Assembly (NCBI RefSeq): GCF_016803135.1
Contig: NZ_JAEVFE010000001.1
Coordinates: 186,001-250,000, forward strand
Source: Altererythrobacter sp. C41
GTDB lineage: Bacteria > Pseudomonadota > Alphaproteobacteria > Sphingomonadales > Sphingomonadaceae
Reading direction: 5' to 3'
Length of the DNA: 64,000 bases
This document shows, piece after piece, positions 1 through 64,000 of the stretch (position 1 is its first letter; every line of letters starts with the position of its first letter). A program made the position numbers and the translations under genes. The notes under the pieces are model-generated. The model did not search any database and was not told the origin of the DNA. It was given only the letters and a program-made list of their open reading frames with translations.

Positions 1-986
1 ACCGCCTGGATTACTGCTCACCGCTCTGCATGGAGCACAGCTACGTTCTCGCGATCGAGAAGCTGCTCAACCTCGAAGTGCCGATCCGTGCGCAGTATCT
101 GCGCGTGCTCTTCGCCGAGCTGACGCGCATCTCGAACCACATGCTCAACATCGGCAGCCACGTCATGGACGTCGGCGCGATGACGCCGAACCTGTGGGTG
201 TTCGAACTGCGCGAAGACTGCATGAACTTCTTCGAGCGGGCTTCCGGCGCGCGCATGCACAGCGCCTGGTTCCGCCCCGGCGGCGTGCACCAGGACGTGC
301 CGCTCAAGCTGCTGACCGACATCGGCGACTGGGTCGATACGCGCCTGCCCGAACTGTTCGGCGACGCGATGAGCCTCGTCATCGACAACCGCATCTTCAA
401 GCAGCGCAACGTCGATATCGCCGTCGTGAGCAAGGAAGACGCGCTGCGCTGGGGCTTCTCCGGCCCGCTGATCCGTGCCGCAGGCATTCCGTGGGACCTG
501 CGCAAGTCGCAGCCCTACGACGTCTATGACCGGATGGACTTCGAGATCCCGGTCGGCACCAACTCCGACTGCTACGACCGCGTCATGGTCCGCGTGAAGG
601 AAGTCTACGAGAGCGCGAAGATCATCAAGCAGTGCCTCGCCGAGATGCCCGAAGGGCCGATCGCGAGCGATGACGGCAAGGTTTCCCCGCCCCGGCGCGG
701 CGAGATGAAGCAGTCGATGGAAGCACTGATCCATCACTTCAAGCTCTATACCGAGGGTTTCCACGTTCCGGCCGGCGAAGTCTACGTCGCCACGGAAAGC
801 CCGAAGGGCGAATTCGGCGTCTATCTCGTGTCGGACGGGTCGAACAAGCCCTACCGCTGCAAGATCCGGCCGACCGCGTTCAGCCACCTGCAGGCGATCG
901 ATTTCATGGCGAAGGGCCATATGCTGCCCGACGCGACCGCGATCCTCGGCGCGATCGACGTGGTATTCGGGGAATCCGACCGGTGA
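1..986 (+). CDS. nuoD: NADH-quinone oxidoreductase subunit D (5'-truncated)
   Basis: This is the 49-kDa subunit of respiratory complex I, a peripheral-arm protein that helps form the quinone-binding pocket next to NuoB. The window starts inside the gene; the reading frame is open from base 3 and gives about 327 residues of a protein usually near 400. The visible part begins with a typical core block ([20 protein letters not shown]) and ends with the family's C-terminus, whose [11 protein letters not shown] is the expected final stretch. nuoA, B and C should lie just outside the window. The stop codon overlaps the GTG start of a tiny membrane-protein gene (GTGA). Identity is near certain; the true start is not visible. 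Confidence 0.97.
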
Positions 987-1162
987 TCCGCGAGCTGTTC
1001 ATCTTCGTCGCGGCCTTCGCCGCCTTCGCCTCGGCAGTCGCCGCCTATCTGCTGGCGGTGCATGGTCAGTCGAGCCTGAAGGAAGTTCTCTCCACGGCGT
1101 TCGCCGCCGTCGTCGGCCTCTACGTCGGCCGCTATCTGGAACGAAAGCTGATCAATGGCTGA
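983..1162 (+). CDS. small membrane protein between nuoD and nuoE
   Basis: A 59-residue open frame that starts at a GTG overlapping the nuoD stop by 4 nt and ends 8 nt inside nuoE. The protein has one hydrophobic segment at about residues 4-24 ([18 protein letters not shown] and following), a short polar stretch, a second weaker hydrophobic stretch at about 36-50 ([16 protein letters not shown]) and a basic end. I do not recognise a family. Overlap on both sides implies translational coupling to complex I subunits, so a role as an accessory subunit or assembly factor is an inference from position. Unidentified reading frames between nqo genes are known from Paracoccus denitrificans. Confidence 0.7.
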
Positions 1163-1823
1163 CCGCTCCCCCGCACCCGATACCCCCGAACTGCGCGAGC
1201 GCTGGGGCTCGTTCGAGTTCTCGCCCGCGTACAAGGCGAAAGCCGACACCGCGATCGCGCGCTATCCGGAAGGGCGGCAGCGTTCGGCCGTCATGCCGCT
1301 GCTCGACCTCGCCCAGCGTCAGGTGGGTGAAGAAACGAACACGCAGGGCTGGTTGCCGCTGCCGGTGATCGAATACGTTGCCCGCTATCTCGAGATGCCG
1401 GTCATCCGCGTGCTCGAGGTCGCGACGTTCTACTTCATGTACAACCTTCAGCCCGTGGGCCGCTTCCACGTGCAGGTCTGCGGCACGACGCCGTGCATGC
1501 TGCGCGGCTCGGACGGACTGCTCGAGACCTGCAAGAAGCGCGGCATGGTGAAGGGCCATGTCTCGGAAGACGGGCTGTGGACGCTGACCGAGGTCGAATG
1601 CCTCGGCAACTGCGCGACCGCGCCGATGGTCCAGATCAACGACGACAACTACGAGGATTTGACGCCCGAACGGCTCGATCACGTCCTCGACGAGCTGGCC
1701 GCGGGCCGCCAGCCGAAGACCGGTACGCAGGAGCCGGGGCGGCACACCAGCGAACCCGTCGGCGGGCCGACGACGCTGAGGGAAATGGTCACCGAGAACC
1801 ACGACTATCGGGGGGAATGGTGA
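1155..1823 (+). CDS. nuoE: NADH-quinone oxidoreductase subunit E
   Basis: The 24-kDa thioredoxin-fold subunit of the complex I NADH-dehydrogenase module, carrying the [2Fe-2S] cluster N1a. The four cluster cysteines are visible: C of QVCGTTPC, the second C five residues on, and the pair in VECLGNC. The protein has 222 residues, longer than the about 165-residue E. coli protein. The extra C-terminal part (about residue 170 on) is polar and resembles the extensions seen in alphaproteobacterial and mitochondrial homologues. The ATG lies inside the end of the preceding small gene, and the stop overlaps the next start (TGATG). It acts with NuoF and NuoG in the cytoplasmic arm. Confidence 0.97.
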   Translation: MADRSPAPDTPELRERWGSFEFSPAYKAKADTAIARYPEGRQRSAVMPLLDLAQRQVGEETNTQGWLPLPVIEYVARYLEMPVIRVLEVATFYFMYNLQPVGRFHVQVCGTTPCMLRGSDGLLETCKKRGMVKGHVSEDGLWTLTEVECLGNCATAPMVQINDDNYEDLTPERLDHVLDELAAGRQPKTGTQEPGRHTSEPVGGPTTLREMVTENHDYRGEW

Positions 1824-2011
1824 TGCCCCAGCCTCGAATGCTCCAACTGGCCGGGATCGCGTTCATCGTATGCGCGCTGGCCTTCATCATCGGCGGCAAT
1901 AGCGCTCTGGGCGGCAGCTTCGTCGCGATCGGTGCGGCCTTCCTCGCCATTTCCGCGAGCCAGTCGAAGAGCCGCGAGATACGCGAACGGCAAGGGAAGG
2001 GCGGCAAGTAA
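1823..2011 (+). CDS. small membrane protein between nuoE and nuoF, first of two
   Basis: A 62-residue frame whose ATG shares one base with the nuoE stop (TGATG); upstream in-frame ATG 1817 and GTG 1820 are possible alternative starts. The middle is hydrophobic and probably crosses the membrane twice (about residues 7-25, [17 protein letters not shown], and 29-45, [17 protein letters not shown]). The C-terminal tail is strongly charged ([14 protein letters not shown]). No known domain is apparent. Its stop overlaps the start of the next tiny gene by one base. Regular TGATG and TAATG couplings indicate a translated gene rather than spacer, but the function is unknown. Confidence 0.7.
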
Positions 2012-2148
2012 TGGACGTCGTCGCCATTCTCGTTGCGCTCGTGCTCATCTTCATCGCGTGGAAGGTGCTGGCCGGCCTCGTGAAGTTCGGCGTCATCGCT
2101 CTGGTGGCGGTGGCCGCGATCTATTTCGTTTCGCAAGGGACCCTGTGA
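2011..2148 (+). CDS. very small membrane protein between nuoE and nuoF, second of two
   Basis: A 45-residue frame, [20 protein letters not shown] at the N-terminus, starting at an ATG that overlaps the previous stop by one base (TAATG) and ending in TGATG shared with nuoF. It is almost entirely hydrophobic: two helices (residues about 3-22 and 26-41) are separated by a short AGLVKFG turn. No family is recognised. It is too short to call by homology from sequence alone; the coupling to nuoF and the clean membrane profile are the evidence that it is real. Confidence 0.65.
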
Positions 2149-3440
2149 TGCTGGCCGACAAGGATCGCATCTTCACCAACCTCTACGGCTTCCAGGACTG
2201 GGGGCTGAAGGCGGCGCAGGCGCGTGGCGACTGGGACGACACCAAGGCGCTGATCGAGCGTGGGCAGGACGCCATCATCGACGAGATGAAGGCATCGGGC
2301 CTGCGCGGGCGCGGCGGGGCGGGCTTCCCGACCGGCCTCAAGTGGTCGTTCATGCCCAAGGAGAGCAAGGACGGCCGCCCGAGCTTCCTCGTCATCAACG
2401 CGGACGAATCCGAGCCGGGTTCGTGCAAGGACCGCGAGATCATCCGTCACGATCCGCACAAGCTGATCGAAGGCGCGCTCGTCGCGGGCTTCGCCATGCG
2501 CGCGCGGGCGGCCTATATCTACATTCGCGGCGAGTATATCCGTGAGGCCGAAACGCTGCAGGCGGCGATCGACGAGGCGTACGACGCCGGGCTGATCGGC
2601 AAGAACGCGAGCGGCTCGGGCTACGACTTCGACGTGTTCCTGCATCGCGGGGCGGGCGCCTACATCTGCGGCGAAGAGACCGCGATGATCGAGAGCCTCG
2701 AAGGCAAGAAAGGCCAGCCGCGTCTCAAGCCGCCGTTCCCGGCCGGCGCGGGCCTCTACGGCTGCCCGACCACGGTCAACAACGTGGAGTCCATTGCGGT
2801 CGTCCCGACGATCCTGCGTCGCGGGGCTTCGTGGTTCGCGGGCTTCGGGCGCGAGAACAACGCCGGGACCAAGCTGTTCCAGATCAGCGGCCATGTCGAG
2901 AAGCCCTGCGTGGTCGAGGAAGCGATGAGCATCCCCTTCCGCGAGCTGATCGAGAAGCACTGCGGTGGCATCCGCGGCGGGTGGGACAACCTGCTGGCGG
3001 TGATCCCGGGCGGATCTTCCGTGCCGCTCGTTCCCGCCGAGCAGATCATGGACTGCCCGATGGACTTCGACGGGCTCAAGGCGCTCGGCTCAGGCCTCGG
3101 TACCGCGGCGGTGATCGTAATGGACAAGTCGACCGACATCGTCCGCGCGATCAGCCGGATCTCCTATTTCTACAAGCACGAGTCCTGCGGCCAGTGCACC
3201 CCGTGCCGAGAAGGCACCGGGTGGATGTGGCGCGTGATGGAGCGCCTGCGCACCGGCGATGCGGCGATCGAGGAGATCGACATGCTGCAGCAGGTCACCA
3301 AGCAGGTCGAAGGCCACACCATCTGCGCCCTGGGCGACGCCGCCGCCTGGCCGATCCAGGGCCTGATCCGCCACTTCCGCCCCGAACTGGAGCGGCGGAT
3401 CGAAGAGCATAACGCGAAGTACGCGGAGGCTGCGGAATGA
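2148..3440 (+). CDS. nuoF: NADH-quinone oxidoreductase subunit F
   Basis: The 51-kDa subunit of complex I, which binds NADH, FMN and the [4Fe-4S] cluster N3 and takes the hydride from NADH. The glycine-rich [10 protein letters not shown] motif (residues 54-63) belongs to the FMN/NADH site, [11 protein letters not shown] (about 168-178) is the second nucleotide motif, and the cluster ligands are SCGQCTPC near residue 346 plus the later cysteine in HTICALGD near 391. The length is 430 residues, normal for the family. The ATG at 2148 overlaps the preceding small gene's stop; longer upstream open frame lacks family similarity. It pairs with NuoE and NuoG. Confidence 0.98.
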
Positions 3441-3461
3441 CTGCGCGCACCGCCATCTACC

Positions 3462-3550
3462 GTCACCCTGAACTTGTTTCAGGGCCCATCTTTCAACCTG
3501 CACCCCGGGTCGGCGAGGATGGATGGATGCTGAAACAAGTTCAGCATGAC
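3462..3550 (+). repeat. palindromic intergenic repeat between nuoF and nuoG
   Basis: Two 29-nt arms, 3462-3490 and 3522-3550, are inverted copies of each other with only four mismatches; the shared core is CTGAACTTGTTTCAG. The arms are separated by 31 nt, so transcribed RNA would fold into a long hairpin. In the antisense frame the arm reads HAELVSAS, a peptide string I recall as a recurrent spurious translation in sphingomonad genomes, which points to a dispersed REP/RUP-like element. It is the only copy I see in this window. It sits in the one real spacer of the nuo operon (3441-3578), so it may affect mRNA stability or nuoF/nuoG ratio. Confidence 0.8.
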
Positions 3551-3578
3551 GATACTGTTTTTGAAAGGCGTTTCGGCA

Positions 3579-5591
3579 ATGCCTAAAGTTACCGTAGACG
3601 GTCAGGAAATCGAGGTCCCCAACGGCGCGACCGTGTTGCAGGCGTGCGAGCTGGCGGGGAAGGAGATTCCGCGCTTCTGCTATCACGAGCGGCTCTCGAT
3701 CGCCGGCAACTGCCGCATGTGCCTGGTCGAAGTGAAGCCCGGGCCGCCCAAGCCGCAGGCGAGCTGCGCGCTGCCCGCTGCCGATGGGCAGGAGATCCGC
3801 ACCGACAGCCAGATGGTCAAGACCGCACGCGAGGGGGTGATGGAGTTCCTGCTCATCAACCACCCGCTCGACTGCCCGATCTGCGACCAGGGCGGCGAGT
3901 GCGACCTGCAGGACCAGGCGGTCGCCTACGGCCGCGGCGGCTCGCGCTATCACGAGAACAAGCGTGCGGTGACCGAGAAGTACATGGGCCCGCTGATCAA
4001 GACGATCATGACCCGCTGCATCCACTGCACCCGCTGCGTGCGCTTCTCCGAAGAGATCGCGGGCGTGGACGAGATCGGCGCGCTCTATCGCGGCGAGGAC
4101 ATGCAGATCACGACCTACCTCGAACACGCGGCCAAGCACGAGCTTTCCGCCAACGTGATCGACCTGTGCCCGGTCGGCGCGCTGACCAGCCGCCCCTATG
4201 CGTTCGAGGCGCGGCCGTGGGAGCTCAAGAAGACGCTCAGCATCGACGTCAGCGATGCGGTGGGCGCGAACATTCGCCTCGACAGCCGCGGGCGCGAGGT
4301 GATGCGGGCGCTGCCGCGCATCAACGACGACGTCAACGAAGAGTGGCTGAGCGACAAGGGCCGCTACATGGTCGATGGCCTTACGCGGCGCCGGCTCGAC
4401 CGGGTGTGGATCCGCAAGGGCGGGAAGCTCCAGCCGGCGAGCTGGGAAGACGCGTTCAAGGCGATCGCGAAGGCCAAGGCGGGCAGCAGCATTGCCGCAA
4501 TCGCCGGCGACCTGGTCGACTGCGAAACGATGTTCGCGGCCAAGAAGCTGCTCGGCGCGCTCGGTTCGACCCTGCTCGAAGGGCGGCAGACCGGGATGGA
4601 CTACCCGACCGACAATCTCGCGGCGGTGAATTTCAACTCGACCTTCGCGGGGATCGAGACGGCCGACGCGATCCTGATCGTCGGCAGCCACGTCCGCTGG
4701 GAAGCGGCTCTGGTGAACGTCCGTCTGCGCAAGGCGGTCAAGCGCGGAGCGAAGGTCTTCGTCGTCGGTCCGCGCTGGGAGACCACGTATCCGGCCGAGT
4801 TCCTGGGCGACGACGTGAGTGTGCTCGGCGATCTTCCCTCCGAAGTCGCGGAACTGTTCGAAAAGGCCGAGCGCCCGGCGGTGATCCTGGGTGCCGGCGG
4901 CCTCGCGGCGGGCGCTTTCCAGTCCGCACTCTCGCTCGCGCAGGGCTGGAGCAGGGAAGGGTGGAACGGCTTCAACGTCCTCCACACCTCCGCGTCGCGC
5001 ATGGGCGGGCTGATGCTCGGCTACGCGCAGAAGGGCGGCATTGCGGACGTGGTGAAGGCCGAGCCCAAAGTCGTGCTCGCGCTGGGTGCGGACGAGGTCG
5101 ACTGGTCGGCCTTCGGCAAGAGCCTCAAGGTCTATATCGGCCATCACGGCGACAAGGGCGCGCATGCGGCGGACATCATCCTCCCCGCGGCGAGCTACGC
5201 CGAGAAGGACGGCACGTACGTCAACACCGAAGGCCGCGTGCAGTTCGCCGAGAAGGCCGTCTTCGCGCCGGGCGATGCGCGCGAGGACTGGACGATCCTG
5301 CGCGCGCTTGCCGATGCGCTCGGCGTCGAGGTCGGCTTCGACAGCTTCGCCGAACTGCAGGCCGCGATGATCGCGGAAGTTCCCGCGCTGGGCGTCGAAG
5401 GCCTTGCCGACATTATGGGTCTTTCGGGGGGCAAGCTGCCGAAGGCCAAGGCCGCCAAGGCGAAGGGCTCGATCGCCTACCCGGTCAAGGACTTCTACCT
5501 GACAAACCCGATCGCCCGTGCCAGCGCCGTGATGCAGCGGTGCTCGGCCGAACTTCTCCACGGCGAGGAAATTCTGGAGGCGGCGGAATGA
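3579..5591 (+). CDS. nuoG: NADH-quinone oxidoreductase subunit G
   Basis: The 75-kDa iron-sulfur subunit of complex I, carrying electrons from NuoE/F towards NuoI. The N-terminal ferredoxin domain has Cys34, 45, 48 and 63; the His-Cys segment has H95, C99, C102 and C108; the [4Fe-4S] site has C147, C150, C153 and the cysteine of CPVGAL near residue 197. A molybdopterin-oxidoreductase-like domain follows. I chose ATG 3579 (670 residues) rather than ATG 3546, because a GAAAGG ribosome site lies at 3563-3568 and because the longer version would begin inside the palindromic repeat. Its end overlaps the region before the next small gene. Confidence 0.97.
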   Translation: MPKVTVDGQEIEVPNGATVLQACELAGKEIPRFCYHERLSIAGNCRMCLVEVKPGPPKPQASCALPAADGQEIRTDSQMVKTAREGVMEFLLINHPLDCPICDQGGECDLQDQAVAYGRGGSRYHENKRAVTEKYMGPLIKTIMTRCIHCTRCVRFSEEIAGVDEIGALYRGEDMQITTYLEHAAKHELSANVIDLCPVGALTSRPYAFEARPWELKKTLSIDVSDAVGANIRLDSRGREVMRALPRINDDVNEEWLSDKGRYMVDGLTRRRLDRVWIRKGGKLQPASWEDAFKAIAKAKAGSSIAAIAGDLVDCETMFAAKKLLGALGSTLLEGRQTGMDYPTDNLAAVNFNSTFAGIETADAILIVGSHVRWEAALVNVRLRKAVKRGAKVFVVGPRWETTYPAEFLGDDVSVLGDLPSEVAELFEKAERPAVILGAGGLAAGAFQSALSLAQGWSREGWNGFNVLHTSASRMGGLMLGYAQKGGIADVVKAEPKVVLALGADEVDWSAFGKSLKVYIGHHGDKGAHAADIILPAASYAEKDGTYVNTEGRVQFAEKAVFAPGDAREDWTILRALADALGVEVGFDSFAELQAAMIAEVPALGVEGLADIMGLSGGKLPKAKAAKAKGSIAYPVKDFYLTNPIARASAVMQRCSAELLHGEEILEAAE

Positions 5592-5594
5592 GTC

Positions 5595-5723
5595 ATGCTG
5601 GACTGGATCACGGACTTCCTATTCGGTTCGCTTCCGCTTCGCGTGCAGTTGGGATGTCTAGTGCTGTTCATAATTGCCGTGCTCGCGTTCCTTGCATGGG
5701 CCTACTGGCCGGAGGTCTGGTAG
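5595..5723 (+). CDS. very small membrane protein between nuoG and nuoH
   Basis: A 42-residue frame starting 4 bases after the nuoG stop and ending one base before the nuoH start. The sequence has a short amphipathic start ([16 protein letters not shown]), one long transmembrane helix (about residues 18-37, [20 protein letters not shown]) and ends PEVW. A competing frame starting at ATG 5588 is polar and unlike any small protein, so I prefer this one. No family is recognised. As with the other small genes in this operon, its position suggests involvement with the membrane arm of complex I. Confidence 0.65.
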
Positions 5724-5724
5724 C

Positions 5725-6783
5725 ATGACCGCCTTCTTCCAATCCCTCGGCATGACCTACGAGTGGGCGTGGTTCGTCGCCACGCTTGCCGGTGTGCTGC
5801 TGATCGCCCTGCCGCTGATGCTGGCGGTGGCGATGATCATCTATGCCGATCGCAAGATCTGGGCGGCGATGGCGCTGCGGCGCGGACCGAACGTGGTCGG
5901 GCCGTTCGGCCTGCTGCAGAGCTTCGCCGACGGCCTGAAGGTGTTCCTGCAGGAAACGATCATCCCTTCGGCTGCAAACAAGGGACTGTTCCTGATCGGC
6001 CCGATCGTGACCTTCACGGTGGCGCTGCTTGCCTGGGCGGTGATCCCGTTCGGGCCGGAAGCCGTACTGTCCGACATCAATATCGGCCTGCTCTACGTTC
6101 TCGCGATCAGTTCGCTCGGGGTCTACGGCGTGGTCGTCGCGGGCTGGGCGTCGAACTCGAAGTATCCGTTCTTCTCCGCCATGCGCGCCGCCGCGCAGAT
6201 GATCAGCTACGAAGTCTCTATCGGCTTCATCCTGATCTGCGTCGTGCTGTGGGCCGGCACGTTCAACCTCAACGACATCATCGAGGCGCAGCACGGCCAC
6301 GGCTTCGGTCTGGTCAACGGGTTCTTCTTCAACCTGCTGCTCTTCCCGATGTGGGTCATGTTCCTGATCTCGAGCCTCGCGGAAACCGCCCGCGCGCCGT
6401 TCGACCTCACGGAAGCGGAGAGCGAACTCGTCGCGGGCTATCAGACCGAGTATTCGTCGATGAGCTTCGCGCTCTTCTGGCTCGGCGAATATGCCAACGT
6501 CCTGCTGATGTGCGCGCTCAACGCGATCCTGTTCTTCGGGGGCTGGCTGCCGCCGCTGAACGTGGATCTGATCCCGTGGTTCAACATCCCGGGCTGGATC
6601 TGGCTGTTCGGCAAGATCTTCCTGTTCTTCTTCATCTTCAGCTGGGTGAAGGCCACCGTCCCGCGCTTCCGCTACGACCAGCTGATGCGTCTGGGCTGGA
6701 AGGTCTTCCTGCCGCTGAGCCTGCTGTTCGTGGTGCTTGTGAGCGGATGGCTGATGTTCACCCGTTACGGAGTCGCCGCATGA
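5725..6783 (+). CDS. nuoH: NADH-quinone oxidoreductase subunit H
   Basis: The membrane subunit (ND1 homologue) that links the peripheral arm to the proton-pumping arm and forms the entry of the quinone chamber. The 352-residue protein has about eight hydrophobic helices. Characteristic segments are [20 protein letters not shown] near the N-terminus, the acidic loop [20 protein letters not shown] that forms part of the E-channel, and [15 protein letters not shown] near the C-terminus. The ATG at 5725 follows the small upstream gene by one base; the upstream extension of the frame is not family-like. The stop overlaps the nuoI start (ATGA). Confidence 0.97.
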
Positions 6784-7265
6784 GCGTCGCCCATCTCATA
6801 AAGTCGTTCACCCTGTGGGAGTTCGTGAAGGCGCATGCCCTCACGCTGAAGTACTTCTTCAAGCCGAAGGTGACGATCAACTATCCGTTCGAGAAGAACC
6901 CGATCAGCCCGCGCTTCCGCGGCGAGCATGCGCTGCGCCGCTATCCCAACGGGGAAGAGCGCTGCATCGCGTGCAAGCTGTGCGAGGCGGTTTGCCCCGC
7001 GCAGGCGATCACCATCGAAAGCGAGCCGCGCGCCGACGGCAGCCGCCGTACCACGCGCTACGACATCGACATGACCAAGTGCATCTACTGCGGCTTCTGC
7101 CAGGAAGCGTGCCCGGTCGATGCGATCGTCGAAGGGCCGAACTTCGAGTTCTCCACGGAAACGCGTGAGGAGCTTCTCTACGACAAGGCGAAACTGCTGG
7201 CCAACGGGGACAAGTGGGAGCGTGCACTCGCTGCCAACCTTGAAGCCGATGCGCCCTACCGCTAG
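6780..7265 (+). CDS. nuoI: NADH-quinone oxidoreductase subunit I
   Basis: The 23-kDa ferredoxin-like subunit with two [4Fe-4S] clusters (N6a and N6b) that passes electrons from NuoG to NuoB. Both classical motifs are intact: [12 protein letters not shown] (C62, C65, C68, C72) and [12 protein letters not shown] (C101, C104, C107, C111). The length of 161 residues is normal for the alphaproteobacterial and mitochondrial (TYKY) type. The ATG overlaps the nuoH stop by 4 nt, indicating coupled translation. A 27-nt spacer with a CAGGGG ribosome site separates it from nuoJ. Confidence 0.98.
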
Positions 7266-7292
7266 GCGCCGCCGCAACGAGATTCAGGGGCC

Positions 7293-7916
7293 ATGATCCA
7301 GACCTTAGCCTTCTACCTTTTCGCGTTCCTCGTGGTCGCCAGCGGCGTCTTCACGATCATGGCGCGTAACCCGGTGCATTCGGTGCTGTGGCTGATCCTC
7401 GCGTTCTTCAACGCGGCGGGACTGATGGTCATCGTCGGTGCGGAGTTTATCGCCGCGCTGCTGGTGATCGTCTACGTCGGTGCGGTCGCGGTGCTGTTCC
7501 TGTTCGTGGTGATGATGCTCGACATCGATTTCGCCGAATTGCGCGCCGGGTTCGTGAAGAACTTCCCGCTCGGCATCGCGATTGCGCTCGTGCTGCTGGC
7601 CGAGCTGGTGCTCGGCATCGGCGCCTACCGTGCCGGAGCGATCAAACTCGGCGTGCCGGACGGCAGCGCGGCGCCGATGATGGACCGCAGCAATATCGAG
7701 AGTCTGGGCGCGGTGCTCTACGGCGAATACCTGTTCCTGTTCGAAACCGCGGGCCTGATCCTTCTGGTGGCGATGGTCGGCGCGATCGTGCTGACGCACC
7801 GCGAACAGCCTCAGGGCGCACGGGGTCACCAGAATATCGCCAAGCAGAACCGCCGCCGCCCGCACGAGGCGACCGAGATGAAGCGCCCCGACGTGGGCAA
7901 GGGGGTCGAGCTGTGA
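7293..7916 (+). CDS. nuoJ: NADH-quinone oxidoreductase subunit J
   Basis: The ND6 homologue of the complex I membrane arm. Five hydrophobic helices are visible, including the conserved stretch [20 protein letters not shown] in helix 3, which contains the pi-bulge region of this family. The 207-residue protein ends with a charged tail ([20 protein letters not shown] and on) that is longer than the E. coli one. The stop overlaps the GTG start of nuoK by 4 nt (GTGA). Confidence 0.96.
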
Positions 7917-8218
7917 TCGGTATCGAACATTACGTCGTCGTCAGCGCGATCCTGTTCGTGCTCGGCGTCCTGGGGATCTTTCTCAACCGCAAGAACGTAA
8001 TCGTCATCCTGATGGCGATCGAGCTGATCCTGCTGGCGGTGAACATCAACCTCGTCGCGTTCAGCGCCTTCCTCGGCGACATGACGGGGCAGGTCTTCGC
8101 GATGTTCGTGCTGACCGTCGCCGCCGGCGAGGCGGCGATCGGGCTGGCGATCCTCGTCATCTATTTCCGCGGCCGCGGCACGATCGCGGTCGACGACGTC
8201 AACCGGATGAAGGGATAA
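7913..8218 (+). CDS. nuoK: NADH-quinone oxidoreductase subunit K
   Basis: The ND4L homologue, a three-helix membrane subunit of 101 residues. The two membrane-buried glutamates used in proton transfer are visible, one in [13 protein letters not shown] and one in [13 protein letters not shown]. The gene starts at GTG 7913 inside the nuoJ stop (GTGA). The protein ends with [17 protein letters not shown], the usual end for this subunit in alphaproteobacteria. Confidence 0.97.
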
Positions 8219-8224
8219 GCTCCG

Positions 8225-10282
8225 GTGCAGATCCTGCTTATCGTCTTCCTGCCGCTGCTTGCGGCGATCGTCGCCGGGCTTGGCAACCGTGCGCTCGGCA
8301 ACACCGTCGCAAAATCGCTCACGACCGGCGCGCTGTTCGTCTCGTGCGCGCTTTCCTGGCCGATCTTCCTCGGATTCCTGAACGGCAGCGCCGAGGCGCA
8401 TGTCGTACCGGTACTGCAGTGGGTGCAGTCGGGCGCGCTGAGCTTCGACTGGGCGCTGCGGGTCGATACGCTGACCGCCGTCATGCTTGTGGTGATCACC
8501 AGTGTCTCCGCTCTCGTCCACCTTTATAGCTGGGGCTACATGGACGAGGACCCGGACCAGCCGCGGTTCTTCGCCTACCTTTCGCTGTTCACCTTCGCCA
8601 TGCTGATGCTGGTGACCGCGGACAACCTGGTGCAGATGTTCTTCGGTTGGGAAGGCGTCGGCCTGGCGAGTTACTTGCTGATCGGCTTCTGGTTCAAGAA
8701 GCCGAGCGCCAACAAGGCCGCGATCAAGGCCTTCGTGGTCAACCGCGTGGGCGACCTCGGCTTCATGCTCGGCATCTTCGGCACGTTCCTGGTGTTCCAG
8801 ACGACCTCGATCCCCGAGATCCTCGCCGCGGCGCCGGGCATGAGCGGCAGCTCGATCGGCTTCCTCGGCATGCGCCTGCAGACGATGGACGTGCTCTGCA
8901 TCCTTCTGTTCATCGGCGCGATGGGCAAGTCGGCGCAGCTCGGCCTGCACACCTGGCTGCCGGACGCGATGGAAGGCCCGACGCCGGTTTCGGCGCTGAT
9001 CCACGCAGCGACGATGGTCACCGCAGGCGTGTTCATGGTCTGCCGCCTCTCGCCGATGTTCGAGACCGCACCGGTCGCGCTCGGCATGGTGACGTTCGTC
9101 GGCGCCGCGACCTGCTTCTTTGCCGCGACGATCGGCACGACGCAGTGGGACATCAAGCGGGTCATCGCCTATTCGACCTGCTCGCAGCTCGGCTACATGT
9201 TCTTCGCCGCGGGCGTCGGCGCCTATGGCGCGGCGATGTTCCACCTGTTCACGCACGCCTTCTTCAAGGCGCTGCTGTTCCTAGGTGCGGGCTCGGTCAT
9301 CCATGCGATGCACCACGAGCAGGACATGCGCTATTACGGCGCGCTGCGTAAGCACATCCCGTTCACCTTCTGGGCGATGATGGCGGGCACGCTCGCGATC
9401 ACCGGTGTCGGTATCTACTGGCTGCACGCGGGCTTCGCGGGCTTCCACTCGAAGGATGCGATCCTCGAAGTCGCCTTCGCGCGCGGGACGAGCCTCGGCA
9501 CGTTCGCTTTCTGGATGGGCGCGATCGCCGCGCTGCTGACCAGCTTCTACTCGTGGCGCCTGATGTTCCTGACCTTCTGGGGCAAGCCGCGCTGGGCGGG
9601 CAGCGAGCACATCCAGCACGCGGTCCATCACGGCCACGACGAGCCGGAGGAGCACAATCCTCCCGCTCAGGAAGATGCCGGCGACGAAGCGACGCACCAC
9701 GTTCCCTCGCCCGCGCATGGCGATGGTACGGCAGGCTATCACCCGCACGAGAGCCCGCTGACGATGCTGGTGCCGCTGGGCCTGCTGACGCTCGGCGCGG
9801 TCTTCGCGGGCTGGGTCTTCAGCCACGCCTTCCTCGACGATCCGGCGTTCTGGGGCGACTCGATCTTCTACAACGAGGCGCTGATCCACCAGATGCACGC
9901 TGTGCCGCTGTGGGTGAAGCTGACCGCGACGATCGTCATGCTGCTCGGTCTCTTCGGTGCCTGGCTCGCCTACATCCGCGACACCTCGATCCCGGGCAAG
10001 TTCGTCGAGCAGTTCAGCCTGCTGCACAACTTCGTCTACCGGAAGTGGTACTTCGACGAACTCTACGACCTGATCTTCGTGAGGCCGGCGTTCTGGTTCG
10101 GGCGCCAGTTCTGGAAGCGCGGCGACGTCGGCCTGATCGACCGGTTCGGCCCCGATGGAGCCGCCTGGGTGGTCGCCAAGGGCACGATCGCGGCGAAGAA
10201 GGTGCAGTCCGGATATCTCTATAGCTATGCGCTGGTCATGCTGCTCGGGCTGGTGGCCGCGGTTACGTGGGTGCTGATGTAA
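8225..10282 (+). CDS. nuoL: NADH-quinone oxidoreductase subunit L
   Basis: The ND5 homologue at the tip of the membrane arm, an antiporter-like proton-pumping subunit with the long lateral helix. The 685-residue protein has the N-terminal Proton_antipo_N block, the antiporter core ([40 protein letters not shown]) and the C-terminal lateral-helix region. The start is GTG 8225 with AAGGGA nine bases upstream. A histidine-rich, acidic insert at about residues 460-510 contains eleven histidines and breaks the hydrophobic pattern. The stop shares a base with the nuoM start (TAATG). Confidence 0.97.
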
Positions 10283-11841
10283 TGGGGGGCTTCCCGATCC
10301 TTTCCGTGATGCTGCTGGTGCCGCTGCTGGCGGGCGTGGCGTGCCTGTTCGTGGAAGCGAAGGCGGCGCGCACGATCGCCCTGGCGGCGACGCTGATCGA
10401 TCTCGCGCTCGGCGTGGTGCTGTGGCTCAACTTCGATATCGGCGGCGCGCAGTGGCAGTTCACCGAACGCGCGCCGATCTTCGCCGGGTTCAACTACGCG
10501 CTCGGCATCGACGGGATCGCGCTGCTGCTGATCGTGCTCAGCGTGTTCCTGATGCCGATCTGCATTCTCGCCAGCCAGTCGATCGAGAAGCGCGTCGGCG
10601 AATACATGGCGGCCTTCCTGTTCATGGAAGTGCTGATGATCGGCGTGTTCGCGGCGCAGGACCTGTTCCTGTTCTACATCTTCTTCGAAGCCGGTCTGAT
10701 CCCGATGTACCTGATCATCGGCATCTGGGGCGGCCAGAACCGGATTTACGCCGCCTACAAGTTCTTCCTCTACACGCTGCTCGGCTCGGTGCTGATGCTG
10801 ATCGCGATGCTGTGGATGGTGAACGAGGCCGGCACGACCGACATCCCGACGCTGATGCAGTACGATTTCCCGCCTGCCGCGCAGACCTGGCTGTGGCTCG
10901 CGTTCTTCGCCAGCTTCGCGGTGAAGATGCCGATGTGGCCCGTCCACACCTGGCTTCCCGACGCGCACGTTCAGGCGCCGACGGCAGGCTCGGTGATCCT
11001 GGCGGGCGTGCTGCTGAAGATGGGCGGCTATGGCTTCATCCGCTTCAGCCTGCCGATGTTCCCGGAGGCGAGCGCGCAGTTCGTGTGGCTGATCTGGGGC
11101 CTGTCGATGGCCGCGGTGGTCATCACCAGCCTGATCGCGCTGGTGCAGCAGGACATGAAGAAGCTGATCGCCTATTCCTCGGTCGCGCACATGGCGATCG
11201 TCACCATCGGTCTCTTCGCATTCAACGTGCAGGGGCTGGAAGGCGCGATGATCGTCATGCTCAGCCACGGGCTCGTGTCCGGTGCGCTGTTCCTGTGCGT
11301 CGGCGTGATCTACGACCGGCTGCACACGCGCGAGATCGATCGCTACGGCGGCCTTGCGATCAACATGCCGAAATATGCACTGTTCTTCCTGCTGTTCACG
11401 ATGGCGAGCATCGGTCTGCCGGGGACGAGCGGCTTCGTCGGCGAGTTCCTGAGCCTGGCCGGCATCTATCAGGCGAACACCTGGGCGACCCTGGTGTGCG
11501 CCACGGGCATCATTCTGGGCGCGGGTTACATGCTCTACCTCTACTGGCGCATCGCGTTCGGCGTGCAGAAGAACGCGGACGCCGCCGCCATGCCCGATCT
11601 CTCCTTGCGCGAATGGCTCATGCTGGGCCCGATCGCCGCGGCCGTCCTGTGGATGGGCGTCTACCCGGAAAGCTTCCTCGCCCCGATGCGTCAGGACATT
11701 GCTGCTCTCGATGCGCGGCTCTCGCGCGCTGCGCCCGAAGGTGACTCGCACCTTGCCCCCGGCACACCGCGTGCCGAGGCCGCCAATGCCGTGGGGGGCA
11801 CGCACGATGCCGGCCACGGCGAAGCGGAGGGAGCGCACTGA
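10282..11841 (+). CDS. nuoM: NADH-quinone oxidoreductase subunit M
   Basis: The ND4 homologue, an antiporter-like proton-pumping subunit with about fourteen helices. The core signature WPVHTWLPDAHVQAPTAGSV is intact, as is the LYWRIAFG segment near the end. ATG 10282 overlaps the nuoL stop by one base; an in-frame GTG 15 bases earlier would lie within nuoL and lacks a ribosome site. The protein has 519 residues and a polar Ala/His/Gly-rich tail of about 40 residues (from about RLSRAAPEGDSH) that is absent from short homologues. The stop overlaps the nuoN start by one base. Confidence 0.97.
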   Translation: MGGFPILSVMLLVPLLAGVACLFVEAKAARTIALAATLIDLALGVVLWLNFDIGGAQWQFTERAPIFAGFNYALGIDGIALLLIVLSVFLMPICILASQSIEKRVGEYMAAFLFMEVLMIGVFAAQDLFLFYIFFEAGLIPMYLIIGIWGGQNRIYAAYKFFLYTLLGSVLMLIAMLWMVNEAGTTDIPTLMQYDFPPAAQTWLWLAFFASFAVKMPMWPVHTWLPDAHVQAPTAGSVILAGVLLKMGGYGFIRFSLPMFPEASAQFVWLIWGLSMAAVVITSLIALVQQDMKKLIAYSSVAHMAIVTIGLFAFNVQGLEGAMIVMLSHGLVSGALFLCVGVIYDRLHTREIDRYGGLAINMPKYALFFLLFTMASIGLPGTSGFVGEFLSLAGIYQANTWATLVCATGIILGAGYMLYLYWRIAFGVQKNADAAAMPDLSLREWLMLGPIAAAVLWMGVYPESFLAPMRQDIAALDARLSRAAPEGDSHLAPGTPRAEAANAVGGTHDAGHGEAEGAH

Positions 11842-13301
11842 TGGACTTCAAGGCTTCCCTCGCGCTCATCGCGCCCGAGATCCTGCTCAGCCTGTCCGCG
11901 CTGGCGCTGCTTCTGGTCGCCGCCTGGAGCCGTAATTCCAGCCGCCTGGTGAGCATCCTTGCCGCCGTCGCGCTGGGCGGTGCGGCGTTCCTGGCCGCGC
12001 CCGCGCTCTGCGCCGGGGCCATGGGGCCGGACACGCTGGCCTTCGGCGGGCAGTTCGCCGCCGATGCCTTCGCGTCGTTCTCCAAGATCCTGATCTACGT
12101 CGCGGCGATCGCCTGCCTGATGATCGCGCCGAGGTTCTTCGACCGCCAGGGCGCGATGCGGCCCGAGTATCCGGTGCTGGTGCTGCTTGCCACGCTCGGC
12201 ATGGGGATCATGGTCTCCGCAACCGATTTCATCACCCTGTACGTCGGGCTCGAGCTCAACAGCCTGGCCGCTTACGTTCTCGCATCGTTCATGCGCTCGG
12301 ACGACCGTTCGGCCGAGGCGGGCCTCAAGTACTTCGTGCTCGGCGCGCTCGCGAGCGGCATCCTGCTCTACGGCGTAAGCCTGGTCTACGGCTTCACCGG
12401 CACGACCTCGTTCGAAGGCGCCCGCGCCGCGCTGACGGGTGAGCTCTCGATGGGCGCGCTGTTCGGGCTGATTTTCGTGCTCGCGGGCCTTGCGTTCAAG
12501 ATCTCGGCCGTGCCGTTCCACATGTGGACGCCCGACGTCTACGAAGGTGCGCCGACGCCGGTGACGACCTTCTTCTCGACCGCGCCCAAGGTGGCGGCGA
12601 TCGCACTCACTGCCCGCGTGGCGGTGGATGCGTTCGGCGCGCAGGCCGATGCGTGGCGGCAGATCGTCATCTTCGCCGCACTCGCCTCGATCGTGCTCGG
12701 TGCGCTGGGCGCGATCGGGCAGAGCAACCTCAAGCGCCTGCTGGCTTACTCGTCGATCAACAACGTCGGCTTCATCCTGATCGGCCTCGCCGCCGCGACG
12801 GCGGGCGGCGTCTCGGCGATGCTCGTCTACCTGGCGATCTATGTCGCGATGTCGCTCGGCAGTTTCGTCGTCGTGCTCATGCTGCGCACCGCCGAGGGCG
12901 AGCAGCTCGAAGGCGTGGCGGACATCGCGGGGCTTTCGCGCACGCAGCCGCTACTGGCGCTGTGCTTCGCAGCGATGATGTTCAGCATCGCCGGCATCCC
13001 GCCGCTGTTCGGGTTCTGGGGCAAGTTCGTCGTCTTCCAGGCGGCCGTCGAGGCCGATCTCGTCGCTCTCGCGGCCATCGGCATCGCGGCGAGCGTGATC
13101 AGCGCGTTCTATTACATCAAGATCGTCAAGGTGATGTACTTCGACGAACCCGCCGGCGTGGTGACGGGCAAGAGCGATTGGGCTCACTGGCTGATCCTCG
13201 GCGTGACGACGCTGTTCGTCTCGCCGCTCGGTTACCTGCTGACGAGTCCGCTGGGCTATCTCGCCGACAAGGCGGCCGCCGCGCTGTTCTTCGTCGCTTG
13301 A
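11841..13301 (+). CDS. nuoN: NADH-quinone oxidoreductase subunit N
   Basis: The ND2 homologue, third antiporter-like subunit of the complex I membrane arm. The 486-residue protein shows the expected helices and the family motifs FKISAVPFHMWTPDVYEGAP and KRLLAYSSINNVGF. It starts at an ATG sharing one base with the nuoM stop. This is the last complex I gene of the cluster; the operon nevertheless appears to continue, because the TTG start of birA overlaps the nuoN stop by 4 nt. Confidence 0.97.
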   Translation: MDFKASLALIAPEILLSLSALALLLVAAWSRNSSRLVSILAAVALGGAAFLAAPALCAGAMGPDTLAFGGQFAADAFASFSKILIYVAAIACLMIAPRFFDRQGAMRPEYPVLVLLATLGMGIMVSATDFITLYVGLELNSLAAYVLASFMRSDDRSAEAGLKYFVLGALASGILLYGVSLVYGFTGTTSFEGARAALTGELSMGALFGLIFVLAGLAFKISAVPFHMWTPDVYEGAPTPVTTFFSTAPKVAAIALTARVAVDAFGAQADAWRQIVIFAALASIVLGALGAIGQSNLKRLLAYSSINNVGFILIGLAAATAGGVSAMLVYLAIYVAMSLGSFVVVLMLRTAEGEQLEGVADIAGLSRTQPLLALCFAAMMFSIAGIPPLFGFWGKFVVFQAAVEADLVALAAIGIAASVISAFYYIKIVKVMYFDEPAGVVTGKSDWAHWLILGVTTLFVSPLGYLLTSPLGYLADKAAAALFFVA

Positions 13302-14008
13302 TCCATACCGTCGCAGAAACCGGATCGACCAGTGCCGACCTCGCCGCGCGGTTGCGCGCGGGGGAGCGCGTTGCGGAAGGCGATTGGCTGGTCGCGGACC
13401 GGCAGGTCGCAGGGCGGGGCCGCCAAGGGCGCCCGTGGCAGGATGCTTCGGGCAACTTCATGGGTTCGACCGTGGTTCATCCGGGCCCCGGCGATCCGCC
13501 CGCGCACACGCTGACGCTGGCTACGGCGCTGGCGGCTTACGAAGCCGTCCTGCCGCTGCTCCCCGATCCGCGCGCGCTGGTCATCAAGTGGCCGAACGAT
13601 CTCCTGCTCGGCGGGGCCAAGCTCTCGGGCATCTTGCTCGAGCGCGAAGGCGACGCGGTGGTGGTCGGCATCGGGATCAATCTTGCCCAGGCGCCCGACC
13701 TGCCCGACCGGCCGACGGTGGCCCTGTCCGATCTCGGACCGGCGCCCGACCGCGATGCCTTCGCTCTCGCCCTTGCCGCTGCCTTCGACCGTGAGATCGA
13801 GCGCTGGCGCACGTTCGGCGTCGAACCGCTGATCCGCCGCTGGCTGGCCGTGGCGCACCCGCTCGACACGCCGCTCAAGGTGCACGATGCCGATGGCGTG
13901 CCGACATACGGTGCGTTCGCCGGCCTTGCGCCGGACGCATCGCTTCTCCTGCGCTTGGAAGACGGGACGACCCGTGCCATCCACGCAGGCGACGTGACGC
14001 TCGGCTGA
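13298..14008 (+). CDS. birA: biotin--[acetyl-CoA-carboxylase] ligase
   Basis: The enzyme activates biotin as biotinyl-AMP and transfers it to the lysine of BCCP, the carrier protein of acetyl-CoA carboxylase. Residues 39-44 carry the adenylate-binding GRGRQG motif and [17 protein letters not shown] forms the biotin pocket; the C-terminal SH3-like domain is present. There is no N-terminal helix-turn-helix, so this is a monofunctional ligase and not a repressor. I place the start at TTG 13298, which overlaps the nuoN stop (TTGA) and puts the family's ETGSTS segment near the N-terminus; the length is then 236 residues. The start codon is the least certain point. Confidence 0.93.
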
Positions 14009-14019
14009 AGGAACTCGCC

Positions 14020-14811
14020 ATGCTGCTCGCTGCCGATGTCGGAAACACCAACGTGGTCTTCGCACTGTTCGCCACGAAAGACGAGGGGGGCCTGGAGATC
14101 AAGGCCCGCTGGCGCATCGCCACCGATCCGCGCCGGACGGGCGACGAATATGCGGTCTGGCTGCTCCAGCTGCTCAAGATCGAAGGCTTCGAGCGGACGG
14201 CGATCACGCGGATCATCGTCGGCTCGGTCGTGCCGCGCGCGATCCACAATCTCACCGTGCTGGCGGAGAAGTACTTCGGCCTGACGCCGCTCATCGCGGG
14301 CGAGGGCGATGCCGCCTGGGGCTTCTCGGTCGACGTCGACGAGCCGCGCTCGCTCGGCGCCGACCGTGCGCTCAACGCGATCGCCGCGCATGCCAAATAT
14401 CAGGGCGATCTGATCGTGGTCGATTTCGGCACGGCGACCACGTTCGACGCGGTCGATTTCAACGGCGCCTACAAGGGCGGGATCATCGCTCCGGGGATCA
14501 ACCTCTCGCTCGACGCGTTGGTGGGCAACACCGCCAAGCTGCCGAGGATCGCGATCGAAGCGCCGCGCACGAACAGCGTGATCGGCACGAACACCGAGGA
14601 TCAGATGCTGATCGGCGCCTTCTGGGGCTACGTTTCGATGATGGAAGGCCTGATCGCCCGGATGCGCGCCGAGATCGGCCGCCCGGCGAAGGTGGTCGCG
14701 ACCGGCGGTCTCGCGATCCTATTCGACCAGCACACGCAGATCTTCGACGCCGTCGACACCGACCTCACGCTCGAAGGTCTTGCCATCCTCGCGGAGCGCG
14801 CATCGCAGTGA
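14020..14811 (+). CDS. coaX: type III pantothenate kinase
   Basis: This enzyme phosphorylates pantothenate in the first committed step of coenzyme A synthesis. The ASKHA-fold signatures are visible: DVGNTN at residues 6-11 (phosphate loop), the substrate region [12 protein letters not shown], and the second phosphate motif [11 protein letters not shown]. The 263-residue length fits the family. An AAGGAAC ribosome site lies just upstream of ATG 14020. Its stop overlaps the GTG of the RNase J gene by 4 nt. Linkage birA-coaX-rnj directly behind nuoN is a common alphaproteobacterial order. Confidence 0.96.
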
Positions 14812-16451
14812 AAAAGGACTTCACTCCCGAAAAGGAACTGCTGTTCCTCGCGCTCGGCGGATCGGGCGAGATCGGCATGAACGTCAACCTCTACGGGTGC
14901 GACGGCAAGTGGCTGATGGTTGACCTCGGCATGACCTTCTCCGGCGGCGAATACCCGGGCGTGGACCTCGTGTTCGCGGACCTCGACTTCATCGAGGAAC
15001 GCTCGAAGGACCTCGTCGGCATCGTCCTCACCCACGCGCATGAAGACCACATCGGCGCGGTGCCTTATTTTGCTGCCGACCTCGGCGTTCCGCTTTACGC
15101 GACCCCGTTCACCGCCGACCTGGTGATGCGCAAGCTGGAGGAAGCCGGGCTTGCGCGCGCGGTCGAGCTCAACGTGGTGGGGAGTACTGATCCCTTTTCT
15201 TTGGGTCCCTTCGGTATCTCTTATGTGCCGCTCGCGCACTCGATCGCCGAGGGCAACGCGCTGCTGATCGAGACGCCGTATGGGCGGGTGTTCCACACCG
15301 GCGACTGGAAGCTGGACGAGGATCCGATCGTCGGCGAGCCGACCACCGAGGAGGAACTGACCGGGCTCGGTGACGAGGGCATTCTCGCGCTGGTCTGCGA
15401 TTCGACCAACGTTTTCAATCCCGCACCGAGCGGTTCGGAAGGCGCCGTCTATCAAGGCCTGATGGAAGAGGTGAAGCGCCACACCGGCAAGCGCGTGCTG
15501 GTCACCACCTTCGCCTCCAACGTCGCGCGTCTGCACACCTTGGGCGAGGTCGCCAAGGCGACTGGACGGCGCCTGTGCATCGCGGGACGGTCGCTCGACA
15601 GGATCATCGAAGTCGCGCAGGACAACGGCTATCTCGAAGACCTGCCGGCGATCGTCGATTTCGACACCGCCATGGGCCTGCCGCGCGGGGAGGTCCTGAT
15701 CCTCGCCACCGGCGGGCAGGGCGAGCCGCGCGCGGCGCTCGCGCGGATTGCCGACGGCTCGCATCCGATCGAACTGGCATCCGGCGACGTCGTGCTGTTC
15801 TCCAGCCGTCAGATTCCCGGCAACGAGATCGCGATCGGCCGGGTGCAGAACCAGCTTGCCGCGCGGGGGATCGTGATGGTCACCGACCGGCAGAGCGCGA
15901 TCCACGTTTCCGGCCACCCGGGACGGCCGGAACTCGAGGCGCTCTACGGATGGCTGCGTCCCGAAATTCTGGTCCCCGTGCATGGCGAGATGCGCCATAT
16001 GCACGAGCAGGCCAGGCTCGGGATCGCCAGCGGCATTCCGCATGCCGTCGTGCAGTCCAACGGCGATCTCGTACGCCTTGCCCCCGGACAGCCGGGGAAA
16101 GTGACAGAGGTGCGCGCGGGGCGTCTAGTACTCGACGGCGACATCATCGCGCCGGCCGTTGGCGAGGGCGTGGTCATGCGCCGGCGGATTGCGGCGGAAG
16201 GAGCGCTCGTCGTGATTCTCGTCCCCGGGGGCGGGGTTACGGTCGAATCCTTCGGGCTCCCGCTCGAGGAAGACATGGCGGATTTCATCGCGGAGGCGAA
16301 AGCGGACGTGCTCGATGCCATCGGCAAGCTGCGCGGCAAGAAGCGCAGCGCCGACGATGTCGTTGAAGCTGCGCGGCTTGCCGCTCGCCGGGCCGCGCGC
16401 CGTTGGTCGGGCAAGAACCCGCAGGTCAAGGTCGTGATGGTGGAGGGCTGA
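14808..16451 (+). CDS. rnj: ribonuclease J family protein
   Basis: A metallo-beta-lactamase/beta-CASP ribonuclease that degrades and matures RNA with 5' exonuclease and endonuclease activity in the cytoplasm. The zinc-binding motif THAHEDH is at residues 75-81 (H76, H78, D80, H81), the further ligands include H of PLAHSIAEG and the D of HTGDWKLDE, and the beta-CASP block follows, with [19 protein letters not shown] near residue 370. A C-terminal domain is present. The gene uses GTG 14808, overlapping the coaX stop (GTGA). The length is 547 residues, normal for the family. Confidence 0.95.
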
Positions 16452-16455
16452 CGCG

Positions 16456-16725
16456 ATGCAATGGACGTCGATTCTTGCGATCTACTTCATCGTCTGGGTG
16501 ATGAGCGCATTCTTCCTGTTGCCGTTCGGCGTTCGCACGCACGACGAACTCGGTCTCGAGAAGGTCCCGGGTCAGGCCGACAGCGCCCCGGCCAACTTCC
16601 GCCCCGGGCGCGTGGCGCTGCGCGCGACGATCCTTGCTGCAGTGCTGACCGGCCTCTTCGCGCTCAACTACGAGTATCGCTGGGTGGACGTCGACGACCT
16701 CGACGTCACCCGCCTATTCGCGTAG
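16456..16725 (+). CDS. DUF1467 family protein
   Basis: An 89-residue membrane protein with one helix at about residues 5-25 (SILAIYFIVWVMSAFFLLPF) and a second at about 54-70. The loop GVRTHDELGLEKVPGQADSAP is the typical DUF1467 block, a small family found in alphaproteobacteria and often placed after the nuo-birA-coaX-rnj run, as here. The function is unknown. It starts 4 bases after the RNase J stop. The last 12 bases overlap the end of the convergent coiled-coil gene on the other strand. Confidence 0.9.
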   Translation: MQWTSILAIYFIVWVMSAFFLLPFGVRTHDELGLEKVPGQADSAPANFRPGRVALRATILAAVLTGLFALNYEYRWVDVDDLDVTRLFA

Positions 16726-19338
16726 ACGCTTGATAGCCTGGGCGAGCGCGACGTAGAGCTTGCCCATGTCGGAACTGAGCAAGGTCACGCCGAGCGCATT
16801 GCCGTCGCGTGTCGACAGCATGGTCCGCAGCATTCCCTCGAAGTCCGCGACGTAACGGTTTACGTTTTCCTGGAAATCCGGCTCGTTGCTGTAGAGGCCG
16901 GCGATGTCCCGCGCCTCGGCCCTGTCGAGCAGACGCACCGCCCGGCGGGTGAAGATGCCGCGGTCGCCGCGCAGGTAGGATGCCCACGCGGTATCGGTCA
17001 CTTCCGTCGAAAGCGCCTTCGCGATGTCGATCGCGTTCGAATTGAGGCTTTCGGTGATCAGCGCCATGCGCCGCGCGAAATCGTTGTCGACCTGCTCCTC
17101 GGCGCGTTCGCGCGCCTGCACGACACGCGTTTCGAGGTTGGCGGCGAGTTCGTCCACCTTGGCGAGCTGGTCGCGGAGCTGGATGGCGGCCTGGCGGCTC
17201 GCGTCCGATGCTTTCGCGGCCGCTTTCTCGAGCTGACCGATCGACTGCTCGGCCTTCTCCCGCATGACTTCGTCGAGTGCTTGCGAGGTCTCGGTCCCCA
17301 CGCGCTCGGCAAGTTCGCGGATGCTCTCGCTCGCGCTCTCGCCGATCGCGGCCCGGGCGGAACGAGCTGCCGTTTCGAGCGCCTCGATGGCGTCGCGCAG
17401 GTCCGCGCGCGCCTTCTCGGCGACGGCAGTGCTGTCTTCTTCCAGGCCGGCGATCACGGCGCGCAGTTCGCCGACTTGCGCCACGTGCGCTTCGTTCGCC
17501 TGCGCGAACCGTTCGTGCAGGACTTCCACGTCTGCGATCGTCTCGCGGCCGGTGTCGCGGGCGCCGGCCACGTAGTCGGACAGCCGCGCACTGGTGACGT
17601 TCGCTTCGTCGAGCACGAGCTTGAGATCGCCCGCGCGCTCCTCGACCGACGCGAGCCGTCCTTCCGCTTCGCCGATGGCCAGGGGCAGATCCTCGCGCGA
17701 GTGCTGCGCGCTCGCCTGGAGCAGTTCGAGCAATCGCACGCTCGCCTCGGTGAGGGAGGCGACGGCTTCGTCCGTTCCGTGCAGTGTCGCGCGGCTTTCG
17801 GCGAGCTTGATTTCCAGGCGCTCGAGGCTCTGCGCCAACACCTGCTCGGTCTCCCCGCCGTGATGCGCGATCGCTTCGACTTCGGCGCGCAACTGCACCA
17901 GCCGCTCGGTCACTGTCTCACCCTTGCGTGCAAGTTCGTCGGTCTGCGCGATATGGGCCTCGCGCCGTTCGGCGATGGCCGCGTCGATCTCCGCGAGGCG
18001 CGACGCAAGCGCGTCGGTGTACTCGCGCTCCGCCTCGGCGAGGATCGCCTGACGCTCCGCGATCCGCTCCTGCAGGCGCTGGTCGCGTTCCGCGATACCG
18101 CGATCCACCGCTTCGGCTTCGACCTTGAGCGCGGCCAGCTTCTGATTGGCCGAGGCGAGGGCGTTGTCGTCGACCCCCTTGATGACCTCGATCGCTTCGT
18201 TGAGGCGCTGCTTCATCGCCTCGATCTGTTCGGCCCAGGTGCCGAGCGCGGCCTCTTCGCCTTCGCGCACCGCATTGCCGATGATCTTCGCCTCGTCGCG
18301 CAGACCGCCGAGGCGTGCACGAAGGGAAACGAGGGCTTCCTCTTCTTCCGACGCCAGCGACTCGTGTGTCGTGCGCAGTTCCGCGGCCAGCGAGTCGGCA
18401 CGGCGGCGCAGCGCCGCCAGCGTTTCCACTTCGCGGCCGTCGAGCTCGGTGCGGAACGTTTCGCTTTTCGTGCGGAGGGCGTCGAAACGCTCGGCGGTGA
18501 GGAGTTCGAGTTGATCGAGCTGTTCCCCGAACACCGTCAGGGCTTCCTCGATCCGGGATTCAAGAGTTCCGACCTGCCGCTCGCTCGCCTGCCCGAATTC
18601 GTTGAGCCGCTCGAAACCTCTCGTCAGTTCGGCGACGTGCTCGTGCGCGATCCGTCCGGCATTGCCGATCTGGTTGGAAACGTCGCGCGCGGAGTTTGCG
18701 ATGACCGGCAGATCGTCCCGCAATTTGTTCATGTTGGTCAGCGCGGTGGTGCTGACAGTTGCGAGCACTTCCACCTGCTGTCCGTTGTCCTGGACGAGCC
18801 CCTGAAGGCGGTCGGCGTGCGTCGAAAGCCGCTCGGTCGCAACCCGTCCGAGGGTGTCGAGCTCGCGTGACTGCGAGGCGAGGAACTCGCGCGCAAGGCT
18901 GAGCTCGCGGTTGATCGTGACCAGTCGGGTCTCCAGCGCGCGCGACTCGTGCGACAGCAAATGGGCGACATCGCCGAAGCGGCGCGCTTCATGCGTGCTG
19001 TTACGCGTTGCGAGCAGCCACAACACCGCCACCAGAAGAACCGGCACCGCCCATTGCGCCATCCAGGTCAGCCATTGCGCCGGGGGCGCACCCGCAAGCA
19101 TGGGCTCGCGGAAAATCCACACGAAGGCCGCTGTCCACGCAGCCGTCGCGCCCAGAGCAAGCACGGGGGCAAGCCATCGCATCCGCACGTCCGGTTCGGG
19201 ATCTTCGTCCCATTCCTCCTCGAACGCGGTATGATCGCCGATATCCGTCTCGATCCCGGCCGTTTCGACCTCGCTCGTGACTGGTTCGCTCCCCGCGTCG
19301 TCCGGCCCTATGGCCCTGATATTCGATCCTCCAGACAT
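16714..19338 (-). CDS. large membrane-anchored coiled-coil protein
   Basis: An 874-residue protein with an acidic N-terminal tail of about 50 residues, two transmembrane helices (about residues 55-75 and 90-110), and then nearly 650 residues of heptad-like, Ala/Glu/Arg-rich helix without proline breaks, dominated by segments such as ESRALETRLVTINRELSLAR. A compact C-terminal domain of about 110 residues (from TDTAWASYLRGDRGIF to the end) is probably globular. The layout suggests a membrane-bound cytoplasmic rod or tether. I recognise no named family; sphingomonads carry similar 'hypothetical' or apolipoprotein-like proteins. It is convergent with, and overlaps by 12 nt, the DUF1467 gene, and is divergent from the HPt-like gene. 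Confidence 0.85.
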   Translation of the reverse strand: MSGGSNIRAIGPDDAGSEPVTSEVETAGIETDIGDHTAFEEEWDEDPEPDVRMRWLAPVLALGATAAWTAAFVWIFREPMLAGAPPAQWLTWMAQWAVPVLLVAVLWLLATRNSTHEARRFGDVAHLLSHESRALETRLVTINRELSLAREFLASQSRELDTLGRVATERLSTHADRLQGLVQDNGQQVEVLATVSTTALTNMNKLRDDLPVIANSARDVSNQIGNAGRIAHEHVAELTRGFERLNEFGQASERQVGTLESRIEEALTVFGEQLDQLELLTAERFDALRTKSETFRTELDGREVETLAALRRRADSLAAELRTTHESLASEEEEALVSLRARLGGLRDEAKIIGNAVREGEEAALGTWAEQIEAMKQRLNEAIEVIKGVDDNALASANQKLAALKVEAEAVDRGIAERDQRLQERIAERQAILAEAEREYTDALASRLAEIDAAIAERREAHIAQTDELARKGETVTERLVQLRAEVEAIAHHGGETEQVLAQSLERLEIKLAESRATLHGTDEAVASLTEASVRLLELLQASAQHSREDLPLAIGEAEGRLASVEERAGDLKLVLDEANVTSARLSDYVAGARDTGRETIADVEVLHERFAQANEAHVAQVGELRAVIAGLEEDSTAVAEKARADLRDAIEALETAARSARAAIGESASESIRELAERVGTETSQALDEVMREKAEQSIGQLEKAAAKASDASRQAAIQLRDQLAKVDELAANLETRVVQARERAEEQVDNDFARRMALITESLNSNAIDIAKALSTEVTDTAWASYLRGDRGIFTRRAVRLLDRAEARDIAGLYSNEPDFQENVNRYVADFEGMLRTMLSTRDGNALGVTLLSSDMGKLYVALAQAIKRLRE

Positions 19339-19409
19339 GAGCGTCAGGCTATCACGAAAAGGGGGGGCTGAAACCCTGCTTTAACCAGACTTGCGATAGA
19401 CCGAGTGCA

Positions 19410-19718
19410 ATGGTCCACGAAAGCGGTGCCCTTGATGCCACGCTGGCTGCAGCGGCCGGCGACGATCCCGTCCTGATGGCCGAACTGCGTGCGGCTTTCG
19501 CAGACAGCCTGGGGCGGCAGATCGACCTGCTCGGTCGAGCGCGCTGCGACGGGAACTGGAACGTCGCCGCCTCGCGGCTGAAGGGACTGGCGGCGAGCTT
19601 TCACGCCGCGGCCCTCATCGAGCTTGCTGACGAGGCGATCGCGGCGGCTCCGGGCGAGCCGACCGTCCTGCGCAAGCTCACGGCGTTCATGCGCGATTTC
19701 TCCGCCGGGCGCAGCTGA
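19410..19718 (+). CDS. HPt-like protein lacking the phospho-accepting histidine
   Basis: A 102-residue, all-helical protein. The stretch NVAASRLKGLAASFHAAAL matches the core of histidine phosphotransfer (HPt) domains, normally AHxLKGxxxxxGA, but the histidine position is Ser and the following glycine is His. It therefore probably cannot carry a phosphoryl group in the usual way. The ATG at 19410 is 71 bp from the divergent coiled-coil gene, so a promoter should lie in that gap. It is followed by three plus-strand genes that include a histidine-kinase-like protein with a matching loss. Family assignment rests on motif resemblance only. Confidence 0.75.
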   Translation: MVHESGALDATLAAAAGDDPVLMAELRAAFADSLGRQIDLLGRARCDGNWNVAASRLKGLAASFHAAALIELADEAIAAAPGEPTVLRKLTAFMRDFSAGRS

Positions 19719-19791
19719 GCGCCCGACCGGCGCGCTTGGCACGAGCGCAAGCTCGGCTTAAACCTCCCCGCTTTCATGCGGGAGTGAGCAG

Positions 19792-20994
19792 TTGCGGGTT
19801 GCGATCCTGTCGGCGATCCATCCGGGCGGAGAAGACGCCGAGGCGGCCGTGCGCGGTCTGCTCACCGTCGCCGGCCGCAGCGTCGCCGCGCTTCAGCTCG
19901 ATCTTGCGCTGCGCCTGGGATGCGAGCGGATCGTATGCCTGGCCGAAGGTCTGGACGAAGGCGTTCTGCCCTTGCTTCACCGTGCAGAGCAGGGCGGGGC
20001 GACTTTCCACGCGCTGAGCAGCGCGCGTTCGCTTTCCGGCCTGGTGCGGGCGCAGGACGAACTTTTTCTCTTCGCCGAAGGTGTAGTGCCTGATCCGCTG
20101 GTAGTGGGGGAACTGCTGGGCGAACGTTCGGGCATCGTCGCCCTGCCGGCTGAGCCGGGCATCGAGGCCGGGTTCGAGCGAATCGACCGCGACCACGCCT
20201 GGGCCGGCGTTGCGCGCCTGCCGGGATCGGCGGTCGAGCGTCTGGTCGAAATGCCGTTCGAAGTCGACGCTGTGCCCGCCTTGCTGCGCGTCGGCCTGCA
20301 GACGGGCACGCGTATCGTACCGCTTCCGCCGTCACTAGTGACCGACAGACGCTGGGCCTTGCTGCGCAACGAGCAGCAGGCGCGTGCGTTCGAGGCCGCG
20401 TGGCTGAACCAGCGGGTCACGCTGTCCTCGTTCGCTGCCCCGGTGCATGCCTTGGCGGATCGGGCCGCAATGGTCCTGGCGCCGAGCATCCTGGCCCAGC
20501 GCGGCAAGGCGGCGCTTCCGATCGCGGGCGGTATCCTGGGGCTCGGTGGAGCGCTCGCCGCCGCGTGGTGGAAGTTGCCAGCGCTCGCCTTCGGATCGGC
20601 CGCGATCGGGGCCTTCCTGCTGCGCACGGGCGAAACGGTTGCCGCGTTTCTGAGCGAGGGCCGCCGGAGCGGCATGATCGCGCGCATCGCGCGTGCCCTG
20701 CCGGGCCTGGCGGTCGACGCAACCATTCTGGCGCTGGTCGGGGTGCTTGCGCCGGCAGGAGAGCGCGCGAGCTGGCTGTTTGCGGGCCTCACGCTGCTCT
20801 TCGCGCTGCGGATTGCCGGACATTCGCAAGTCGAATCGCTGGCGCGTCCGGCCTCGGATCGGGGGATTCTCGCGCTGGTGCTCGCAGTGTGTGCGGCGCT
20901 CGATCAAACTCTTGCGGGAATTCAGTTACTTGCGCTCGCGGTGCTGGCAGCGTTCTATCTCGTCCACGGGCGAGAGCGGATAACGCACGCTTAA
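19792..20994 (+). CDS. two-part membrane protein of unknown function
   Basis: A 400-residue protein. The first about 210 residues look like a soluble alpha/beta domain (RVAILSAIHPGGEDAEAAVR at the start, later DELFLFAEGVVPDPLVVGEL), reminiscent of nucleotidyltransferase-like domains but without a motif I can confirm. The last about 180 residues hold several hydrophobic helices. A CDP-alcohol phosphatidyltransferase signature (DGxxAR and partner aspartates) is not present. The start is TTG 19792, with GGGAG at about 19780-19784. It is spaced 73 nt from the HPt-like gene and 23 nt from the next gene. The function is unknown. Confidence 0.75.
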   Translation: MRVAILSAIHPGGEDAEAAVRGLLTVAGRSVAALQLDLALRLGCERIVCLAEGLDEGVLPLLHRAEQGGATFHALSSARSLSGLVRAQDELFLFAEGVVPDPLVVGELLGERSGIVALPAEPGIEAGFERIDRDHAWAGVARLPGSAVERLVEMPFEVDAVPALLRVGLQTGTRIVPLPPSLVTDRRWALLRNEQQARAFEAAWLNQRVTLSSFAAPVHALADRAAMVLAPSILAQRGKAALPIAGGILGLGGALAAAWWKLPALAFGSAAIGAFLLRTGETVAAFLSEGRRSGMIARIARALPGLAVDATILALVGVLAPAGERASWLFAGLTLLFALRIAGHSQVESLARPASDRGILALVLAVCAALDQTLAGIQLLALAVLAAFYLVHGRERITHA

Positions 20995-21017
20995 CTATAC
21001 CGCGCTAAGGCGGATGG

Positions 21018-21980
21018 ATGACCGAGTCCGGCACGAACAGCGCCTCGTATTCGCCGATCGAGGCGGTTCTCGCGGGCGAGCTCGCGCGCGGCGATCTCGT
21101 GCTCGGCACCGTCGGGCCGATGCTGGGCATGTTGCTCGCCAATCACGACAGTGCGTTGTTCAGCGACGAGATCGTTGCGAATGTGCGGGGAATGGGGCTT
21201 CACGTGGCACGGCAGACCCTGGTCGCGCAGGCGAATGCCGGCGGTCTCGAAGACCCGTTCGCCTTTGCCGCCGAGCATGGAGATGCGCTGGCCGAGAGCC
21301 TTGCGCAGAACCTGCAATTCCTCGGCCATTGCCACGCACTCGCGCTCGAACATCGCCTGGCCATGCAGTTGGAGCGGCGCAACGCGATCGATCCGGTGCT
21401 GTCGCCGCTCCTTCAATCGCTGATCGCGTCGTCCGACACGGACACCGCGCAGCTAGCCATGGCGCTTCTCGCCGCGCAGGCGCGTTTCGTCCAGCAGCAG
21501 CGCAGGGTGGAGCTGCCGCTGGCGGAACTGCCGCCGCCGCTGTTCGAGCACGCCCTTTCCACATGGCGTGCGCAGGCCGGCGGCACTGACGAAAACGCGA
21601 TCGAGCAGGCGGGCAAGCGCCTGCGTGACGCTTACGACCCGCAAGCTACGCGCCTCGCCTTGCTCGAACGGGCAGCCGGGGCAGTCGGAGACGGGATGAA
21701 GGCGGCGCTTTCCATCGGCCATGCCGGGGCCGCCTTGTTCCTCGCGGCGCTCGCGCTGGCGACTGGCCAGAACCGCGATCTGGTGGCCGTGGCGACCAAC
21801 GAAAGCCAGGTCGGCCGACTGGCGCTCGCGCTCCGCGCTGCCGGGCTCAAGCCCGAGCAGATTGCCGAGCAGTTCGTTCTCATCCATCCCGGCATCACTC
21901 TGCCCGCCGCATTCGACACGCTGCGCGCCGATCGCGCTGCGGCGATCCTTGCGGCGTCGGACCGGCAGGTCCTGGGTTGA
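21018..21980 (+). CDS. alpha-helical protein of unknown function
   Basis: A 320-residue protein predicted to be almost entirely helical, with repeated Ala/Leu-rich amphipathic segments such as DTAQLAMALLAAQARFVQQQ. There is no signal peptide; one hydrophobic stretch (IGHAGAALFLAALALATG, near residue 235) is too short and small-residue-rich to call a membrane helix. It may belong to the helical DUF2336-like group, but I cannot show that from sequence alone. It lies 23 nt after the membrane-protein gene and its stop is 4 nt before the kinase-like gene, so the genes are probably co-transcribed. Confidence 0.7.
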   Translation: MTESGTNSASYSPIEAVLAGELARGDLVLGTVGPMLGMLLANHDSALFSDEIVANVRGMGLHVARQTLVAQANAGGLEDPFAFAAEHGDALAESLAQNLQFLGHCHALALEHRLAMQLERRNAIDPVLSPLLQSLIASSDTDTAQLAMALLAAQARFVQQQRRVELPLAELPPPLFEHALSTWRAQAGGTDENAIEQAGKRLRDAYDPQATRLALLERAAGAVGDGMKAALSIGHAGAALFLAALALATGQNRDLVAVATNESQVGRLALALRAAGLKPEQIAEQFVLIHPGITLPAAFDTLRADRAAAILAASDRQVLG

Positions 21981-21984
21981 ACCC

Positions 21985-23373
21985 ATGAACGCGCACTCCT
22001 CCAGCTATCTCGCACGCGGGCGGACCAACGCGGACGATCACCTGATCGAAGCCGACGAGATGATCGCCGCCTTGCAGCGGAGTTGCGGGGGCGAGATTCC
22101 CGGCATGCTTGCGGTGCCGGCGTTGCTCGAGAGGGTGCGCCAGGCACGTATCGCCGGTACCCGCATTAGCGGCGCGATCGAGGCGGTCGGGGGTGAGGAC
22201 GTCATCCACGCCTGGGTGGAAATCTTTCCGCACTCCGGAAGCGAGGCGGGCTGCTCCATCGGCATCGCGGACTGGCAGGTATCCCCCGCCGCGCGAGACG
22301 ACGATGCACAGGCTGCGGCCCGGCATCTGGAGATAGAGCGCAGCGTGGCCGATCTGTGGGCGCGACTCGACCCCGTGCAAGGTGTGCTGGCGGTGGAAGC
22401 GCGCGCGCCGGATCTCGCCGCCCTCGCTCTTCGCATCGGACAGGGCGCGGGGAGACCCTGGACCGATTTCGTCGAGCTGCCCGACGCAGTGCACGAGCAG
22501 CCGATGCACTGGCGCCTGCTCGGCGGCCTGGCGGTCCGGGTGCCGGAATCGCCGCGCGAATGGACCGTGACCCTGGTGCCCCTCGGAGGACCCGAGCCTG
22601 GGCAATCGGGATTCGAACTCTATCTCGCATCGGACGCGGTCCTTCCCAACGCGGAAACGCCAGCCGATGCCGAACCCGCCGGCCCTCCCGCAACGCATCT
22701 GATCGGGCGAAATCTCGCGCCTGTGCTGCGTCAGCCGATCGCGCGGATCATCGCCAATGCGGAAACGATCCGCACCCGGCTCGCCGGGCCGCTCGCCGAG
22801 GAGTACAGCAACTACGCGGCCGATATCGCGGCCGCGGGCCAGCATCTTCTGGCACTGATCGAAGACCTGTCCGATCTTGAAGTCGTCGAAGCGGAAGGTT
22901 TCGTCACCGCCCCCGACGAGATCGATCTCGGCGACGTCGCCCGCCGCGCCGCGGGGATCCTGACAGTCCGCGCGAAGGAGAAGGGGATTGCGCTGACCGC
23001 GCCGCCTGCCGGCGCGTCGGTGCCTGTGGTGGCGGAATTCCGCCGTGTCCTGCAGATCCTGCTCAACCTCGTCGGCAACGCGATCCGCTATTCGCCCGAA
23101 GGCTCGCAGATCCGACTGGAGCTTTCAGGCGAGGGGGAGAAGGCCCGCGTGAGCGTGATCGACGACGGGCCGGGGCTCGACAAGGCGCAGCAGGCGCGGG
23201 TGTTCGAGAAGTTCGAACGGCTCGGTCGCAGCGGCGACGGGGGATCGGGGCTCGGGCTCTACATCTCGCGTCGCCTGGCGCGAGCGATGGGCGGCGATCT
23301 TACCGTGGAAAGCGAGCCCGGTAATGGCGCGAGCTTCACGCTCGAGCTGCCCGGCCACAAGCCTCCGGAATAG
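21985..23373 (+). CDS. histidine-kinase-like protein without the H-box histidine
   Basis: A 462-residue cytoplasmic protein with a sensory N-terminus of about 230 residues, a dimerisation (HisKA-like) helix pair and a complete HATPase domain. The ATP-lid motifs are intact: N box NLVGNAIRYSPEG, G1 DDGPGLD, F box FEKFERL and G2 GSGLGLYI. The H box that normally reads SHELRTPL reads APVLRQPI, so the phospho-accepting histidine is Pro. It may act as an ATP-binding scaffold, like Caulobacter DivL, whose histidine is replaced by Tyr. I chose ATG 21985, four bases after the previous stop. There is no membrane helix and no adjacent response regulator. Confidence 0.85.
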   Translation: MNAHSSSYLARGRTNADDHLIEADEMIAALQRSCGGEIPGMLAVPALLERVRQARIAGTRISGAIEAVGGEDVIHAWVEIFPHSGSEAGCSIGIADWQVSPAARDDDAQAAARHLEIERSVADLWARLDPVQGVLAVEARAPDLAALALRIGQGAGRPWTDFVELPDAVHEQPMHWRLLGGLAVRVPESPREWTVTLVPLGGPEPGQSGFELYLASDAVLPNAETPADAEPAGPPATHLIGRNLAPVLRQPIARIIANAETIRTRLAGPLAEEYSNYAADIAAAGQHLLALIEDLSDLEVVEAEGFVTAPDEIDLGDVARRAAGILTVRAKEKGIALTAPPAGASVPVVAEFRRVLQILLNLVGNAIRYSPEGSQIRLELSGEGEKARVSVIDDGPGLDKAQQARVFEKFERLGRSGDGGSGLGLYISRRLARAMGGDLTVESEPGNGASFTLELPGHKPPE

Positions 23374-23374
23374 T

Positions 23375-23411
23375 CGGGTCGCCGGCGAGCCTTCGCAATG
23401 CCGGCAACCCG
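23375..23411. terminator. hairpin between convergent kinase-like gene and gltA
   Basis: The arms are CGGGT-C-GCCGGC (23375-23386) and GCCGGC-A-ACCCG (23400-23411): a 12-position stem with one mismatch and a 13-nt loop, placed in the 46-bp gap between two converging genes. There is no T run on either strand, so this could end transcription in both directions only as a weak or Rho-assisted terminator. Confidence 0.55.
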
Positions 23412-23419
23412 AGTGAAGC

Positions 23420-24706
23420 TCAGCGCTTGTCGAGCGGAACGTAGTCGCGCTCGGTCGGCCCGGTGTAGAGCTGACGCGGGCGGCCGATGACCTGGCCGGG
23501 ATCGGAAATCATCTCGTTCCACTGCGCGACCCACCCGACCGTGCGGGCCAGCGCGAAGAGGGCGGTGAACATGGTGGTCGGGAAGCCGATCGCCGAGAGG
23601 ATGATGCCCGAGTAGAAGTCCACGTTCGGGAACAGCTTCTTTTCCTTGAAGTAATCATCGCTAAGCGCGATTTCCTCGAGCCGGAGCGCGGTCTCGAAGA
23701 CCGGATCGGTGACCTTGAGCGCCTCGAACACCTCGCGCACCGTCTTTTGCATCACCGTCGCGCGCGGATCGTAGTTCTTATAGACGCGGTGACCGAAGCC
23801 CATCAGGCGGAACGGGTCGTTCTTGTCCTTGGCGCGCTCGATGTAGTGCGGAATGCGGTCGGGCGTGCCGATCTCGTGCAGCATGTTGAGCGCTGCCTCG
23901 TTCGCGCCGCCGTGCGCCGGGCCCCAAAGGCAGGCGATGCCCGCTGCGATGCAGGCAAAAGGATTGGCGCCCGAGGAACCGGCGAGCCGGACGGTCGAGG
24001 TCGAGGCGTTCTGCTCGTGATCGGCGTGGAGGATGAAGATCCGGTCCATCGCCTTTTCGACCGCCGGGTGCAGCTCGTATTCCTCGGCCGGAACGCCGAA
24101 CGTCATGCGCAGGAAGTTGCCGGTGTAGCTCAGGTCGTTCTGCGGATAGAGGAACGGCTGACCGACCGAGAACTTATAGGCCATCGCCGCGATCGTCGGC
24201 ATCTTCGCGATCAGGCGGTGGCTGGAAATCTTGCGATGCTCGGGATCCGAGATGTCGGTACTGTCGTGATAGAACGCCGACAGCGCGCCAACGACGCCGC
24301 ACATGATCGCCATCGGGTGGGCGTCGCGGCGGAAACCGCGATAGAACGTCGCAAGCTGCTCGTGCAGCATCGTGTGGCGGGTGATCGTGTAGTTGAAGTC
24401 GTCGAGTTCGACCTGCGACGGCAGTTCGCCATTCAGCAGCAGGTAGGCGACTTCCATGAAGCTCGAATGTTCGGCGAGCTGCCCGATCGGGTAGCCGCGG
24501 TGGAGCAGAACGCCTTCCTCGCCGTCGATATAGGTCAGCGCGCTTTCGCAACTGGCGGTCGACTTGTAACCGGGGTCGAAGGTGAAAGCGCCCGTGCTGC
24601 CGTAGAGCTTGCGGATGTCGACGACGTCCGGGCCCACGCTCCCCTGCAATACGGGGAATTCATGGGTCTGGCCGCCCAGTTCGAGTTTCGCCTGCTTGTC
24701 CGCCAA
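23420..24706 (-). CDS. gltA: citrate synthase
   Basis: Condenses acetyl-CoA with oxaloacetate as the entry step of the TCA cycle. The 428-residue length and sequence fit the type II (hexameric, NADH-regulated) enzyme of Gram-negative bacteria. Active-site motifs are visible: [22 protein letters not shown] with the catalytic histidine, and [14 protein letters not shown]. The gene starts at TTG 24706, with a strong GAGGAG ribosome site seven bases upstream (plus-strand 24714-24719). It follows gltX by 21 bp on the same strand and probably shares its transcript. Confidence 0.98.
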
Positions 24707-24727
24707 ATTCGTTCTCCTCTTTGATGC

Positions 24728-26140
24728 CTAGCCCTGCTTTGCCGGAGCGGCCTGCGCGTCGATCCGCGCGAGCGCTTCTTCCCGTCCAAGCAGGACCAGC
24801 ACATCGAAAATACCCGGGGACGTGGTTGTCCCGGTCAGCGCTGCGCGCATGGGCTGCGCGAGCTTGCCGAGGCCCAGTCCGAGCTCCTCGGCGAGTGCCT
24901 TGGTAGTGGCTTCGAGAGCCTCGATTGTCCAGTTCTTTTCGGCCCGCAAACGATCGGCGATCTGACCTAAAATTGCGCGCGCATCGCTGTCGAGCAGCGC
25001 TTCGGCCTTTTCCGTCAGCGTGAACGGGCGGGTCCTGAACAGAAACGCCGCGCCCTCCGCCAGTTCGTCGAGATCGCGCGCACGGGTCTTGAGCACGGGC
25101 ATGGCCTGGGCGAGCAGCGCTTCGTCGGCCGCCGCTCCGATCCGGTGCGCGACCAGCTTCGCAAGCCGCGCGTCGTCGGCCTCGCGGATATAGTGGCCAT
25201 TGAGGTTCTGCAGTTTCTTGAGATCGAAGCGCGAAGGGCTCTTGCCCACGCCGTCGAGGTCGAACAGCGCGATCGCTTCCTCGCGCGTGATTTCCTCGCG
25301 GTCGCCGTGGCCCCAGCCGAGGCGGAGCAGGTAGTTGAACAGCGCTTCGGGCAGAATGCCGAACTCGTCGCGATAGGTTTCCGCACCGAGGGCGCCGTGG
25401 CGCTTCGACAGCTTGGCGCCGTCGCTGCCGTGGATCAGCGGGATATGGGCGTAGACCGGCTCGGGCCAGTCCATCGCGCGATAGATCGGGAGCTGGCGGA
25501 AGGCGTTGTTGAGATGGTCGTCGCCGCGGATGACATGGGTGACGCCCATGTCGTGATCGTCGACCACCACCGCCAGCATGTAGGTCGGAGTGCCGTCGGC
25601 GCGCAGGAGGATATAGTCGTCGAGTTCCTCGTTGCGCACGGTCACCCGGCCCTGAACCCGGTCCTCGATGACGGTTTCGCCCTCGTTCGGCGTCTTCAGC
25701 CGCACGACATAGGGTGCGCCGAGCGGGGCGTCGGCCGGATCGCGGTCACGCCAGCGGCCGTCGTAGCGCAGCGGCTGTTTGGCGGCGCGCTGGGCGGCGC
25801 GCATTTCCTCGAGTTCCTCGGTCGTCGCATAGCACTTGTAGGCGTGCCCCGCTGCGAGGAGTTGCTCGGCGACTTCGACATGCCGCGCGCCGCGTTCCGA
25901 CTGGAACACGACATCGTCGTCCCATTCGAGGCCGAGCCAGGCGAGTCCGTCGAGAATCGCGTCGATCGCTTCCGGGGTCGAGCGCTTGCGGTCGGTATCC
26001 TCGATCCTCAGCAGCGCCCTGCCGCCGTGATGGCGCGCGTAGAGCCAGTTGAACAGCGCCGTGCGGGCGCCGCCGATATGCAGGAATCCGGTCGGAGATG
26101 GAGCGAAGCGCGTCACAACCTGTCCGCTATCGCTTGCCAT
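24728..26140 (-). CDS. gltX: glutamate--tRNA ligase
   Basis: Charges tRNA(Glu) with glutamate in the cytoplasm. The class I signature is present as [18 protein letters not shown] (the HIGH variant HIGG at residues 21-24) and the KMSKS loop as AKLSKRHGA near residue 242. The length is 470 residues. The ATG at 26140 lies only 20 bp from the start of the divergent comEC gene, so the promoters of both must reach into coding sequence. Many alphaproteobacteria carry two gltX copies, one misacylating tRNA(Gln); I cannot tell from this gene alone which type it is. Confidence 0.97.
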
Positions 26141-26160
26141 ATCTGACGTGATCCTTTCCT

Positions 26161-28347
26161 ATGTCTCCCATGGCGACGGGGGTGCCCGAGGTGCCGTTGG
26201 GGGGCGGGCCCGAAGAGGCCAATGCTGCAGCGCAGCGCAATTGGCGCAGCGCGGCGCGTTTGTCTAGTGCGGTGGATCGGATCGAGGCGTTTCTCGCGGT
26301 GGCGGGATTCGATCGCGGACCCTGGCTCGCCGTCGCCTTCGCCGCCGGGATCGGGGCCTGGTTCCTCCTGCCGATGCCTTGGCAATGGGTCGCCGTTATC
26401 GCCCTTGCGATGCTCGCCGCGATCGCCGCGCAGGCGTTGTGGGGGGATCGCGACGATCGGGCGAACCTGCGCCTGGCCGTGGTTTCGCTGGCGATCGTGG
26501 TCGCCGCGGGAATGGCTATCGTGTGGCTGCGCTCCGCGGCCGTGGGGGCGGAGCCGATCCACTATCCGCGGGTCGAACGGATCGAAGCGCGGGTTCTCGA
26601 ACGGATCGACCAGCCGGCGGAAGACCGCCTGCGTCTGGTTCTGGCGTACCGCGATGCGGAGGCGGCGCGGGCGCGAAAGGTGCGGATTAACGTGCCGCTC
26701 TCGGCGGACCAAGCGGGATTGGCCGAAGGCGCGGTCGTGCGCCTGCGAACCCGGCTGATGCCGCCATCTCCACCCATGTTGCCGGGCGGCTACGACTTTG
26801 CGCGGACCGCATGGTTCCAGGGACTGTCTGCGACAGGCTCGCTGGTCGGGGAGATCGAGATCGTGCAGCCCGGCCGCGGTGCGAGCAGCCTGGCAGCGGT
26901 TCAGCGTGCGCTCGCGGCGCACGTGCGCGAGCGTTTGTCGGGCTCGCCGGGGACGATTGCGGCGGCCTTCGCGAGCGGGGACCGGGGAGCCATAACCCGC
27001 GCCGACGAGGAGGCGATGCGGGACTCAGGATTGACGCACCTGCTGTCGATCAGCGGCCTTCACGTCAGCGCCGTGATCGCGGCGGCTTACTTCCTGGCGA
27101 TCAAGCTGCTCGCGCTCTGGCCCTGGCTTGCCCTGCGCGTGCGGCTGCCGGTCCTTGCCGCCGCGATCGCGGCCGGCGCCGGCGTGGGATACACGCTACT
27201 GACCGGTGCGGAGGTACCGACGGTGCGAAGCTGCATCGGTGCCGTGCTCGTACTGATCGCCTTGGCGCTCGGACGCGAGCCGCTGTCGATGCGAATGGTA
27301 GCCGTGGCCGCCATCGCCGTCCTGCTGCTGTGGCCCGAATCGCTTGTCGGGCCGAGCTTCCAGATGAGCTTCGCGGCGGTGCTCGCGATCGTCGCACTGC
27401 ACGGCAGTGCGCCGGTGCAGGCTTTCCTTGCTCCGCGCGAGGAGAACTCGATCGTCCGCTTTGCGCGGCGTGCCGCGATGCTGCTCATCATGGGCATTGT
27501 GATCGAGATCGCGCTGATGCCTATCGTGCTGTTCCATTTCCATCGTGCCGGTCTGTACGGTGCGCTGGCAAACGTGATCGCTATTCCGCTCGTCACTTTC
27601 GTATCGATGCCGCTGATCGCGCTTGCCCTGCTGCTCGATCTCGTCGGAGCGGGTGCGCCCGTCTGGTGGCTTGCGGGCAAATCGCTCGAGCTGCTGCTTG
27701 CCATCGCCCACTTCACTGCCGCCCAGCCTGGCGCGGTGAAGCTCGCACCCCAGATGGGCCTGGTGACGATCGCGCTGTTCGTCATCGGGGGGCTGTGGCT
27801 GGCGCTGTGGCGAGGGCGGACGCGGTTGCTCGGCCTCGTGCCGGCGGCTTTCGGAACGATCCTGCTCATCGGAACGCCTGCACCGGATGTGCTCATCTCT
27901 GGCGATGGACGGCATGTCGGAATAGCGGGGGAGGGCGACCGGCTGCTGATGTTGCGGGATACCCGCAGTGAGTTCGCGCGCGACAATCTCCTGGAACTCG
28001 CGGGGCTGGAAGGCGAACCGGTTCCGCTCAGCCGCTGGGCCGGTGCGCGCTGCAGCCGCGACTTCTGCACGCTCGCGGTCGACCGCGGCGAGAGGCGCTG
28101 GACGCTGCTGATGGCGCGTGGCCGCGACATGGTGGAGGAACGCGCGCTCGCCGCAGCCTGCGATCGTGTCGACATCGTCGTTGCCGACCGCTTTCTGCCG
28201 CGCAGTTGCCGTCCGCGCTGGCTAAAGGCCGATCGACGCCTGCTCAGCCGCACGGGCGGGCTCGCGCTCCACCTCGACGAACCGCGTATGGAGGCGGTCG
28301 CCGAGGGGCAGGGTGAACATGGCTGGTGGCGCGGCACGCGGCGCTAG
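26161..28347 (+). CDS. comEC: ComEC/Rec2-type competence membrane protein
   Basis: A 728-residue polytopic inner-membrane protein that in naturally competent bacteria forms the channel carrying single-stranded DNA into the cell. The N-terminal part matches DUF4131 (membrane helices at about residues 50-125 and a soluble OB-like segment), and the competence core is marked by LTHLLSISGLHVSAVIAAAY near residue 290, followed by many helices. The C-terminal soluble region is about 150 residues, short compared with homologues that have a full metallo-beta-lactamase domain, and I see no HxHxDH zinc motif. No clear ribosome site precedes ATG 26161 or the in-frame ATG 26170. Confidence 0.93.
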   Translation: MSPMATGVPEVPLGGGPEEANAAAQRNWRSAARLSSAVDRIEAFLAVAGFDRGPWLAVAFAAGIGAWFLLPMPWQWVAVIALAMLAAIAAQALWGDRDDRANLRLAVVSLAIVVAAGMAIVWLRSAAVGAEPIHYPRVERIEARVLERIDQPAEDRLRLVLAYRDAEAARARKVRINVPLSADQAGLAEGAVVRLRTRLMPPSPPMLPGGYDFARTAWFQGLSATGSLVGEIEIVQPGRGASSLAAVQRALAAHVRERLSGSPGTIAAAFASGDRGAITRADEEAMRDSGLTHLLSISGLHVSAVIAAAYFLAIKLLALWPWLALRVRLPVLAAAIAAGAGVGYTLLTGAEVPTVRSCIGAVLVLIALALGREPLSMRMVAVAAIAVLLLWPESLVGPSFQMSFAAVLAIVALHGSAPVQAFLAPREENSIVRFARRAAMLLIMGIVIEIALMPIVLFHFHRAGLYGALANVIAIPLVTFVSMPLIALALLLDLVGAGAPVWWLAGKSLELLLAIAHFTAAQPGAVKLAPQMGLVTIALFVIGGLWLALWRGRTRLLGLVPAAFGTILLIGTPAPDVLISGDGRHVGIAGEGDRLLMLRDTRSEFARDNLLELAGLEGEPVPLSRWAGARCSRDFCTLAVDRGERRWTLLMARGRDMVEERALAAACDRVDIVVADRFLPRSCRPRWLKADRRLLSRTGGLALHLDEPRMEAVAEGQGEHGWWRGTRR

Positions 28348-28385
28348 ATCAACGATCGCGCAGCGCTGCTGTATCCGCTCGGCGA

Positions 28386-29069
28386 TCAGTGATAGCGGCG
28401 CAGCAGCCCCGAGAGCTTGCCCTGCACCTGCACCTCGTCTGGCCGGTAGATCTGCGCCTCGTAAGTGCCATTGGCGGGGTCCAGACGGATCATCCCGTTC
28501 TCCCGGCGCAGGTACTTGAGCGTCGCTTCCTCGTTGCGCACGAGCGCCACCACGATCTCGCCATCGCGCGCCATGTCGGTACGGCGTACGAGCGCGAAGT
28601 CGCCGTCGAAAATGCCTGCTTCGATCATCGAATCGCCCGAAACCTCGAGCGCATAGTGCTCGCCCGGGCCGAGCAGCGCGGCGGGAACCGGCAAGCTGCT
28701 TTGTCCCTCGATCGCTTCGATCGGAACGCCCGCGGCGATGCGGCCGTGGAGCGGAATTTCGATGACGTCGTTCGCCGGCCTCGGCTGCGCTGGTGCGGCC
28801 CGGTGCAGATCCACCACATTGTCGCCTCTCGCGCCGCGCGCGGCGGGTGTCGCATCTTCGGGCTGCTTGAGCACTTCGAGTGCGCGGGCGCGGTTGGGCA
28901 GGCGGCGAATGAAGCCGCGTTCTTCGAGCGCAGAGATCAGCCGATGAACACCCGACTTGCTCTTGAGATCGAGCGCTTCCTTCATCTCTTCAAATGATGG
29001 GGAAATGCCGGTTTCCTCCAGTCGCTGCTGGATGAAGCGGATCAACTCGTGCTGCTTTGCCGTCAGCAT
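28386..29069 (-). CDS. lexA: LexA repressor (SOS regulator)
   Basis: Represses DNA-damage genes and cuts itself when RecA is activated. The winged helix-turn-helix is at about residues 25-55 ([20 protein letters not shown]), the cleavage site is Ala113-Gly114 in RIAAGVP, and the catalytic pair is Ser147 (SGDSM) and Lys185 (ATLKYL). The protein has 227 residues and a longer linker than E. coli LexA. I chose ATG 29069, preceded by GAGGAGA; an upstream in-frame ATG at 29153 would run through the promoter and operator. A perfect alphaproteobacterial SOS box lies 41 bp upstream, implying autoregulation. Confidence 0.98.
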
Positions 29070-29110
29070 GGCGAAGTCTCCTCGGTCGCCTGACACGCTC
29101 GTTCGGGTGC

Positions 29111-29125
29111 GAACGAATGCGGAAC
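29111..29125 (-). promoter_or_regulatory. LexA-binding SOS box of lexA
   Basis: The plus strand reads GAAC-GAATGCG-GAAC, which on the lexA strand is the direct repeat GTTC-N7-GTTC, the established LexA site of alphaproteobacteria. It is exact and sits 42-56 bp upstream of the lexA start, where it would overlap or follow the promoter. Confidence 0.9.
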
Positions 29126-29216
29126 AACTAGGCAACCAATTTGGTGAAGTCAAGCAATTCCGCCATTTTGGAGTCGATAACGGAGAACATCCGTTCCGCT
29201 TTCGTCTCCGAGGCCC

Positions 29217-30002
29217 TCAGCCAAGGAGAAGCCGCCGCGTCGCCTCGGTGAGATCGAGCTGCCGCATGAGGCTCTCGCCGACGAGGAAGCAACGCACACC
29301 CGCGGCGGCCAGGCGCTCGCAATCGGCATGATGCTCGATCCCACTCTCGCCAACCAAGAGTGCACCTTCGGGAGCGAGCGGTGCGAGACGTTCGGTCACG
29401 GCAAGATCGGTGCGGAAGGTCTTGAGGTCACGGTTGTTTATTCCGATGAGCCTCGAGCGCAGCCTGCCGGCGCGCTCCATCTCCGCCTCGTCGTGCACTT
29501 CGACCAGAACGTCCATGCCGCGCTCGATCGCCGCTGCTTCGATCTCGGCCATCGCGCCGTCGTCGAGCGCGGCCACGATGATGAGAATCGCATCCGCCCC
29601 GATCGCGCGCGCCTCGGCGACTTGCCACGGGTCCACCATGAAGTCCTTGCGCAGCACCGGCAGGTCGCAGGCTGCGCGCGCGTCCATCAGGAAATCCTCG
29701 TGTCCCTGAAAATACGGCGCATCGGTGAGGACGGAGAGGCAGGCTGCGCCACCCGATTGGTAGGCCAGCGCGTGTTCCGCTGGACGAAAGTCGGCGCGGA
29801 TCAATCCTTTCGAGGGTGAAGCTTTCTTGATTTCCGCGATCAGCCCGAAACCGTTTCGCGCCTTTGCCGCAAGCGCGTCGGCGAAGCCGCGCGGTGGCCC
29901 GGCATCCTGCGCGGCACGGTCAAGATCCCCGATCGTGGCGAGTCCTTTGCGGGCAGCGACTTCCTCACGCTTGGTGGCGCAGATTTCGTCGAGCTTGTTC
30001 AT
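29217..30002 (-). CDS. trpC: indole-3-glycerol phosphate synthase
   Basis: Closes the indole ring in tryptophan synthesis, converting CdRP to indole-3-glycerol phosphate. It is a 261-residue TIM barrel with the family motifs [10 protein letters not shown] (catalytic Lys), VLRKDFMVD and [12 protein letters not shown], and GESGI near the C-terminus. It is monofunctional, without the TrpF fusion seen in enterobacteria. It lies 42 bp downstream of trpD on the same strand and 147 bp upstream of lexA, whose own SOS-controlled promoter lies in that gap. Confidence 0.97.
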
Positions 30003-30044
30003 CGTCCGGTTCCCGTGTGACAGGTCTGCGTTCCGTCGTGCGAT

Positions 30045-31037
30045 CTACCGCGCCATCTCGATCCAGCGGTCGAGCAGCGCGCCTGCCTTGCCGCTGTCCA
30101 GCGACTCGGCGGCGAGCGCGGCGCCTTCCTCCCACCCCGCAGCCGCATCCGCGAGGATCAGCATGGCCGATGCATTGAACAGCACAGCGTCGCGATAGGG
30201 GCCCGGCGCACCCATCAGCAGCGCCCTGAGCGCCCTGGCGTTGTGCAGCGAATCCCCGCCGCGGATCGCTTCGACGGGGGCGTGCGGCAGGCCTGCCATC
30301 GACGCATCGACCCGACGCATCTCGAAATCGTTGCCGACGACTTCCGCCACCTCGTTGCCGGCGGCGAGGCTCAATTCGTCGAGCCCCTCGTCGCCCGAGG
30401 CGATGAAGGTCCGTTCGGTGCCCAGTTTGGCCTTGGCCGCTGCGTAGATGGGCACGTAGCCGGGGCGGGCGATCCCGATCAACTGGCGCCGCACGCCTGC
30501 GGGGTTCGACAGCGGGCCCATGAGGTTGAAGATCGTGCGCCGGCCGAGCCGCTGGCGGAGCGGCTGAATGCGTCCCATGGCGGGATGGTGGTTCTTAGCG
30601 AAGAGGAAGCAAATCCCGAGTTCCGTCAATGTCTTCTCGGCAGTTCTTCCGGCCGCCTCCATGTCTAGCCCAAGCGCTTCCAGCGTGTCCGCCGCGCCGG
30701 ACTTGCTGCTCGCAGCGCGATTGCCGTGCTTGGCGACCGGCACGCCCGCGGCCGCAACGACGAGGCTGACGGCGGTCGAGACGTTGAGGGTGTGATGGCC
30801 GTCACCCCCGGTGCCACAACAGTCGACGGCGTTGTCCGGCGCCGCGACCGGGATCATTCGCGCCCGAAGCGCGCGGGCCGCACCGGCGATTTCGTCCGCG
30901 GTCTCGCTGCGCTCGGTGATCTCGATCAGGAAGCGGGCGATCTCTTCCTCGCTCGTCTCGCCGTCGAGGATCCAGCCGAAGACTTTCTCGGCTTCGGCTT
31001 CGGAGAGATGGGGTTCCGACTGGGGGAGCGTCTTCAT
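30045..31037 (-). CDS. trpD: anthranilate phosphoribosyltransferase
   Basis: Transfers the phosphoribosyl group of PRPP to anthranilate, the second step of the tryptophan branch. The 330-residue protein shows the PRPP motif [16 protein letters not shown], the anthranilate-site segment [20 protein letters not shown] and the dual-metal DEGLDELS motif. The ATG at 31037 overlaps the trpG stop by 4 nt (ATGA), so the two are translationally coupled; longer upstream reading of the frame lies inside trpG and is not real. Confidence 0.97.
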
Positions 31038-31633
31038 GCGGGCACCTTGGTTTCGATCCCGCAAATCGCGAGGAAGTTGGCGAGCAGCGCGTGGCCGTGC
31101 TCGGTCGCGATGCTCTCGGGGTGAAACTGTACACCGTGGATCGGCAGTTCGGCGTGTCGGAACCCCATCACGCTGGTGCCATCGAGGCCGGGCGTCTCGC
31201 TGGTCGCGTTGATCGCCAGCACCTCGGGAACCTCTTCGACGATCAGCGAGTGATAGCGCGTGGCGGTAAAGGGGGAGGGCAGGCCGGCGAAGACGCCGGT
31301 GCCGTCGTGCTCGACCGGCGAAGTCTTGCCATGCATCAGCCCGCCGCGCACGACGCGCCCGCCGAAATGCTGCCCGATCGCCTGATGGCCAAGGCACACG
31401 CCGAGCAGTGGGAGGTGGGCATCCGCACAGGCGGCGACCAAATCAAGGCTGATCCCGGCTTCGTTGGGAGTGCATGGCCCGGGAGAGATCAGCACGCCCG
31501 CGGGCCCGCTCGCGACCGCCTCCGCCGCGGTCAGCGCGTCGTTGCGCTCGACGCTGACTTCGGCGCCCAACTCCATCAGGTAATGGACGAGGTTGAAGGT
31601 GAAGCTGTCGTAGTTGTCGATGACGAGGATCAT
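31034..31633 (-). CDS. trpG: anthranilate synthase glutamine amidotransferase component
   Basis: Supplies ammonia from glutamine to TrpE; in some bacteria the same protein also serves p-aminobenzoate synthesis. The class I amidotransferase triad is intact: Cys80 in GVCLGHQA, and His171 and Glu173 in HPES. The N-terminus [19 protein letters not shown] is typical, so I place the start at ATG 31633 rather than at an upstream in-frame start at 31669. The length is 199 residues. The gene is 126 bp downstream of pip, with a hairpin in that gap. Confidence 0.97.
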
Positions 31634-31696
31634 GTCGGAGGTCTTCGTGGTTCGGTCGCGAGCGATCAAGCAAGGAAAGCTATTGGGGGGTCGATT

Positions 31697-31720
31697 GCTC
31701 TCCGCCCTTCAGGGGAGAGC
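31697..31720 (-). promoter_or_regulatory. hairpin in the pip-trpG gap
   Basis: GCTCTCC (31697-31703) and GGAGAGC (31714-31720) form a perfect 7-bp stem with a 10-nt loop in the 126-bp space between pip and trpG. On the transcribed strand it is followed by AATCGACCCCCC and not by a T run. It could be a weak terminator behind pip, or a control structure in front of trpGDC. I see no Trp-rich leader peptide. Confidence 0.4.
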
Positions 31721-31759
31721 CATAGGCCCGCATCAACGGGCGAGAGCTACCGGCCTAGC

Positions 31760-32728
31760 CTAGGCCTGCTTCCCCGCGAACCGGTCGCTGGCCCGGACGA
31801 GGCCGTCGGTGATGCCCGGCTCGGTGAACAAGTGCCCGCCGTCAGGAACGATCTGCAGATCGACCTCGGGCCACGCCTGCTTGAGAGCCCAGGCCGCGGC
31901 GGGCGGAGTGCAGCAATCGTGCCGCCCCTGCACGATCACGCCGGGAATGCCCTTCAGGCGATGTGCGTTAGTAAGGAGCTGGCCTTCCTCAAGCCAGCAC
32001 TTGTGGCGGAAATAGTGGTTCTCGATCCGCGCGATGGCGATTGCGTGATCGTCTTCGGTGAACTCCTCGAGCATCGCAGGATCGGGCAGCAGTGTCACCG
32101 TCATGCCTTCCCACGTGCTCCAGGCCTTTGCGGCAGCGAGCTTGGTGGCATGATCGTCGCTGGTGAGACGGCGGTGATAGGCCTCGACTACGTCGTCCCG
32201 TTCGCTCTCCGGGATGAGGCCGATGAAGTCGGCCCAAGCTTCCGGATAGAGCTCGCTTGCGCCATAGGTATAGAGCCAGTCGAGTTCCGCCTGGCTCGAC
32301 AGGAAGATGCCGCGCAGCACGAGTTCGCTGACCCGCTCCGGGTGCGTCTGCGCGTAGGAGAGCGCCAACGTCGAGCCCCAGCTCCCGCCGAAGACTTGCC
32401 AGGTCTCGTGACCGCACATCTCGCGCAGCCGTTCCATGTCGGCGACGAGATCCCAGGTCGTGTTGTTCTCCAGGCTCGCGAACGGTGTCGAGCGGCCGCA
32501 ACCACGCTGGTCGAACAGCAGGACGTCGTAGAGTTCCGGATCCCATTGGCGGCGCTGCGTGTCGCTGCAGCCGGAGCCCGGGCCGCCGTGGAGAAACACC
32601 GCCGGCTTGGCGCCGCGCGTGCCGATACGCTCCCAGTAGAGCGTGTGCCCTTCGCCCACGTCGAGCATTCCGGTCTCGTACGGCTCGATGGGCGGGTAGA
32701 GCGTGCGCTCGTATGCAATCCGGATCAT
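31760..32728 (-). CDS. pip: proline iminopeptidase
   Basis: An alpha/beta-hydrolase of MEROPS family S33 that removes N-terminal proline from peptides. The oxyanion segment HGGPG is at residues 47-51, the nucleophile elbow is GGSWGS at 114-119 (Ser116), and the remaining triad residues are likely in GRHDCCTP (Asp) and GGHLFTEP (His). It has 322 residues and no signal peptide, so it is probably cytoplasmic. The ATG at 32728 overlaps the stop of the upstream lipoprotein gene by 4 nt (ATGA). Its place inside the tryptophan block is unexpected. Confidence 0.94.
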   Translation of the reverse strand: MIRIAYERTLYPPIEPYETGMLDVGEGHTLYWERIGTRGAKPAVFLHGGPGSGCSDTQRRQWDPELYDVLLFDQRGCGRSTPFASLENNTTWDLVADMERLREMCGHETWQVFGGSWGSTLALSYAQTHPERVSELVLRGIFLSSQAELDWLYTYGASELYPEAWADFIGLIPESERDDVVEAYHRRLTSDDHATKLAAAKAWSTWEGMTVTLLPDPAMLEEFTEDDHAIAIARIENHYFRHKCWLEEGQLLTNAHRLKGIPGVIVQGRHDCCTPPAAAWALKQAWPEVDLQIVPDGGHLFTEPGITDGLVRASDRFAGKQA

Positions 32729-33567
32729 GGCTTGTCCTTGTGCTCGACTACGATCATCGGCCCGATCGGTGCCCGGTTGTCGAGGCGGTCGGTCGCGGGG
32801 TCCCACAGCGCGCTGACGCTCCCGTCGAGGAACAGTGCATCGGGTGTCTTGAGAACATCGCGGAAGTATCGCGCGATAACGCCGAAACTCACCGGCCCTT
32901 GCGAAATGACGAAATGCGCGCGGCCCTGCGCGTCGATGCCGACACCGTTGCGGATCGCCTTGCTAGGCCCATCCTCCGAGATTTCCGGGTGCAGCTTGCC
33001 GTCGATCACCAGCATCGGTCCGCTCTGGGTGCCGAAGTCGGGGCGGTCGCCGACGTTGGCATAGAAGTCGTCCGCCGTACGGATCTGCCACTTGCCGCCC
33101 GTGCCGAAGAACACCCCGTTCGGCTTCATATGGAAATTGCCCGGTCCGTCGGCGCGGTTGAGCTCTTGAAGGCGATCGCCGTTCTCGACGTAGTACCCGA
33201 TCGGCTTGCCTTCGCCGTCGTACATCCCGCCGTTCATCGCGAAGGCGACCTTCGGTGCATTGTCGCCGCGAGCGGCGGCAAGCTTGGCGAGGCTGCGGTA
33301 AGGGGCGCCGTCCTTGGGGCCGAGATCGGTGAGGACGCGGTGCTTCCCTGGATCGGCGACGCAATGCGTGAAGGCTGCACCTTCGAATGTGGCGCTCTCG
33401 CAAGCGGAAGCAACGTTTGGTGTGGGCGTCGGCGTCGTGGGTGAGGGCGCTGCGGCCTTCTCGGCTACTCCGCTGCCAATCTCCGTGCGGATGACGGGTT
33501 CGCCTGCCGGCTGCTTTTCGCACGCGGCGAGGGCAAGAAGCGCGGCGAGGGCGATCAGACGTTTCAC
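32725..33567 (-). CDS. phosphodiester glycosidase family lipoprotein
   Basis: A 280-residue predicted lipoprotein: KRLIALAALLALAAC forms a signal peptide with the lipid-attachment cysteine at position 16, followed by a Pro/Thr linker to about residue 55. The mature domain resembles the DUF2233/NAGPA (phosphodiester glycosidase) fold, with AFAMNGGMYD, GNFHMKPNGVFF and ALFLDGSVSALW as the recognisable conserved segments. The natural substrate is unknown. The start is GTG 33567, overlapping the trpE stop (GTGA), and its stop overlaps pip, so it is translated from the trp transcript. Confidence 0.88.
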   Translation of the reverse strand: MKRLIALAALLALAACEKQPAGEPVIRTEIGSGVAEKAAAPSPTTPTPTPNVASACESATFEGAAFTHCVADPGKHRVLTDLGPKDGAPYRSLAKLAAARGDNAPKVAFAMNGGMYDGEGKPIGYYVENGDRLQELNRADGPGNFHMKPNGVFFGTGGKWQIRTADDFYANVGDRPDFGTQSGPMLVIDGKLHPEISEDGPSKAIRNGVGIDAQGRAHFVISQGPVSFGVIARYFRDVLKTPDALFLDGSVSALWDPATDRLDNRAPIGPMIVVEHKDKP

Positions 33568-35093
33568 TGGCCGAACTCGGGCTCCTGCGCGATCCGCGCT
33601 GCCTCTCGCGCGGCCGCGAGGAGGGCGCCGGCCTTGGCTTCGCATTCGCGCTGCTCGTAGGCCGGGTCGCTGTCGGCGACGATGCCCGCGCCGGCCTGGA
33701 CGTGGAGCACGCCGTCCTTCACTACGCCGGTGCGCAGGACGATGCAGCTGTCGACCGATCCGTCCGGGGCGAAATAACCGACGCCGCCTGCGTAGGCCCC
33801 ACGCGTTTCCGGCTCGAGCTCGGCGATGATCTCGCATGCGCGGACCTTCGGTGCGCCGCTGACGGTCCCTGCGGGGAAGCCTGCGAAGAGCGCGTCCAAC
33901 GCGTCCTTATCGACACCGAGACGGCCCACAACATTACTTACGATGTGCATTACGTGGCTGTAGCGCTCGATGGTGAAGCTGTCGGTGACTTCGACCGTGC
34001 CCTTGGCCGCGACCCGGCCGACATCGTTGCGGCCGAGGTCGAGCAGCATGAGATGTTCGGCGCGTTCCTTGGGATCGGCGAGCAGGCTCGCCTCGGCCGC
34101 GCGATCGGCCTCCGCCGTGGCGCCGCGCGGGCGGGTGCCGGCGATCGGGCGGATCGTTACCTCCCCGTCGCGGACGCGGACGAGGATTTCGGGGCTGGAC
34201 CCGACGACCGCGAAGCCCGGGAGGTCGAGGAAATAGAGGAACGGCGACGGATTCACCCGGCGCAGCGCGCGGTAGAGCGCGAAAGGCGGCAGCGGGAACG
34301 GGCAGGTGAAGCGCTGGGCAAGCACCACCTGGAAGATGTCGCCCGCCTCGATGTAGCCTTTCGCCCGGGCGACCATCGCCGCGTAGTCCTCGCCCGCCAT
34401 CGTGGGGGTGAGCGCCATCTCGGGCAGCTCGGCGGCACGATCTTCCGGAGCGACGAGGCCGCCCAGTTTCCGCAAGGTATCGTCGATCCGCTCCGCCGCG
34501 GCTTCGATCGCATGATCGGGTTCGCCGGCGTCGGCCCAGATCGGCGCGATGCAGAACAGCTCGTCGCCGAGCCGGTCGAACACGAGCAGCACCGTGGGCC
34601 GCACGAAGAGCATGTCGGGCAACGCGACAGAGCTCTGCGGCGCGCGCGGCAGCTTCTCGACCAGCCCGATCGTCTCGTAACCGAAATAGCCGACGAGGCA
34701 GGCGAGGGCGGGGGGCAGGGCGCCGGGCACGTCGATCCGGCAGCGGGCGACGAGCGCGCGCAGCTCCGCGAGCGAGCCTTCCGCGCAGGGTTCGAATGCG
34801 GCGCGATCTTCGCGCCAGCGCGGGTTGATCTCAGCTCGGTCCCCCTCGGCACGGAACACCAGGTCCGGATCGAGACCGAGCAGGCTGTAGCGCCCGCGCA
34901 CTTCGCCGCCCTCGACCGATTCGAGCAGGAAATCGCCGCGGCCCGGCTCGATCAGCTTCAGCGCCGCGCCTACCGGTGTTTCGGTGTCGGCAACGACCTT
35001 GCGCCAGACCAGCGCAGGCTGCCCTGCGGCAAGCGCGCTGCGGGCCGGGTCCGCGTTCGAGAGGCCGGGGGCGGCCAGAGCCGGCCCCCTCAA
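33564..35093 (-). CDS. trpE: anthranilate synthase component I
   Basis: Turns chorismate and ammonia into anthranilate, the first committed step to tryptophan; its partner is TrpG. The chorismate-binding domain is clear: AKGYIEAGDIFQVVLAQRF, RPIAGTRPRGAT, and SGAPKVRACEIIAELEP. The N-terminal feedback-binding region contains LLESVEGGEVRGRYSLLG, where LLES is the tryptophan-sensing motif. The length is 509 residues. The start is TTG 35093, overlapping the ppiD stop by 4 nt (TTGA); a start somewhat further in is possible. It is separated from trpGDC by two unrelated genes. Confidence 0.96.
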   Translation of the reverse strand: MRGPALAAPGLSNADPARSALAAGQPALVWRKVVADTETPVGAALKLIEPGRGDFLLESVEGGEVRGRYSLLGLDPDLVFRAEGDRAEINPRWREDRAAFEPCAEGSLAELRALVARCRIDVPGALPPALACLVGYFGYETIGLVEKLPRAPQSSVALPDMLFVRPTVLLVFDRLGDELFCIAPIWADAGEPDHAIEAAAERIDDTLRKLGGLVAPEDRAAELPEMALTPTMAGEDYAAMVARAKGYIEAGDIFQVVLAQRFTCPFPLPPFALYRALRRVNPSPFLYFLDLPGFAVVGSSPEILVRVRDGEVTIRPIAGTRPRGATAEADRAAEASLLADPKERAEHLMLLDLGRNDVGRVAAKGTVEVTDSFTIERYSHVMHIVSNVVGRLGVDKDALDALFAGFPAGTVSGAPKVRACEIIAELEPETRGAYAGGVGYFAPDGSVDSCIVLRTGVVKDGVLHVQAGAGIVADSDPAYEQRECEAKAGALLAAAREAARIAQEPEFGQ

Positions 35094-37024
35094 TTTTGCC
35101 CGAGGAGCTGTTTGCGGATCGCCTCGATCGCCGTCTCGTTGCGCTCCACTCCGAGTTCCTTGCGCAGGGCGAGGCGCAGCTGATCGGCATATTCGCGGCC
35201 CATCGCGCCCCCCAGGTCCGCACTTGCCTGCGCGAACACGGGATCGTTGCGGCTCACTTCGCCGGTCTCGATGTCGTCGAGATCGACCACGAACCAGCCG
35301 TTGCTGTCGGGCGCCTCGAGCTTCTTCGTGGTGCCCTCGGCCATGCTGAACAGCAGCGCGATCGGGGCCGGGAAGCGACCCTGCATCGCCGCGAGCTGCT
35401 CGCGCGTAAGGTCGATCTGCTCGACGCCCGGCAGATCCTGCTCTTCCTCGCCAACCGCTGCGGAAAGTGCGGCGCCGCCCTTGACGCGCTGCAGGACACG
35501 GTCGGCCGCGGCACGCGCCGCCTTGGCGCCCTGCGCGAGCCGCCAGCCGGCGATCACATCGTCGCGGATTTCGGCCAAAGGCGCCGCAGCCGAAGGAACG
35601 ATCTCGCTCGCCTCGAAGATCAGGAATGTCTGGCCGCGTTCGACTTCGGCAACCTGCGGCTGGCCTTCGGACATCTGGAATGCGGTCTCGATCGCCGGGG
35701 CGAGGATCTCCGGCGCGGTCTCGCTCGGCGTGCCGTAGACGCCGCCGGTCGCAAGCAGCGGACGCGTGGTCTGCAGTTCGGCGCCGAGATCTTCCGCCAC
35801 GTCGGAGAGCGAAACACCGTCCGCGAGCTGCTCTTCGACGCTCGCCGCGAGATCGGCGAGGGCGGTCTGGCGCTTCTCGACCCGCAGGGCGTCTGCAATT
35901 TCGCCGCGAACCTGCTCAAGACTGCGCGCCGCGCGCGCATCGATCTCGTCGACGCGCACGACATGCCAACCGAGCCCACTCCGGGCGGGCGCAGCGATTT
36001 CCCCGCGGCCGGCTGCGAAGGCGGCACGGGCGACTTCGGCCGAGCTCCGGGCTGCGAGGGCTTCGCGTGAGACCGGGCCCACCGTTGCGGTGTCGAAGCC
36101 GGCCTCGCGCGCTGCCGTCTCCAGCGAACCGCCCGCGCTCACCCGCTGGCGGATCGCATTCGCGGCTTCCTGCGTGGGCACGATCAGCTGCGTGACGCGG
36201 CGATTCTCGCTTGCCGCATACTGGGCACGGTCTTCCTCATAGCGCGCGCGAATTTCGGCGGCCGTCGGTTCGGCTTGTCCACCGAGAGTGTCGGCGCCGA
36301 ACACCGCATAGCGGATCACCCGCCGCTCAGGCCGGATGAAGTCGCCGCGGTTCTCGGTGTAATAGGCTTCGAGCGCGGACTGGCTGGGGTTGCCGGTGGG
36401 CGCGAACGCCTGCGCCGGGAGAACCGCAATGGCGCCGCGGCGCCGCTCCTTCAGCAGCGCGGCATAGTGCGTGACCACCTTATCCGGAGCCTTGCCGCCG
36501 ATCGCAACGGGCACGAGCAGTTGTTGCGCAAGCAGGCCTTGCGCCAGATCGGTGCGGAACGCGGCTTCGGAGAGGCCCTGGGCGCCGATCAACTGGCGGA
36601 AGACGTTGGCGTCGAACTCGCCGTTCGCCCCGCGGAACTGCGGAACTGCGATGATCTCGCTGTTGACCAGATTCTCGCCTGCGCGCAGGCCGTGGAGGCG
36701 CGCGTATTCGGCGATGGCCGCACGGTCGATCATCTGGTCGAGCACGTCGTCCAGCCCGCCCTGTGCGATGAAGGCGTCCATCGACATGTTGGGATTGCTC
36801 TGGCGCGCCTGATCGAGCGCCGCGTTCGCGCTGTTGACCAGATCGGCCGAATCGATCTTCCGGTCGCCGACGACCGCCACCCTGTCGCCGCCCGCGACAC
36901 CGCCGAACGTGCCCGTGCTGGCCAGATCGCTGCTCGCAAAGGCGACCGCGATCAGCGCGAGAAAGGCCAGCGTGATGGGAACGCCAAACTTCGACTGGAA
37001 GAAGTTGCGGAAGAATAGGAGCAT
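35090..37024 (-). CDS. ppiD: PpiD/SurA-type periplasmic folding factor
   Basis: A 644-residue protein anchored by one N-terminal helix (residues about 15-31, VPITLAFLALIAVAFAS) with a long periplasmic part. A SurA-like N-terminal helical domain is followed by a parvulin (rotamase) domain near residues 250-370 (RVTQLIVPTQEAANAIRQRV and GLGWHVVRVDEIDAR) and a second, diverged one. Proteins of this family sit at the SecYEG exit and help newly exported proteins fold; the parvulin domain is often catalytically weak. It is the first gene of the minus-strand block running into trpE and is divergent from tpiA over 199 bp. Confidence 0.93.
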   Translation of the reverse strand: MLLFFRNFFQSKFGVPITLAFLALIAVAFASSDLASTGTFGGVAGGDRVAVVGDRKIDSADLVNSANAALDQARQSNPNMSMDAFIAQGGLDDVLDQMIDRAAIAEYARLHGLRAGENLVNSEIIAVPQFRGANGEFDANVFRQLIGAQGLSEAAFRTDLAQGLLAQQLLVPVAIGGKAPDKVVTHYAALLKERRRGAIAVLPAQAFAPTGNPSQSALEAYYTENRGDFIRPERRVIRYAVFGADTLGGQAEPTAAEIRARYEEDRAQYAASENRRVTQLIVPTQEAANAIRQRVSAGGSLETAAREAGFDTATVGPVSREALAARSSAEVARAAFAAGRGEIAAPARSGLGWHVVRVDEIDARAARSLEQVRGEIADALRVEKRQTALADLAASVEEQLADGVSLSDVAEDLGAELQTTRPLLATGGVYGTPSETAPEILAPAIETAFQMSEGQPQVAEVERGQTFLIFEASEIVPSAAAPLAEIRDDVIAGWRLAQGAKAARAAADRVLQRVKGGAALSAAVGEEEQDLPGVEQIDLTREQLAAMQGRFPAPIALLFSMAEGTTKKLEAPDSNGWFVVDLDDIETGEVSRNDPVFAQASADLGGAMGREYADQLRLALRKELGVERNETAIEAIRKQLLGQN

Positions 37025-37223
37025 GTCGTGAGTGGTTCCGGAAGCTGCGATCGATTTGGGGTTGCGCTATACGGCGAGCGCTTTATCCGGCCTGCGGCGT
37101 CCCGGCAACAGGTCGGCAGCGCTTTTGGCCCTGCAAGGCGAAGCATCTGGCGGGCCGGGCATATCGCCCCATATAGGCGGCGATCGGAATCGTCTTACAT
37201 TCGGGATACAGGACGGGTTTGTC

Positions 37224-37988
37224 ATGGCCGAACGGCCCTATATCGTTGGAAACTGGAAGATGAACGGCACGCGGGCGATGCTCGCCCAGGCGCGTGCCAT
37301 CGACCGCGCGGCACAGAACCTGATGAAGGTCGAGGTGGCGCTCGCGCCCCCTTTCACCCTGATGCACGCGACTCATCGGGAGGTCGAGCAGATCGGCGTC
37401 GGCGCGCAGGACTGCCATTGCGCCGCCGACGGTGCGCATACCGGCGACGTTTCCGCGACGATGGTCGCCGACGCCGGCGCGAAGTTCGTGATTCTGGGAC
37501 ATAGCGAGCGGCGGCAGAATCACGGCGAGGACGATGCGCTGGTTCGCGCGAAGGCCGAAGCGGCGCTCGGGGCGGGGCTGCGCGTGATCATGTGCTGCGG
37601 CGAGACCGAAGATGTCCGCGACGCAGGCAATGCGATCGCGTTCGTCACCGCGCAACTCAAGGCGTCCCTGCCCGAGAATTTCGAGCGTGTCGGTGAAATG
37701 CTGACCGTCGCGTACGAGCCGGTCTGGGCGATCGGAACCGGGCGCACTCCCACGGTGGAGGACATCGGCGCGATGCACCGCGCGATCCGCGCGCTGTTGG
37801 TGGAACTCTTCGGCGAGGCGGACGGCGCGTCGGTGCGGATCCTGTACGGCGGTTCGGTCAAGGCGGACAATGCGCGCGAACTGCTCGCTGCCGATGACGT
37901 CGGCGGCGCGCTGGTCGGGGGCGCGAGCCTGACGGCGGAGAGCTTCATGGGCATCGTCATCGCTGCCGCGGAAGTGCATGAGCAATAG
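37224..37988 (+). CDS. tpiA: triosephosphate isomerase
   Basis: Interconverts dihydroxyacetone phosphate and glyceraldehyde 3-phosphate. It is a TIM barrel of 254 residues with all catalytic residues visible: Asn10 and Lys12 in GNWKMNG, His93 in LGHSERR and Glu165 in AYEPVWAIGTG, plus the phosphate loop LYGGSVKADN. I chose ATG 37224; the upstream in-frame sequence is not protein-like. The divergent gap to ppiD (37025-37223) should hold promoters for both genes, but I cannot pick them confidently. Confidence 0.98.
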   Translation: MAERPYIVGNWKMNGTRAMLAQARAIDRAAQNLMKVEVALAPPFTLMHATHREVEQIGVGAQDCHCAADGAHTGDVSATMVADAGAKFVILGHSERRQNHGEDDALVRAKAEAALGAGLRVIMCCGETEDVRDAGNAIAFVTAQLKASLPENFERVGEMLTVAYEPVWAIGTGRTPTVEDIGAMHRAIRALLVELFGEADGASVRILYGGSVKADNARELLAADDVGGALVGGASLTAESFMGIVIAAAEVHEQ

Positions 37989-38066
37989 GCCCGGCATCCG
38001 AAGCACGACTTGCCCCTGGCCCGCGCATTCCCTAGATGCGCGGGCAAACGGATCGAGATAGAACGC

Positions 38067-38441
38067 ATGTCCCTCTTCATTTTCCTTTTCGTGCTCCAGG
38101 CGATCGTCGCCGCGGCGCTGGTCGGCGTCGTGCTGATGCAGCGCTCCGAGGGCGGCGGTCTCGGCATCGGCGGCAGCCCCACCGGGCTGATGAGCGCCCG
38201 CGGCGCGGCCGACTTCCTCACGCGCGCGACCAAGTGGCTGGCGGTCGTGTTCGTCGTCCTCTCGATCGCGCTTGCGGCGATCGCGGCCGAGACGAGCGGG
38301 CAGGACAGCATCACCTCGACGCTCGATCGTTCGACCGATCCGCTCGCACCGGCAGCCGGCGGTGCGCCGGCGCCTGCGGCACCCGCGACGCAGCCGGTTG
38401 CTCCGACAGGCGACGACCCGCTCGCCGACGTCACCGAGTAA
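38067..38441 (+). CDS. secG: preprotein translocase subunit SecG
   Basis: A small subunit of the SecYEG export channel. The 124-residue protein has two transmembrane helices (about residues 3-22 and 52-72) linked by the conserved LMQRSEGGGLGIGGSPTGLM loop, and a Pro/Ala-rich C-terminal tail typical of alphaproteobacteria. ATG 38067 begins MSLFIFLFVLQAIVA, the family's usual start. The order tpiA-secG-pyrG is frequently seen in this class. Confidence 0.96.
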   Translation: MSLFIFLFVLQAIVAAALVGVVLMQRSEGGGLGIGGSPTGLMSARGAADFLTRATKWLAVVFVVLSIALAAIAAETSGQDSITSTLDRSTDPLAPAAGGAPAPAAPATQPVAPTGDDPLADVTE

Positions 38442-38529
38442 CATCACCCCGGCAATTGTGGATTGCGGGCGCTTGCCCGCACCATTCCGCTTGCCCCGAC
38501 TCATACCTCACGCTTAAGGCCCGACTCCC

Positions 38530-40164
38530 ATGGCGCGGTACATCTTCATCACCGGCGGCGTGGTTTCTTCGCTCGGCAAAGGTCTCATGGCGGCGAGCCT
38601 CGGCGCGCTGCTGCAGGCACGCGGCTTCAAGGTCCGCATTCGCAAGTTCGACCCCTACCTCAACGTCGATCCGGGGACGATGAGCCCCTATCAGCACGGC
38701 GAGGTCTACGTCACCGACGACGGGGCGGAGACCGATCTCGATCTCGGCCACTACGAGCGCTTCACGGGCGTTTCCGCGCGCCAGAGCGACAACGTCACCT
38801 CGGGCCGGATCTATCAGCAGATCATCGCCCGCGAACGCCGGGGCGACTATCTCGGCGCGACCGTGCAGGTCATCCCGCACGTCACCGACGCGATCAAGGA
38901 ATTCGCGCTCGCAGATCAGGACGATCACGACTTCATCCTGTGTGAGATCGGCGGCACCGTCGGCGACATCGAATCGCTGCCCTTCATGGAAGCGATCCGC
39001 CAGCTTAGAAACGAGCTCGAGCCGGACCGGACGTTGAGCGTCCACGTCACGCTCGTGCCCTACATCGCCGCGGCGGGCGAGCTGAAGACCAAGCCGACGC
39101 AGCACTCCGTGCGTGAGCTGGCCAGCCTGGGAATCAAGCCCGATCTTCTGCTGTGCCGCTGCGAGCATCCGTTGCCCGACAGCGATCGCCGCAAGATAGC
39201 GCAGTTCTGCAACGTGCGCCCCGAAGCGGTCATTCCCGCGCTCGACGCGTCGTCCATCTATGCGGTGCCGCTGCAGTATCACCGCGAAGGGCTCGACACC
39301 CAGGTGCTGCGCGGCTTCGGGATCGAGGATGCACCGGCGCCCGATCTTTCGATCTGGGACGACATTCTCGATCGTTACGAGCATCCCGAAGGCGAAGTGA
39401 CGATCGGGGTGGTCGGCAAGTACGTCGGCCTGCCCGACGCCTACAAGTCGCTCAACGAGGCGCTCATCCACGGCGGTATGGCCAATCGGGTCCGGGTCAA
39501 CATCCGCTGGATCGATGCGGAGATGTTCGAGAACGAGGACGCCGAGCTAGCCGCCAAGCTCGAGCCGCTGCACGGCATTCTCGTGCCTGGCGGGTTCGGC
39601 GAGCGCGGGTCGGAAGGGAAGATCGCCAGCGTCCGCTTCGCGCGGGAGCGCGGGGTTCCGTTTCTGGGCATCTGCCTGGGCATGCAGATGGCCTGCATCG
39701 AAGGTGCGCGCAGCGCCGGTCATCCCCGCGCCTCCTCAACCGAATTCGGCGAAACCGACGAGCCCGTCGTCGGCATCATCACCGAATGGATGAGCGAGGA
39801 AGGGCTGCAGAAGCGCGAGGCGGGCGGCGACCTCGGCGGAACGATGCGGCTCGGCGCCTACGACGCCAAGCTCGCGGGCAACAGCCACGTTTCGCGCATC
39901 TATGGCGGCGTGACGGAAATTTCGGAGCGCCATCGTCACCGTTACGAGGTCAACGCGGCCTATCGCGATGCGCTGGAGAGCGGTGGGCTGATTTTTTCGG
40001 GCATGTCGCCCGACGGTCTGCTGCCCGAGATCGTCGAGCGGCCCGACCATCCCTGGTTCGTCGGCGTGCAGTTCCATCCGGAACTGAAATCGAAACCGTT
40101 CGATCCACACCCGCTGTTCGCCGGTTTCGTAGCGGCCGCACTGGACCAGTCGCGTCTCGTCTAA
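38530..40164 (+). CDS. pyrG: CTP synthase
   Basis: Makes CTP from UTP using glutamine and ATP. The N-terminal synthase domain begins [20 protein letters not shown] with the P-loop, followed by the [20 protein letters not shown] block; the C-terminal class I amidotransferase domain has [10 protein letters not shown] with the catalytic Cys and FHPELKS near the end. The length of 544 residues is normal. It is preceded by an 88-bp gap after secG and followed by a 365-bp non-coding stretch. Confidence 0.98.
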
Positions 40165-40529
40165 GCGCGTATTATCGTTGACAAACTTGCGAAATTATCT
40201 CGCACGCAGGCCAGTGCTGGCGCAATAAATCGCGTCAAATCGGGACAGCCGCGCGTGGATGATTGCCCATGCGCTTTATCTTTTGATGAATTCGGCGCAT
40301 GATGCCCTTGGGCACGCGCGATTTTTTTCCCGAGTCGCCCGCGAGGGGCCTCAAGCTATTCGATCGAGCTTGGCTCGGAGTTGATCGTCTTCTGCGACCC
40401 GGACGATCATGCTCCGGTACAAGGCGGCGTCCGCGCCGCGGGGGCGGGCTTTCGGGCCCGCCTCCATCTCCACCTGTAAGGAATCGAACGGCCCGCCCCG
40501 TTTCCGAAGGCGGGCCGTCATGGTGTGCC
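40165..40529. other. structured non-coding gap between pyrG and hsp20
   Basis: At 365 bp this is the longest gene-free stretch in the window. I see no credible protein. It contains a 7-bp stem, CATGCGC/GCGCATG (40268-40274 with 40295-40301), followed by a run of seven T at 40322-40328 that may end pyrG transcription; an 8-bp stem TGATCGTC/GACGATCA (40382-40389 with 40402-40409); a GC-rich hairpin with a TTCG loop at about 40443-40462; and the 10-bp hairpin at 40488-40518. Four hairpins in a row leave room for a small structured RNA. Confidence 0.5.
40488..40518 (-). terminator. hairpin downstream of hsp20
   Basis: ACGGCCCGCC (40488-40497) and GGCGGGCCGT (40509-40518) form a perfect 10-bp GC-rich stem with an 11-nt loop, 12 bp beyond the hsp20 stop. 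Only a weak T-rich tract follows on the transcribed strand. The position makes it the likely end of the hsp20 transcript. Confidence 0.65.
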
Positions 40530-41006
40530 TTAGGCGGCGTCGGCCTTGTCGTCGCCGTCCTCGCGAACGACCTCGAGCGTCTTCTGCCCGTTCACGGCGA
40601 TCTTCTTCGGCTTCATCGCATCGGGAACCTCGCGGACGAGATCGATCGTGAGCAGCCCGTCTTCGAGCCGCGCATTCTCGACGCGAACGTAATCGGCCAG
40701 TTCGAAGCGGCGCTCGAACCCGCGGTTGGCGATACCGACATGGAGCATTTCGCTCTCACCGTCGGTTTCCTCGCGCTTCTTGCCCTGAACGATCAGGAGG
40801 TTCTGCTGCGCCGTGATATCGATGTCAGCAGGGCGGAAGCCGGCAACCGCGAGAACGATGCGATAGCTGTCTTCGCCGCGACGTTCGATATTGAACGGCG
40901 GGTAGTTGTCGCCGGTGCTGGTGCGCGCCTGGCGCTCGAGCAGGTCGAACAGGCGGTCGAAGCCGACGGTGGAACGGCGATAGGGGGTAAAATCAAAGCG
41001 GTTCAT
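40530..41006 (-). CDS. small heat-shock protein, Hsp20/IbpA family
   Basis: An ATP-independent holdase that keeps unfolding proteins soluble. The 158-residue protein has a short N-terminal arm (MNRFDFTPYRRSTVGFDRLF), a full alpha-crystallin domain (about residues 38-130, with YRIVLAVAGFRPADIDITAQ) and a C-terminal tail with the KKIAVN segment in the place of the IxI anchor. ATG 41006 follows a GGAGGA ribosome site. The long leader carries a ROSE-like thermometer and the promoter matches sigma-32, so expression should respond to heat at both the transcriptional and translational level. Confidence 0.97.
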   Translation of the reverse strand: MNRFDFTPYRRSTVGFDRLFDLLERQARTSTGDNYPPFNIERRGEDSYRIVLAVAGFRPADIDITAQQNLLIVQGKKREETDGESEMLHVGIANRGFERRFELADYVRVENARLEDGLLTIDLVREVPDAMKPKKIAVNGQKTLEVVREDGDDKADAA

Positions 41007-41108
41007 CGAAAACAAATCCTCCAAAGAGCAATTTGACCACGTGTCGGGCCCGCGCCATGCGGCACCCGGCGGTTCGTGAAGGACGCATCCATTGCGGCAT
41101 GCGCCTCG
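41007..41108 (-). ncRNA. ROSE-like RNA thermometer in the hsp20 leader
   Basis: The last hairpin before the start codon (41014-41034) pairs AAAU-U-G-CUC with GAG-G-AUUU around a UUUG loop, which hides the GGAGGA ribosome site (41017-41022) opposite UUGCU (41027-41031). A U(U/C)GCU string pairing with the Shine-Dalgarno sequence, with a G bulge, is the hallmark of ROSE elements, known from rhizobial and other proteobacterial small heat-shock genes. The upstream leader forms further short stems, for example GUGCC-GCAU-GGCGC. At high temperature the last stem should melt and open the ribosome site. The outer limits are approximate. Confidence 0.82.
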
Positions 41109-41115
41109 ATTCACC

Positions 41116-41143
41116 AGATAGGGAGCACGATCCGCCGTTCAAG
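41116..41143 (-). promoter_or_regulatory. sigma-32 (RpoH) type promoter of hsp20
   Basis: On the minus strand CTTGAA (41143-41138) and CCCTATCT (41123-41116) are separated by 14 bp. This agrees closely with the established heat-shock consensus CTTGAA-N13-15-CCCCATNT. It places the transcript start near 41108 and gives an about 100-nt leader, the length expected for a ROSE element. Confidence 0.82.
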
Positions 41144-41178
41144 AGGTCCTTTTTGTCCAGGATAATCGAGGAATTACA

Positions 41179-41442
41179 ATGAGTACGCCCAAGGTCGACA
41201 TCTATACGAAATTCGGATGCGGATACTGCGTTCGCGCCAAGCGCCTGCTCGATCAGAAAGATGTCGACTATACCGAATACGATATCACCCTGGGCGGTCC
41301 GAAGCGCGACGAGATGCTGAGGCGCGCACCCGGCGCCCGCACGGTGCCGCAGATATTCATCGGCGAGACGCACGTCGGCGGATCGGACGAGCTTCACGCG
41401 CTCGAGCGCGAAGGCAAGCTGGACGCGCTGCTCGGCGGATGA
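41179..41442 (+). CDS. grxC: glutaredoxin 3
   Basis: A small glutathione-dependent disulfide reductase. The 87-residue protein has the dithiol active site CGYC (Cys14 and Cys17), the cis-proline segment TVPQIFI and the glutathione-binding GGSDEL. It starts at ATG 41179 after GAGGAATT. It is divergent from hsp20 over 172 bp and is the first of three tightly packed genes (nitrilase, DUF1178) that end at a clear terminator. Confidence 0.96.
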   Translation: MSTPKVDIYTKFGCGYCVRAKRLLDQKDVDYTEYDITLGGPKRDEMLRRAPGARTVPQIFIGETHVGGSDELHALEREGKLDALLGG

Positions 41443-42254
41443 CGCGCATCGCGCTTCTCCAAATGCAGTCGGGTATCGATCCCGGGCGCAATGCCGCGGC
41501 GATCGTGGAGGCTGCGAAACGTGCGGCGGGCGAGAGCGCGGCGATGCTGTTCACGCCCGAGATGTCGGGCCTGCTCGACCGCGACCGCGTTCGCGCGGCG
41601 CAGAACGTGGCGCGGGAAGCCGGCGACCGCGTGCTGAACGCCGTGCGGGAGTCGGCCGCGCGGGAAGCGCTGTGGATCGCTCTCGGCTCGCTCGCGATCG
41701 ATCTCGGCGACGGCAAGTGGGCGAACCGCAGTTATCTGATCGATTCCGGCGGGAACATCGCCGCACGCTACGACAAGATGCACATGTTCGACGTCGACCT
41801 CGCAAGCGGCGAAAGCTGGCGCGAATCGAATGCCTATCGTCCGGGCGAGGAGATCGTGACGGCCGAAACGCCGCTTGGCCGCCTGGGCCTCTCGATCTGC
41901 TACGATCTGCGTTTCCCTGCGCTGTTCGAGGCGCTCGGCAACCGCCGGTGCGACGCGATTGCCATTCCCGCCGCCTTCACCGTGCCGACGGGCGAGGCGC
42001 ACTGGCACGTGCTTCAGCGGGCGCGGGCGATCGAGGCGAGCGCCTACGTGATCGCTGCGGCGCAGGTCGGCACTCACGAGGACGGCCGGCGAACCTACGG
42101 GCACAGCCTCGTGATCGATCCCTGGGGGGAAGTCCTGCTCGACATGGGCGGCGAAGCGCCCGGGCTGGGTTTCGCCGAGATCGAGGCGGCGCGCATCGCG
42201 GAGGTCCGCCGGCAGGTTCCGAGCCTTGCCAATCGGCGCCAGATGCCCGACTAG
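41439..42254 (+). CDS. carbon-nitrogen hydrolase (nitrilase superfamily)
   Basis: A 271-residue cytoplasmic amidase-like enzyme. The Glu-Lys-Cys triad is complete: Glu41 (FTPEMSG), Lys113 (YDKMHMFD) and Cys154 (LSICYDLRFP). The sequence resembles the Nit1/Nit2-like branch, which in many organisms includes deaminated-glutathione amidases; its link with a glutaredoxin gene fits a glutathione-related role, but that is inference. The ATG overlaps the grxC stop by 4 nt (ATGA). Confidence 0.93.
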   Translation: MTRIALLQMQSGIDPGRNAAAIVEAAKRAAGESAAMLFTPEMSGLLDRDRVRAAQNVAREAGDRVLNAVRESAAREALWIALGSLAIDLGDGKWANRSYLIDSGGNIAARYDKMHMFDVDLASGESWRESNAYRPGEEIVTAETPLGRLGLSICYDLRFPALFEALGNRRCDAIAIPAAFTVPTGEAHWHVLQRARAIEASAYVIAAAQVGTHEDGRRTYGHSLVIDPWGEVLLDMGGEAPGLGFAEIEAARIAEVRRQVPSLANRRQMPD

Positions 42255-42264
42255 CGCGCCCGCC

Positions 42265-42726
42265 ATGATCGTATTCGACCTTTCCTGCGCTGCAGGCCAC
42301 CGTTTCGAAGGCTGGTTCGGCTCGTCCGACGATTTCGCCGGCCAGCAGGCGCGCCGGCTCGTGACCTGCCCGCAGTGCGGTTCGGCCGAAGTCGTCAAGG
42401 CGCCGATGGCGCCCGCCGTCGGGGCCAAGGGCAATCAGCGGCCTGCGGCAAGCGAGCCGAAGAAGCCGGTGAGCGGCGGCAAGATTCCCCCCGAGGTGCG
42501 AAAGGCGATGGAAGCGCTTGCCAAGGCCCAGGCGAAAGCACTCGAAAACAGCCGCTGGGTGGGCGACGGTTTCGCCGAGGAATCGCGCGCGATGCATTAT
42601 GGCGAGAAGGATCTCGAGGCGATCCACGGCAAGGCGACGCTCAAGGAAGCGAAGGAATTGCTGGACGAGGGCATCTCGCTCGCCCCCCTGCCGTTTCCGA
42701 TACCCGAACCCGACGAGCTCAACTGA
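42265..42726 (+). CDS. DUF1178 family protein
   Basis: A 153-residue protein beginning MIVFDLSCAAGHRFEGWFGS, the diagnostic start of DUF1178. Cysteines in SCAAGH and CPQCG could form a zinc ribbon. The middle is Lys/Ala-rich and the end is ALHYGE-like (AMHYGEKDLEAIHGKAT), followed by LPFPIPEPDELN. The family is common in alphaproteobacteria and is usually linked to the nitrilase gene, as here; its function is unknown. The start is ATG 42265, ten bases after the nitrilase stop. Confidence 0.92.
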   Translation: MIVFDLSCAAGHRFEGWFGSSDDFAGQQARRLVTCPQCGSAEVVKAPMAPAVGAKGNQRPAASEPKKPVSGGKIPPEVRKAMEALAKAQAKALENSRWVGDGFAEESRAMHYGEKDLEAIHGKATLKEAKELLDEGISLAPLPFPIPEPDELN

Positions 42727-42755
42727 CGGCTCCGGATATGCGGCGGCGGACCATG

Positions 42756-42779
42756 AAGGGCGGCGGCCGCGCCTTTTTT
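42756..42779 (+). terminator. intrinsic terminator after the grxC-nitrilase-DUF1178 operon
   Basis: AAGGGCG (42756-42762) can pair with CGCCTTT (42770-42776) around a GC-rich 7-nt loop, and a run of six T follows the stem base (42774-42779). It lies 30 bp beyond the DUF1178 stop and is the clearest Rho-independent terminator in the window. Confidence 0.75.
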
Positions 42780-42881
42780 ACAGTGCGTTAACCGGTAGCG
42801 ACCTAGCGCACGGTAGAATGCGCCTGACTCCGGGCAGGATGCGATTCGTTACGCCCACAAGACTCGTCTCATAGGAACCAC

Positions 42882-45395
42882 TTGGTGGCAGCATCGAAGG
42901 CAATTGCGGCGCCTCGCCGCGGAGTTGCGCCATATGGGGACCGGCACGATGTCTCGGCTCTCGAAGAACTCTCGCCGACGCACCCTGCGAGCACGATCCT
43001 CGACTTCGCGACAGCGTGCGTCTTCGCCGTGGATGCGAACTGGCGATTCACTTACCTGAACAAGCCGGCCTGCGACGAAATCGCCGCGGGCGGGTCGCTC
43101 CTGCGCAAATCGTTGTGGGCGGAATTTCCGGAGCTGCTCGGAACCGAAGTCGAACGGCAATACCGCGCGGCAATGGCGACGCGGCGCGAGGCCCGCCTCG
43201 AGGCTTACTATGGCCCACTCGGCGGTTGGTACGAGATCGCCGTCGCTCCGCTTGCAGAGGGAGGGCTTGCGGTCTGGTTCCGTCGCATCGACGATCGCAA
43301 GAAGGCCGAGGAGGAATTGCGCCGTGCCGAGGAACGGTACCGGCTTGCCGCTTCGGCCGCCACCGATCTGGTCCTGGACTGGAATCTGGAGACCGGTCAG
43401 GTCGTGCTCTGGGAATCGCTCCAGTCGGACTTCGGTTTCGGCGATGGTGTCGTCCGGTCGCGCCGATGGTGCGCTGAGCGGGTGCATCCGGCAGACCGGT
43501 CAGAGGTTCTAGCCGAAATCCGGCGATGCTTGAAAACCGGCGAGCGCTTCGTGTGCGAAATGCGGCTCCGCAAAGCCGACGGGACTTATGCCGACGTGCG
43601 GCAGACCGGCGTGGTGCAGTGCGATGCCCGCGGAAAGCCTCTCCGCATGATCGTCGCGATGCGGGACGTTTCACAGCAGAACCGGGCCAACAACGCGATC
43701 CGGCGCCGCACCGCTCAGCTTGCCAACATCTTCTCGCAGGCATTGGTCGGCATTCTCGAGAGCGGCCCGGACGGGCGCGCGCGGCTGGTCAACGCGCGCT
43801 TTTGCGAAATCCTAGGCCGCGGCGAGAACGAGGTGCTTGGGGTCGACGTCATGGACTTCACGCACCCCGACGATCTGGCGTGGAACAACGCCTTCCTCGG
43901 CAAGCAGCGCAAGGACGGCGAGGCCTTCCAGATCGAGAAGCGCTACGTCCGTCCGGACGGAACGATTGTCTGGTGCCGCGTCAGCGTATCGTTCGTCTGC
44001 GCGCCGGCCGGCGAGATCGAAAGCTCGATCGTCGTTGCCGAGGACATCACCCAGCAGCGCGAGATCAACGAACGCCTGAAATGGGCGAGCGAGCACGACG
44101 CGCTGACCGGATTGCCCAATCGCCGCGCATTCGATGCGCGCCTGCAGGCGGCCACGATCCGCGCGATGCATAACCGCGGCACGGTCGGGTTGCTTCTGCT
44201 CGACCTCGACCACTTCAAGCACGTCAACGACAGCGCGGGTCACGCGGCCGGCGATGAACTGCTGCAGGAGATCGGCGATCGGCTCGGCAAATGCCTGCGG
44301 CATACCGATCTTGCAGCGCGTCTCGGGGGCGACGAGTTCGCGATCCTGGTCGAGCATTGCCGCGGAAGTACCGACCTCGCCGCGCTGGGCAACGAAATCC
44401 GCAAGCACTTGCGACGCCCGTTTCGGATCGACGGACGAACGATCAACGTCGACGTGAGCATCGGTGGAGCGGTATTTCCGGTGGATGCGGAAAGCGCGAA
44501 CGAGCTGTTCAAGCACGCCGACGTTGCGCTCTACGCTCTCAAGGGCAGCGGTCGGGGCGGGACCGGGATGTTCCGCCGGGAGATGCTGGAGCAGGCACTC
44601 GTCGTCGCCACTCAGCTCGATCTCGCGCGATCCGCCGTCTCGGACCGCACGGTCGACCCGCACTATCAGCCGAAGGTGGATCTGTGCACCGGCCGGATCG
44701 TGGGCTTCGAAGCGCTGCTTCGATGGCATCACGAAGGGCGAGGGCTGCAGCCGCCCGATTCCGTATCCGAAGCCTTCCGCGACTACGAGCTGGCGTCGAA
44801 GATCGGCGAACTCGTGCAGCGGCGGGTATTCGCCGATTTGCGCGAATGGCTGGGGCAGGGCCTCCGCGTCGGCCGCATCGCCGTCAATGCGGCGCCCGCG
44901 GAATTTCTCCGCGACGACTTCGCTGAGCGGTTGCTGGGGCGATTGCGGGAACATGACGTTCCTCCTGCGCTCATCGAGGTCGAAGTGACCGAGCACGTCT
45001 TTCTGGACCGGTGCGCGGGCTTCGTCGGCCGCGCTCTCGAGGTGCTCAGCCGCGCCGGCGCGCACATCGCGCTCGACGACTTCGGCACCGGCTATTCCTC
45101 GCTCTCGCACTTGCGGGATTTCCCGGTCGACCTGGTTAAGATCGATCGCTCGTTCGTGGAGAAGGTGGCGACCGATCCCGACATGCGCGCGATCGTCGCG
45201 GCTATCGCCGCACTGGCGCGAAGCCTGCGCCTATCGGTGGTCGCGGAAGGCATCGAAACCGAACAGCAAAGGCGCATCCTGCTCGAGCAGGGATGTTCGC
45301 TGGGTCAGGGCTACTACTTCGGCCGTGCGATCGCGGCAGACCGTGTGCCCGCACTTGTCGACACTCGCCGGACCGCAGGCTTTCCGAGCATGTGA
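42882..45395 (+). CDS. PAS-PAS-PAS-GGDEF-EAL cyclic-di-GMP protein
   Basis: An 837-residue soluble signalling protein expected to make and/or break down c-di-GMP. Three PAS-like domains span about residues 35-140, 150-275 and 280-400. The diguanylate cyclase domain has the intact GGDEF signature near residues 481-485, with an RxxD inhibitory site (RHTD) five residues before it. The phosphodiesterase domain has the EAL motif in GFEALLRW near residue 608, plus DDFGTGYSSL, KIDRSF and EGIE; QGYYFGR closes it. In NAAPAEF the usual NxS is altered. The start is TTG 42882 or GTG 42885, the latter better spaced from AGGAA at 42873. Confidence 0.95.
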   Translation: MVAASKAIAAPRRGVAPYGDRHDVSALEELSPTHPASTILDFATACVFAVDANWRFTYLNKPACDEIAAGGSLLRKSLWAEFPELLGTEVERQYRAAMATRREARLEAYYGPLGGWYEIAVAPLAEGGLAVWFRRIDDRKKAEEELRRAEERYRLAASAATDLVLDWNLETGQVVLWESLQSDFGFGDGVVRSRRWCAERVHPADRSEVLAEIRRCLKTGERFVCEMRLRKADGTYADVRQTGVVQCDARGKPLRMIVAMRDVSQQNRANNAIRRRTAQLANIFSQALVGILESGPDGRARLVNARFCEILGRGENEVLGVDVMDFTHPDDLAWNNAFLGKQRKDGEAFQIEKRYVRPDGTIVWCRVSVSFVCAPAGEIESSIVVAEDITQQREINERLKWASEHDALTGLPNRRAFDARLQAATIRAMHNRGTVGLLLLDLDHFKHVNDSAGHAAGDELLQEIGDRLGKCLRHTDLAARLGGDEFAILVEHCRGSTDLAALGNEIRKHLRRPFRIDGRTINVDVSIGGAVFPVDAESANELFKHADVALYALKGSGRGGTGMFRREMLEQALVVATQLDLARSAVSDRTVDPHYQPKVDLCTGRIVGFEALLRWHHEGRGLQPPDSVSEAFRDYELASKIGELVQRRVFADLREWLGQGLRVGRIAVNAAPAEFLRDDFAERLLGRLREHDVPPALIEVEVTEHVFLDRCAGFVGRALEVLSRAGAHIALDDFGTGYSSLSHLRDFPVDLVKIDRSFVEKVATDPDMRAIVAAIAALARSLRLSVVAEGIETEQQRRILLEQGCSLGQGYYFGRAIAADRVPALVDTRRTAGFPSM

Positions 45396-45412
45396 GCTGC
45401 TTGATCGCGGCG

Positions 45413-45489
45413 TGGTGCGCCCGACAGGATTCGAACCTGTGGCCCCCAGATTAGGAATCTGGTGCTCTATCCAACTGAGCTACGGGCGC
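45413..45489 (-). tRNA. tRNA-Arg (anticodon CCU)
   Basis: The minus strand folds into a complete cloverleaf: acceptor stem GCGCCCG/CGGGCGC, D-arm starting TAGCTCAGTTGG, anticodon stem CCAGA/TCTGG with loop TTCCTAA (anticodon CCT at plus-strand 45453-45455), T-arm with GGTTCGAATCC, discriminator A and an encoded CCA end. It reads the AGG codon, rare in such GC-rich genomes. No integrase gene or duplicated 3' end is next to it. Confidence 0.97.
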
Positions 45490-45577
45490 CCCGCAGCGCG
45501 CTTTAGGGTCGCGCGCGCAGTGCTGCAAGAACTACGCGGAGGCTGGCCGGTGACGTGAGCGAGGCCAGCGCCGCACA

Positions 45578-46144
45578 TCAGCCTTTCGCGGCGTGTTCGG
45601 CGCGGGCGATTTCGTGCAGCCAGTCGGCGTGGCGAGGGGCCTTCTTGGTTTGCGACCATTCCTCGAGCATCGGCATCGCGACCCGCTTGAGTTCGGCATA
45701 TTGCTCGTCGGTGCCGATGTCGGCGGCGAGCTCCACGCGGTGGCCATTGGGATCGAAGAAATAGATCGACTTGAAGATGCCGTGATGCGTCGGGCCGAGC
45801 ACGTCGATGCCGAGGCCTTCGATATGGTCCTTGGCCGCGAGCAGTTCCTCTTCCGAGCCGACCTTGAACGCCAGGTGCTGGACCCAGGCCGGCGTGTTCT
45901 CGTCGCGGCCCATGTCCTTCTGCTGGGGCAGTTCGAAGAATGCGAGGACGTTGCCGTTACCCGCGTCGAGGAACACGTGCATGTAAGGATCGTATTCGCC
46001 GGTCGATGGCACATGGTCTTCGGAGAAGGCACTGACATATTCCATGCCGAGTACCTTCTCGTACCATTCGACCGTCTCTTTCGCGTCTTTGCAACGATAG
46101 GCGGCGTGATGGACTCCGCCGAGCTTGATCGGGTGTTTGCTCAT
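45578..46144 (-). CDS. VOC-fold (glyoxalase/dioxygenase superfamily) protein
   Basis: A 188-residue vicinal-oxygen-chelate protein with paired beta-alpha-beta units. Likely metal ligands are His12 or His13 (GGVHHAAY), the Glu of LAFFELP, the His of VQHLAF and the Glu of HRVELA. It begins MSKHPIKLGGVHHAAYRCKD. The substrate is unknown. It lies 24 bp after the end of hppD on the same strand, so it is probably co-transcribed and may act in aromatic amino-acid breakdown or as a lactoylglutathione-lyase-like enzyme. Confidence 0.88.
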   Translation of the reverse strand: MSKHPIKLGGVHHAAYRCKDAKETVEWYEKVLGMEYVSAFSEDHVPSTGEYDPYMHVFLDAGNGNVLAFFELPQQKDMGRDENTPAWVQHLAFKVGSEEELLAAKDHIEGLGIDVLGPTHHGIFKSIYFFDPNGHRVELAADIGTDEQYAELKRVAMPMLEEWSQTKKAPRHADWLHEIARAEHAAKG

Positions 46145-46168
46145 CGCTGACCTCTCAACCTGACTTCT

Positions 46169-47269
46169 CTACTCCGCGGGTTCCTCGACCTTGAGTGCGC
46201 CGCGCTTGATCTGGTCGCGCTCCATCGATTCGAACAGCGCCTTGAAGTTGCCTTCGCCGAAGCCTTCGTCGCCCTTGCGCTGGATGAATTCGAAGAACAC
46301 CGGGCCGACCTGCGCCTCCGCGAAAATCTGCAGGAGCAGACGCGGACGGCCGCCTTCGGTCGTGCCGTCGAGGAGGATGCCACGAGCCTTCAGCGCCTCG
46401 GCGTCCTCGCCGTGGCCGGGCAGGCGCTCGTCGAGCATTTCGTAGTACGTGGCGGGCGGCGCGGTCATGAAGGGCACGCCGAGCTGCTTGAGCTTGTCCC
46501 AGCATGCGACGAGGTCGTCGCAGATGAGTGCGATGTGCTGGATGCCTTCGCCGTTGAACTCGCGCAGATACTCCTCGATCTGACCCTTGCCGCCTTCGCC
46601 TTCCTCGTTGAGCGGGATGCGGATCTTGCCGTCGGGCGCGGTCAGCGCCTTCGAGGTCAGGCCGGTATATTCGCCCTTGATGTCGAAGTAGCGGATTTCC
46701 TGGAAGTTGAAGAGCGTCTCGTAGTAGTCCGCCCAGTACTTCATGCGTCCGCCGTAGACGTTGTGCGTCAGGTGATCGATCAGCTTGAAGCCGGCACCAA
46801 CCGGGTGCTTCTCGACGCCTGGCAGGTATTCGAAGTCGATGTCGTAGATCGACAGGCCATCGCCTTCCTCGCTCTCATAACGATCGACGAGATAGAGAAT
46901 CGCGCCGCCGATCCCGCGGATCGCAGGCAGGCGCAGTTCCATCGGGCCGGTTTCGACGTGAACCGGCTCGGCGCCCTTGTCCATCAGGTGCTGCCAGGCT
47001 TTGGCAGCGTCCCTCACGCGGAAGGCCATGCCGCAGGCTGAGGCGCCATGCTCGCGGGCGAAATACCAGGCCGCGCTTCTGGGCTCGTAATTGGTGACCA
47101 GGTTGATCCCGCCCTGGCGCCAGAGGTGCACGTCCTTGCTGCGGTGGGTGGCCACGTGGGTGAAACCCATGGCTTCGAACACCGGTTCGAGAACGCCCTT
47201 TTCCGGCGCGCAGAATTCCACGAACTCGAAGCCATCGAGGCCGGCGGGGTTTTCGAACAGGTCGGGCAT
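46169..47269 (-). CDS. hppD: 4-hydroxyphenylpyruvate dioxygenase
   Basis: A non-haem iron dioxygenase that converts 4-hydroxyphenylpyruvate to homogentisate in tyrosine catabolism. The 366-residue, two-domain VOC protein has the 2-His-1-Glu facial triad in [21 protein letters not shown] and FFEFIQRKG. The conserved C-terminal [13 protein letters not shown] helix that closes the active site is present. ATG 47269 is preceded by GAGGAGA. A 22-bp palindrome lies just upstream of the ribosome site and is a good operator candidate. Homogentisate dioxygenase and fumarylacetoacetase are not in the window. Confidence 0.97.
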
Positions 47270-47285
47270 GAACGTGGTCTCCTCT

Positions 47286-47307
47286 ATTGGTTTCAAGTGT
47301 AACCAAT
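47286..47307 (-). promoter_or_regulatory. palindromic operator candidate upstream of hppD
   Basis: ATTGGTT (47286-47292) and AACCAAT (47301-47307) are perfect inverted copies; counting the middle, nine of eleven base pairs match. It begins 17 bp upstream of the hppD ATG, so a bound protein would block transcription or transcript elongation. The size and symmetry suit a dimeric winged-helix regulator of MarR or Lrp/AsnC type. No regulator gene is in the neighbourhood. Confidence 0.6.
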
Positions 47308-47455
47308 TCGATCCGATTCCGCAAGGGGAGGACATGTCGGATAACGCGCAGGAGGCGCTGTGGGGCTCGCGCGAAAGCATCGGATCGTCGCAAATGGGTG
47401 ATGATCGCGGACAAACCGCTTGAATCGCGGCATTAACTGTGATTCTGTCGCTCTC

Positions 47456-47779
47456 GTGACGAGAGCAGGGCACAAGATCACTTTGCCGAAGGAGCAATTG
47501 ACGCAAGGGCTGGCCCTGGCGCTTCTCCTGCTGCTCATGGGCCTGGCCATCGCGGGGCCGAGCGGATTGCTTGCCTGGGGCGAGAACGAGCAGTTGCTGG
47601 GCAAGCACCAAGCGCGCATCGCGAAGCTGACGGAAGAGCGCGACGCGCTCCGCAACCGGGTCAGGCTGCTGGATCCGGCCCACGCCGATCCCGACCTCGT
47701 GGGCGAGCAGTTGCGCCGGAACTTCAACGTGGTGCATCCGGACGAGGTCGTCCTGATCCTGGAGCCCGAAGGCGAGTAG
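47456..47779 (+). CDS. ftsB: FtsB/DivIC-type septum formation protein
   Basis: A 107-residue bitopic protein: one membrane helix ([20 protein letters not shown]) followed by a coiled coil ([20 protein letters not shown]) and a short conserved end ([19 protein letters not shown]). It matches FtsB, which links FtsL and FtsQ in the divisome and positions septal peptidoglycan synthesis. The start is uncertain: GTG 47456 is my choice, with TTG 47420 and TTG 47498 as alternatives, the last having GAAGGAG just before it but too close. It is divergent from hppD. Confidence 0.8.
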
Positions 47780-47930
47780 GCCTCTGCGGGCACTCTCCGC
47801 GCCGCCGGGAATTTCGTATTCATCTGCAGTCCGGGGCGTTGCACCTGCGCGCCGCTTGCGCCTATAGGCGCGGCATGCCGCGCGATGCGGCGCACCTCCC
47901 CAGGTGATCGCCACAACCGAGGAAAGAGAA

Positions 47931-49022
47931 TTGGCCAGAACCGCCAAGACCCGCAAGACGCCCGCGAAAAGCCAGCAGCAGGGCGGCCCGTCAGACAATT
48001 CCGATTTCGCGCTGCACAGTCTGCAGGAAGCTTTCGAGAAGGCGAAGACCTACGACGCCTCGGAAGACGAGATGATGGAATTCTACCGGCAGATGCTGCT
48101 CATCCGCCGGTTCGAGGAGAGAGCGGGGCAGCTCTACGGCCTGGGCCTGATCGGCGGCTTCTGCCACCTCTATATCGGGCAGGAAGCGGTTGCGATCGGT
48201 CTCCAGAGCGCGCTCGACAACGACAAGGACAGCGTGATCACCGGCTACCGCGATCACGGCCACATGCTGGCTTACGGCATCGATCCGAAGGTCATCATGG
48301 CCGAGCTGACAGGGCGCCAGGCCGGCATCTCCAAAGGCAAGGGCGGCTCGATGCACATGTTCAGCACCGAGCATAAGTTCTACGGCGGGCACGGCATCGT
48401 CGGCGCGCAGGTCGCGCTGGGCGGCGGGCTTGCGCTCGCGCACAAGTACAACGAGGACGGCGGCCTGTGCCTCGCCTATTTCGGCGACGGCGCGGCGAAC
48501 CAGGGGCAGGTCTACGAGACCTTCAACATGGCCTCGCTGTGGAAGCTGCCGATCGTGTTCGTGATCGAAAACAACCAGTACGCCATGGGCACCAGCACCG
48601 TGCGGTCGAGCGCCGAGACCGAATTCTATCGCCGCGGCACCGCGTTCCGCATTCCCGGCATGGACGTGAACGGCATGGACGTGCTCGAGGTGCGCGCCGC
48701 GGCGGAAGTCGCGTTCAAGCATGTGCGCGAAGGCAACGGGCCGGTGCTGATGGAGCTCAACACCTATCGCTATCGCGGCCACTCGATGTCCGACCCGGCG
48801 AAGTACCGCACGCGCGAGGAAGTACAGGACGTGCGCGAGCACAAGGATCCGATCGAGGGCCTGAAGAAAGTGCTCGTCGACAAGGGCAAGAGCGAGGACG
48901 ACCTGAAGGCGATCGACAAGGAGATTCGCAAGATCGTGTCAGAAGCGGCTGATTTCTCGGAAAACTCTCCCGAGCCGGAGGCGAGCGAACTCTACACCGA
49001 CGTGCTGGTGGAGGAGTACTGA
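47931..49022 (+). CDS. pdhA: pyruvate dehydrogenase E1 component, alpha subunit
   Basis: With PdhB it decarboxylates pyruvate using thiamine diphosphate. The TPP-binding motif is clear: [15 protein letters not shown] followed by [18 protein letters not shown], with the phosphorylation-loop region [16 protein letters not shown] chose TTG 47931 (363 residues), because GAGG at 47919-47922 is well placed and the protein then starts with the basic Ala/Lys/Thr-rich tail common in this group; GTG 47904 is possible. The gene is 3 bp upstream of pdhB. Confidence 0.96.
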
Positions 49023-49025
49023 GCC

Positions 49026-50429
<1,404 letters not shown>

Positions 50430-50442
50430 CGTGCGGCGGCGC

Positions 50443-51126
50443 TCATCCGAGCGTCGCCACCCCGTCATACACGTTGCAGTCGGCGGTCGCGTCGGGGTTT
50501 CCGGAATCGTGCTGGTAGACCTGCGACAGATCGCGATTGTCGCGCACGTTGAAGGCGGCTGTGGCGGTTATCTTGTCCGCATGGGTGAAGGCCTGTGAAA
50601 TCAGCGGCTGATAGTCGTAGACGACCTCGACGAACATCACCGCCTCCCCGTCGAACGCGATGATCTCCTCACCGGGTGGCCCCATGCCGGGGATGGCGCT
50701 CATCAGGCCGTCGCCGGCGTGCCCGTAGCTCGAGGTGTGAACCAGTTCGCCCTTGCACCGCTGCCAGTGGATGTACTGCTGGTCGTCGGTTCCCGGAACC
50801 ACCTCGAGGCTGGAGAGAATCACCCGTCCGTGCTTGTAGAGGTCGAAGTTGCCGGCCTGGACGTGAGCGCCGTAGAGCACGTCGTTGAGGTCGGTCTCGT
50901 AGAGCTTGGTTTCGCCGAGCAGCGAGTTCTCGCCCACGCGTGAGGCATTGTCGGCGACCAGCACCGCGATCTGGCTGATGCGCATCTGCACGACCGCGCG
51001 ATGCGCCGACTCCACACCCCAGAGGCCGGCCGTCATCACCAGCGGTGCGGCGAGCGCGAATTCGGTGAGCGCGGCGCCCGCTGTCGAGCGGCGCAGGCGC
51101 GCGACGAGGGCGCGGAACGGCGTCAT
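50443..51126 (-). CDS. TadF-like pilus assembly protein, copy 1
   Basis: A 227-residue protein with an N-terminal prepilin-like hydrophobic helix (TAGAALTEFALAAPLVMTAG) and a long extracytoplasmic domain, as in TadE/TadF minor pseudopilins of Flp (tight adherence) systems. The block VILSSLEVVPG and IHWQRC is shared with the second copy at 53681-54343. It overlaps the upstream TadE gene by 4 nt (ATGA). It is the last gene of the first three-gene cassette. No Tad secretion ATPase or Flp pilin lies in the window. Confidence 0.85.
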   Translation of the reverse strand: MTPFRALVARLRRSTAGAALTEFALAAPLVMTAGLWGVESAHRAVVQMRISQIAVLVADNASRVGENSLLGETKLYETDLNDVLYGAHVQAGNFDLYKHGRVILSSLEVVPGTDDQQYIHWQRCKGELVHTSSYGHAGDGLMSAIPGMGPPGEEIIAFDGEAVMFVEVVYDYQPLISQAFTHADKITATAAFNVRDNRDLSQVYQHDSGNPDATADCNVYDGVATLG

Positions 51127-51710
51127 GCGCAGTTCCGGATCAGCGAAGAGACGGCTTGCTCGCCGTACGGCTGATTACGCAGCACCGTCGTCGCCTGCGT
51201 TGTGAACGTGTCCGGCATGCCGACGAAGGCAGTGATGGCGAAGGCGCGCTGGTAGCTAACGGTCACCACGTAGAGCACCGCGTCGCGGGCGCCGCCGAGA
51301 CCTTCAGCGCCGCGATCCTCGTCCCACGCGCCATTGCCGTTCACATCCTCGAACGGCTCGCCGTCGTTGCACTTGCCGTTACCGTCGACGTCGCTGAAAT
51401 CCTCAGGCCGGGCGACGTCGGAGAAACGGGCGTAGGCCTTGCGCGAGAAGGTCACCTCCGCGCTGGGCACGATGGCATGGACGGCGTCGATCACCCGCGC
51501 GTCGATCTCATCCATCCGCGAATGCGCGCCTTCGATGCCGGAATCGCGCGCCGCCTGCTGGATCGCGCCCTGGAGCTGTGACTGGACGTAGTAGTTGTAG
51601 CCCATGTCGAACATGCCGAGCAGCATCAGCAGCAGCACGGGCGCGACCAGCGCGAATTCGACCAGGGTGGCGCCGTCCCGATCGGCGAGGAGGTTGCGCA
51701 GCGGCGTCAT
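51123..51710 (-). CDS. TadE-like pseudopilin, copy 1
   Basis: A 195-residue protein with the TadE signature DRDGATLVEFALVAPVLLLM at the N-terminus, including the Glu at the +5-like position, followed by QSQLQGAIQQAARD. About residues 100-135 contain aspartate-rich loops DVDGNGKCNDGE and DVNGNGAWDED, which look like calcium-binding (EF-hand or thrombospondin type 3) loops. It overlaps both neighbours by 4 nt. It is clearly paralogous to the gene at 54334-54930. Confidence 0.87.
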   Translation of the reverse strand: MTPLRNLLADRDGATLVEFALVAPVLLLMLLGMFDMGYNYYVQSQLQGAIQQAARDSGIEGAHSRMDEIDARVIDAVHAIVPSAEVTFSRKAYARFSDVARPEDFSDVDGNGKCNDGEPFEDVNGNGAWDEDRGAEGLGGARDAVLYVVTVSYQRAFAITAFVGMPDTFTTQATTVLRNQPYGEQAVSSLIRNCA

Positions 51711-53605
51711 CGACTCACTCGCAAGTCGCTCATGCTCTCGGCGATCGCGGCGAACGAGGCGTTGAGCTCGGCTGCGTCGGCAGCTTCGAAGTAGCGGCCT
51801 TCGCCTGCGCAGTTCTTCATCACGTCGGTCAGCGCGATGCCGAAGCCGATGACCCAGACGGTGACGTTCTTCCTGCGCACTTCACTGCAAGCGAAGGCGA
51901 AGCGTCTCTCAACGGTTTCGGCCAGGGAGAGCGGAGAGTCCGGCGACCACCGCCGCTGGTCGAGCGGCTCGAAGCCGTAGCTGGAATAGCTGAGGTCGAG
52001 CGGCGCGGTCTCGCCGTCGGTCAGGAAGATCAGATGGCGGCTAGTCACGGAATTGACGGCGTCCGCATTCTCGGCGGCGAACAGGCCGGTCGGAGAGATC
52101 AGGCGGCCGCCCCAGATCATTCCGATGTCGTGGTAAGTGCTGCCTTCCGCCCGCAACGTTTCGAGATAGTCCTGCAACTCGTCCGCCGTCATTTCCGACA
52201 GCTTGCGCGAAGGCGCGGGGCACGCTGCGGTTTCGAGGCCCACCGGGGAAACATACTCCTCGCCGGTGATCTTTTCGTTGGTCTGGAACTTTCCCTTGCC
52301 GTTCCACTGAAGGGCGCGGCCGTAAATGTAGGAGGGGATCATCGGGCGCCACTGCGTCGCCGGGTTGCCGCTGCTCGGAACCCGGTCGAGGTCGAGGTCG
52401 AGCGCGCGGCCGAGATCCACCGCGCTGTAATTGCCGATCTCGTAGGTATCGCGCTCTTCGATGCAGCCGTTTGCGATATTCCGCCAATCGGACACGTCGT
52501 ATTCGATCTGCGCGTATCGCCACTCTTTCTCGCTCGTCAGCGAGGGTTCCTGAACCCTTTTGTAGGTGTCCACATAGTTGTTGTACGTGTGCTGGCGCAC
52601 GATGCAGGTCGTGTCGTCGAGCACCGTCGAGTAACTCTGGCCGGTGCGCGTTCGGACGTAAGTCCATTCCTTGCGCACGCCCTCTCTCGGCTCGACGACG
52701 GGCGTCTCCTCGTATGCCGTCTGCTCCTCCTTCGTGGTCACATTGCTGCCGGGACGGGACGGGCAGTGATAACCATCGAGCTCGGTGAAGCTTGCCTTGT
52801 AGGACTCGTACTCGGTGACCTTGACGTCGCCCGAGACTTTCGTCGCACCGGTCGTATAGGTGCGGGTGGTCGGGTTCTTGCGATCGGCGACTTGCTCGCG
52901 CGATTGATAGCTCCACGTCCCGGTCACCCATTCGTCGCGCAGCAGATGGCCCACGCGGACGTTGGTCGAATAGGGCACGAAGCCGTAGCGGATGCGCGAA
53001 CCCGCCTGCGACGCGGCCGCGAGCTGCGCGTGGAAGTTCGCGACCGTCTGCTTCATCGCGTCGAGCCGCGACTGCGCTTCGCCTGGATTGTGCTCTGCCA
53101 TCGAGCCGGTGACGTCGAGCACCATCATCACGTCGGTATTGGCGAAGTCGATCTGCGCCTCGCACTCGACGCTTACCGGGACAACCGTGAAGTCGAAGAT
53201 CTGCATGATCGTGGTGGGGACGCTTACAGTGGCCACGCCGGAGATCGCGAGATCCTCCTCCAGCGTCATCACGAAATCGCGGTCCTCGGTGCCGTACGAG
53301 CCCGAGCGGAAGTTAATGTTGAAAAAGCGTTGTCCGGTCTCGGCGACGTCAGGCGAGATCTCTCCGGTCACCGCCGCTTGCGCCCCCAGCCGCTTGCGCG
53401 CCGCGAGCACGCCGGCATCGCACGCCTGCTGCAACCGGCTCTGGCTGAGGTAGGAGCGCCCCATGTCGATCCCGCCGCCGACCATGGCGAGGATCGGCGC
53501 GATCGCTGCGGCGATAATCGCCAGCGTATTGCCCGAGCGATCGCGGCCGAGGCGCGTCAGCATTCCGGCGATGGACCGGCTGGTCGAGGCGAGGCGGTTT
53601 CCCAC
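51707..53605 (-). CDS. TadG-like protein with von Willebrand A domain, copy 1
   Basis: A 632-residue membrane-tethered protein. An N-terminal TadE/TadG helix (SGNTLAIIAAAIAPILAMVG) is followed by QLQQACDAGVLAARK-like sequence, and the vWA domain starts near residue 150 with the MIDAS motif VLDVTGSMAEHN. The conserved IGMIWGGRLISPTGLF and ITDGE-type HLIFLTDGETAP blocks lie in the C-terminal third. Between them is a large insertion rich in Tyr, Thr and Glu (about residues 215-400). Such proteins are thought to help Flp pilus assembly or surface adhesion. It is the first gene of cassette 1. Confidence 0.88.
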   Translation of the reverse strand: MGNRLASTSRSIAGMLTRLGRDRSGNTLAIIAAAIAPILAMVGGGIDMGRSYLSQSRLQQACDAGVLAARKRLGAQAAVTGEISPDVAETGQRFFNINFRSGSYGTEDRDFVMTLEEDLAISGVATVSVPTTIMQIFDFTVVPVSVECEAQIDFANTDVMMVLDVTGSMAEHNPGEAQSRLDAMKQTVANFHAQLAAASQAGSRIRYGFVPYSTNVRVGHLLRDEWVTGTWSYQSREQVADRKNPTTRTYTTGATKVSGDVKVTEYESYKASFTELDGYHCPSRPGSNVTTKEEQTAYEETPVVEPREGVRKEWTYVRTRTGQSYSTVLDDTTCIVRQHTYNNYVDTYKRVQEPSLTSEKEWRYAQIEYDVSDWRNIANGCIEERDTYEIGNYSAVDLGRALDLDLDRVPSSGNPATQWRPMIPSYIYGRALQWNGKGKFQTNEKITGEEYVSPVGLETAACPAPSRKLSEMTADELQDYLETLRAEGSTYHDIGMIWGGRLISPTGLFAAENADAVNSVTSRHLIFLTDGETAPLDLSYSSYGFEPLDQRRWSPDSPLSLAETVERRFAFACSEVRRKNVTVWVIGFGIALTDVMKNCAGEGRYFEAADAAELNASFAAIAESMSDLRVSR

Positions 53606-53680
53606 TCGTCGCTGTTATCGCGGCGGGGTAAGATTATCGTGAACGACTGGGGTTAATTTATTGAGATCATTCGTCTCGGG

Positions 53681-54343
53681 TCAGCAGAAGCTTTCGTCCG
53701 CCTCGGGACTTGGATTGAAGATCCCGCTCAGGTCGCGATCGTCACGAACGTACATCGCTGCCGTCTTGTAGATCGTCTGCTCCGGGATCAGCCCGCGGAA
53801 CACGATCGGCTGATAGTCATAGAAGACCTCGGCATACATGATCGCGAACCTAGGTTCCGCTTGCACCAGGCGCGTGCCGGTGCCCATGCCGGCGAACGAG
53901 GTTCCCGTTTCTCCCTCGTCCTCCGTGCCGTAGCGCGATGGATACGATTTGTCTCCGCCACAGCGCTGCCAGTGGATCCACTGACCGCCGTCCTCATTCA
54001 CTTCGAGGCTTGAGAGCACGACCCGACCATTCGCCTTCAGATCCAGATTGCCACCCTGCAACTGCGCGGCGCGGATCGATTCGTTCGCGTCGAGTTCTCG
54101 GAAGCGGGGATTGGCGCCGACCACCTCCTGCTTGGCGCGCGAGGCGTTGTCGGCGAGCGAGATCGCGATCTGATTCACCCGCAGATGCGCCGTCGTGTAG
54201 TTGACTAGCTCAAGACCGCCGAGGCCGAGCGTGACCATGATCGGCAGCGAATATGCGAACTCGACCAGCGCCACGCCATCGCGCGCGCGAGCGAGCGCAC
54301 GAAACTCGCGTATCATCCGGGAACTCAGTCGCGTCACGGACAT
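53681..54343 (-). CDS. TadF-like pilus assembly protein, copy 2
   Basis: A 220-residue paralogue of the protein at 50443-51126. It has an N-terminal prepilin-like helix (GVALVEFAYSLPIMVTLGLG) and the shared VVLSSLEV and WIHWQRC blocks, then RDDRDLSGIF near the end where copy 1 has RDNRDLSQVY. It overlaps the TadE copy 2 gene by 10 nt. It lies 75 bp upstream of the first gene of cassette 1 in the transcribed direction, so both cassettes could be one transcript or could have separate promoters. Confidence 0.85.
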   Translation of the reverse strand: MSVTRLSSRMIREFRALARARDGVALVEFAYSLPIMVTLGLGGLELVNYTTAHLRVNQIAISLADNASRAKQEVVGANPRFRELDANESIRAAQLQGGNLDLKANGRVVLSSLEVNEDGGQWIHWQRCGGDKSYPSRYGTEDEGETGTSFAGMGTGTRLVQAEPRFAIMYAEVFYDYQPIVFRGLIPEQTIYKTAAMYVRDDRDLSGIFNPSPEADESFC

Positions 54344-54930
54344 ATGCGCACCGTCTTGCGTTCGGCCTGCTCCCCGAACGGCTGATTGCGCATGACGGTC
54401 GTCGCCTGCGCCGTGGTCCGCTGCGACAGACCGATCATCGACCAGAGGGGAAATATCCGGTCGTATCCGACGGTCACTTCGTAGTAGACCACGTCGTCCG
54501 CACCGCCGAGACCGTCGGCGCCGATGTCATCATCCCACTGGGCGTTGCCATTCTGATCGGTGAAGCACTCGGTGATGTCGTAGGTGTCGTTGTTGTTGGT
54601 GTCGTCGTAGTCCTCCGGCACGCCGACGTCGCTGAACGTGGCGTAGTTGGAGCGCTTGATGGCGATGTCCTCGTCGGGAATGAACGGCATAACGGCCTGG
54701 ACGCTCGACCGTACGCTTTCGTCGATCGTGGCTTGCGCCGTGCGCCCGCTCTCGAGGCCGGCATCGCGCCCTGCGTCCTGCACGGCGCCCTGCAGAACCG
54801 ACTGCATGTAGAGCCCATGACCGAGGTCGAGCACTCCGAAGATCAGCGTTAGCAACACCGGCGCCACGATCGCGAACTCGACGATCGTAACGCCGGCGGT
54901 GTCACGGCCCAGGGTGCGCAAGCAGGTCAC
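54334..54930 (-). CDS. TadE-like pseudopilin, copy 2
   Basis: A 198-residue TadE protein with DTAGVTIVEFAIVAPVLLTL at the N-terminus and YMQSVLQGAVQDAGRDAGLE after it. The Asp/Asn-rich region DDTNNNDTYDITE and TDQNGNAQWDDD corresponds to the loops of copy 1 and ends in the same GLGGADDVVYYEVTVGY-type segment; both copies finish ATTV-RNQP-GEQA. I place the start at GTG 54930, which overlaps the vWA gene's stop by 4 nt; the longer open frame upstream lies inside that gene. Confidence 0.86.
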   Translation of the reverse strand: MTCLRTLGRDTAGVTIVEFAIVAPVLLTLIFGVLDLGHGLYMQSVLQGAVQDAGRDAGLESGRTAQATIDESVRSSVQAVMPFIPDEDIAIKRSNYATFSDVGVPEDYDDTNNNDTYDITECFTDQNGNAQWDDDIGADGLGGADDVVYYEVTVGYDRIFPLWSMIGLSQRTTAQATTVMRNQPFGEQAERKTVRICP

Positions 54931-56657
54931 TCCCCGAGCCTCAGGTCGGCCACTTGCGAAGCGATGTAGCGGAACGTGGCGCGGAGTTCGTCGGAGTCGT
55001 TGGAATAAAACGCGCGGTGGCCGGTCGCGCAGTCCTTCATCTGCTGGGTCAGAGATGAGCCGAAACCGATCACCCAGACGGTGTAGCCCTCGTCCTTGAT
55101 CGCGTTGCATGCCGCCACGAACCGAGCGTTGTGGTAGGGGATGAGGCCGGTCCGACTGGTATAACGCGGGGCGACGCGGTTGTCGTATTTCTCGAAACCA
55201 TAAGCCGAATAATATTCGGTTTCAGGAGCCATCTCGCCGTCGGTCATGAAGATGATGTGACGGCTGACCGACCGATCCGGTTCGTCATTCACTGTGGTTG
55301 CGAAGATGCCGTTGGGGCTCGCAAGACGACCTCCCCAAATCATCCCTATGTCGTGATAGGTGCCACCTACAGGATTGAGATCGTCGAGATAATCATCGAG
55401 CCATTCCGGCACGACATTGGGCGTAAGGTCCACTTCTTCAAAGATTCGCATGGGCGCCGGGCAATAATTGGTCGTGCTCGACAGATTCGAGGACGTGTCT
55501 CGTCCGTCGTAATACTCATTATAATGACCATTGTAATAACCGGCCCGATTGAATACTGCCCGGGGAAAGTAGGGTTTCCAGCGCGTTGGGTCACTGTCGG
55601 GCGCCGAGTTGATGTCGAGGTCCGTAGCCCCGGAAGGGACAGGGTCCATGTCCAGTTCCGCTACGGTCTGACGTTCTTCGATGCAGCCGCCCCACGTATA
55701 ATCCTGCGTATAGACCTTTACTTTGCCAGTAAGCAGGGCGAGCGTCCGGATATCGTATTCACCCCGGTTCTCGATGTAGGCGCGGTCTCGATATCTTTTC
55801 TGGTCGTCGTCCCAGTAACCAGTATCGATTTCATTTACGAAGGTGACAGGGGTAAAGTTCTTCAGTGCGGATACGTCGATTTCCGCTGGTCCGTAGTGCC
55901 AATTGGAAAACTCATAAACGGTCTTGCCGTTCACTGTCTTCGCCCGCTGGAATACTGCCGTGCGGGACTGATACTGCACCGTGTTGGCGATATAGTCCTT
56001 CGGCATATCGCCGTTCACGAGCAGCCGCTTCGCGTTCACCGTCATGCTGTAGGGTACGAAGCCGTACCGCACTCGCACGTCGTCGTCGGTCACCGACGAG
56101 GCGATCGTTTTATGGAAGTCTTTCACTGCGTCGCGCAGGCCCTGAATGCGGGTGCCGGCCATGGATCCGGTCGTATCCAGCACGAACATCACGTCGGTGT
56201 TGGTAATCTGCAGCTCGGCCATGCAGCCGACGGAGAACGAAAGCTCGTTGGTGCCGAACAGCTTCATCAGCACGGTCGGGATCGTGGCAGTGGCGGTGCC
56301 GTAGACGTCACCGTCGGTGCCGGCACGGGTATCGAACGCGACTTCCTCTGCGTCGACGATCGCGGAATCGAAATTGGCGTCGAACATGCGCGACGCCTTC
56401 GCCTTTTCCGAGGTTTCGAAGAGACCGGACTTGGCCATCGCGCGCCGGCCCGCGAGCACGCCGGCGTCACAGGCGTTCTGTAACTGCGTCTTGGTCAGAT
56501 AGCCGCGACTGGCGTCGATCCCGCCGCCGACGACCGCGAGCAGGGGAACGAGCGATGCCGCGAAGATCGGCAGGGTGTTACCCCTCCGATCGCGCCAGAG
56601 CGCCGCAAGCGATTTGGCGATGCCGATACCCCTCATGGAACGTCCAAAGTTGTTCAC
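54927..56657 (-). CDS. TadG-like protein with von Willebrand A domain, copy 2
   Basis: A 576-residue paralogue of the copy 1 vWA protein. The N-terminal helix is GNTLPIFAASLVPLLAVVGG, the MIDAS motif is VLDTTGSMAGTR near residue 158, and IGMIWGGRLASPNGIF and HIIFMTDGEMAP are conserved. The middle (about residues 250-420) is Tyr/Asp/Asn-rich (NGHYNEYYDGRD) and its DNA is markedly less GC-rich than the rest of the window, which suggests a variable or acquired segment. The start is GTG 56657, after GGGGCGAGG. It is the first gene of cassette 2 and is divergent from the next gene. Confidence 0.88.
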   Translation of the reverse strand: MNNFGRSMRGIGIAKSLAALWRDRRGNTLPIFAASLVPLLAVVGGGIDASRGYLTKTQLQNACDAGVLAGRRAMAKSGLFETSEKAKASRMFDANFDSAIVDAEEVAFDTRAGTDGDVYGTATATIPTVLMKLFGTNELSFSVGCMAELQITNTDVMFVLDTTGSMAGTRIQGLRDAVKDFHKTIASSVTDDDVRVRYGFVPYSMTVNAKRLLVNGDMPKDYIANTVQYQSRTAVFQRAKTVNGKTVYEFSNWHYGPAEIDVSALKNFTPVTFVNEIDTGYWDDDQKRYRDRAYIENRGEYDIRTLALLTGKVKVYTQDYTWGGCIEERQTVAELDMDPVPSGATDLDINSAPDSDPTRWKPYFPRAVFNRAGYYNGHYNEYYDGRDTSSNLSSTTNYCPAPMRIFEEVDLTPNVVPEWLDDYLDDLNPVGGTYHDIGMIWGGRLASPNGIFATTVNDEPDRSVSRHIIFMTDGEMAPETEYYSAYGFEKYDNRVAPRYTSRTGLIPYHNARFVAACNAIKDEGYTVWVIGFGSSLTQQMKDCATGHRAFYSNDSDELRATFRYIASQVADLRLGE

Positions 56658-56757
56658 CTCGCCCCTAGGGAAGTGGCATTAAGAAACTCCAAATGAGGAC
56701 CCTTTCCGATCCGGCGTGGCGCGCGCGACCCGATCGGTGCTATCGGCAGCCGCCTCG

Positions 56758-57411
56758 ATGGATGCCGATCTCCTCCCCTTGCCGCAGCGGCTGGCGCTGA
56801 ACTATGCCCCCGTGCACCTGCGCGCGTCGACGGCTGCGCTGTTCGCTCTCGACGCGCGTCTGGGCGAGCTTGTTGCGAAGGCCAACGAACCGCTGCTGGC
56901 GCAGCTACGGTTGGCCTGGTGGCGGGATGAACTGAGCAAAGCGCCTGCGGATCGGGCGAAAGGCGATCCCATACTCGATGCGATCGGCGAGACCTGGGCG
57001 GGAGAGGAACGCGCGCTTGTCCGGTTGGTCGATGGATGGGAGCAGCTCGTCGGTGAAGCGCCGTTGCCCATGCCAGCGGTCGAGAGTTTCGCGAACGGCC
57101 GCGCGGGTGCATTCGCCGCGCTCGCCCGTCTCGCGGGTCACCCGGCCGCGGAAGAGCGCGCGCAGCACGCGGGAAGGATCTGGGCGCTTGCCGATTTCGC
57201 CGCTCGGGTGAGCAACGCGGAGGAACGCCGGACGGCGCTAGCCCTGGCGGGTGCGGGCGGGCACCGCTTTCCGCCTTTGCCGCGCGTCCTGCGGCCTCTG
57301 GCGGTGCTGCGGGGCCTGGCAGACCGCTCTCTCTCCCGGGGTGGGGCGCCGCTCGTCGCGCGGCGGCGCGATATTCTTGCCGCGCTGCGCCTTGGCATGA
57401 TCGGCCGGTAG
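56758..57411 (+). CDS. phytoene/squalene synthase-fold protein, probably non-catalytic
   Basis: A 217-residue all-helical protein with the LRLAWWRDEL and FAALARLAGHP segments of the squalene/phytoene synthase superfamily. The first aspartate-rich motif of active enzymes (DDxxD-type) is absent; ALFALDARLGELV stands in its place. It also lacks the full length of about 280 residues. It is closest in style to the NDUFAF6-like branch, whose human member is a complex I assembly factor; a similar role here is only suggested. I chose ATG 56758; GTG 56737 and GTG 56716 are possible. Confidence 0.75.
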   Translation: MDADLLPLPQRLALNYAPVHLRASTAALFALDARLGELVAKANEPLLAQLRLAWWRDELSKAPADRAKGDPILDAIGETWAGEERALVRLVDGWEQLVGEAPLPMPAVESFANGRAGAFAALARLAGHPAAEERAQHAGRIWALADFAARVSNAEERRTALALAGAGGHRFPPLPRVLRPLAVLRGLADRSLSRGGAPLVARRRDILAALRLGMIGR

Positions 57412-57448
57412 CCTATTATCTCCCCGGTTTGCAGGGGGAGAATGGACG

Positions 57449-57907
57449 ATGAACCGGCTTGTGCTGGGAGCTGTTAGCGCCTTGATCCTTGCCGGGATCG
57501 GCATGTTCTGGTGGCAGGGAAGGGCGGAAGTCGAAAACGGCGCTCCGCCGCCCTTGCTGGAAACGGCAGAACCCGGGGACGAGGCGCTGCCGCACGCCGA
57601 TCCCGGAACGATGAGCGGTCCTGAACCACCCGAAGCGACCGAGCTGACGCGCGAGCAGCGCCGCTTCTTCCGCTACGACCGCAACCGGGATCTCAAGATC
57701 ACCCGCAACGAGATGCTGTCGACGCGAAGCGACGGCTTCAGGAGTCTCGACAAGGACGGCAACAACCTCCTCACGTTCGAAGAGTGGGCCGTCACGACGG
57801 CGGAACGCTTCGAAGGCGCCGATGCGGACGGAAACAGCGAACTCACGCCCGCGGAGTTTGCGACGACCGCCCCGAAACGCGAGCCGAAGCCAGCCTGCGC
57901 GTGCTAG
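57449..57907 (+). CDS. EF-hand domain protein
   Basis: A 152-residue protein with an N-terminal membrane helix or uncleaved signal (LVLGAVSALILAGIGMFWW), an acidic Pro-rich linker and three EF-hand-type loops: DRNRDLKITRNE, DKDGNNLLTFEE and DADGNSELTPAE (about residues 76-142). All three keep acidic residues at the key positions 1, 3, 5 and 12, except that the first has Arg at position 4. It probably binds calcium in the periplasm. It is 37 bp after the phytoene-synthase-like gene. The function is unknown. Confidence 0.85.
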   Translation: MNRLVLGAVSALILAGIGMFWWQGRAEVENGAPPPLLETAEPGDEALPHADPGTMSGPEPPEATELTREQRRFFRYDRNRDLKITRNEMLSTRSDGFRSLDKDGNNLLTFEEWAVTTAERFEGADADGNSELTPAEFATTAPKREPKPACAC

Positions 57908-57911
57908 CGGC

Positions 57912-59267
57912 CTACGCCGGGACCAGCGGCGCGGCACTCTCCAGCCATTGGCCGAAATCGGCCTTCGCACGGCTCGTGTAGGCTTCCTTGCGCGACTTCT
58001 TCTTCACGTCGTGGAGCGGAGGGAAGAGCCCGAAGTTGACGTTCATGGGCTGGAACGTCTCCGCCTCCGCATCACCGGTGATGTGCGCGAGGAGCGCGCC
58101 CATCGCGGTGGTGCGTGGTGGCGGAGTCCATTCCGTGCCAGCTAACTCGGCTGCGGTCATCAGTCCGGCCGTGATCCCGACCGCCGAGCTTTCGACATAG
58201 CCCTCGCAGCCCGTGATCTGCCCTGCGAAGCGGATGTGCTCGCCGCCCCTGAGGCGCAGTTGCCGGTCGAGCACCAGCGGCGAGTTGAGAAAAGTGTTCC
58301 GGTGCAGCCCGCCCAGGCGCGCGAACTCCGCGTTCTCGAGTCCAGGGATCGTGCGGAAGAGCTCGACCTGCGCGCCGTGCTTCAGCTTCGTCTGAAAACC
58401 GACCATGTTCCACAGGGTGCCGAGCTTGTTGTCCTGGCGAAGCTGCACCACGGCATAGGGCCAGCGTCCTTGCGGAAACTCGGGGGTTGCGTCGCGCGGG
58501 TTGTCGAGACCGACCGGCTTCATAGGGCCATAGCGCAGCGTGTCGACACCGCGGGCAGCCATGACCTCGATCGGCATGCAGCCTTCGAAATAGGGGGTAT
58601 CGGCCTCCCACTCCTTGAAGGCGGTCTTCTCCCCGTCGAGCAGCCCCTGATGGAAGGCGAGGTACTGCTCCCGGGTCATCGGACAATTGATGTAATCGTT
58701 CCCGTCCCCCTTGTTCCAGCGGCTCTGAAACCAGCACACGTCCATGTCGATCGAGTCGCGGTGGACGATCGGTGCGATCGCATCGAAGAAGGCGAGCCGG
58801 TCCTGCCCCGTTGCCCGGACGATACTTTCCGCCAGCGCCTGCGCGGTGAGCGGCCCCGTCGCGACCACAGTGAGGCCGGAAGCGGGCAGTTCGTCGATCC
58901 GCTCGCGCACGATCGTTATATTCGGATGCTCGGTGAGCGCGCGTTGGACTTCGGCCGAAAACACATCCCGATCGACCGCCATGGCCGAGCCCGCGGGCAC
59001 GCGCGCGATCTCGCCTGCGCGCATCACCAGCGAATCGAGGCGCCGCATCTCGTGGTGCAGGAGGCCGACCGCATTGCGCTCGTCGTCGTCGGAACGAAAG
59101 CTGTTCGAGCAGACGAGTTCTGCAAGACCGTCGGTCTGGTGCGCGGGCGTCATGTCCCCGCTGCCGCGCATCTCCGACAGGCGCACGCGGAAGCCGCGCT
59201 GTGCGAGTTGCCAGGCGGCTTCGCTCCCTGCGAGGCCGCCGCCGATGATGTGGACGTCATGGGTCAT
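57912..59267 (-). CDS. trmFO: methylenetetrahydrofolate--tRNA-(uracil-54) methyltransferase
   Basis: A folate- and FAD-dependent enzyme that makes ribothymidine at position 54 of tRNA. The N-terminus has the FAD-binding [20 protein letters not shown] and the protein continues with the family markers [19 protein letters not shown] and [12 protein letters not shown]. The catalytic cysteines are probably those in CSNS and ITGCEGY. I chose ATG 59267 (451 residues) rather than GTG 59276. It converges with the EF-hand gene, 4 bp apart, with no terminator visible between them. Confidence 0.96.
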
Positions 59268-59395
59268 CGCGCGCACCTAGGGTCCGGACTCATAAGGTGC
59301 AATGGTCGGGGAGGGCCCGCTGCGGGATGGAGCTCTTCGCGCTTGCCTGCCACAGGCTTCGAGTCCAAGTACGCGCGCCTAGGGGGACGGAAACG

Positions 59396-60037
59396 ATGCC
59401 GAAGCGCGCACTACTTGAACACAGACCGTGGCTGCTTGCCGCGATCGCGGCGGCGACGGTCTATTTCTTCGTCCGCGGATGGCCGCTCGGCGAGCTGTGG
59501 CTGATCCTGCTCAAGGGCGCGAGCGTGGGTTTCCTCGCGGTCTACGCCTGGCAGCGTCACGCGAGCGCCGAGGGCCGGCTCCTAGCGCTCGTCATGGCAC
59601 TGTCGGCGCTCGGCGACATGCTGCTGGAACTCGACTTCATCTGGGGCGGGGCGGCCTTCTTCGCCTCGCACCTTGCGGCCATGACTCTCTACCTGCGCAA
59701 TAGGCGGGAAGCACCGGAGACCAGCCAGAAGGCGCTCGCGGTCGCGCTGCTGATCGGCACGCCGCTGATCTCCTGGTTGTTCACGCGCGATGCCGGCATT
59801 GCACTCTATGCGCTGGGGCTTGGCGGCATGGCCGCCTGTGCATGGATGAGCCGCTTCCCGCGCTACCGGGTCGGCTTTGGCGCGATCCTGTTCGTCATCT
59901 CGGACTGGCTGATCTTCGCGCGCATGGGGCCGCTCGCGTCCAGCGCGCTGCCGGGGCTGCTGGTCTGGCCGGCCTATTTCGCCGGCCAGTTCCTGATCGC
60001 CACCGGCGTGATCAAGACGCTGCGTCGCAACGTCTAG
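59396..60037 (+). CDS. lysoplasmalogenase-like (YhhN/TMEM86) membrane protein
   Basis: A 213-residue polytopic membrane protein with about seven to eight helices. The family markers are LSALGDMLLELD in the first half and LFVISDWLIFAR in the second, including the conserved acidic residues in the membrane; vertebrate TMEM86 proteins with this fold hydrolyse lysoplasmalogens. ATG 59396 follows GGGGGACGG; an upstream in-frame ATG at 59297 gives a polar extension that is not part of the family. It converges with gyrA. Confidence 0.9.
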   Translation: MPKRALLEHRPWLLAAIAAATVYFFVRGWPLGELWLILLKGASVGFLAVYAWQRHASAEGRLLALVMALSALGDMLLELDFIWGGAAFFASHLAAMTLYLRNRREAPETSQKALAVALLIGTPLISWLFTRDAGIALYALGLGGMAACAWMSRFPRYRVGFGAILFVISDWLIFARMGPLASSALPGLLVWPAYFAGQFLIATGVIKTLRRNV

Positions 60038-60047
60038 AGGCGGGCGC

Positions 60048-60070
60048 CCGGCAGCGTCATTCGCTGCCGG
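60048..60070. terminator. hairpin spanning the gyrA stop codon
   Basis: CCGGCAGCG (60048-60056) and CGCTGCCGG (60062-60070) form a perfect 9-bp stem with a 5-nt loop. The gyrA stop codon (60057-60059) is in the loop, so the stem covers the last codons. It can act for both converging genes, although there is no T run. Confidence 0.6.
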
Positions 60071-62849
60071 ACTCGCCTTCGATGTCGTCGTCCGACTGCG
60101 GAGTCGTGTCGGGCACGGTTTCCGCGCTGCCACGAGCGGCCATTTCCTCGACGATCGCCTCCTCGGCCTCATTCTCGGGATCGGGCTCCTCGTCGAGCCG
60201 CACGGCGCTGACGATCTGCTCACCATCCGCAACCTTGAACAGCCGCACGCCGGCCGAGCCGCGCCCGATCACGCGCAGGCTGTCGAGCCCGATGCGAATG
60301 AGCTTGGCCTGATCGGTCACCAGCATGAGCTGATCGCGCTGGGTGGCGTTGAAGCTCGCCACCACCGGGCCGTTGCGTTCGACATTGTCGATGTTGAGAA
60401 TGCCCTGGCCGCCACGCCCGATACGGCGATACTCGTAGGCCGAGGACAGCTTGCCGTAGCCGTTGGCACAGACGGTGAGGATGAACTGTTCCCGATCGGC
60501 CAGTTCGTCGAAACGCTCGCGGGCGAGGGTGGGTTCGCCGTCCTTCTCGCCCTTCCACGGTGCATACCTGAGGTACTGATCCCGTTCTTCCGAGTCGGTG
60601 CCGACGCGGTGCAGGATAGAGAGCGAGACGACTTCGTCGCCGTCCTTCAGGTTCATGCCGCGAACGCCGGTAGACGTACGGCTCGTGAACTCGCGCACAT
60701 CGTCGCCGGCGAAGCGGATCGCCTTGCCGTTGCGGCTGGCGAGCAGCACGTCGTCGTTCACGTCGAGCAGCGCGACGCCGATCAGGCGGTCCTCGCTGCC
60801 TTCGTCGAACTTCATCGCGTACTTGCCGTTCGAGGGAATGTTGGTGAACGCATCCATCGAGTTGCGGCGCACATTACCCTTGGCGGTGGCGAACACGACC
60901 GAGAGAGCGCCCCAGGAGTCCTCATCTTCCGGCAGCGGGAGGACGGTGCGGATCGTCTCGCCTTCGTCGAGTGCCGGGAGCAGGTTGACGATCGGCCGCC
61001 CGCGCGTGGCGGGCCCGCCTTCAGGCAGCTTCCACACCTTGAGGCGGTAGACCTTGCCCGCGGTGGAGAAGAACAGCACCGGGTTGTGAGTGGAGGTGAC
61101 GAACATCTCCATCACCGCATCCTCGTCCTTCGTCGCCATGCCGGCGCGGCCCTTGCCGCCGCGGTTCTGCGCGCGGAAGGTGGAGAGGGGGGTGCGCTTG
61201 ATGTAGCCATCGAGCGTGACCGTCACGACCATCTCATCGCGTTCGATCAGGTCCTCGTCGTCGATGCCATCCCATGCGGGCGCGATCTCGGACATACGCG
61301 GGGTGGCGTAGAGTTCGCGGATTTCGGTCAGTTCATCGCGCATCACGCCGTAGAGCTTCACCCGGTCGGCGAGAATCGAGAGATACTCCTCGATCGCGAC
61401 CGACAGTTCCTTGAGCTCGTCGCCGATCTCGTCGCGGCCGAGCGCGGTGAGGCGGTGGAGGCGCAAGTCCAGAATCGCCTTCACCTGGCGTTCTGACAGG
61501 CGGTAGGTGCCGCCCTGCTGCTCGGCATCGGGTTCGATCGCTTCGACAAGACGGATATACTGCGCGATATCGCCGATCGGCCATTCCTTGCCGAGCAGCT
61601 TGGCGCGCGCGTCGGCCGGATTGGACGATCCGCGGATCATCGCCACGACCTCGTCGAGATTGGAGACCGCCACCACCAGACCGAGCAAGATATGCGCCCG
61701 TTCGCGCGCCTTGTTCAGCTCGAACTTCGTGCGGCGGGTGATGACCTGTTCACGGAAGGTGATGAAGGCCTGGATGAAGTCGCGCAGGTTGAGGACTTCG
61801 GGCCGTCCGCCGCGGATCGCGAGCATATTCGCCGGGAAGCTGGCCTGCGCCGGGGTATGGCGCCAGATCTGGTTGAGGACGACTTCGGCCGTCGCGTCGC
61901 GCTTGAGATCGACCACGACGCGCACGCCTTCACGGCTCGATTCGTCGCGAATGTCCGCGATTCCCTCGATCCGCTTTTCCTTGGCCGCATCGGCGATCTT
62001 CTCGACCAGGCCGGCCTTGCCGACCTGATAGGGGATCGAAGTCAGCACGATCGACTGGCGATCGCCGCGTGAAGTCTCGATCGAATGGCGGCAGCGCATC
62101 AGGATCGAGCCGCGCCCGGTGGTATAGGCGGCTTTGGCGCCCGACTGGCCGAGGATCAGCGGCGCAGTGGGGAAGTCCGGCCCGGGGATGATCTCGAACA
62201 GTTCTTCGGTGCTGATGCCCGGGTTTTCGATGTAGGCCAGGCAGCCGTCGATCACTTCGCCGAGGTTGTGCGGCGGGATATTGGTCGCCATGCCGACCGC
62301 GATACCGCCGGCACCGTTGACCAGCAGGTTGGGGAAGCGGGCTGGGAGGACGGTCGGCTCCTGCCGCGAACCGTCGTAGTTGTCGGCAAAATCGACCGTA
62401 TCCTTGTCGAGATCGTCGAGCAGGCTGTTGGCGACTTTCGCCAGACGCGCCTCGGTGTATCGCATCGAGGCTGGCGGATCCGGGTCCATCGAGCCGAAGT
62501 TGCCCTGGCCGTCGACCAGCGGCACGCGCATCGACCACGGCTGCGTCATGCGCGCGAGCGCATCGTAGATCGCGGAATCGCCGTGCGGGTGGTAGTTACC
62601 CATCACGTCGCCGACGATCTTGGCGCTCTTGCGGTACGGACGCCCGGCGACGAAACCGCCTTCCTGGCTGGCGAAGAGAATCCGGCGATGGACGGGCTTG
62701 AGGCCGTCGCGCACATCGGGCAGCGCGCGGCTCACGATCACGCTCATCGCGTAATCGAGGTAGCTCGTCTTCATTTCGTCGACAATGTCGACCCGATCGA
62801 AGTCGTCCGCGGGAACGGGCGGTGCAAGAGTATCGGTATCGTCGCTCAA
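60057..62849 (-). CDS. gyrA: DNA gyrase subunit A
   Basis: The DNA-cutting subunit of gyrase. The catalytic Tyr131 is in RYTEARL, and the GyrA box QNRGGKG lies in the C-terminal DNA-wrapping domain. At the quinolone-determining positions the protein has Ser92 and Asp96 in HGDSAIYD, which match the sensitive E. coli Ser83 and Asp87. The length is 930 residues, with a 45-residue acidic tail ([16 protein letters not shown] and on) typical of gyrase and absent from ParC. The ATG at 62849 is divergent from the last gene, 282 bp away. Confidence 0.98.
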
Positions 62850-63131
62850 GGGACTTCTTTTCTTTTCGTTCTGTTACGTGGGATCCGTGGGCGAGCCTAG
62901 GCGAGAAGCCCGGGAATCGCCACCTGAACAGGCGCAAGATGGGCGTTCGGAGCGGCTTTTTCCACACTTCCGGCGACTCGTGCCGCACGTCGGTTCGAAT
63001 GAGGCATTCAAAGCCCGTTCAGCACGGTTCCCCTACATTCGATTGCAATATGCAACACGAGGCGGCACTAGCGCCGGCCTCAATGTTTCTCAGCCTAAAT
63101 GGCGCCTGTTTTATCAATGGGAGATACCCAG

Positions 63132-64000
63132 ATGCTGTCATTCGCCCGCGATCCGAAAGCGCGTACCAAGCGGTTCGGCTCACACCTTGCTCTCGCCGTC
63201 GCGCTCGTTTCGGGCGGGGCATTCGGCACTCTCGCTCTGGAAGCTCCGGCGCACGCTCAGAAGGACGAGGAGAAGCAGGCAAAGGCGGATTATTCCAAGG
63301 GCTTCATCGAGGTGTATCAGCCGTTGGGCAAGCGCCTCGAGGCCCAGGAAGATCCGGCGGCGTTGAAGGCCGAAATTCCGGCCCTGCTGGCCGCTGCGCA
63401 GACCCCTGACGACAAGCTCGTCGCAGGTCAGGCGATCTACACGATCGGCGCGCGCAGCGAGGACACGGCGCTCCAGCGCCAGGGCGTCGAAATGATGCTC
63501 GAGAGCGGCAAGGTCTCCGGTGCCGATCAGGGCCGTATGGCCTTCGCCGCGGGGCAGCTTGCCTACCAGGCCGAGGATTGGACTGCTGCGCGTACCCGCT
63601 TCGAACAGGCGGTTGCCGGTGGTTTCGAGACCGCGAACGCTCAGGGACTGATCGCCGAGACTTACTTCTCGGAAGGCAACCATGCGGCGGGCCTCGACTT
63701 CCTCATGCAGGCCATCACCGCGCAGGAACAGGCCGGGCAGCCTGTCGAGGAGAACTGGATCCAGCGTGGCTTCGCGATCGCCTACAACAATCAGCTTCCC
63801 GAGCAGGCGACGGCGTTCAGCAGACTCTATGTCACGCATTATCCGTCGAGCGACGTGTGGGGCGACGCGATTGCCGTGCAGCGCAGCTTCTACAACTACG
63901 ACGATCAGGCGCTGCTGGACCTGATGCGCCTCGCCGAGCGCACCGACAGCCTGCGGAGCGAGCGTGACTATGTCGACTACATCGCCGCAGCCGACCCGCG
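63132..64000 (+). CDS. secreted helical-repeat protein of unknown function (3'-truncated)
   Basis: An open frame that runs off the window, giving at least 289 residues. It starts at ATG 63132 with a signal peptide (HLALAVALVSGGAFGTLALE), with likely cleavage after PAHA, and continues as Ala-rich helices with TPR-like periodicity (AGQLAYQAEDWTAARTRFEQ, then LIAETYFSEGNHAAGLDFLM). Repeats of this kind often mediate protein contacts in the periplasm or outer membrane. I do not recognise the family. The 282-bp gap upstream should hold promoters for it and for gyrA. Confidence 0.8.
   Translation, partial: MLSFARDPKARTKRFGSHLALAVALVSGGAFGTLALEAPAHAQKDEEKQAKADYSKGFIEVYQPLGKRLEAQEDPAALKAEIPALLAAAQTPDDKLVAGQAIYTIGARSEDTALQRQGVEMMLESGKVSGADQGRMAFAAGQLAYQAEDWTAARTRFEQAVAGGFETANAQGLIAETYFSEGNHAAGLDFLMQAITAQEQAGQPVEENWIQRGFAIAYNNQLPEQATAFSRLYVTHYPSSDVWGDAIAVQRSFYNYDDQALLDLMRLAERTDSLRSERDYVDYIAAADP

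Follow-up and report, generated by a model that had tools for sequence, protein, structure and literature searches.

Gene content and order of the locus

The window, by which we mean the whole 64,000-nucleotide stretch of Altererythrobacter sp. C41 DNA that was analysed, carries at 19410-23373 four plus-strand open reading frames with intergenic gaps of 73, 23 and 4 bases, just as the initial annotation had described. The first (19410..19718) encodes an HPt-like protein of 102 aa with Ser55 (codon 19572-19574) at the phospho-histidine site and the motif R43-A-R-C-D-G-N-W50. It is followed by the genes for a membrane protein of 400 aa (P2; 19792..20994, with a TTG start), for an all-helical protein of 320 aa (21018..21980) and for a kinase-like protein (21985..23373; 462 aa when counted from its ATG) with Pro246 (codon 22720-22722) at the phospho-histidine site. 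The open frame of this last gene holds further starts upstream of the ATG, the first of them at 21721. No receiver partner was noticed among the four genes.

The four genes are not the full extent of the locus. A divergent gene on the minus strand (16714..19338), overlooked in the initial annotation and coding for a TipN-like protein of 874 aa, is also a member. On the other side, the convergent citrate synthase gene gltA (23420..24706, minus strand; Pfam Citrate_synt 4.9e-138) often lies downstream of the cluster; of 80 named loci 71 have it, 69 of these 71 at most 0.9 kb from the kinase gene. It is probably outside the system. The order TipN-like, HPt, P2, DUF2336-like, pseudo-kinase, gltA is intact in 69/80 named loci, a set retrieved via the HPt's own motifs and biased towards HPt-bearing loci, which represents 80 of at least 584 relatives and overlaps the set of sampled genomes. 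Among loci centred on the kinase, 28/41 have the complete gene order, a recurrence that we count as beyond chance, and 13/41 (contig-end loci included in the count) do not have all five genes close to the kinase. In three genomes (G016, G047 and G049) the HPt gene is found away from the kinase, beside the TipN-like gene, which together with the 13 incomplete loci implies that the parts need not form one complex. A relative of P2 adjoins the TipN-like gene in eight genomes of the window's family in which no orthologous kinase was found (L194-L197, L199-L202). The cohesion of the genes across Sphingomonadales, which the initial annotation had put up for checking, holds within the clade and not across the order. 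One candidate, L160, was rejected as an instance of the arrangement; the kinase beside the TipN-like gene there is a hybrid kinase with its histidine.

Histidine loss in the kinase and the HPt

The kinase-like protein matches HisKA and HATPase_c above the Pfam cut-offs (HATPase_c 1.9e-28) and is made up of a variable N-terminal half (residues 1-238), a DHp and an ATP-binding domain, with no TM-like segment. Its H box reads LAP246VLRQPI, usual kinases having MSHELRTPL, and its N, G1 and G2 boxes are intact; in the named loci the N, DxGxG and G[ST]GLG motifs are each present in 74/74. The description of the protein as kinase-like and without histidine is thus correct at Pro246, but it is only half a pseudo-kinase, as the ATP-binding motifs are retained. 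Mean pairwise identity among the pseudo-kinases is highest in the DHp (72%, a value also found for the DHp of canonical kinases), followed by the ATP domain (68%) and the N-terminal half (43-44%).

The kinase phospho-histidine is absent in 40/41 loci and in all 74 readable named loci (1 of 75 being cut off). Proline occupies the site in 73 of these 74; among the deeper His-less members it varies, and 12 different residues are seen over the 41 loci. The acidic residue after the histidine, SHE in relatives, is lost too, with V, A or I in 74/74 named loci and E or D in 0/41 loci. The exception is L132, which lies inside the His-less clade and has a histidine at the aligned site in the context HSFKPS, probably by chance. 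The nearest relatives found of the window kinase are DUF2336-linked PAS histidine kinases from other families of the order, where 39 genomes were sampled and the kinase locus was fetched for 19. These kinases have a DUF2336 gene immediately upstream on the same strand in 19/20 fetched loci and, unlike the window kinase, keep SHEL[RK]TP (20/20); the single member scanned (L177) has two PAS matches, and the 20 stretches gave no TipN-like gene beyond one weak hit. The histidine is retained by the kinase in the other families and in four members of the window's own family (L174, L203, L204, L212), so that the losses, which the initial annotation had asked to be compared among all orthologues, are common to nearly all of those in the clade and stop there. 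In a kinase tree calculated without the columns of the site, all His-less kinases fall on one side of one branch with support of 98/90 (66 rows, with the cut-off L185 left out, the general histidine kinase L213 as outgroup and L132 scored as His-less; a first tree had included these columns). The kinase histidine was apparently lost once, to judge by this tree.

That the HPt-like protein lacks its histidine is equally clear, AAS55RLKG standing where HPt domains have AHxLKG. Searched alone, the window protein has no Pfam match, and neither Pfam nor NCBIfam gave a meaningful E-value for it, the membrane protein or the helical protein; Pfam Hpt matches with E up to 1 were obtained for 13/31 orthologues (best 4e-4), and 7/7 deeper syntenic homologues are above Pfam's Hpt cut-off. 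The phospho-histidine is absent in 30/31 orthologues and 79/80 named loci, with L125 and L254 as the exceptions, and present in all seven deeper HPts whose genes are divergent to that of the TipN-like protein. The K or R of the LKG motif is kept in 79/80 HPts (68 K, 11 R). Most His-less HPts also have the motif R[AS]RCD[AG]NW immediately before the lost site: in the sampled-genome set, R[AS]R[CS]D[AG]NW occurs in 31/34 His-less HPts versus 0/8 of those with histidine, one of which (L125, SRSDGNW) is narrowly off the pattern. The presence of the RCD-NW motif in all 80 named HPts is uninformative, since the motif itself served to fetch that set. Motif and histidine are not mutually exclusive, as the HPt of one named locus, L254, has both the histidine and R-S-R-C-D-A-N-W. 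The adjacency of HPt and TipN-like genes is old, being present in other families of the order as well (L207, L323-L326). Comparison of the HPt profile with the kinase profile revealed no relation (E 0.8).

In a 2025 survey, HisKA and Hpt domains without the histidine were found to be rare, at 0.9% in either case (PMC12632262). By hand tally of the 39 genomes in which both sites were read, both histidines are lost in 33, both are kept in four (G045, G064, G068, G080), the kinase histidine is lost and that of the HPt kept in two (G010, G039), and the reverse state was seen in none. Three genomes read on the HPt side only stand outside this tally: G075 and G096 (HPts with histidine, L326 and L324) and G109 (a His-less HPt, L154). 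Between the window and its genus relatives, dN/dS is 0.06-0.30 for the genes. The histidine losses, read like the gene content directly from the sequences, are common to the lineage and under purifying selection. Neither of the outcomes that would have spoken against the initial annotation, scattered gene order or canonical histidines in most orthologues, occurred inside the clade.

Relatives of the membrane, helical and TipN-like proteins

The two proteins between the HPt and the kinase had been correctly described as a two-part membrane protein (from a structure model with mean pLDDT 92.3, and from hydropathy) and an all-helical protein (structure model with mean pLDDT 89.6, no strand). They had also been called unknown, a label that falls away with the relatives found here. 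The model of the membrane protein aligns with the solved structure of IPCT-DIPPS from Archaeoglobus (PDB 4mnd) over 360 of 400 residues (Z 22.5, rmsd 6.6), the two-domain fold being common to both. The signature patterns used in the motif test are those that we take to define the CDP-alcohol phosphotransferases and nucleotidyltransferases. By this test the catalytic motifs of IPCT-DIPPS are lost: the full CDP-alcohol phosphotransferase pattern is found in 0/129 relatives, window protein included, and the nucleotidyltransferase loop pattern likewise in 0/129. DGKLAR is left in three of the 129 (L133, L200, L201), which also pass the Pfam CDP-OH_P_transf cut-off. The protein is a degenerate IPCT-DIPPS-type protein, with a nucleotidyltransferase-like N-terminal domain and a CDP-alcohol-phosphotransferase-like membrane domain.

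A fold search with the helical protein gave no match with Z of at least 5 (best 4.9), which says nothing on the novelty of its fold either way, and no solved relative was found by sequence. The window protein does not match the DUF2336 profile (PF10098); 6/32 members of its alignment do (best 4.3e-63), and a profile of the helical proteins matches the canonical DUF2336 of relatives with E 1.1e-4 and probability 56 over 192 columns. It would accordingly be classed as a diverged DUF2336, a domain of which no mention was found in the literature searched.

The TipN-like protein has two N-terminal TM-like segments (57-76 and 90-112, by hydropathy), a long middle part that looks coiled-coil-like from its sequence, and a conserved C-terminal domain, whose equivalent (the C-terminal 120 residues) was found in 56/142 genomes of the class. 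TipN, the new-pole marker of Caulobacter, is described as having a pair of TM domains at the N-terminus and, towards the C-terminus, a large coiled-coil domain (PMC9178275), and it is with this published description that the architecture agrees. No paper on TipN in Sphingomonadales turned up in a literature search. If the link to TipN is true, it would hint at control of the cell pole in sphingomonads.

The 71 bases of divergent promoter between the TipN-like and HPt genes, at 19339-19409, contain the element [TG]AAA-N7-TTAAC (19370..19385, plus strand), the sole occurrence of this pattern within the window. It is present in 69/80 promoter sequences (79 named loci and the window), with 0.035 expected by mononucleotide shuffling. 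The CtrA box is TTAA-N7-TTAA; its exact form occurs in just 4/80 of these sequences, too few for us to call this a CtrA-binding promoter.

Possible function of the locus

The closest published mechanism is that of DivL, described as a reader of DivK~P that is aided by PAS (PMC4211667). This Caulobacter protein is likewise of HisKA/HATPase type and without phospho-histidine, and likewise alphaproteobacterial, but its site is a tyrosine, for which a Y550H replacement has been made, rather than the proline of the window kinase. Unlike DivL, moreover, the window kinase has a pseudo-HPt gene beside its own and groups with kinases linked to DUF2336. We rejected it as the DivL of this group; a separate, DivL-like kinase of the Tyr type (SYEFRTPL, L334) is encoded elsewhere in the genome. 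The HPt has a counterpart in kind in the plant pseudo-phosphotransfer proteins AHP6/PHP, described as non-phosphorylatable HPt family members and negative phosphorelay regulators in the available text of PMC12115143, which does not mention a pseudo-kinase partner. Single pseudo-kinases such as DivL are already known, and a conserved kinase-HPt pair minus both histidines offers a natural experiment on these folds without their chemistry.

Outside the clade, the kinase relatives are DUF2336-linked sensor kinases with histidine, while the deeper HPts with histidine diverge from the TipN-like gene; within the clade both parts share one locus with the degenerate IPCT-DIPPS-type membrane protein. 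We tentatively suggest, as a quite conceivable reading, that phosphorelay parts survive at this locus in a phosphate-free form and now serve as a module for docking, presumably at a polar hub. The kinase and HPt probably act by binding and not by passing phosphate, and a scaffold role, the suggestion of the initial annotation, seems plausible; both binding and polarity we infer. ATP and N-terminal sensory input would set the shape of the pseudo-kinase, whose DHp bundle, together with the pseudo-HPt, would dock onto receiver domains of a true phosphorelay, such as DivK, CckA or further receivers of the cell cycle. The docked receivers could then be read or sequestered without phosphate transfer, as DivL reads DivK~P. 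Anchorage, to the membrane or the new pole, would fall to the TipN-like protein and the membrane pseudo-enzyme, with the DUF2336-like protein as a potential adaptor. Docking is suggested by the shared losses under purifying selection and the single branch parting His-less from His kinases, by the histidines of outgroup kinases and deeper HPts, by the lack, among the 39 genomes read for both sites, of any that lost the HPt histidine alone, by the age of the adjacency of HPt and TipN-like genes, by conservation of the DHp, the ATP boxes, the LKG lysine or arginine and the RCD-NW-type motif, and by the DivL precedent (PMC4211667). It is weakened by the 13 incomplete loci, the HPt located elsewhere in three genomes and P2 kept without the kinase, and by the site exceptions L132, L125 and L254. 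More doubtful is a joint reading in which a sensor kinase and its HPt arm dropped phosphorylation, the kinase losing its histidine before the HPt did, and turned into a binding device of the cell pole that is gated by nucleotide. This would be the skeleton of a phosphorelay, conserved in Erythrobacter, Novosphingobium and their relatives, which the lipid-synthase-like pseudo-enzyme anchors in the membrane and for which the TipN-like protein is the landmark. Since relatives still have the two histidines, at loci that can be recognised, it is directly testable in which order they were lost and what this did to function.

Conservation of the DHp and ATP domains would also suit a pseudo-kinase that is mainly a partner subunit, forming heterodimers with a catalytic paralogue whose activity it tunes, and not itself reading receivers. 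Such behaviour is described for the ChrS pseudokinase of Corynebacterium, which has a broken ATP domain, promotes signalling via its paralogue HrrS and forms heterodimers in two-hybrid assays (PMC9491836), and the 21 HATPase_c places in the genome leave room for partners; we think it unlikely here, as it leaves the parallel HPt loss unexplained and no partner kinase is seen in the locus. There is a small chance, too, that the parts were recruited as folded building blocks and serve structurally, at the membrane or the cell pole, in a role unrelated to two-component signalling. The degeneracy of a third partner, the IPCT-DIPPS-type protein, the TipN-like neighbour and the poorly conserved N-terminal half of the kinase fit this idea, but ATP-binding motifs in 74/74 and the LKG lysine or arginine in 79/80 suggest that the binding of nucleotide and of partners is still important.

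It is improbable that the pseudo-kinase has kept an enzymatic activity, as the phosphatase of a response regulator: the conserved HisKA histidine is described as contributing to phosphatase activity without being essential (PMC12632262), but the acidic residue following it has been lost as well. Least probable is decay, the genes being carried along as they die. The histidines in single HPts (L125, L254) and one kinase (L132) and the varied kinase-site residue of deeper His-less members could be taken as its signs, but we rejected this explanation, contradicted as it is by dN/dS, and gene order kept in 69 of the 80 named loci, a nearly invariant proline at the kinase site and a conserved HPt motif likewise argue against it.

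Composition and linkage of the locus

The four plus-strand genes at 19410-23373 are present as described in the initial annotation: an HPt-like protein (19410-19718), a membrane protein (19792-20994), a helical protein (21018-21980) and a kinase-like protein (21985-23373). The extent of the locus had to be revised, since the divergent gene at 16714-19338 is also part of it. That gene encodes an 874-aa protein, here called TipN-like, with two TM-like segments and long coiled-coil-like sequence, its C-terminal 120 residues being matched in 56/142 sampled genomes of the class. All five genes keep the same order and orientation in 28 of the 41 kinase-centred loci of the window's family, with at least one missing near the kinase in the other 13. 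Among 80 named loci, fetched with the HPt's own motifs from at least 584 relatives, 69 contain the five genes and citrate synthase, two the five genes and RNase J, and two the five genes alone (RNase J and citrate synthase being identified by Pfam). Seven have a member missing: L288 is without the membrane protein gene, and in L247, L260, L262, L272, L300 and L310 the cluster lies at or close to the end of the fetched stretch. A relative of the membrane protein adjoins the TipN-like gene in eight same-family loci (L194-L197, L199-L202) from genomes where no orthologous kinase was found; the membrane protein's tie may be to the TipN-like gene and not to the kinase.

Selection on these genes is purifying, as shown by dN/dS values of 0.06-0.30 across all five (HPt 0.08-0.18, membrane protein 0.10-0.30, helical protein 0.06-0.29, kinase 0.09-0.26, TipN-like 0.06-0.15; 4 to 6 genus relatives compared with the window per gene).

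Loss of the phosphorelay histidines

The 462-aa kinase-like protein matches HisKA and HATPase_c and has LAPVLRQPI in place of the MSHELRTPL of kinases, while the 102-aa HPt-like protein has AASRLKG in place of AHxLKG. Both losses are shared across the lineage. Histidine is absent from the kinase site in 40/41 family loci (L132 is the exception; Pro in 26/41) and in 74/74 readable named loci (Pro in 73), and the acidic neighbour is lost in all 74 and all 41. For the HPt, it is absent in 30/31 orthologues (exception L125) and 79/80 named loci (exception L254, from Pontixanthobacter rizhaonensis).

Other parts are retained. The N-box Asn and glycine boxes persist in 74/74 named kinases (a damaged G1 box occurs in L126, a kinase of the wider set), and the K or R of LKG in 79/80 HPts. 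Conservation within the pseudo-kinases peaks in the DHp (72%, likewise 72% in canonical relatives) and drops to 43-44% in the N-terminal half (800 random pairs of 75 pseudo-kinases; all pairs of 18 canonical sequences). In the sampled-genome set, R[AS]R[CS]D[AG]NW directly precedes the lost histidine in 31/34 His-less HPts and in 0/8 with histidine; the named HPt L254, carrying both histidine and a motif of this type, is a counter-example.

Ancestry of the components and possible order of the losses

Twenty loci were taken from the top kinase hits beyond the core set (19 of 39 sampled other-family genomes, plus genome G012 of the window's family). All 20 kinases carry SHEL[RK]TP, and a DUF2336-type gene lies directly upstream on the same strand in 19, the twentieth being at a contig end. 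The helical protein of the window's cluster occupies this same position, which supports its homology to DUF2336. Six of the 32 members of its alignment match DUF2336 (best 4.3e-63), and its profile, set against canonical DUF2336 profiles from relatives, scores E 1.1e-4 and probability 56. Its helical model (mean pLDDT 89.6) found no clear solved relative in a fold search.

Four window-family members retain SHEL[RK]TP in the kinase: L203, L204, L212 and L174 of G012. When the tree was built with the columns of the site left out, all 43 rows labelled His-less fell on the same side of a single branch (98/90), recovered in 98% of 200 bootstrap trees; the exact placement of the long branches L198, L126, L213, L181 and L132 is unsure. 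In L174 (5167-7872), the canonical kinase frame runs stop-free into ArsR-like and methyltransferase-like sequence, possibly through an assembly error.

The seven deeper HPts divergent from a TipN-like gene all have histidine and exceed Pfam's Hpt cut-off. The HPt is an old resident beside the TipN-like gene: they occur in other families (L207, L323-L326) as well as in the window's (L205, L206). In genome G010 the HPt (L206) has its histidine, yet the kinase (L198) is already His-less. Both histidines are lost in 33 of 39 genomes where both were read, both kept in four, only the kinase's lost in two and only the HPt's in none; these joint states, from mutually related genomes, are consistent with the kinase having lost its histidine first.

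The AlphaFold model of the membrane protein (mean pLDDT 92.3) has its best structural match in 4mnd, the bifunctional IPCT-DIPPS membrane protein, with 360 residues aligned at rmsd 6.6; the Z of 22.5 exceeds that of the following hits by five units. The signature patterns are missing: the full CDP-alcohol phosphotransferase pattern was found in 0/129 relatives, window protein included. Three (L133, L200, L201) retain DGKLAR and also exceed Pfam's CDP-OH_P_transf cut-off; relatives of working look thus exist, and these are possibly still active enzymes. 

Regulation and relation to known systems

The divergent promoter region shared by the TipN-like and HPt genes contains, at 19370-19385, the element [TG]AAA-N7-TTAAC, which is present in 69/80 sequences (0.035 expected from mononucleotide shuffling). 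Flanking bases are also conserved in related upstream sequences, so part of this conservation reflects common descent. The element's spacing is reminiscent of a CtrA box; the exact box occurs in only 4/80 sequences, and a similar element precedes only L325 among the seven deeper HPts. A CtrA-like half-site arrangement, if true, would place the locus in the cell-cycle regulon.

We regard the locus as a variant among the pseudo two-component proteins, a kind already known, and not as a class of its own. In a 2025 survey, 0.9% of HisKA domains and likewise 0.9% of Hpt domains lacked the histidine, and its available text names no paired pseudo-kinase/pseudo-HPt locus (PMC12632262). The His-less kinase DivL is reported to bind DivK~P specifically, without kinase or phosphatase activity (PMC4211667), and plant pseudo-HPts to be negative regulators of phosphorelays (PMC12115143); both comparisons are analogies. 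The polar marker TipN is described as having two TM segments and a long coiled coil (PMC9178275), the same architecture as the 16714-19338 protein. The reading we favour, at somewhat less than even chance, is that the locus is a module derived from phosphorelay parts, which would act in nucleotide-responsive docking and would be tied to the TipN-like protein. Literature searches, mostly of open-access papers, found nothing on DUF2336, on TipN with Sphingomonadales, or on histidine kinases and pseudokinases with Sphingomonadales; pseudo-HPt papers among the matches listed had plant subjects throughout.

Citrate synthase (23420-24706) lies convergently downstream of the cluster, as in 71/80 named loci. 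A non-enzymatic cell-cycle role is reported for the Caulobacter enzyme, from a tipN-linked screen (PMC7083601); the linkage here may be coincidence. The window's genome also has its own DivL-like kinase (L334, G000:C1:500953-501279), with Tyr in the H-box and one TGA inside.
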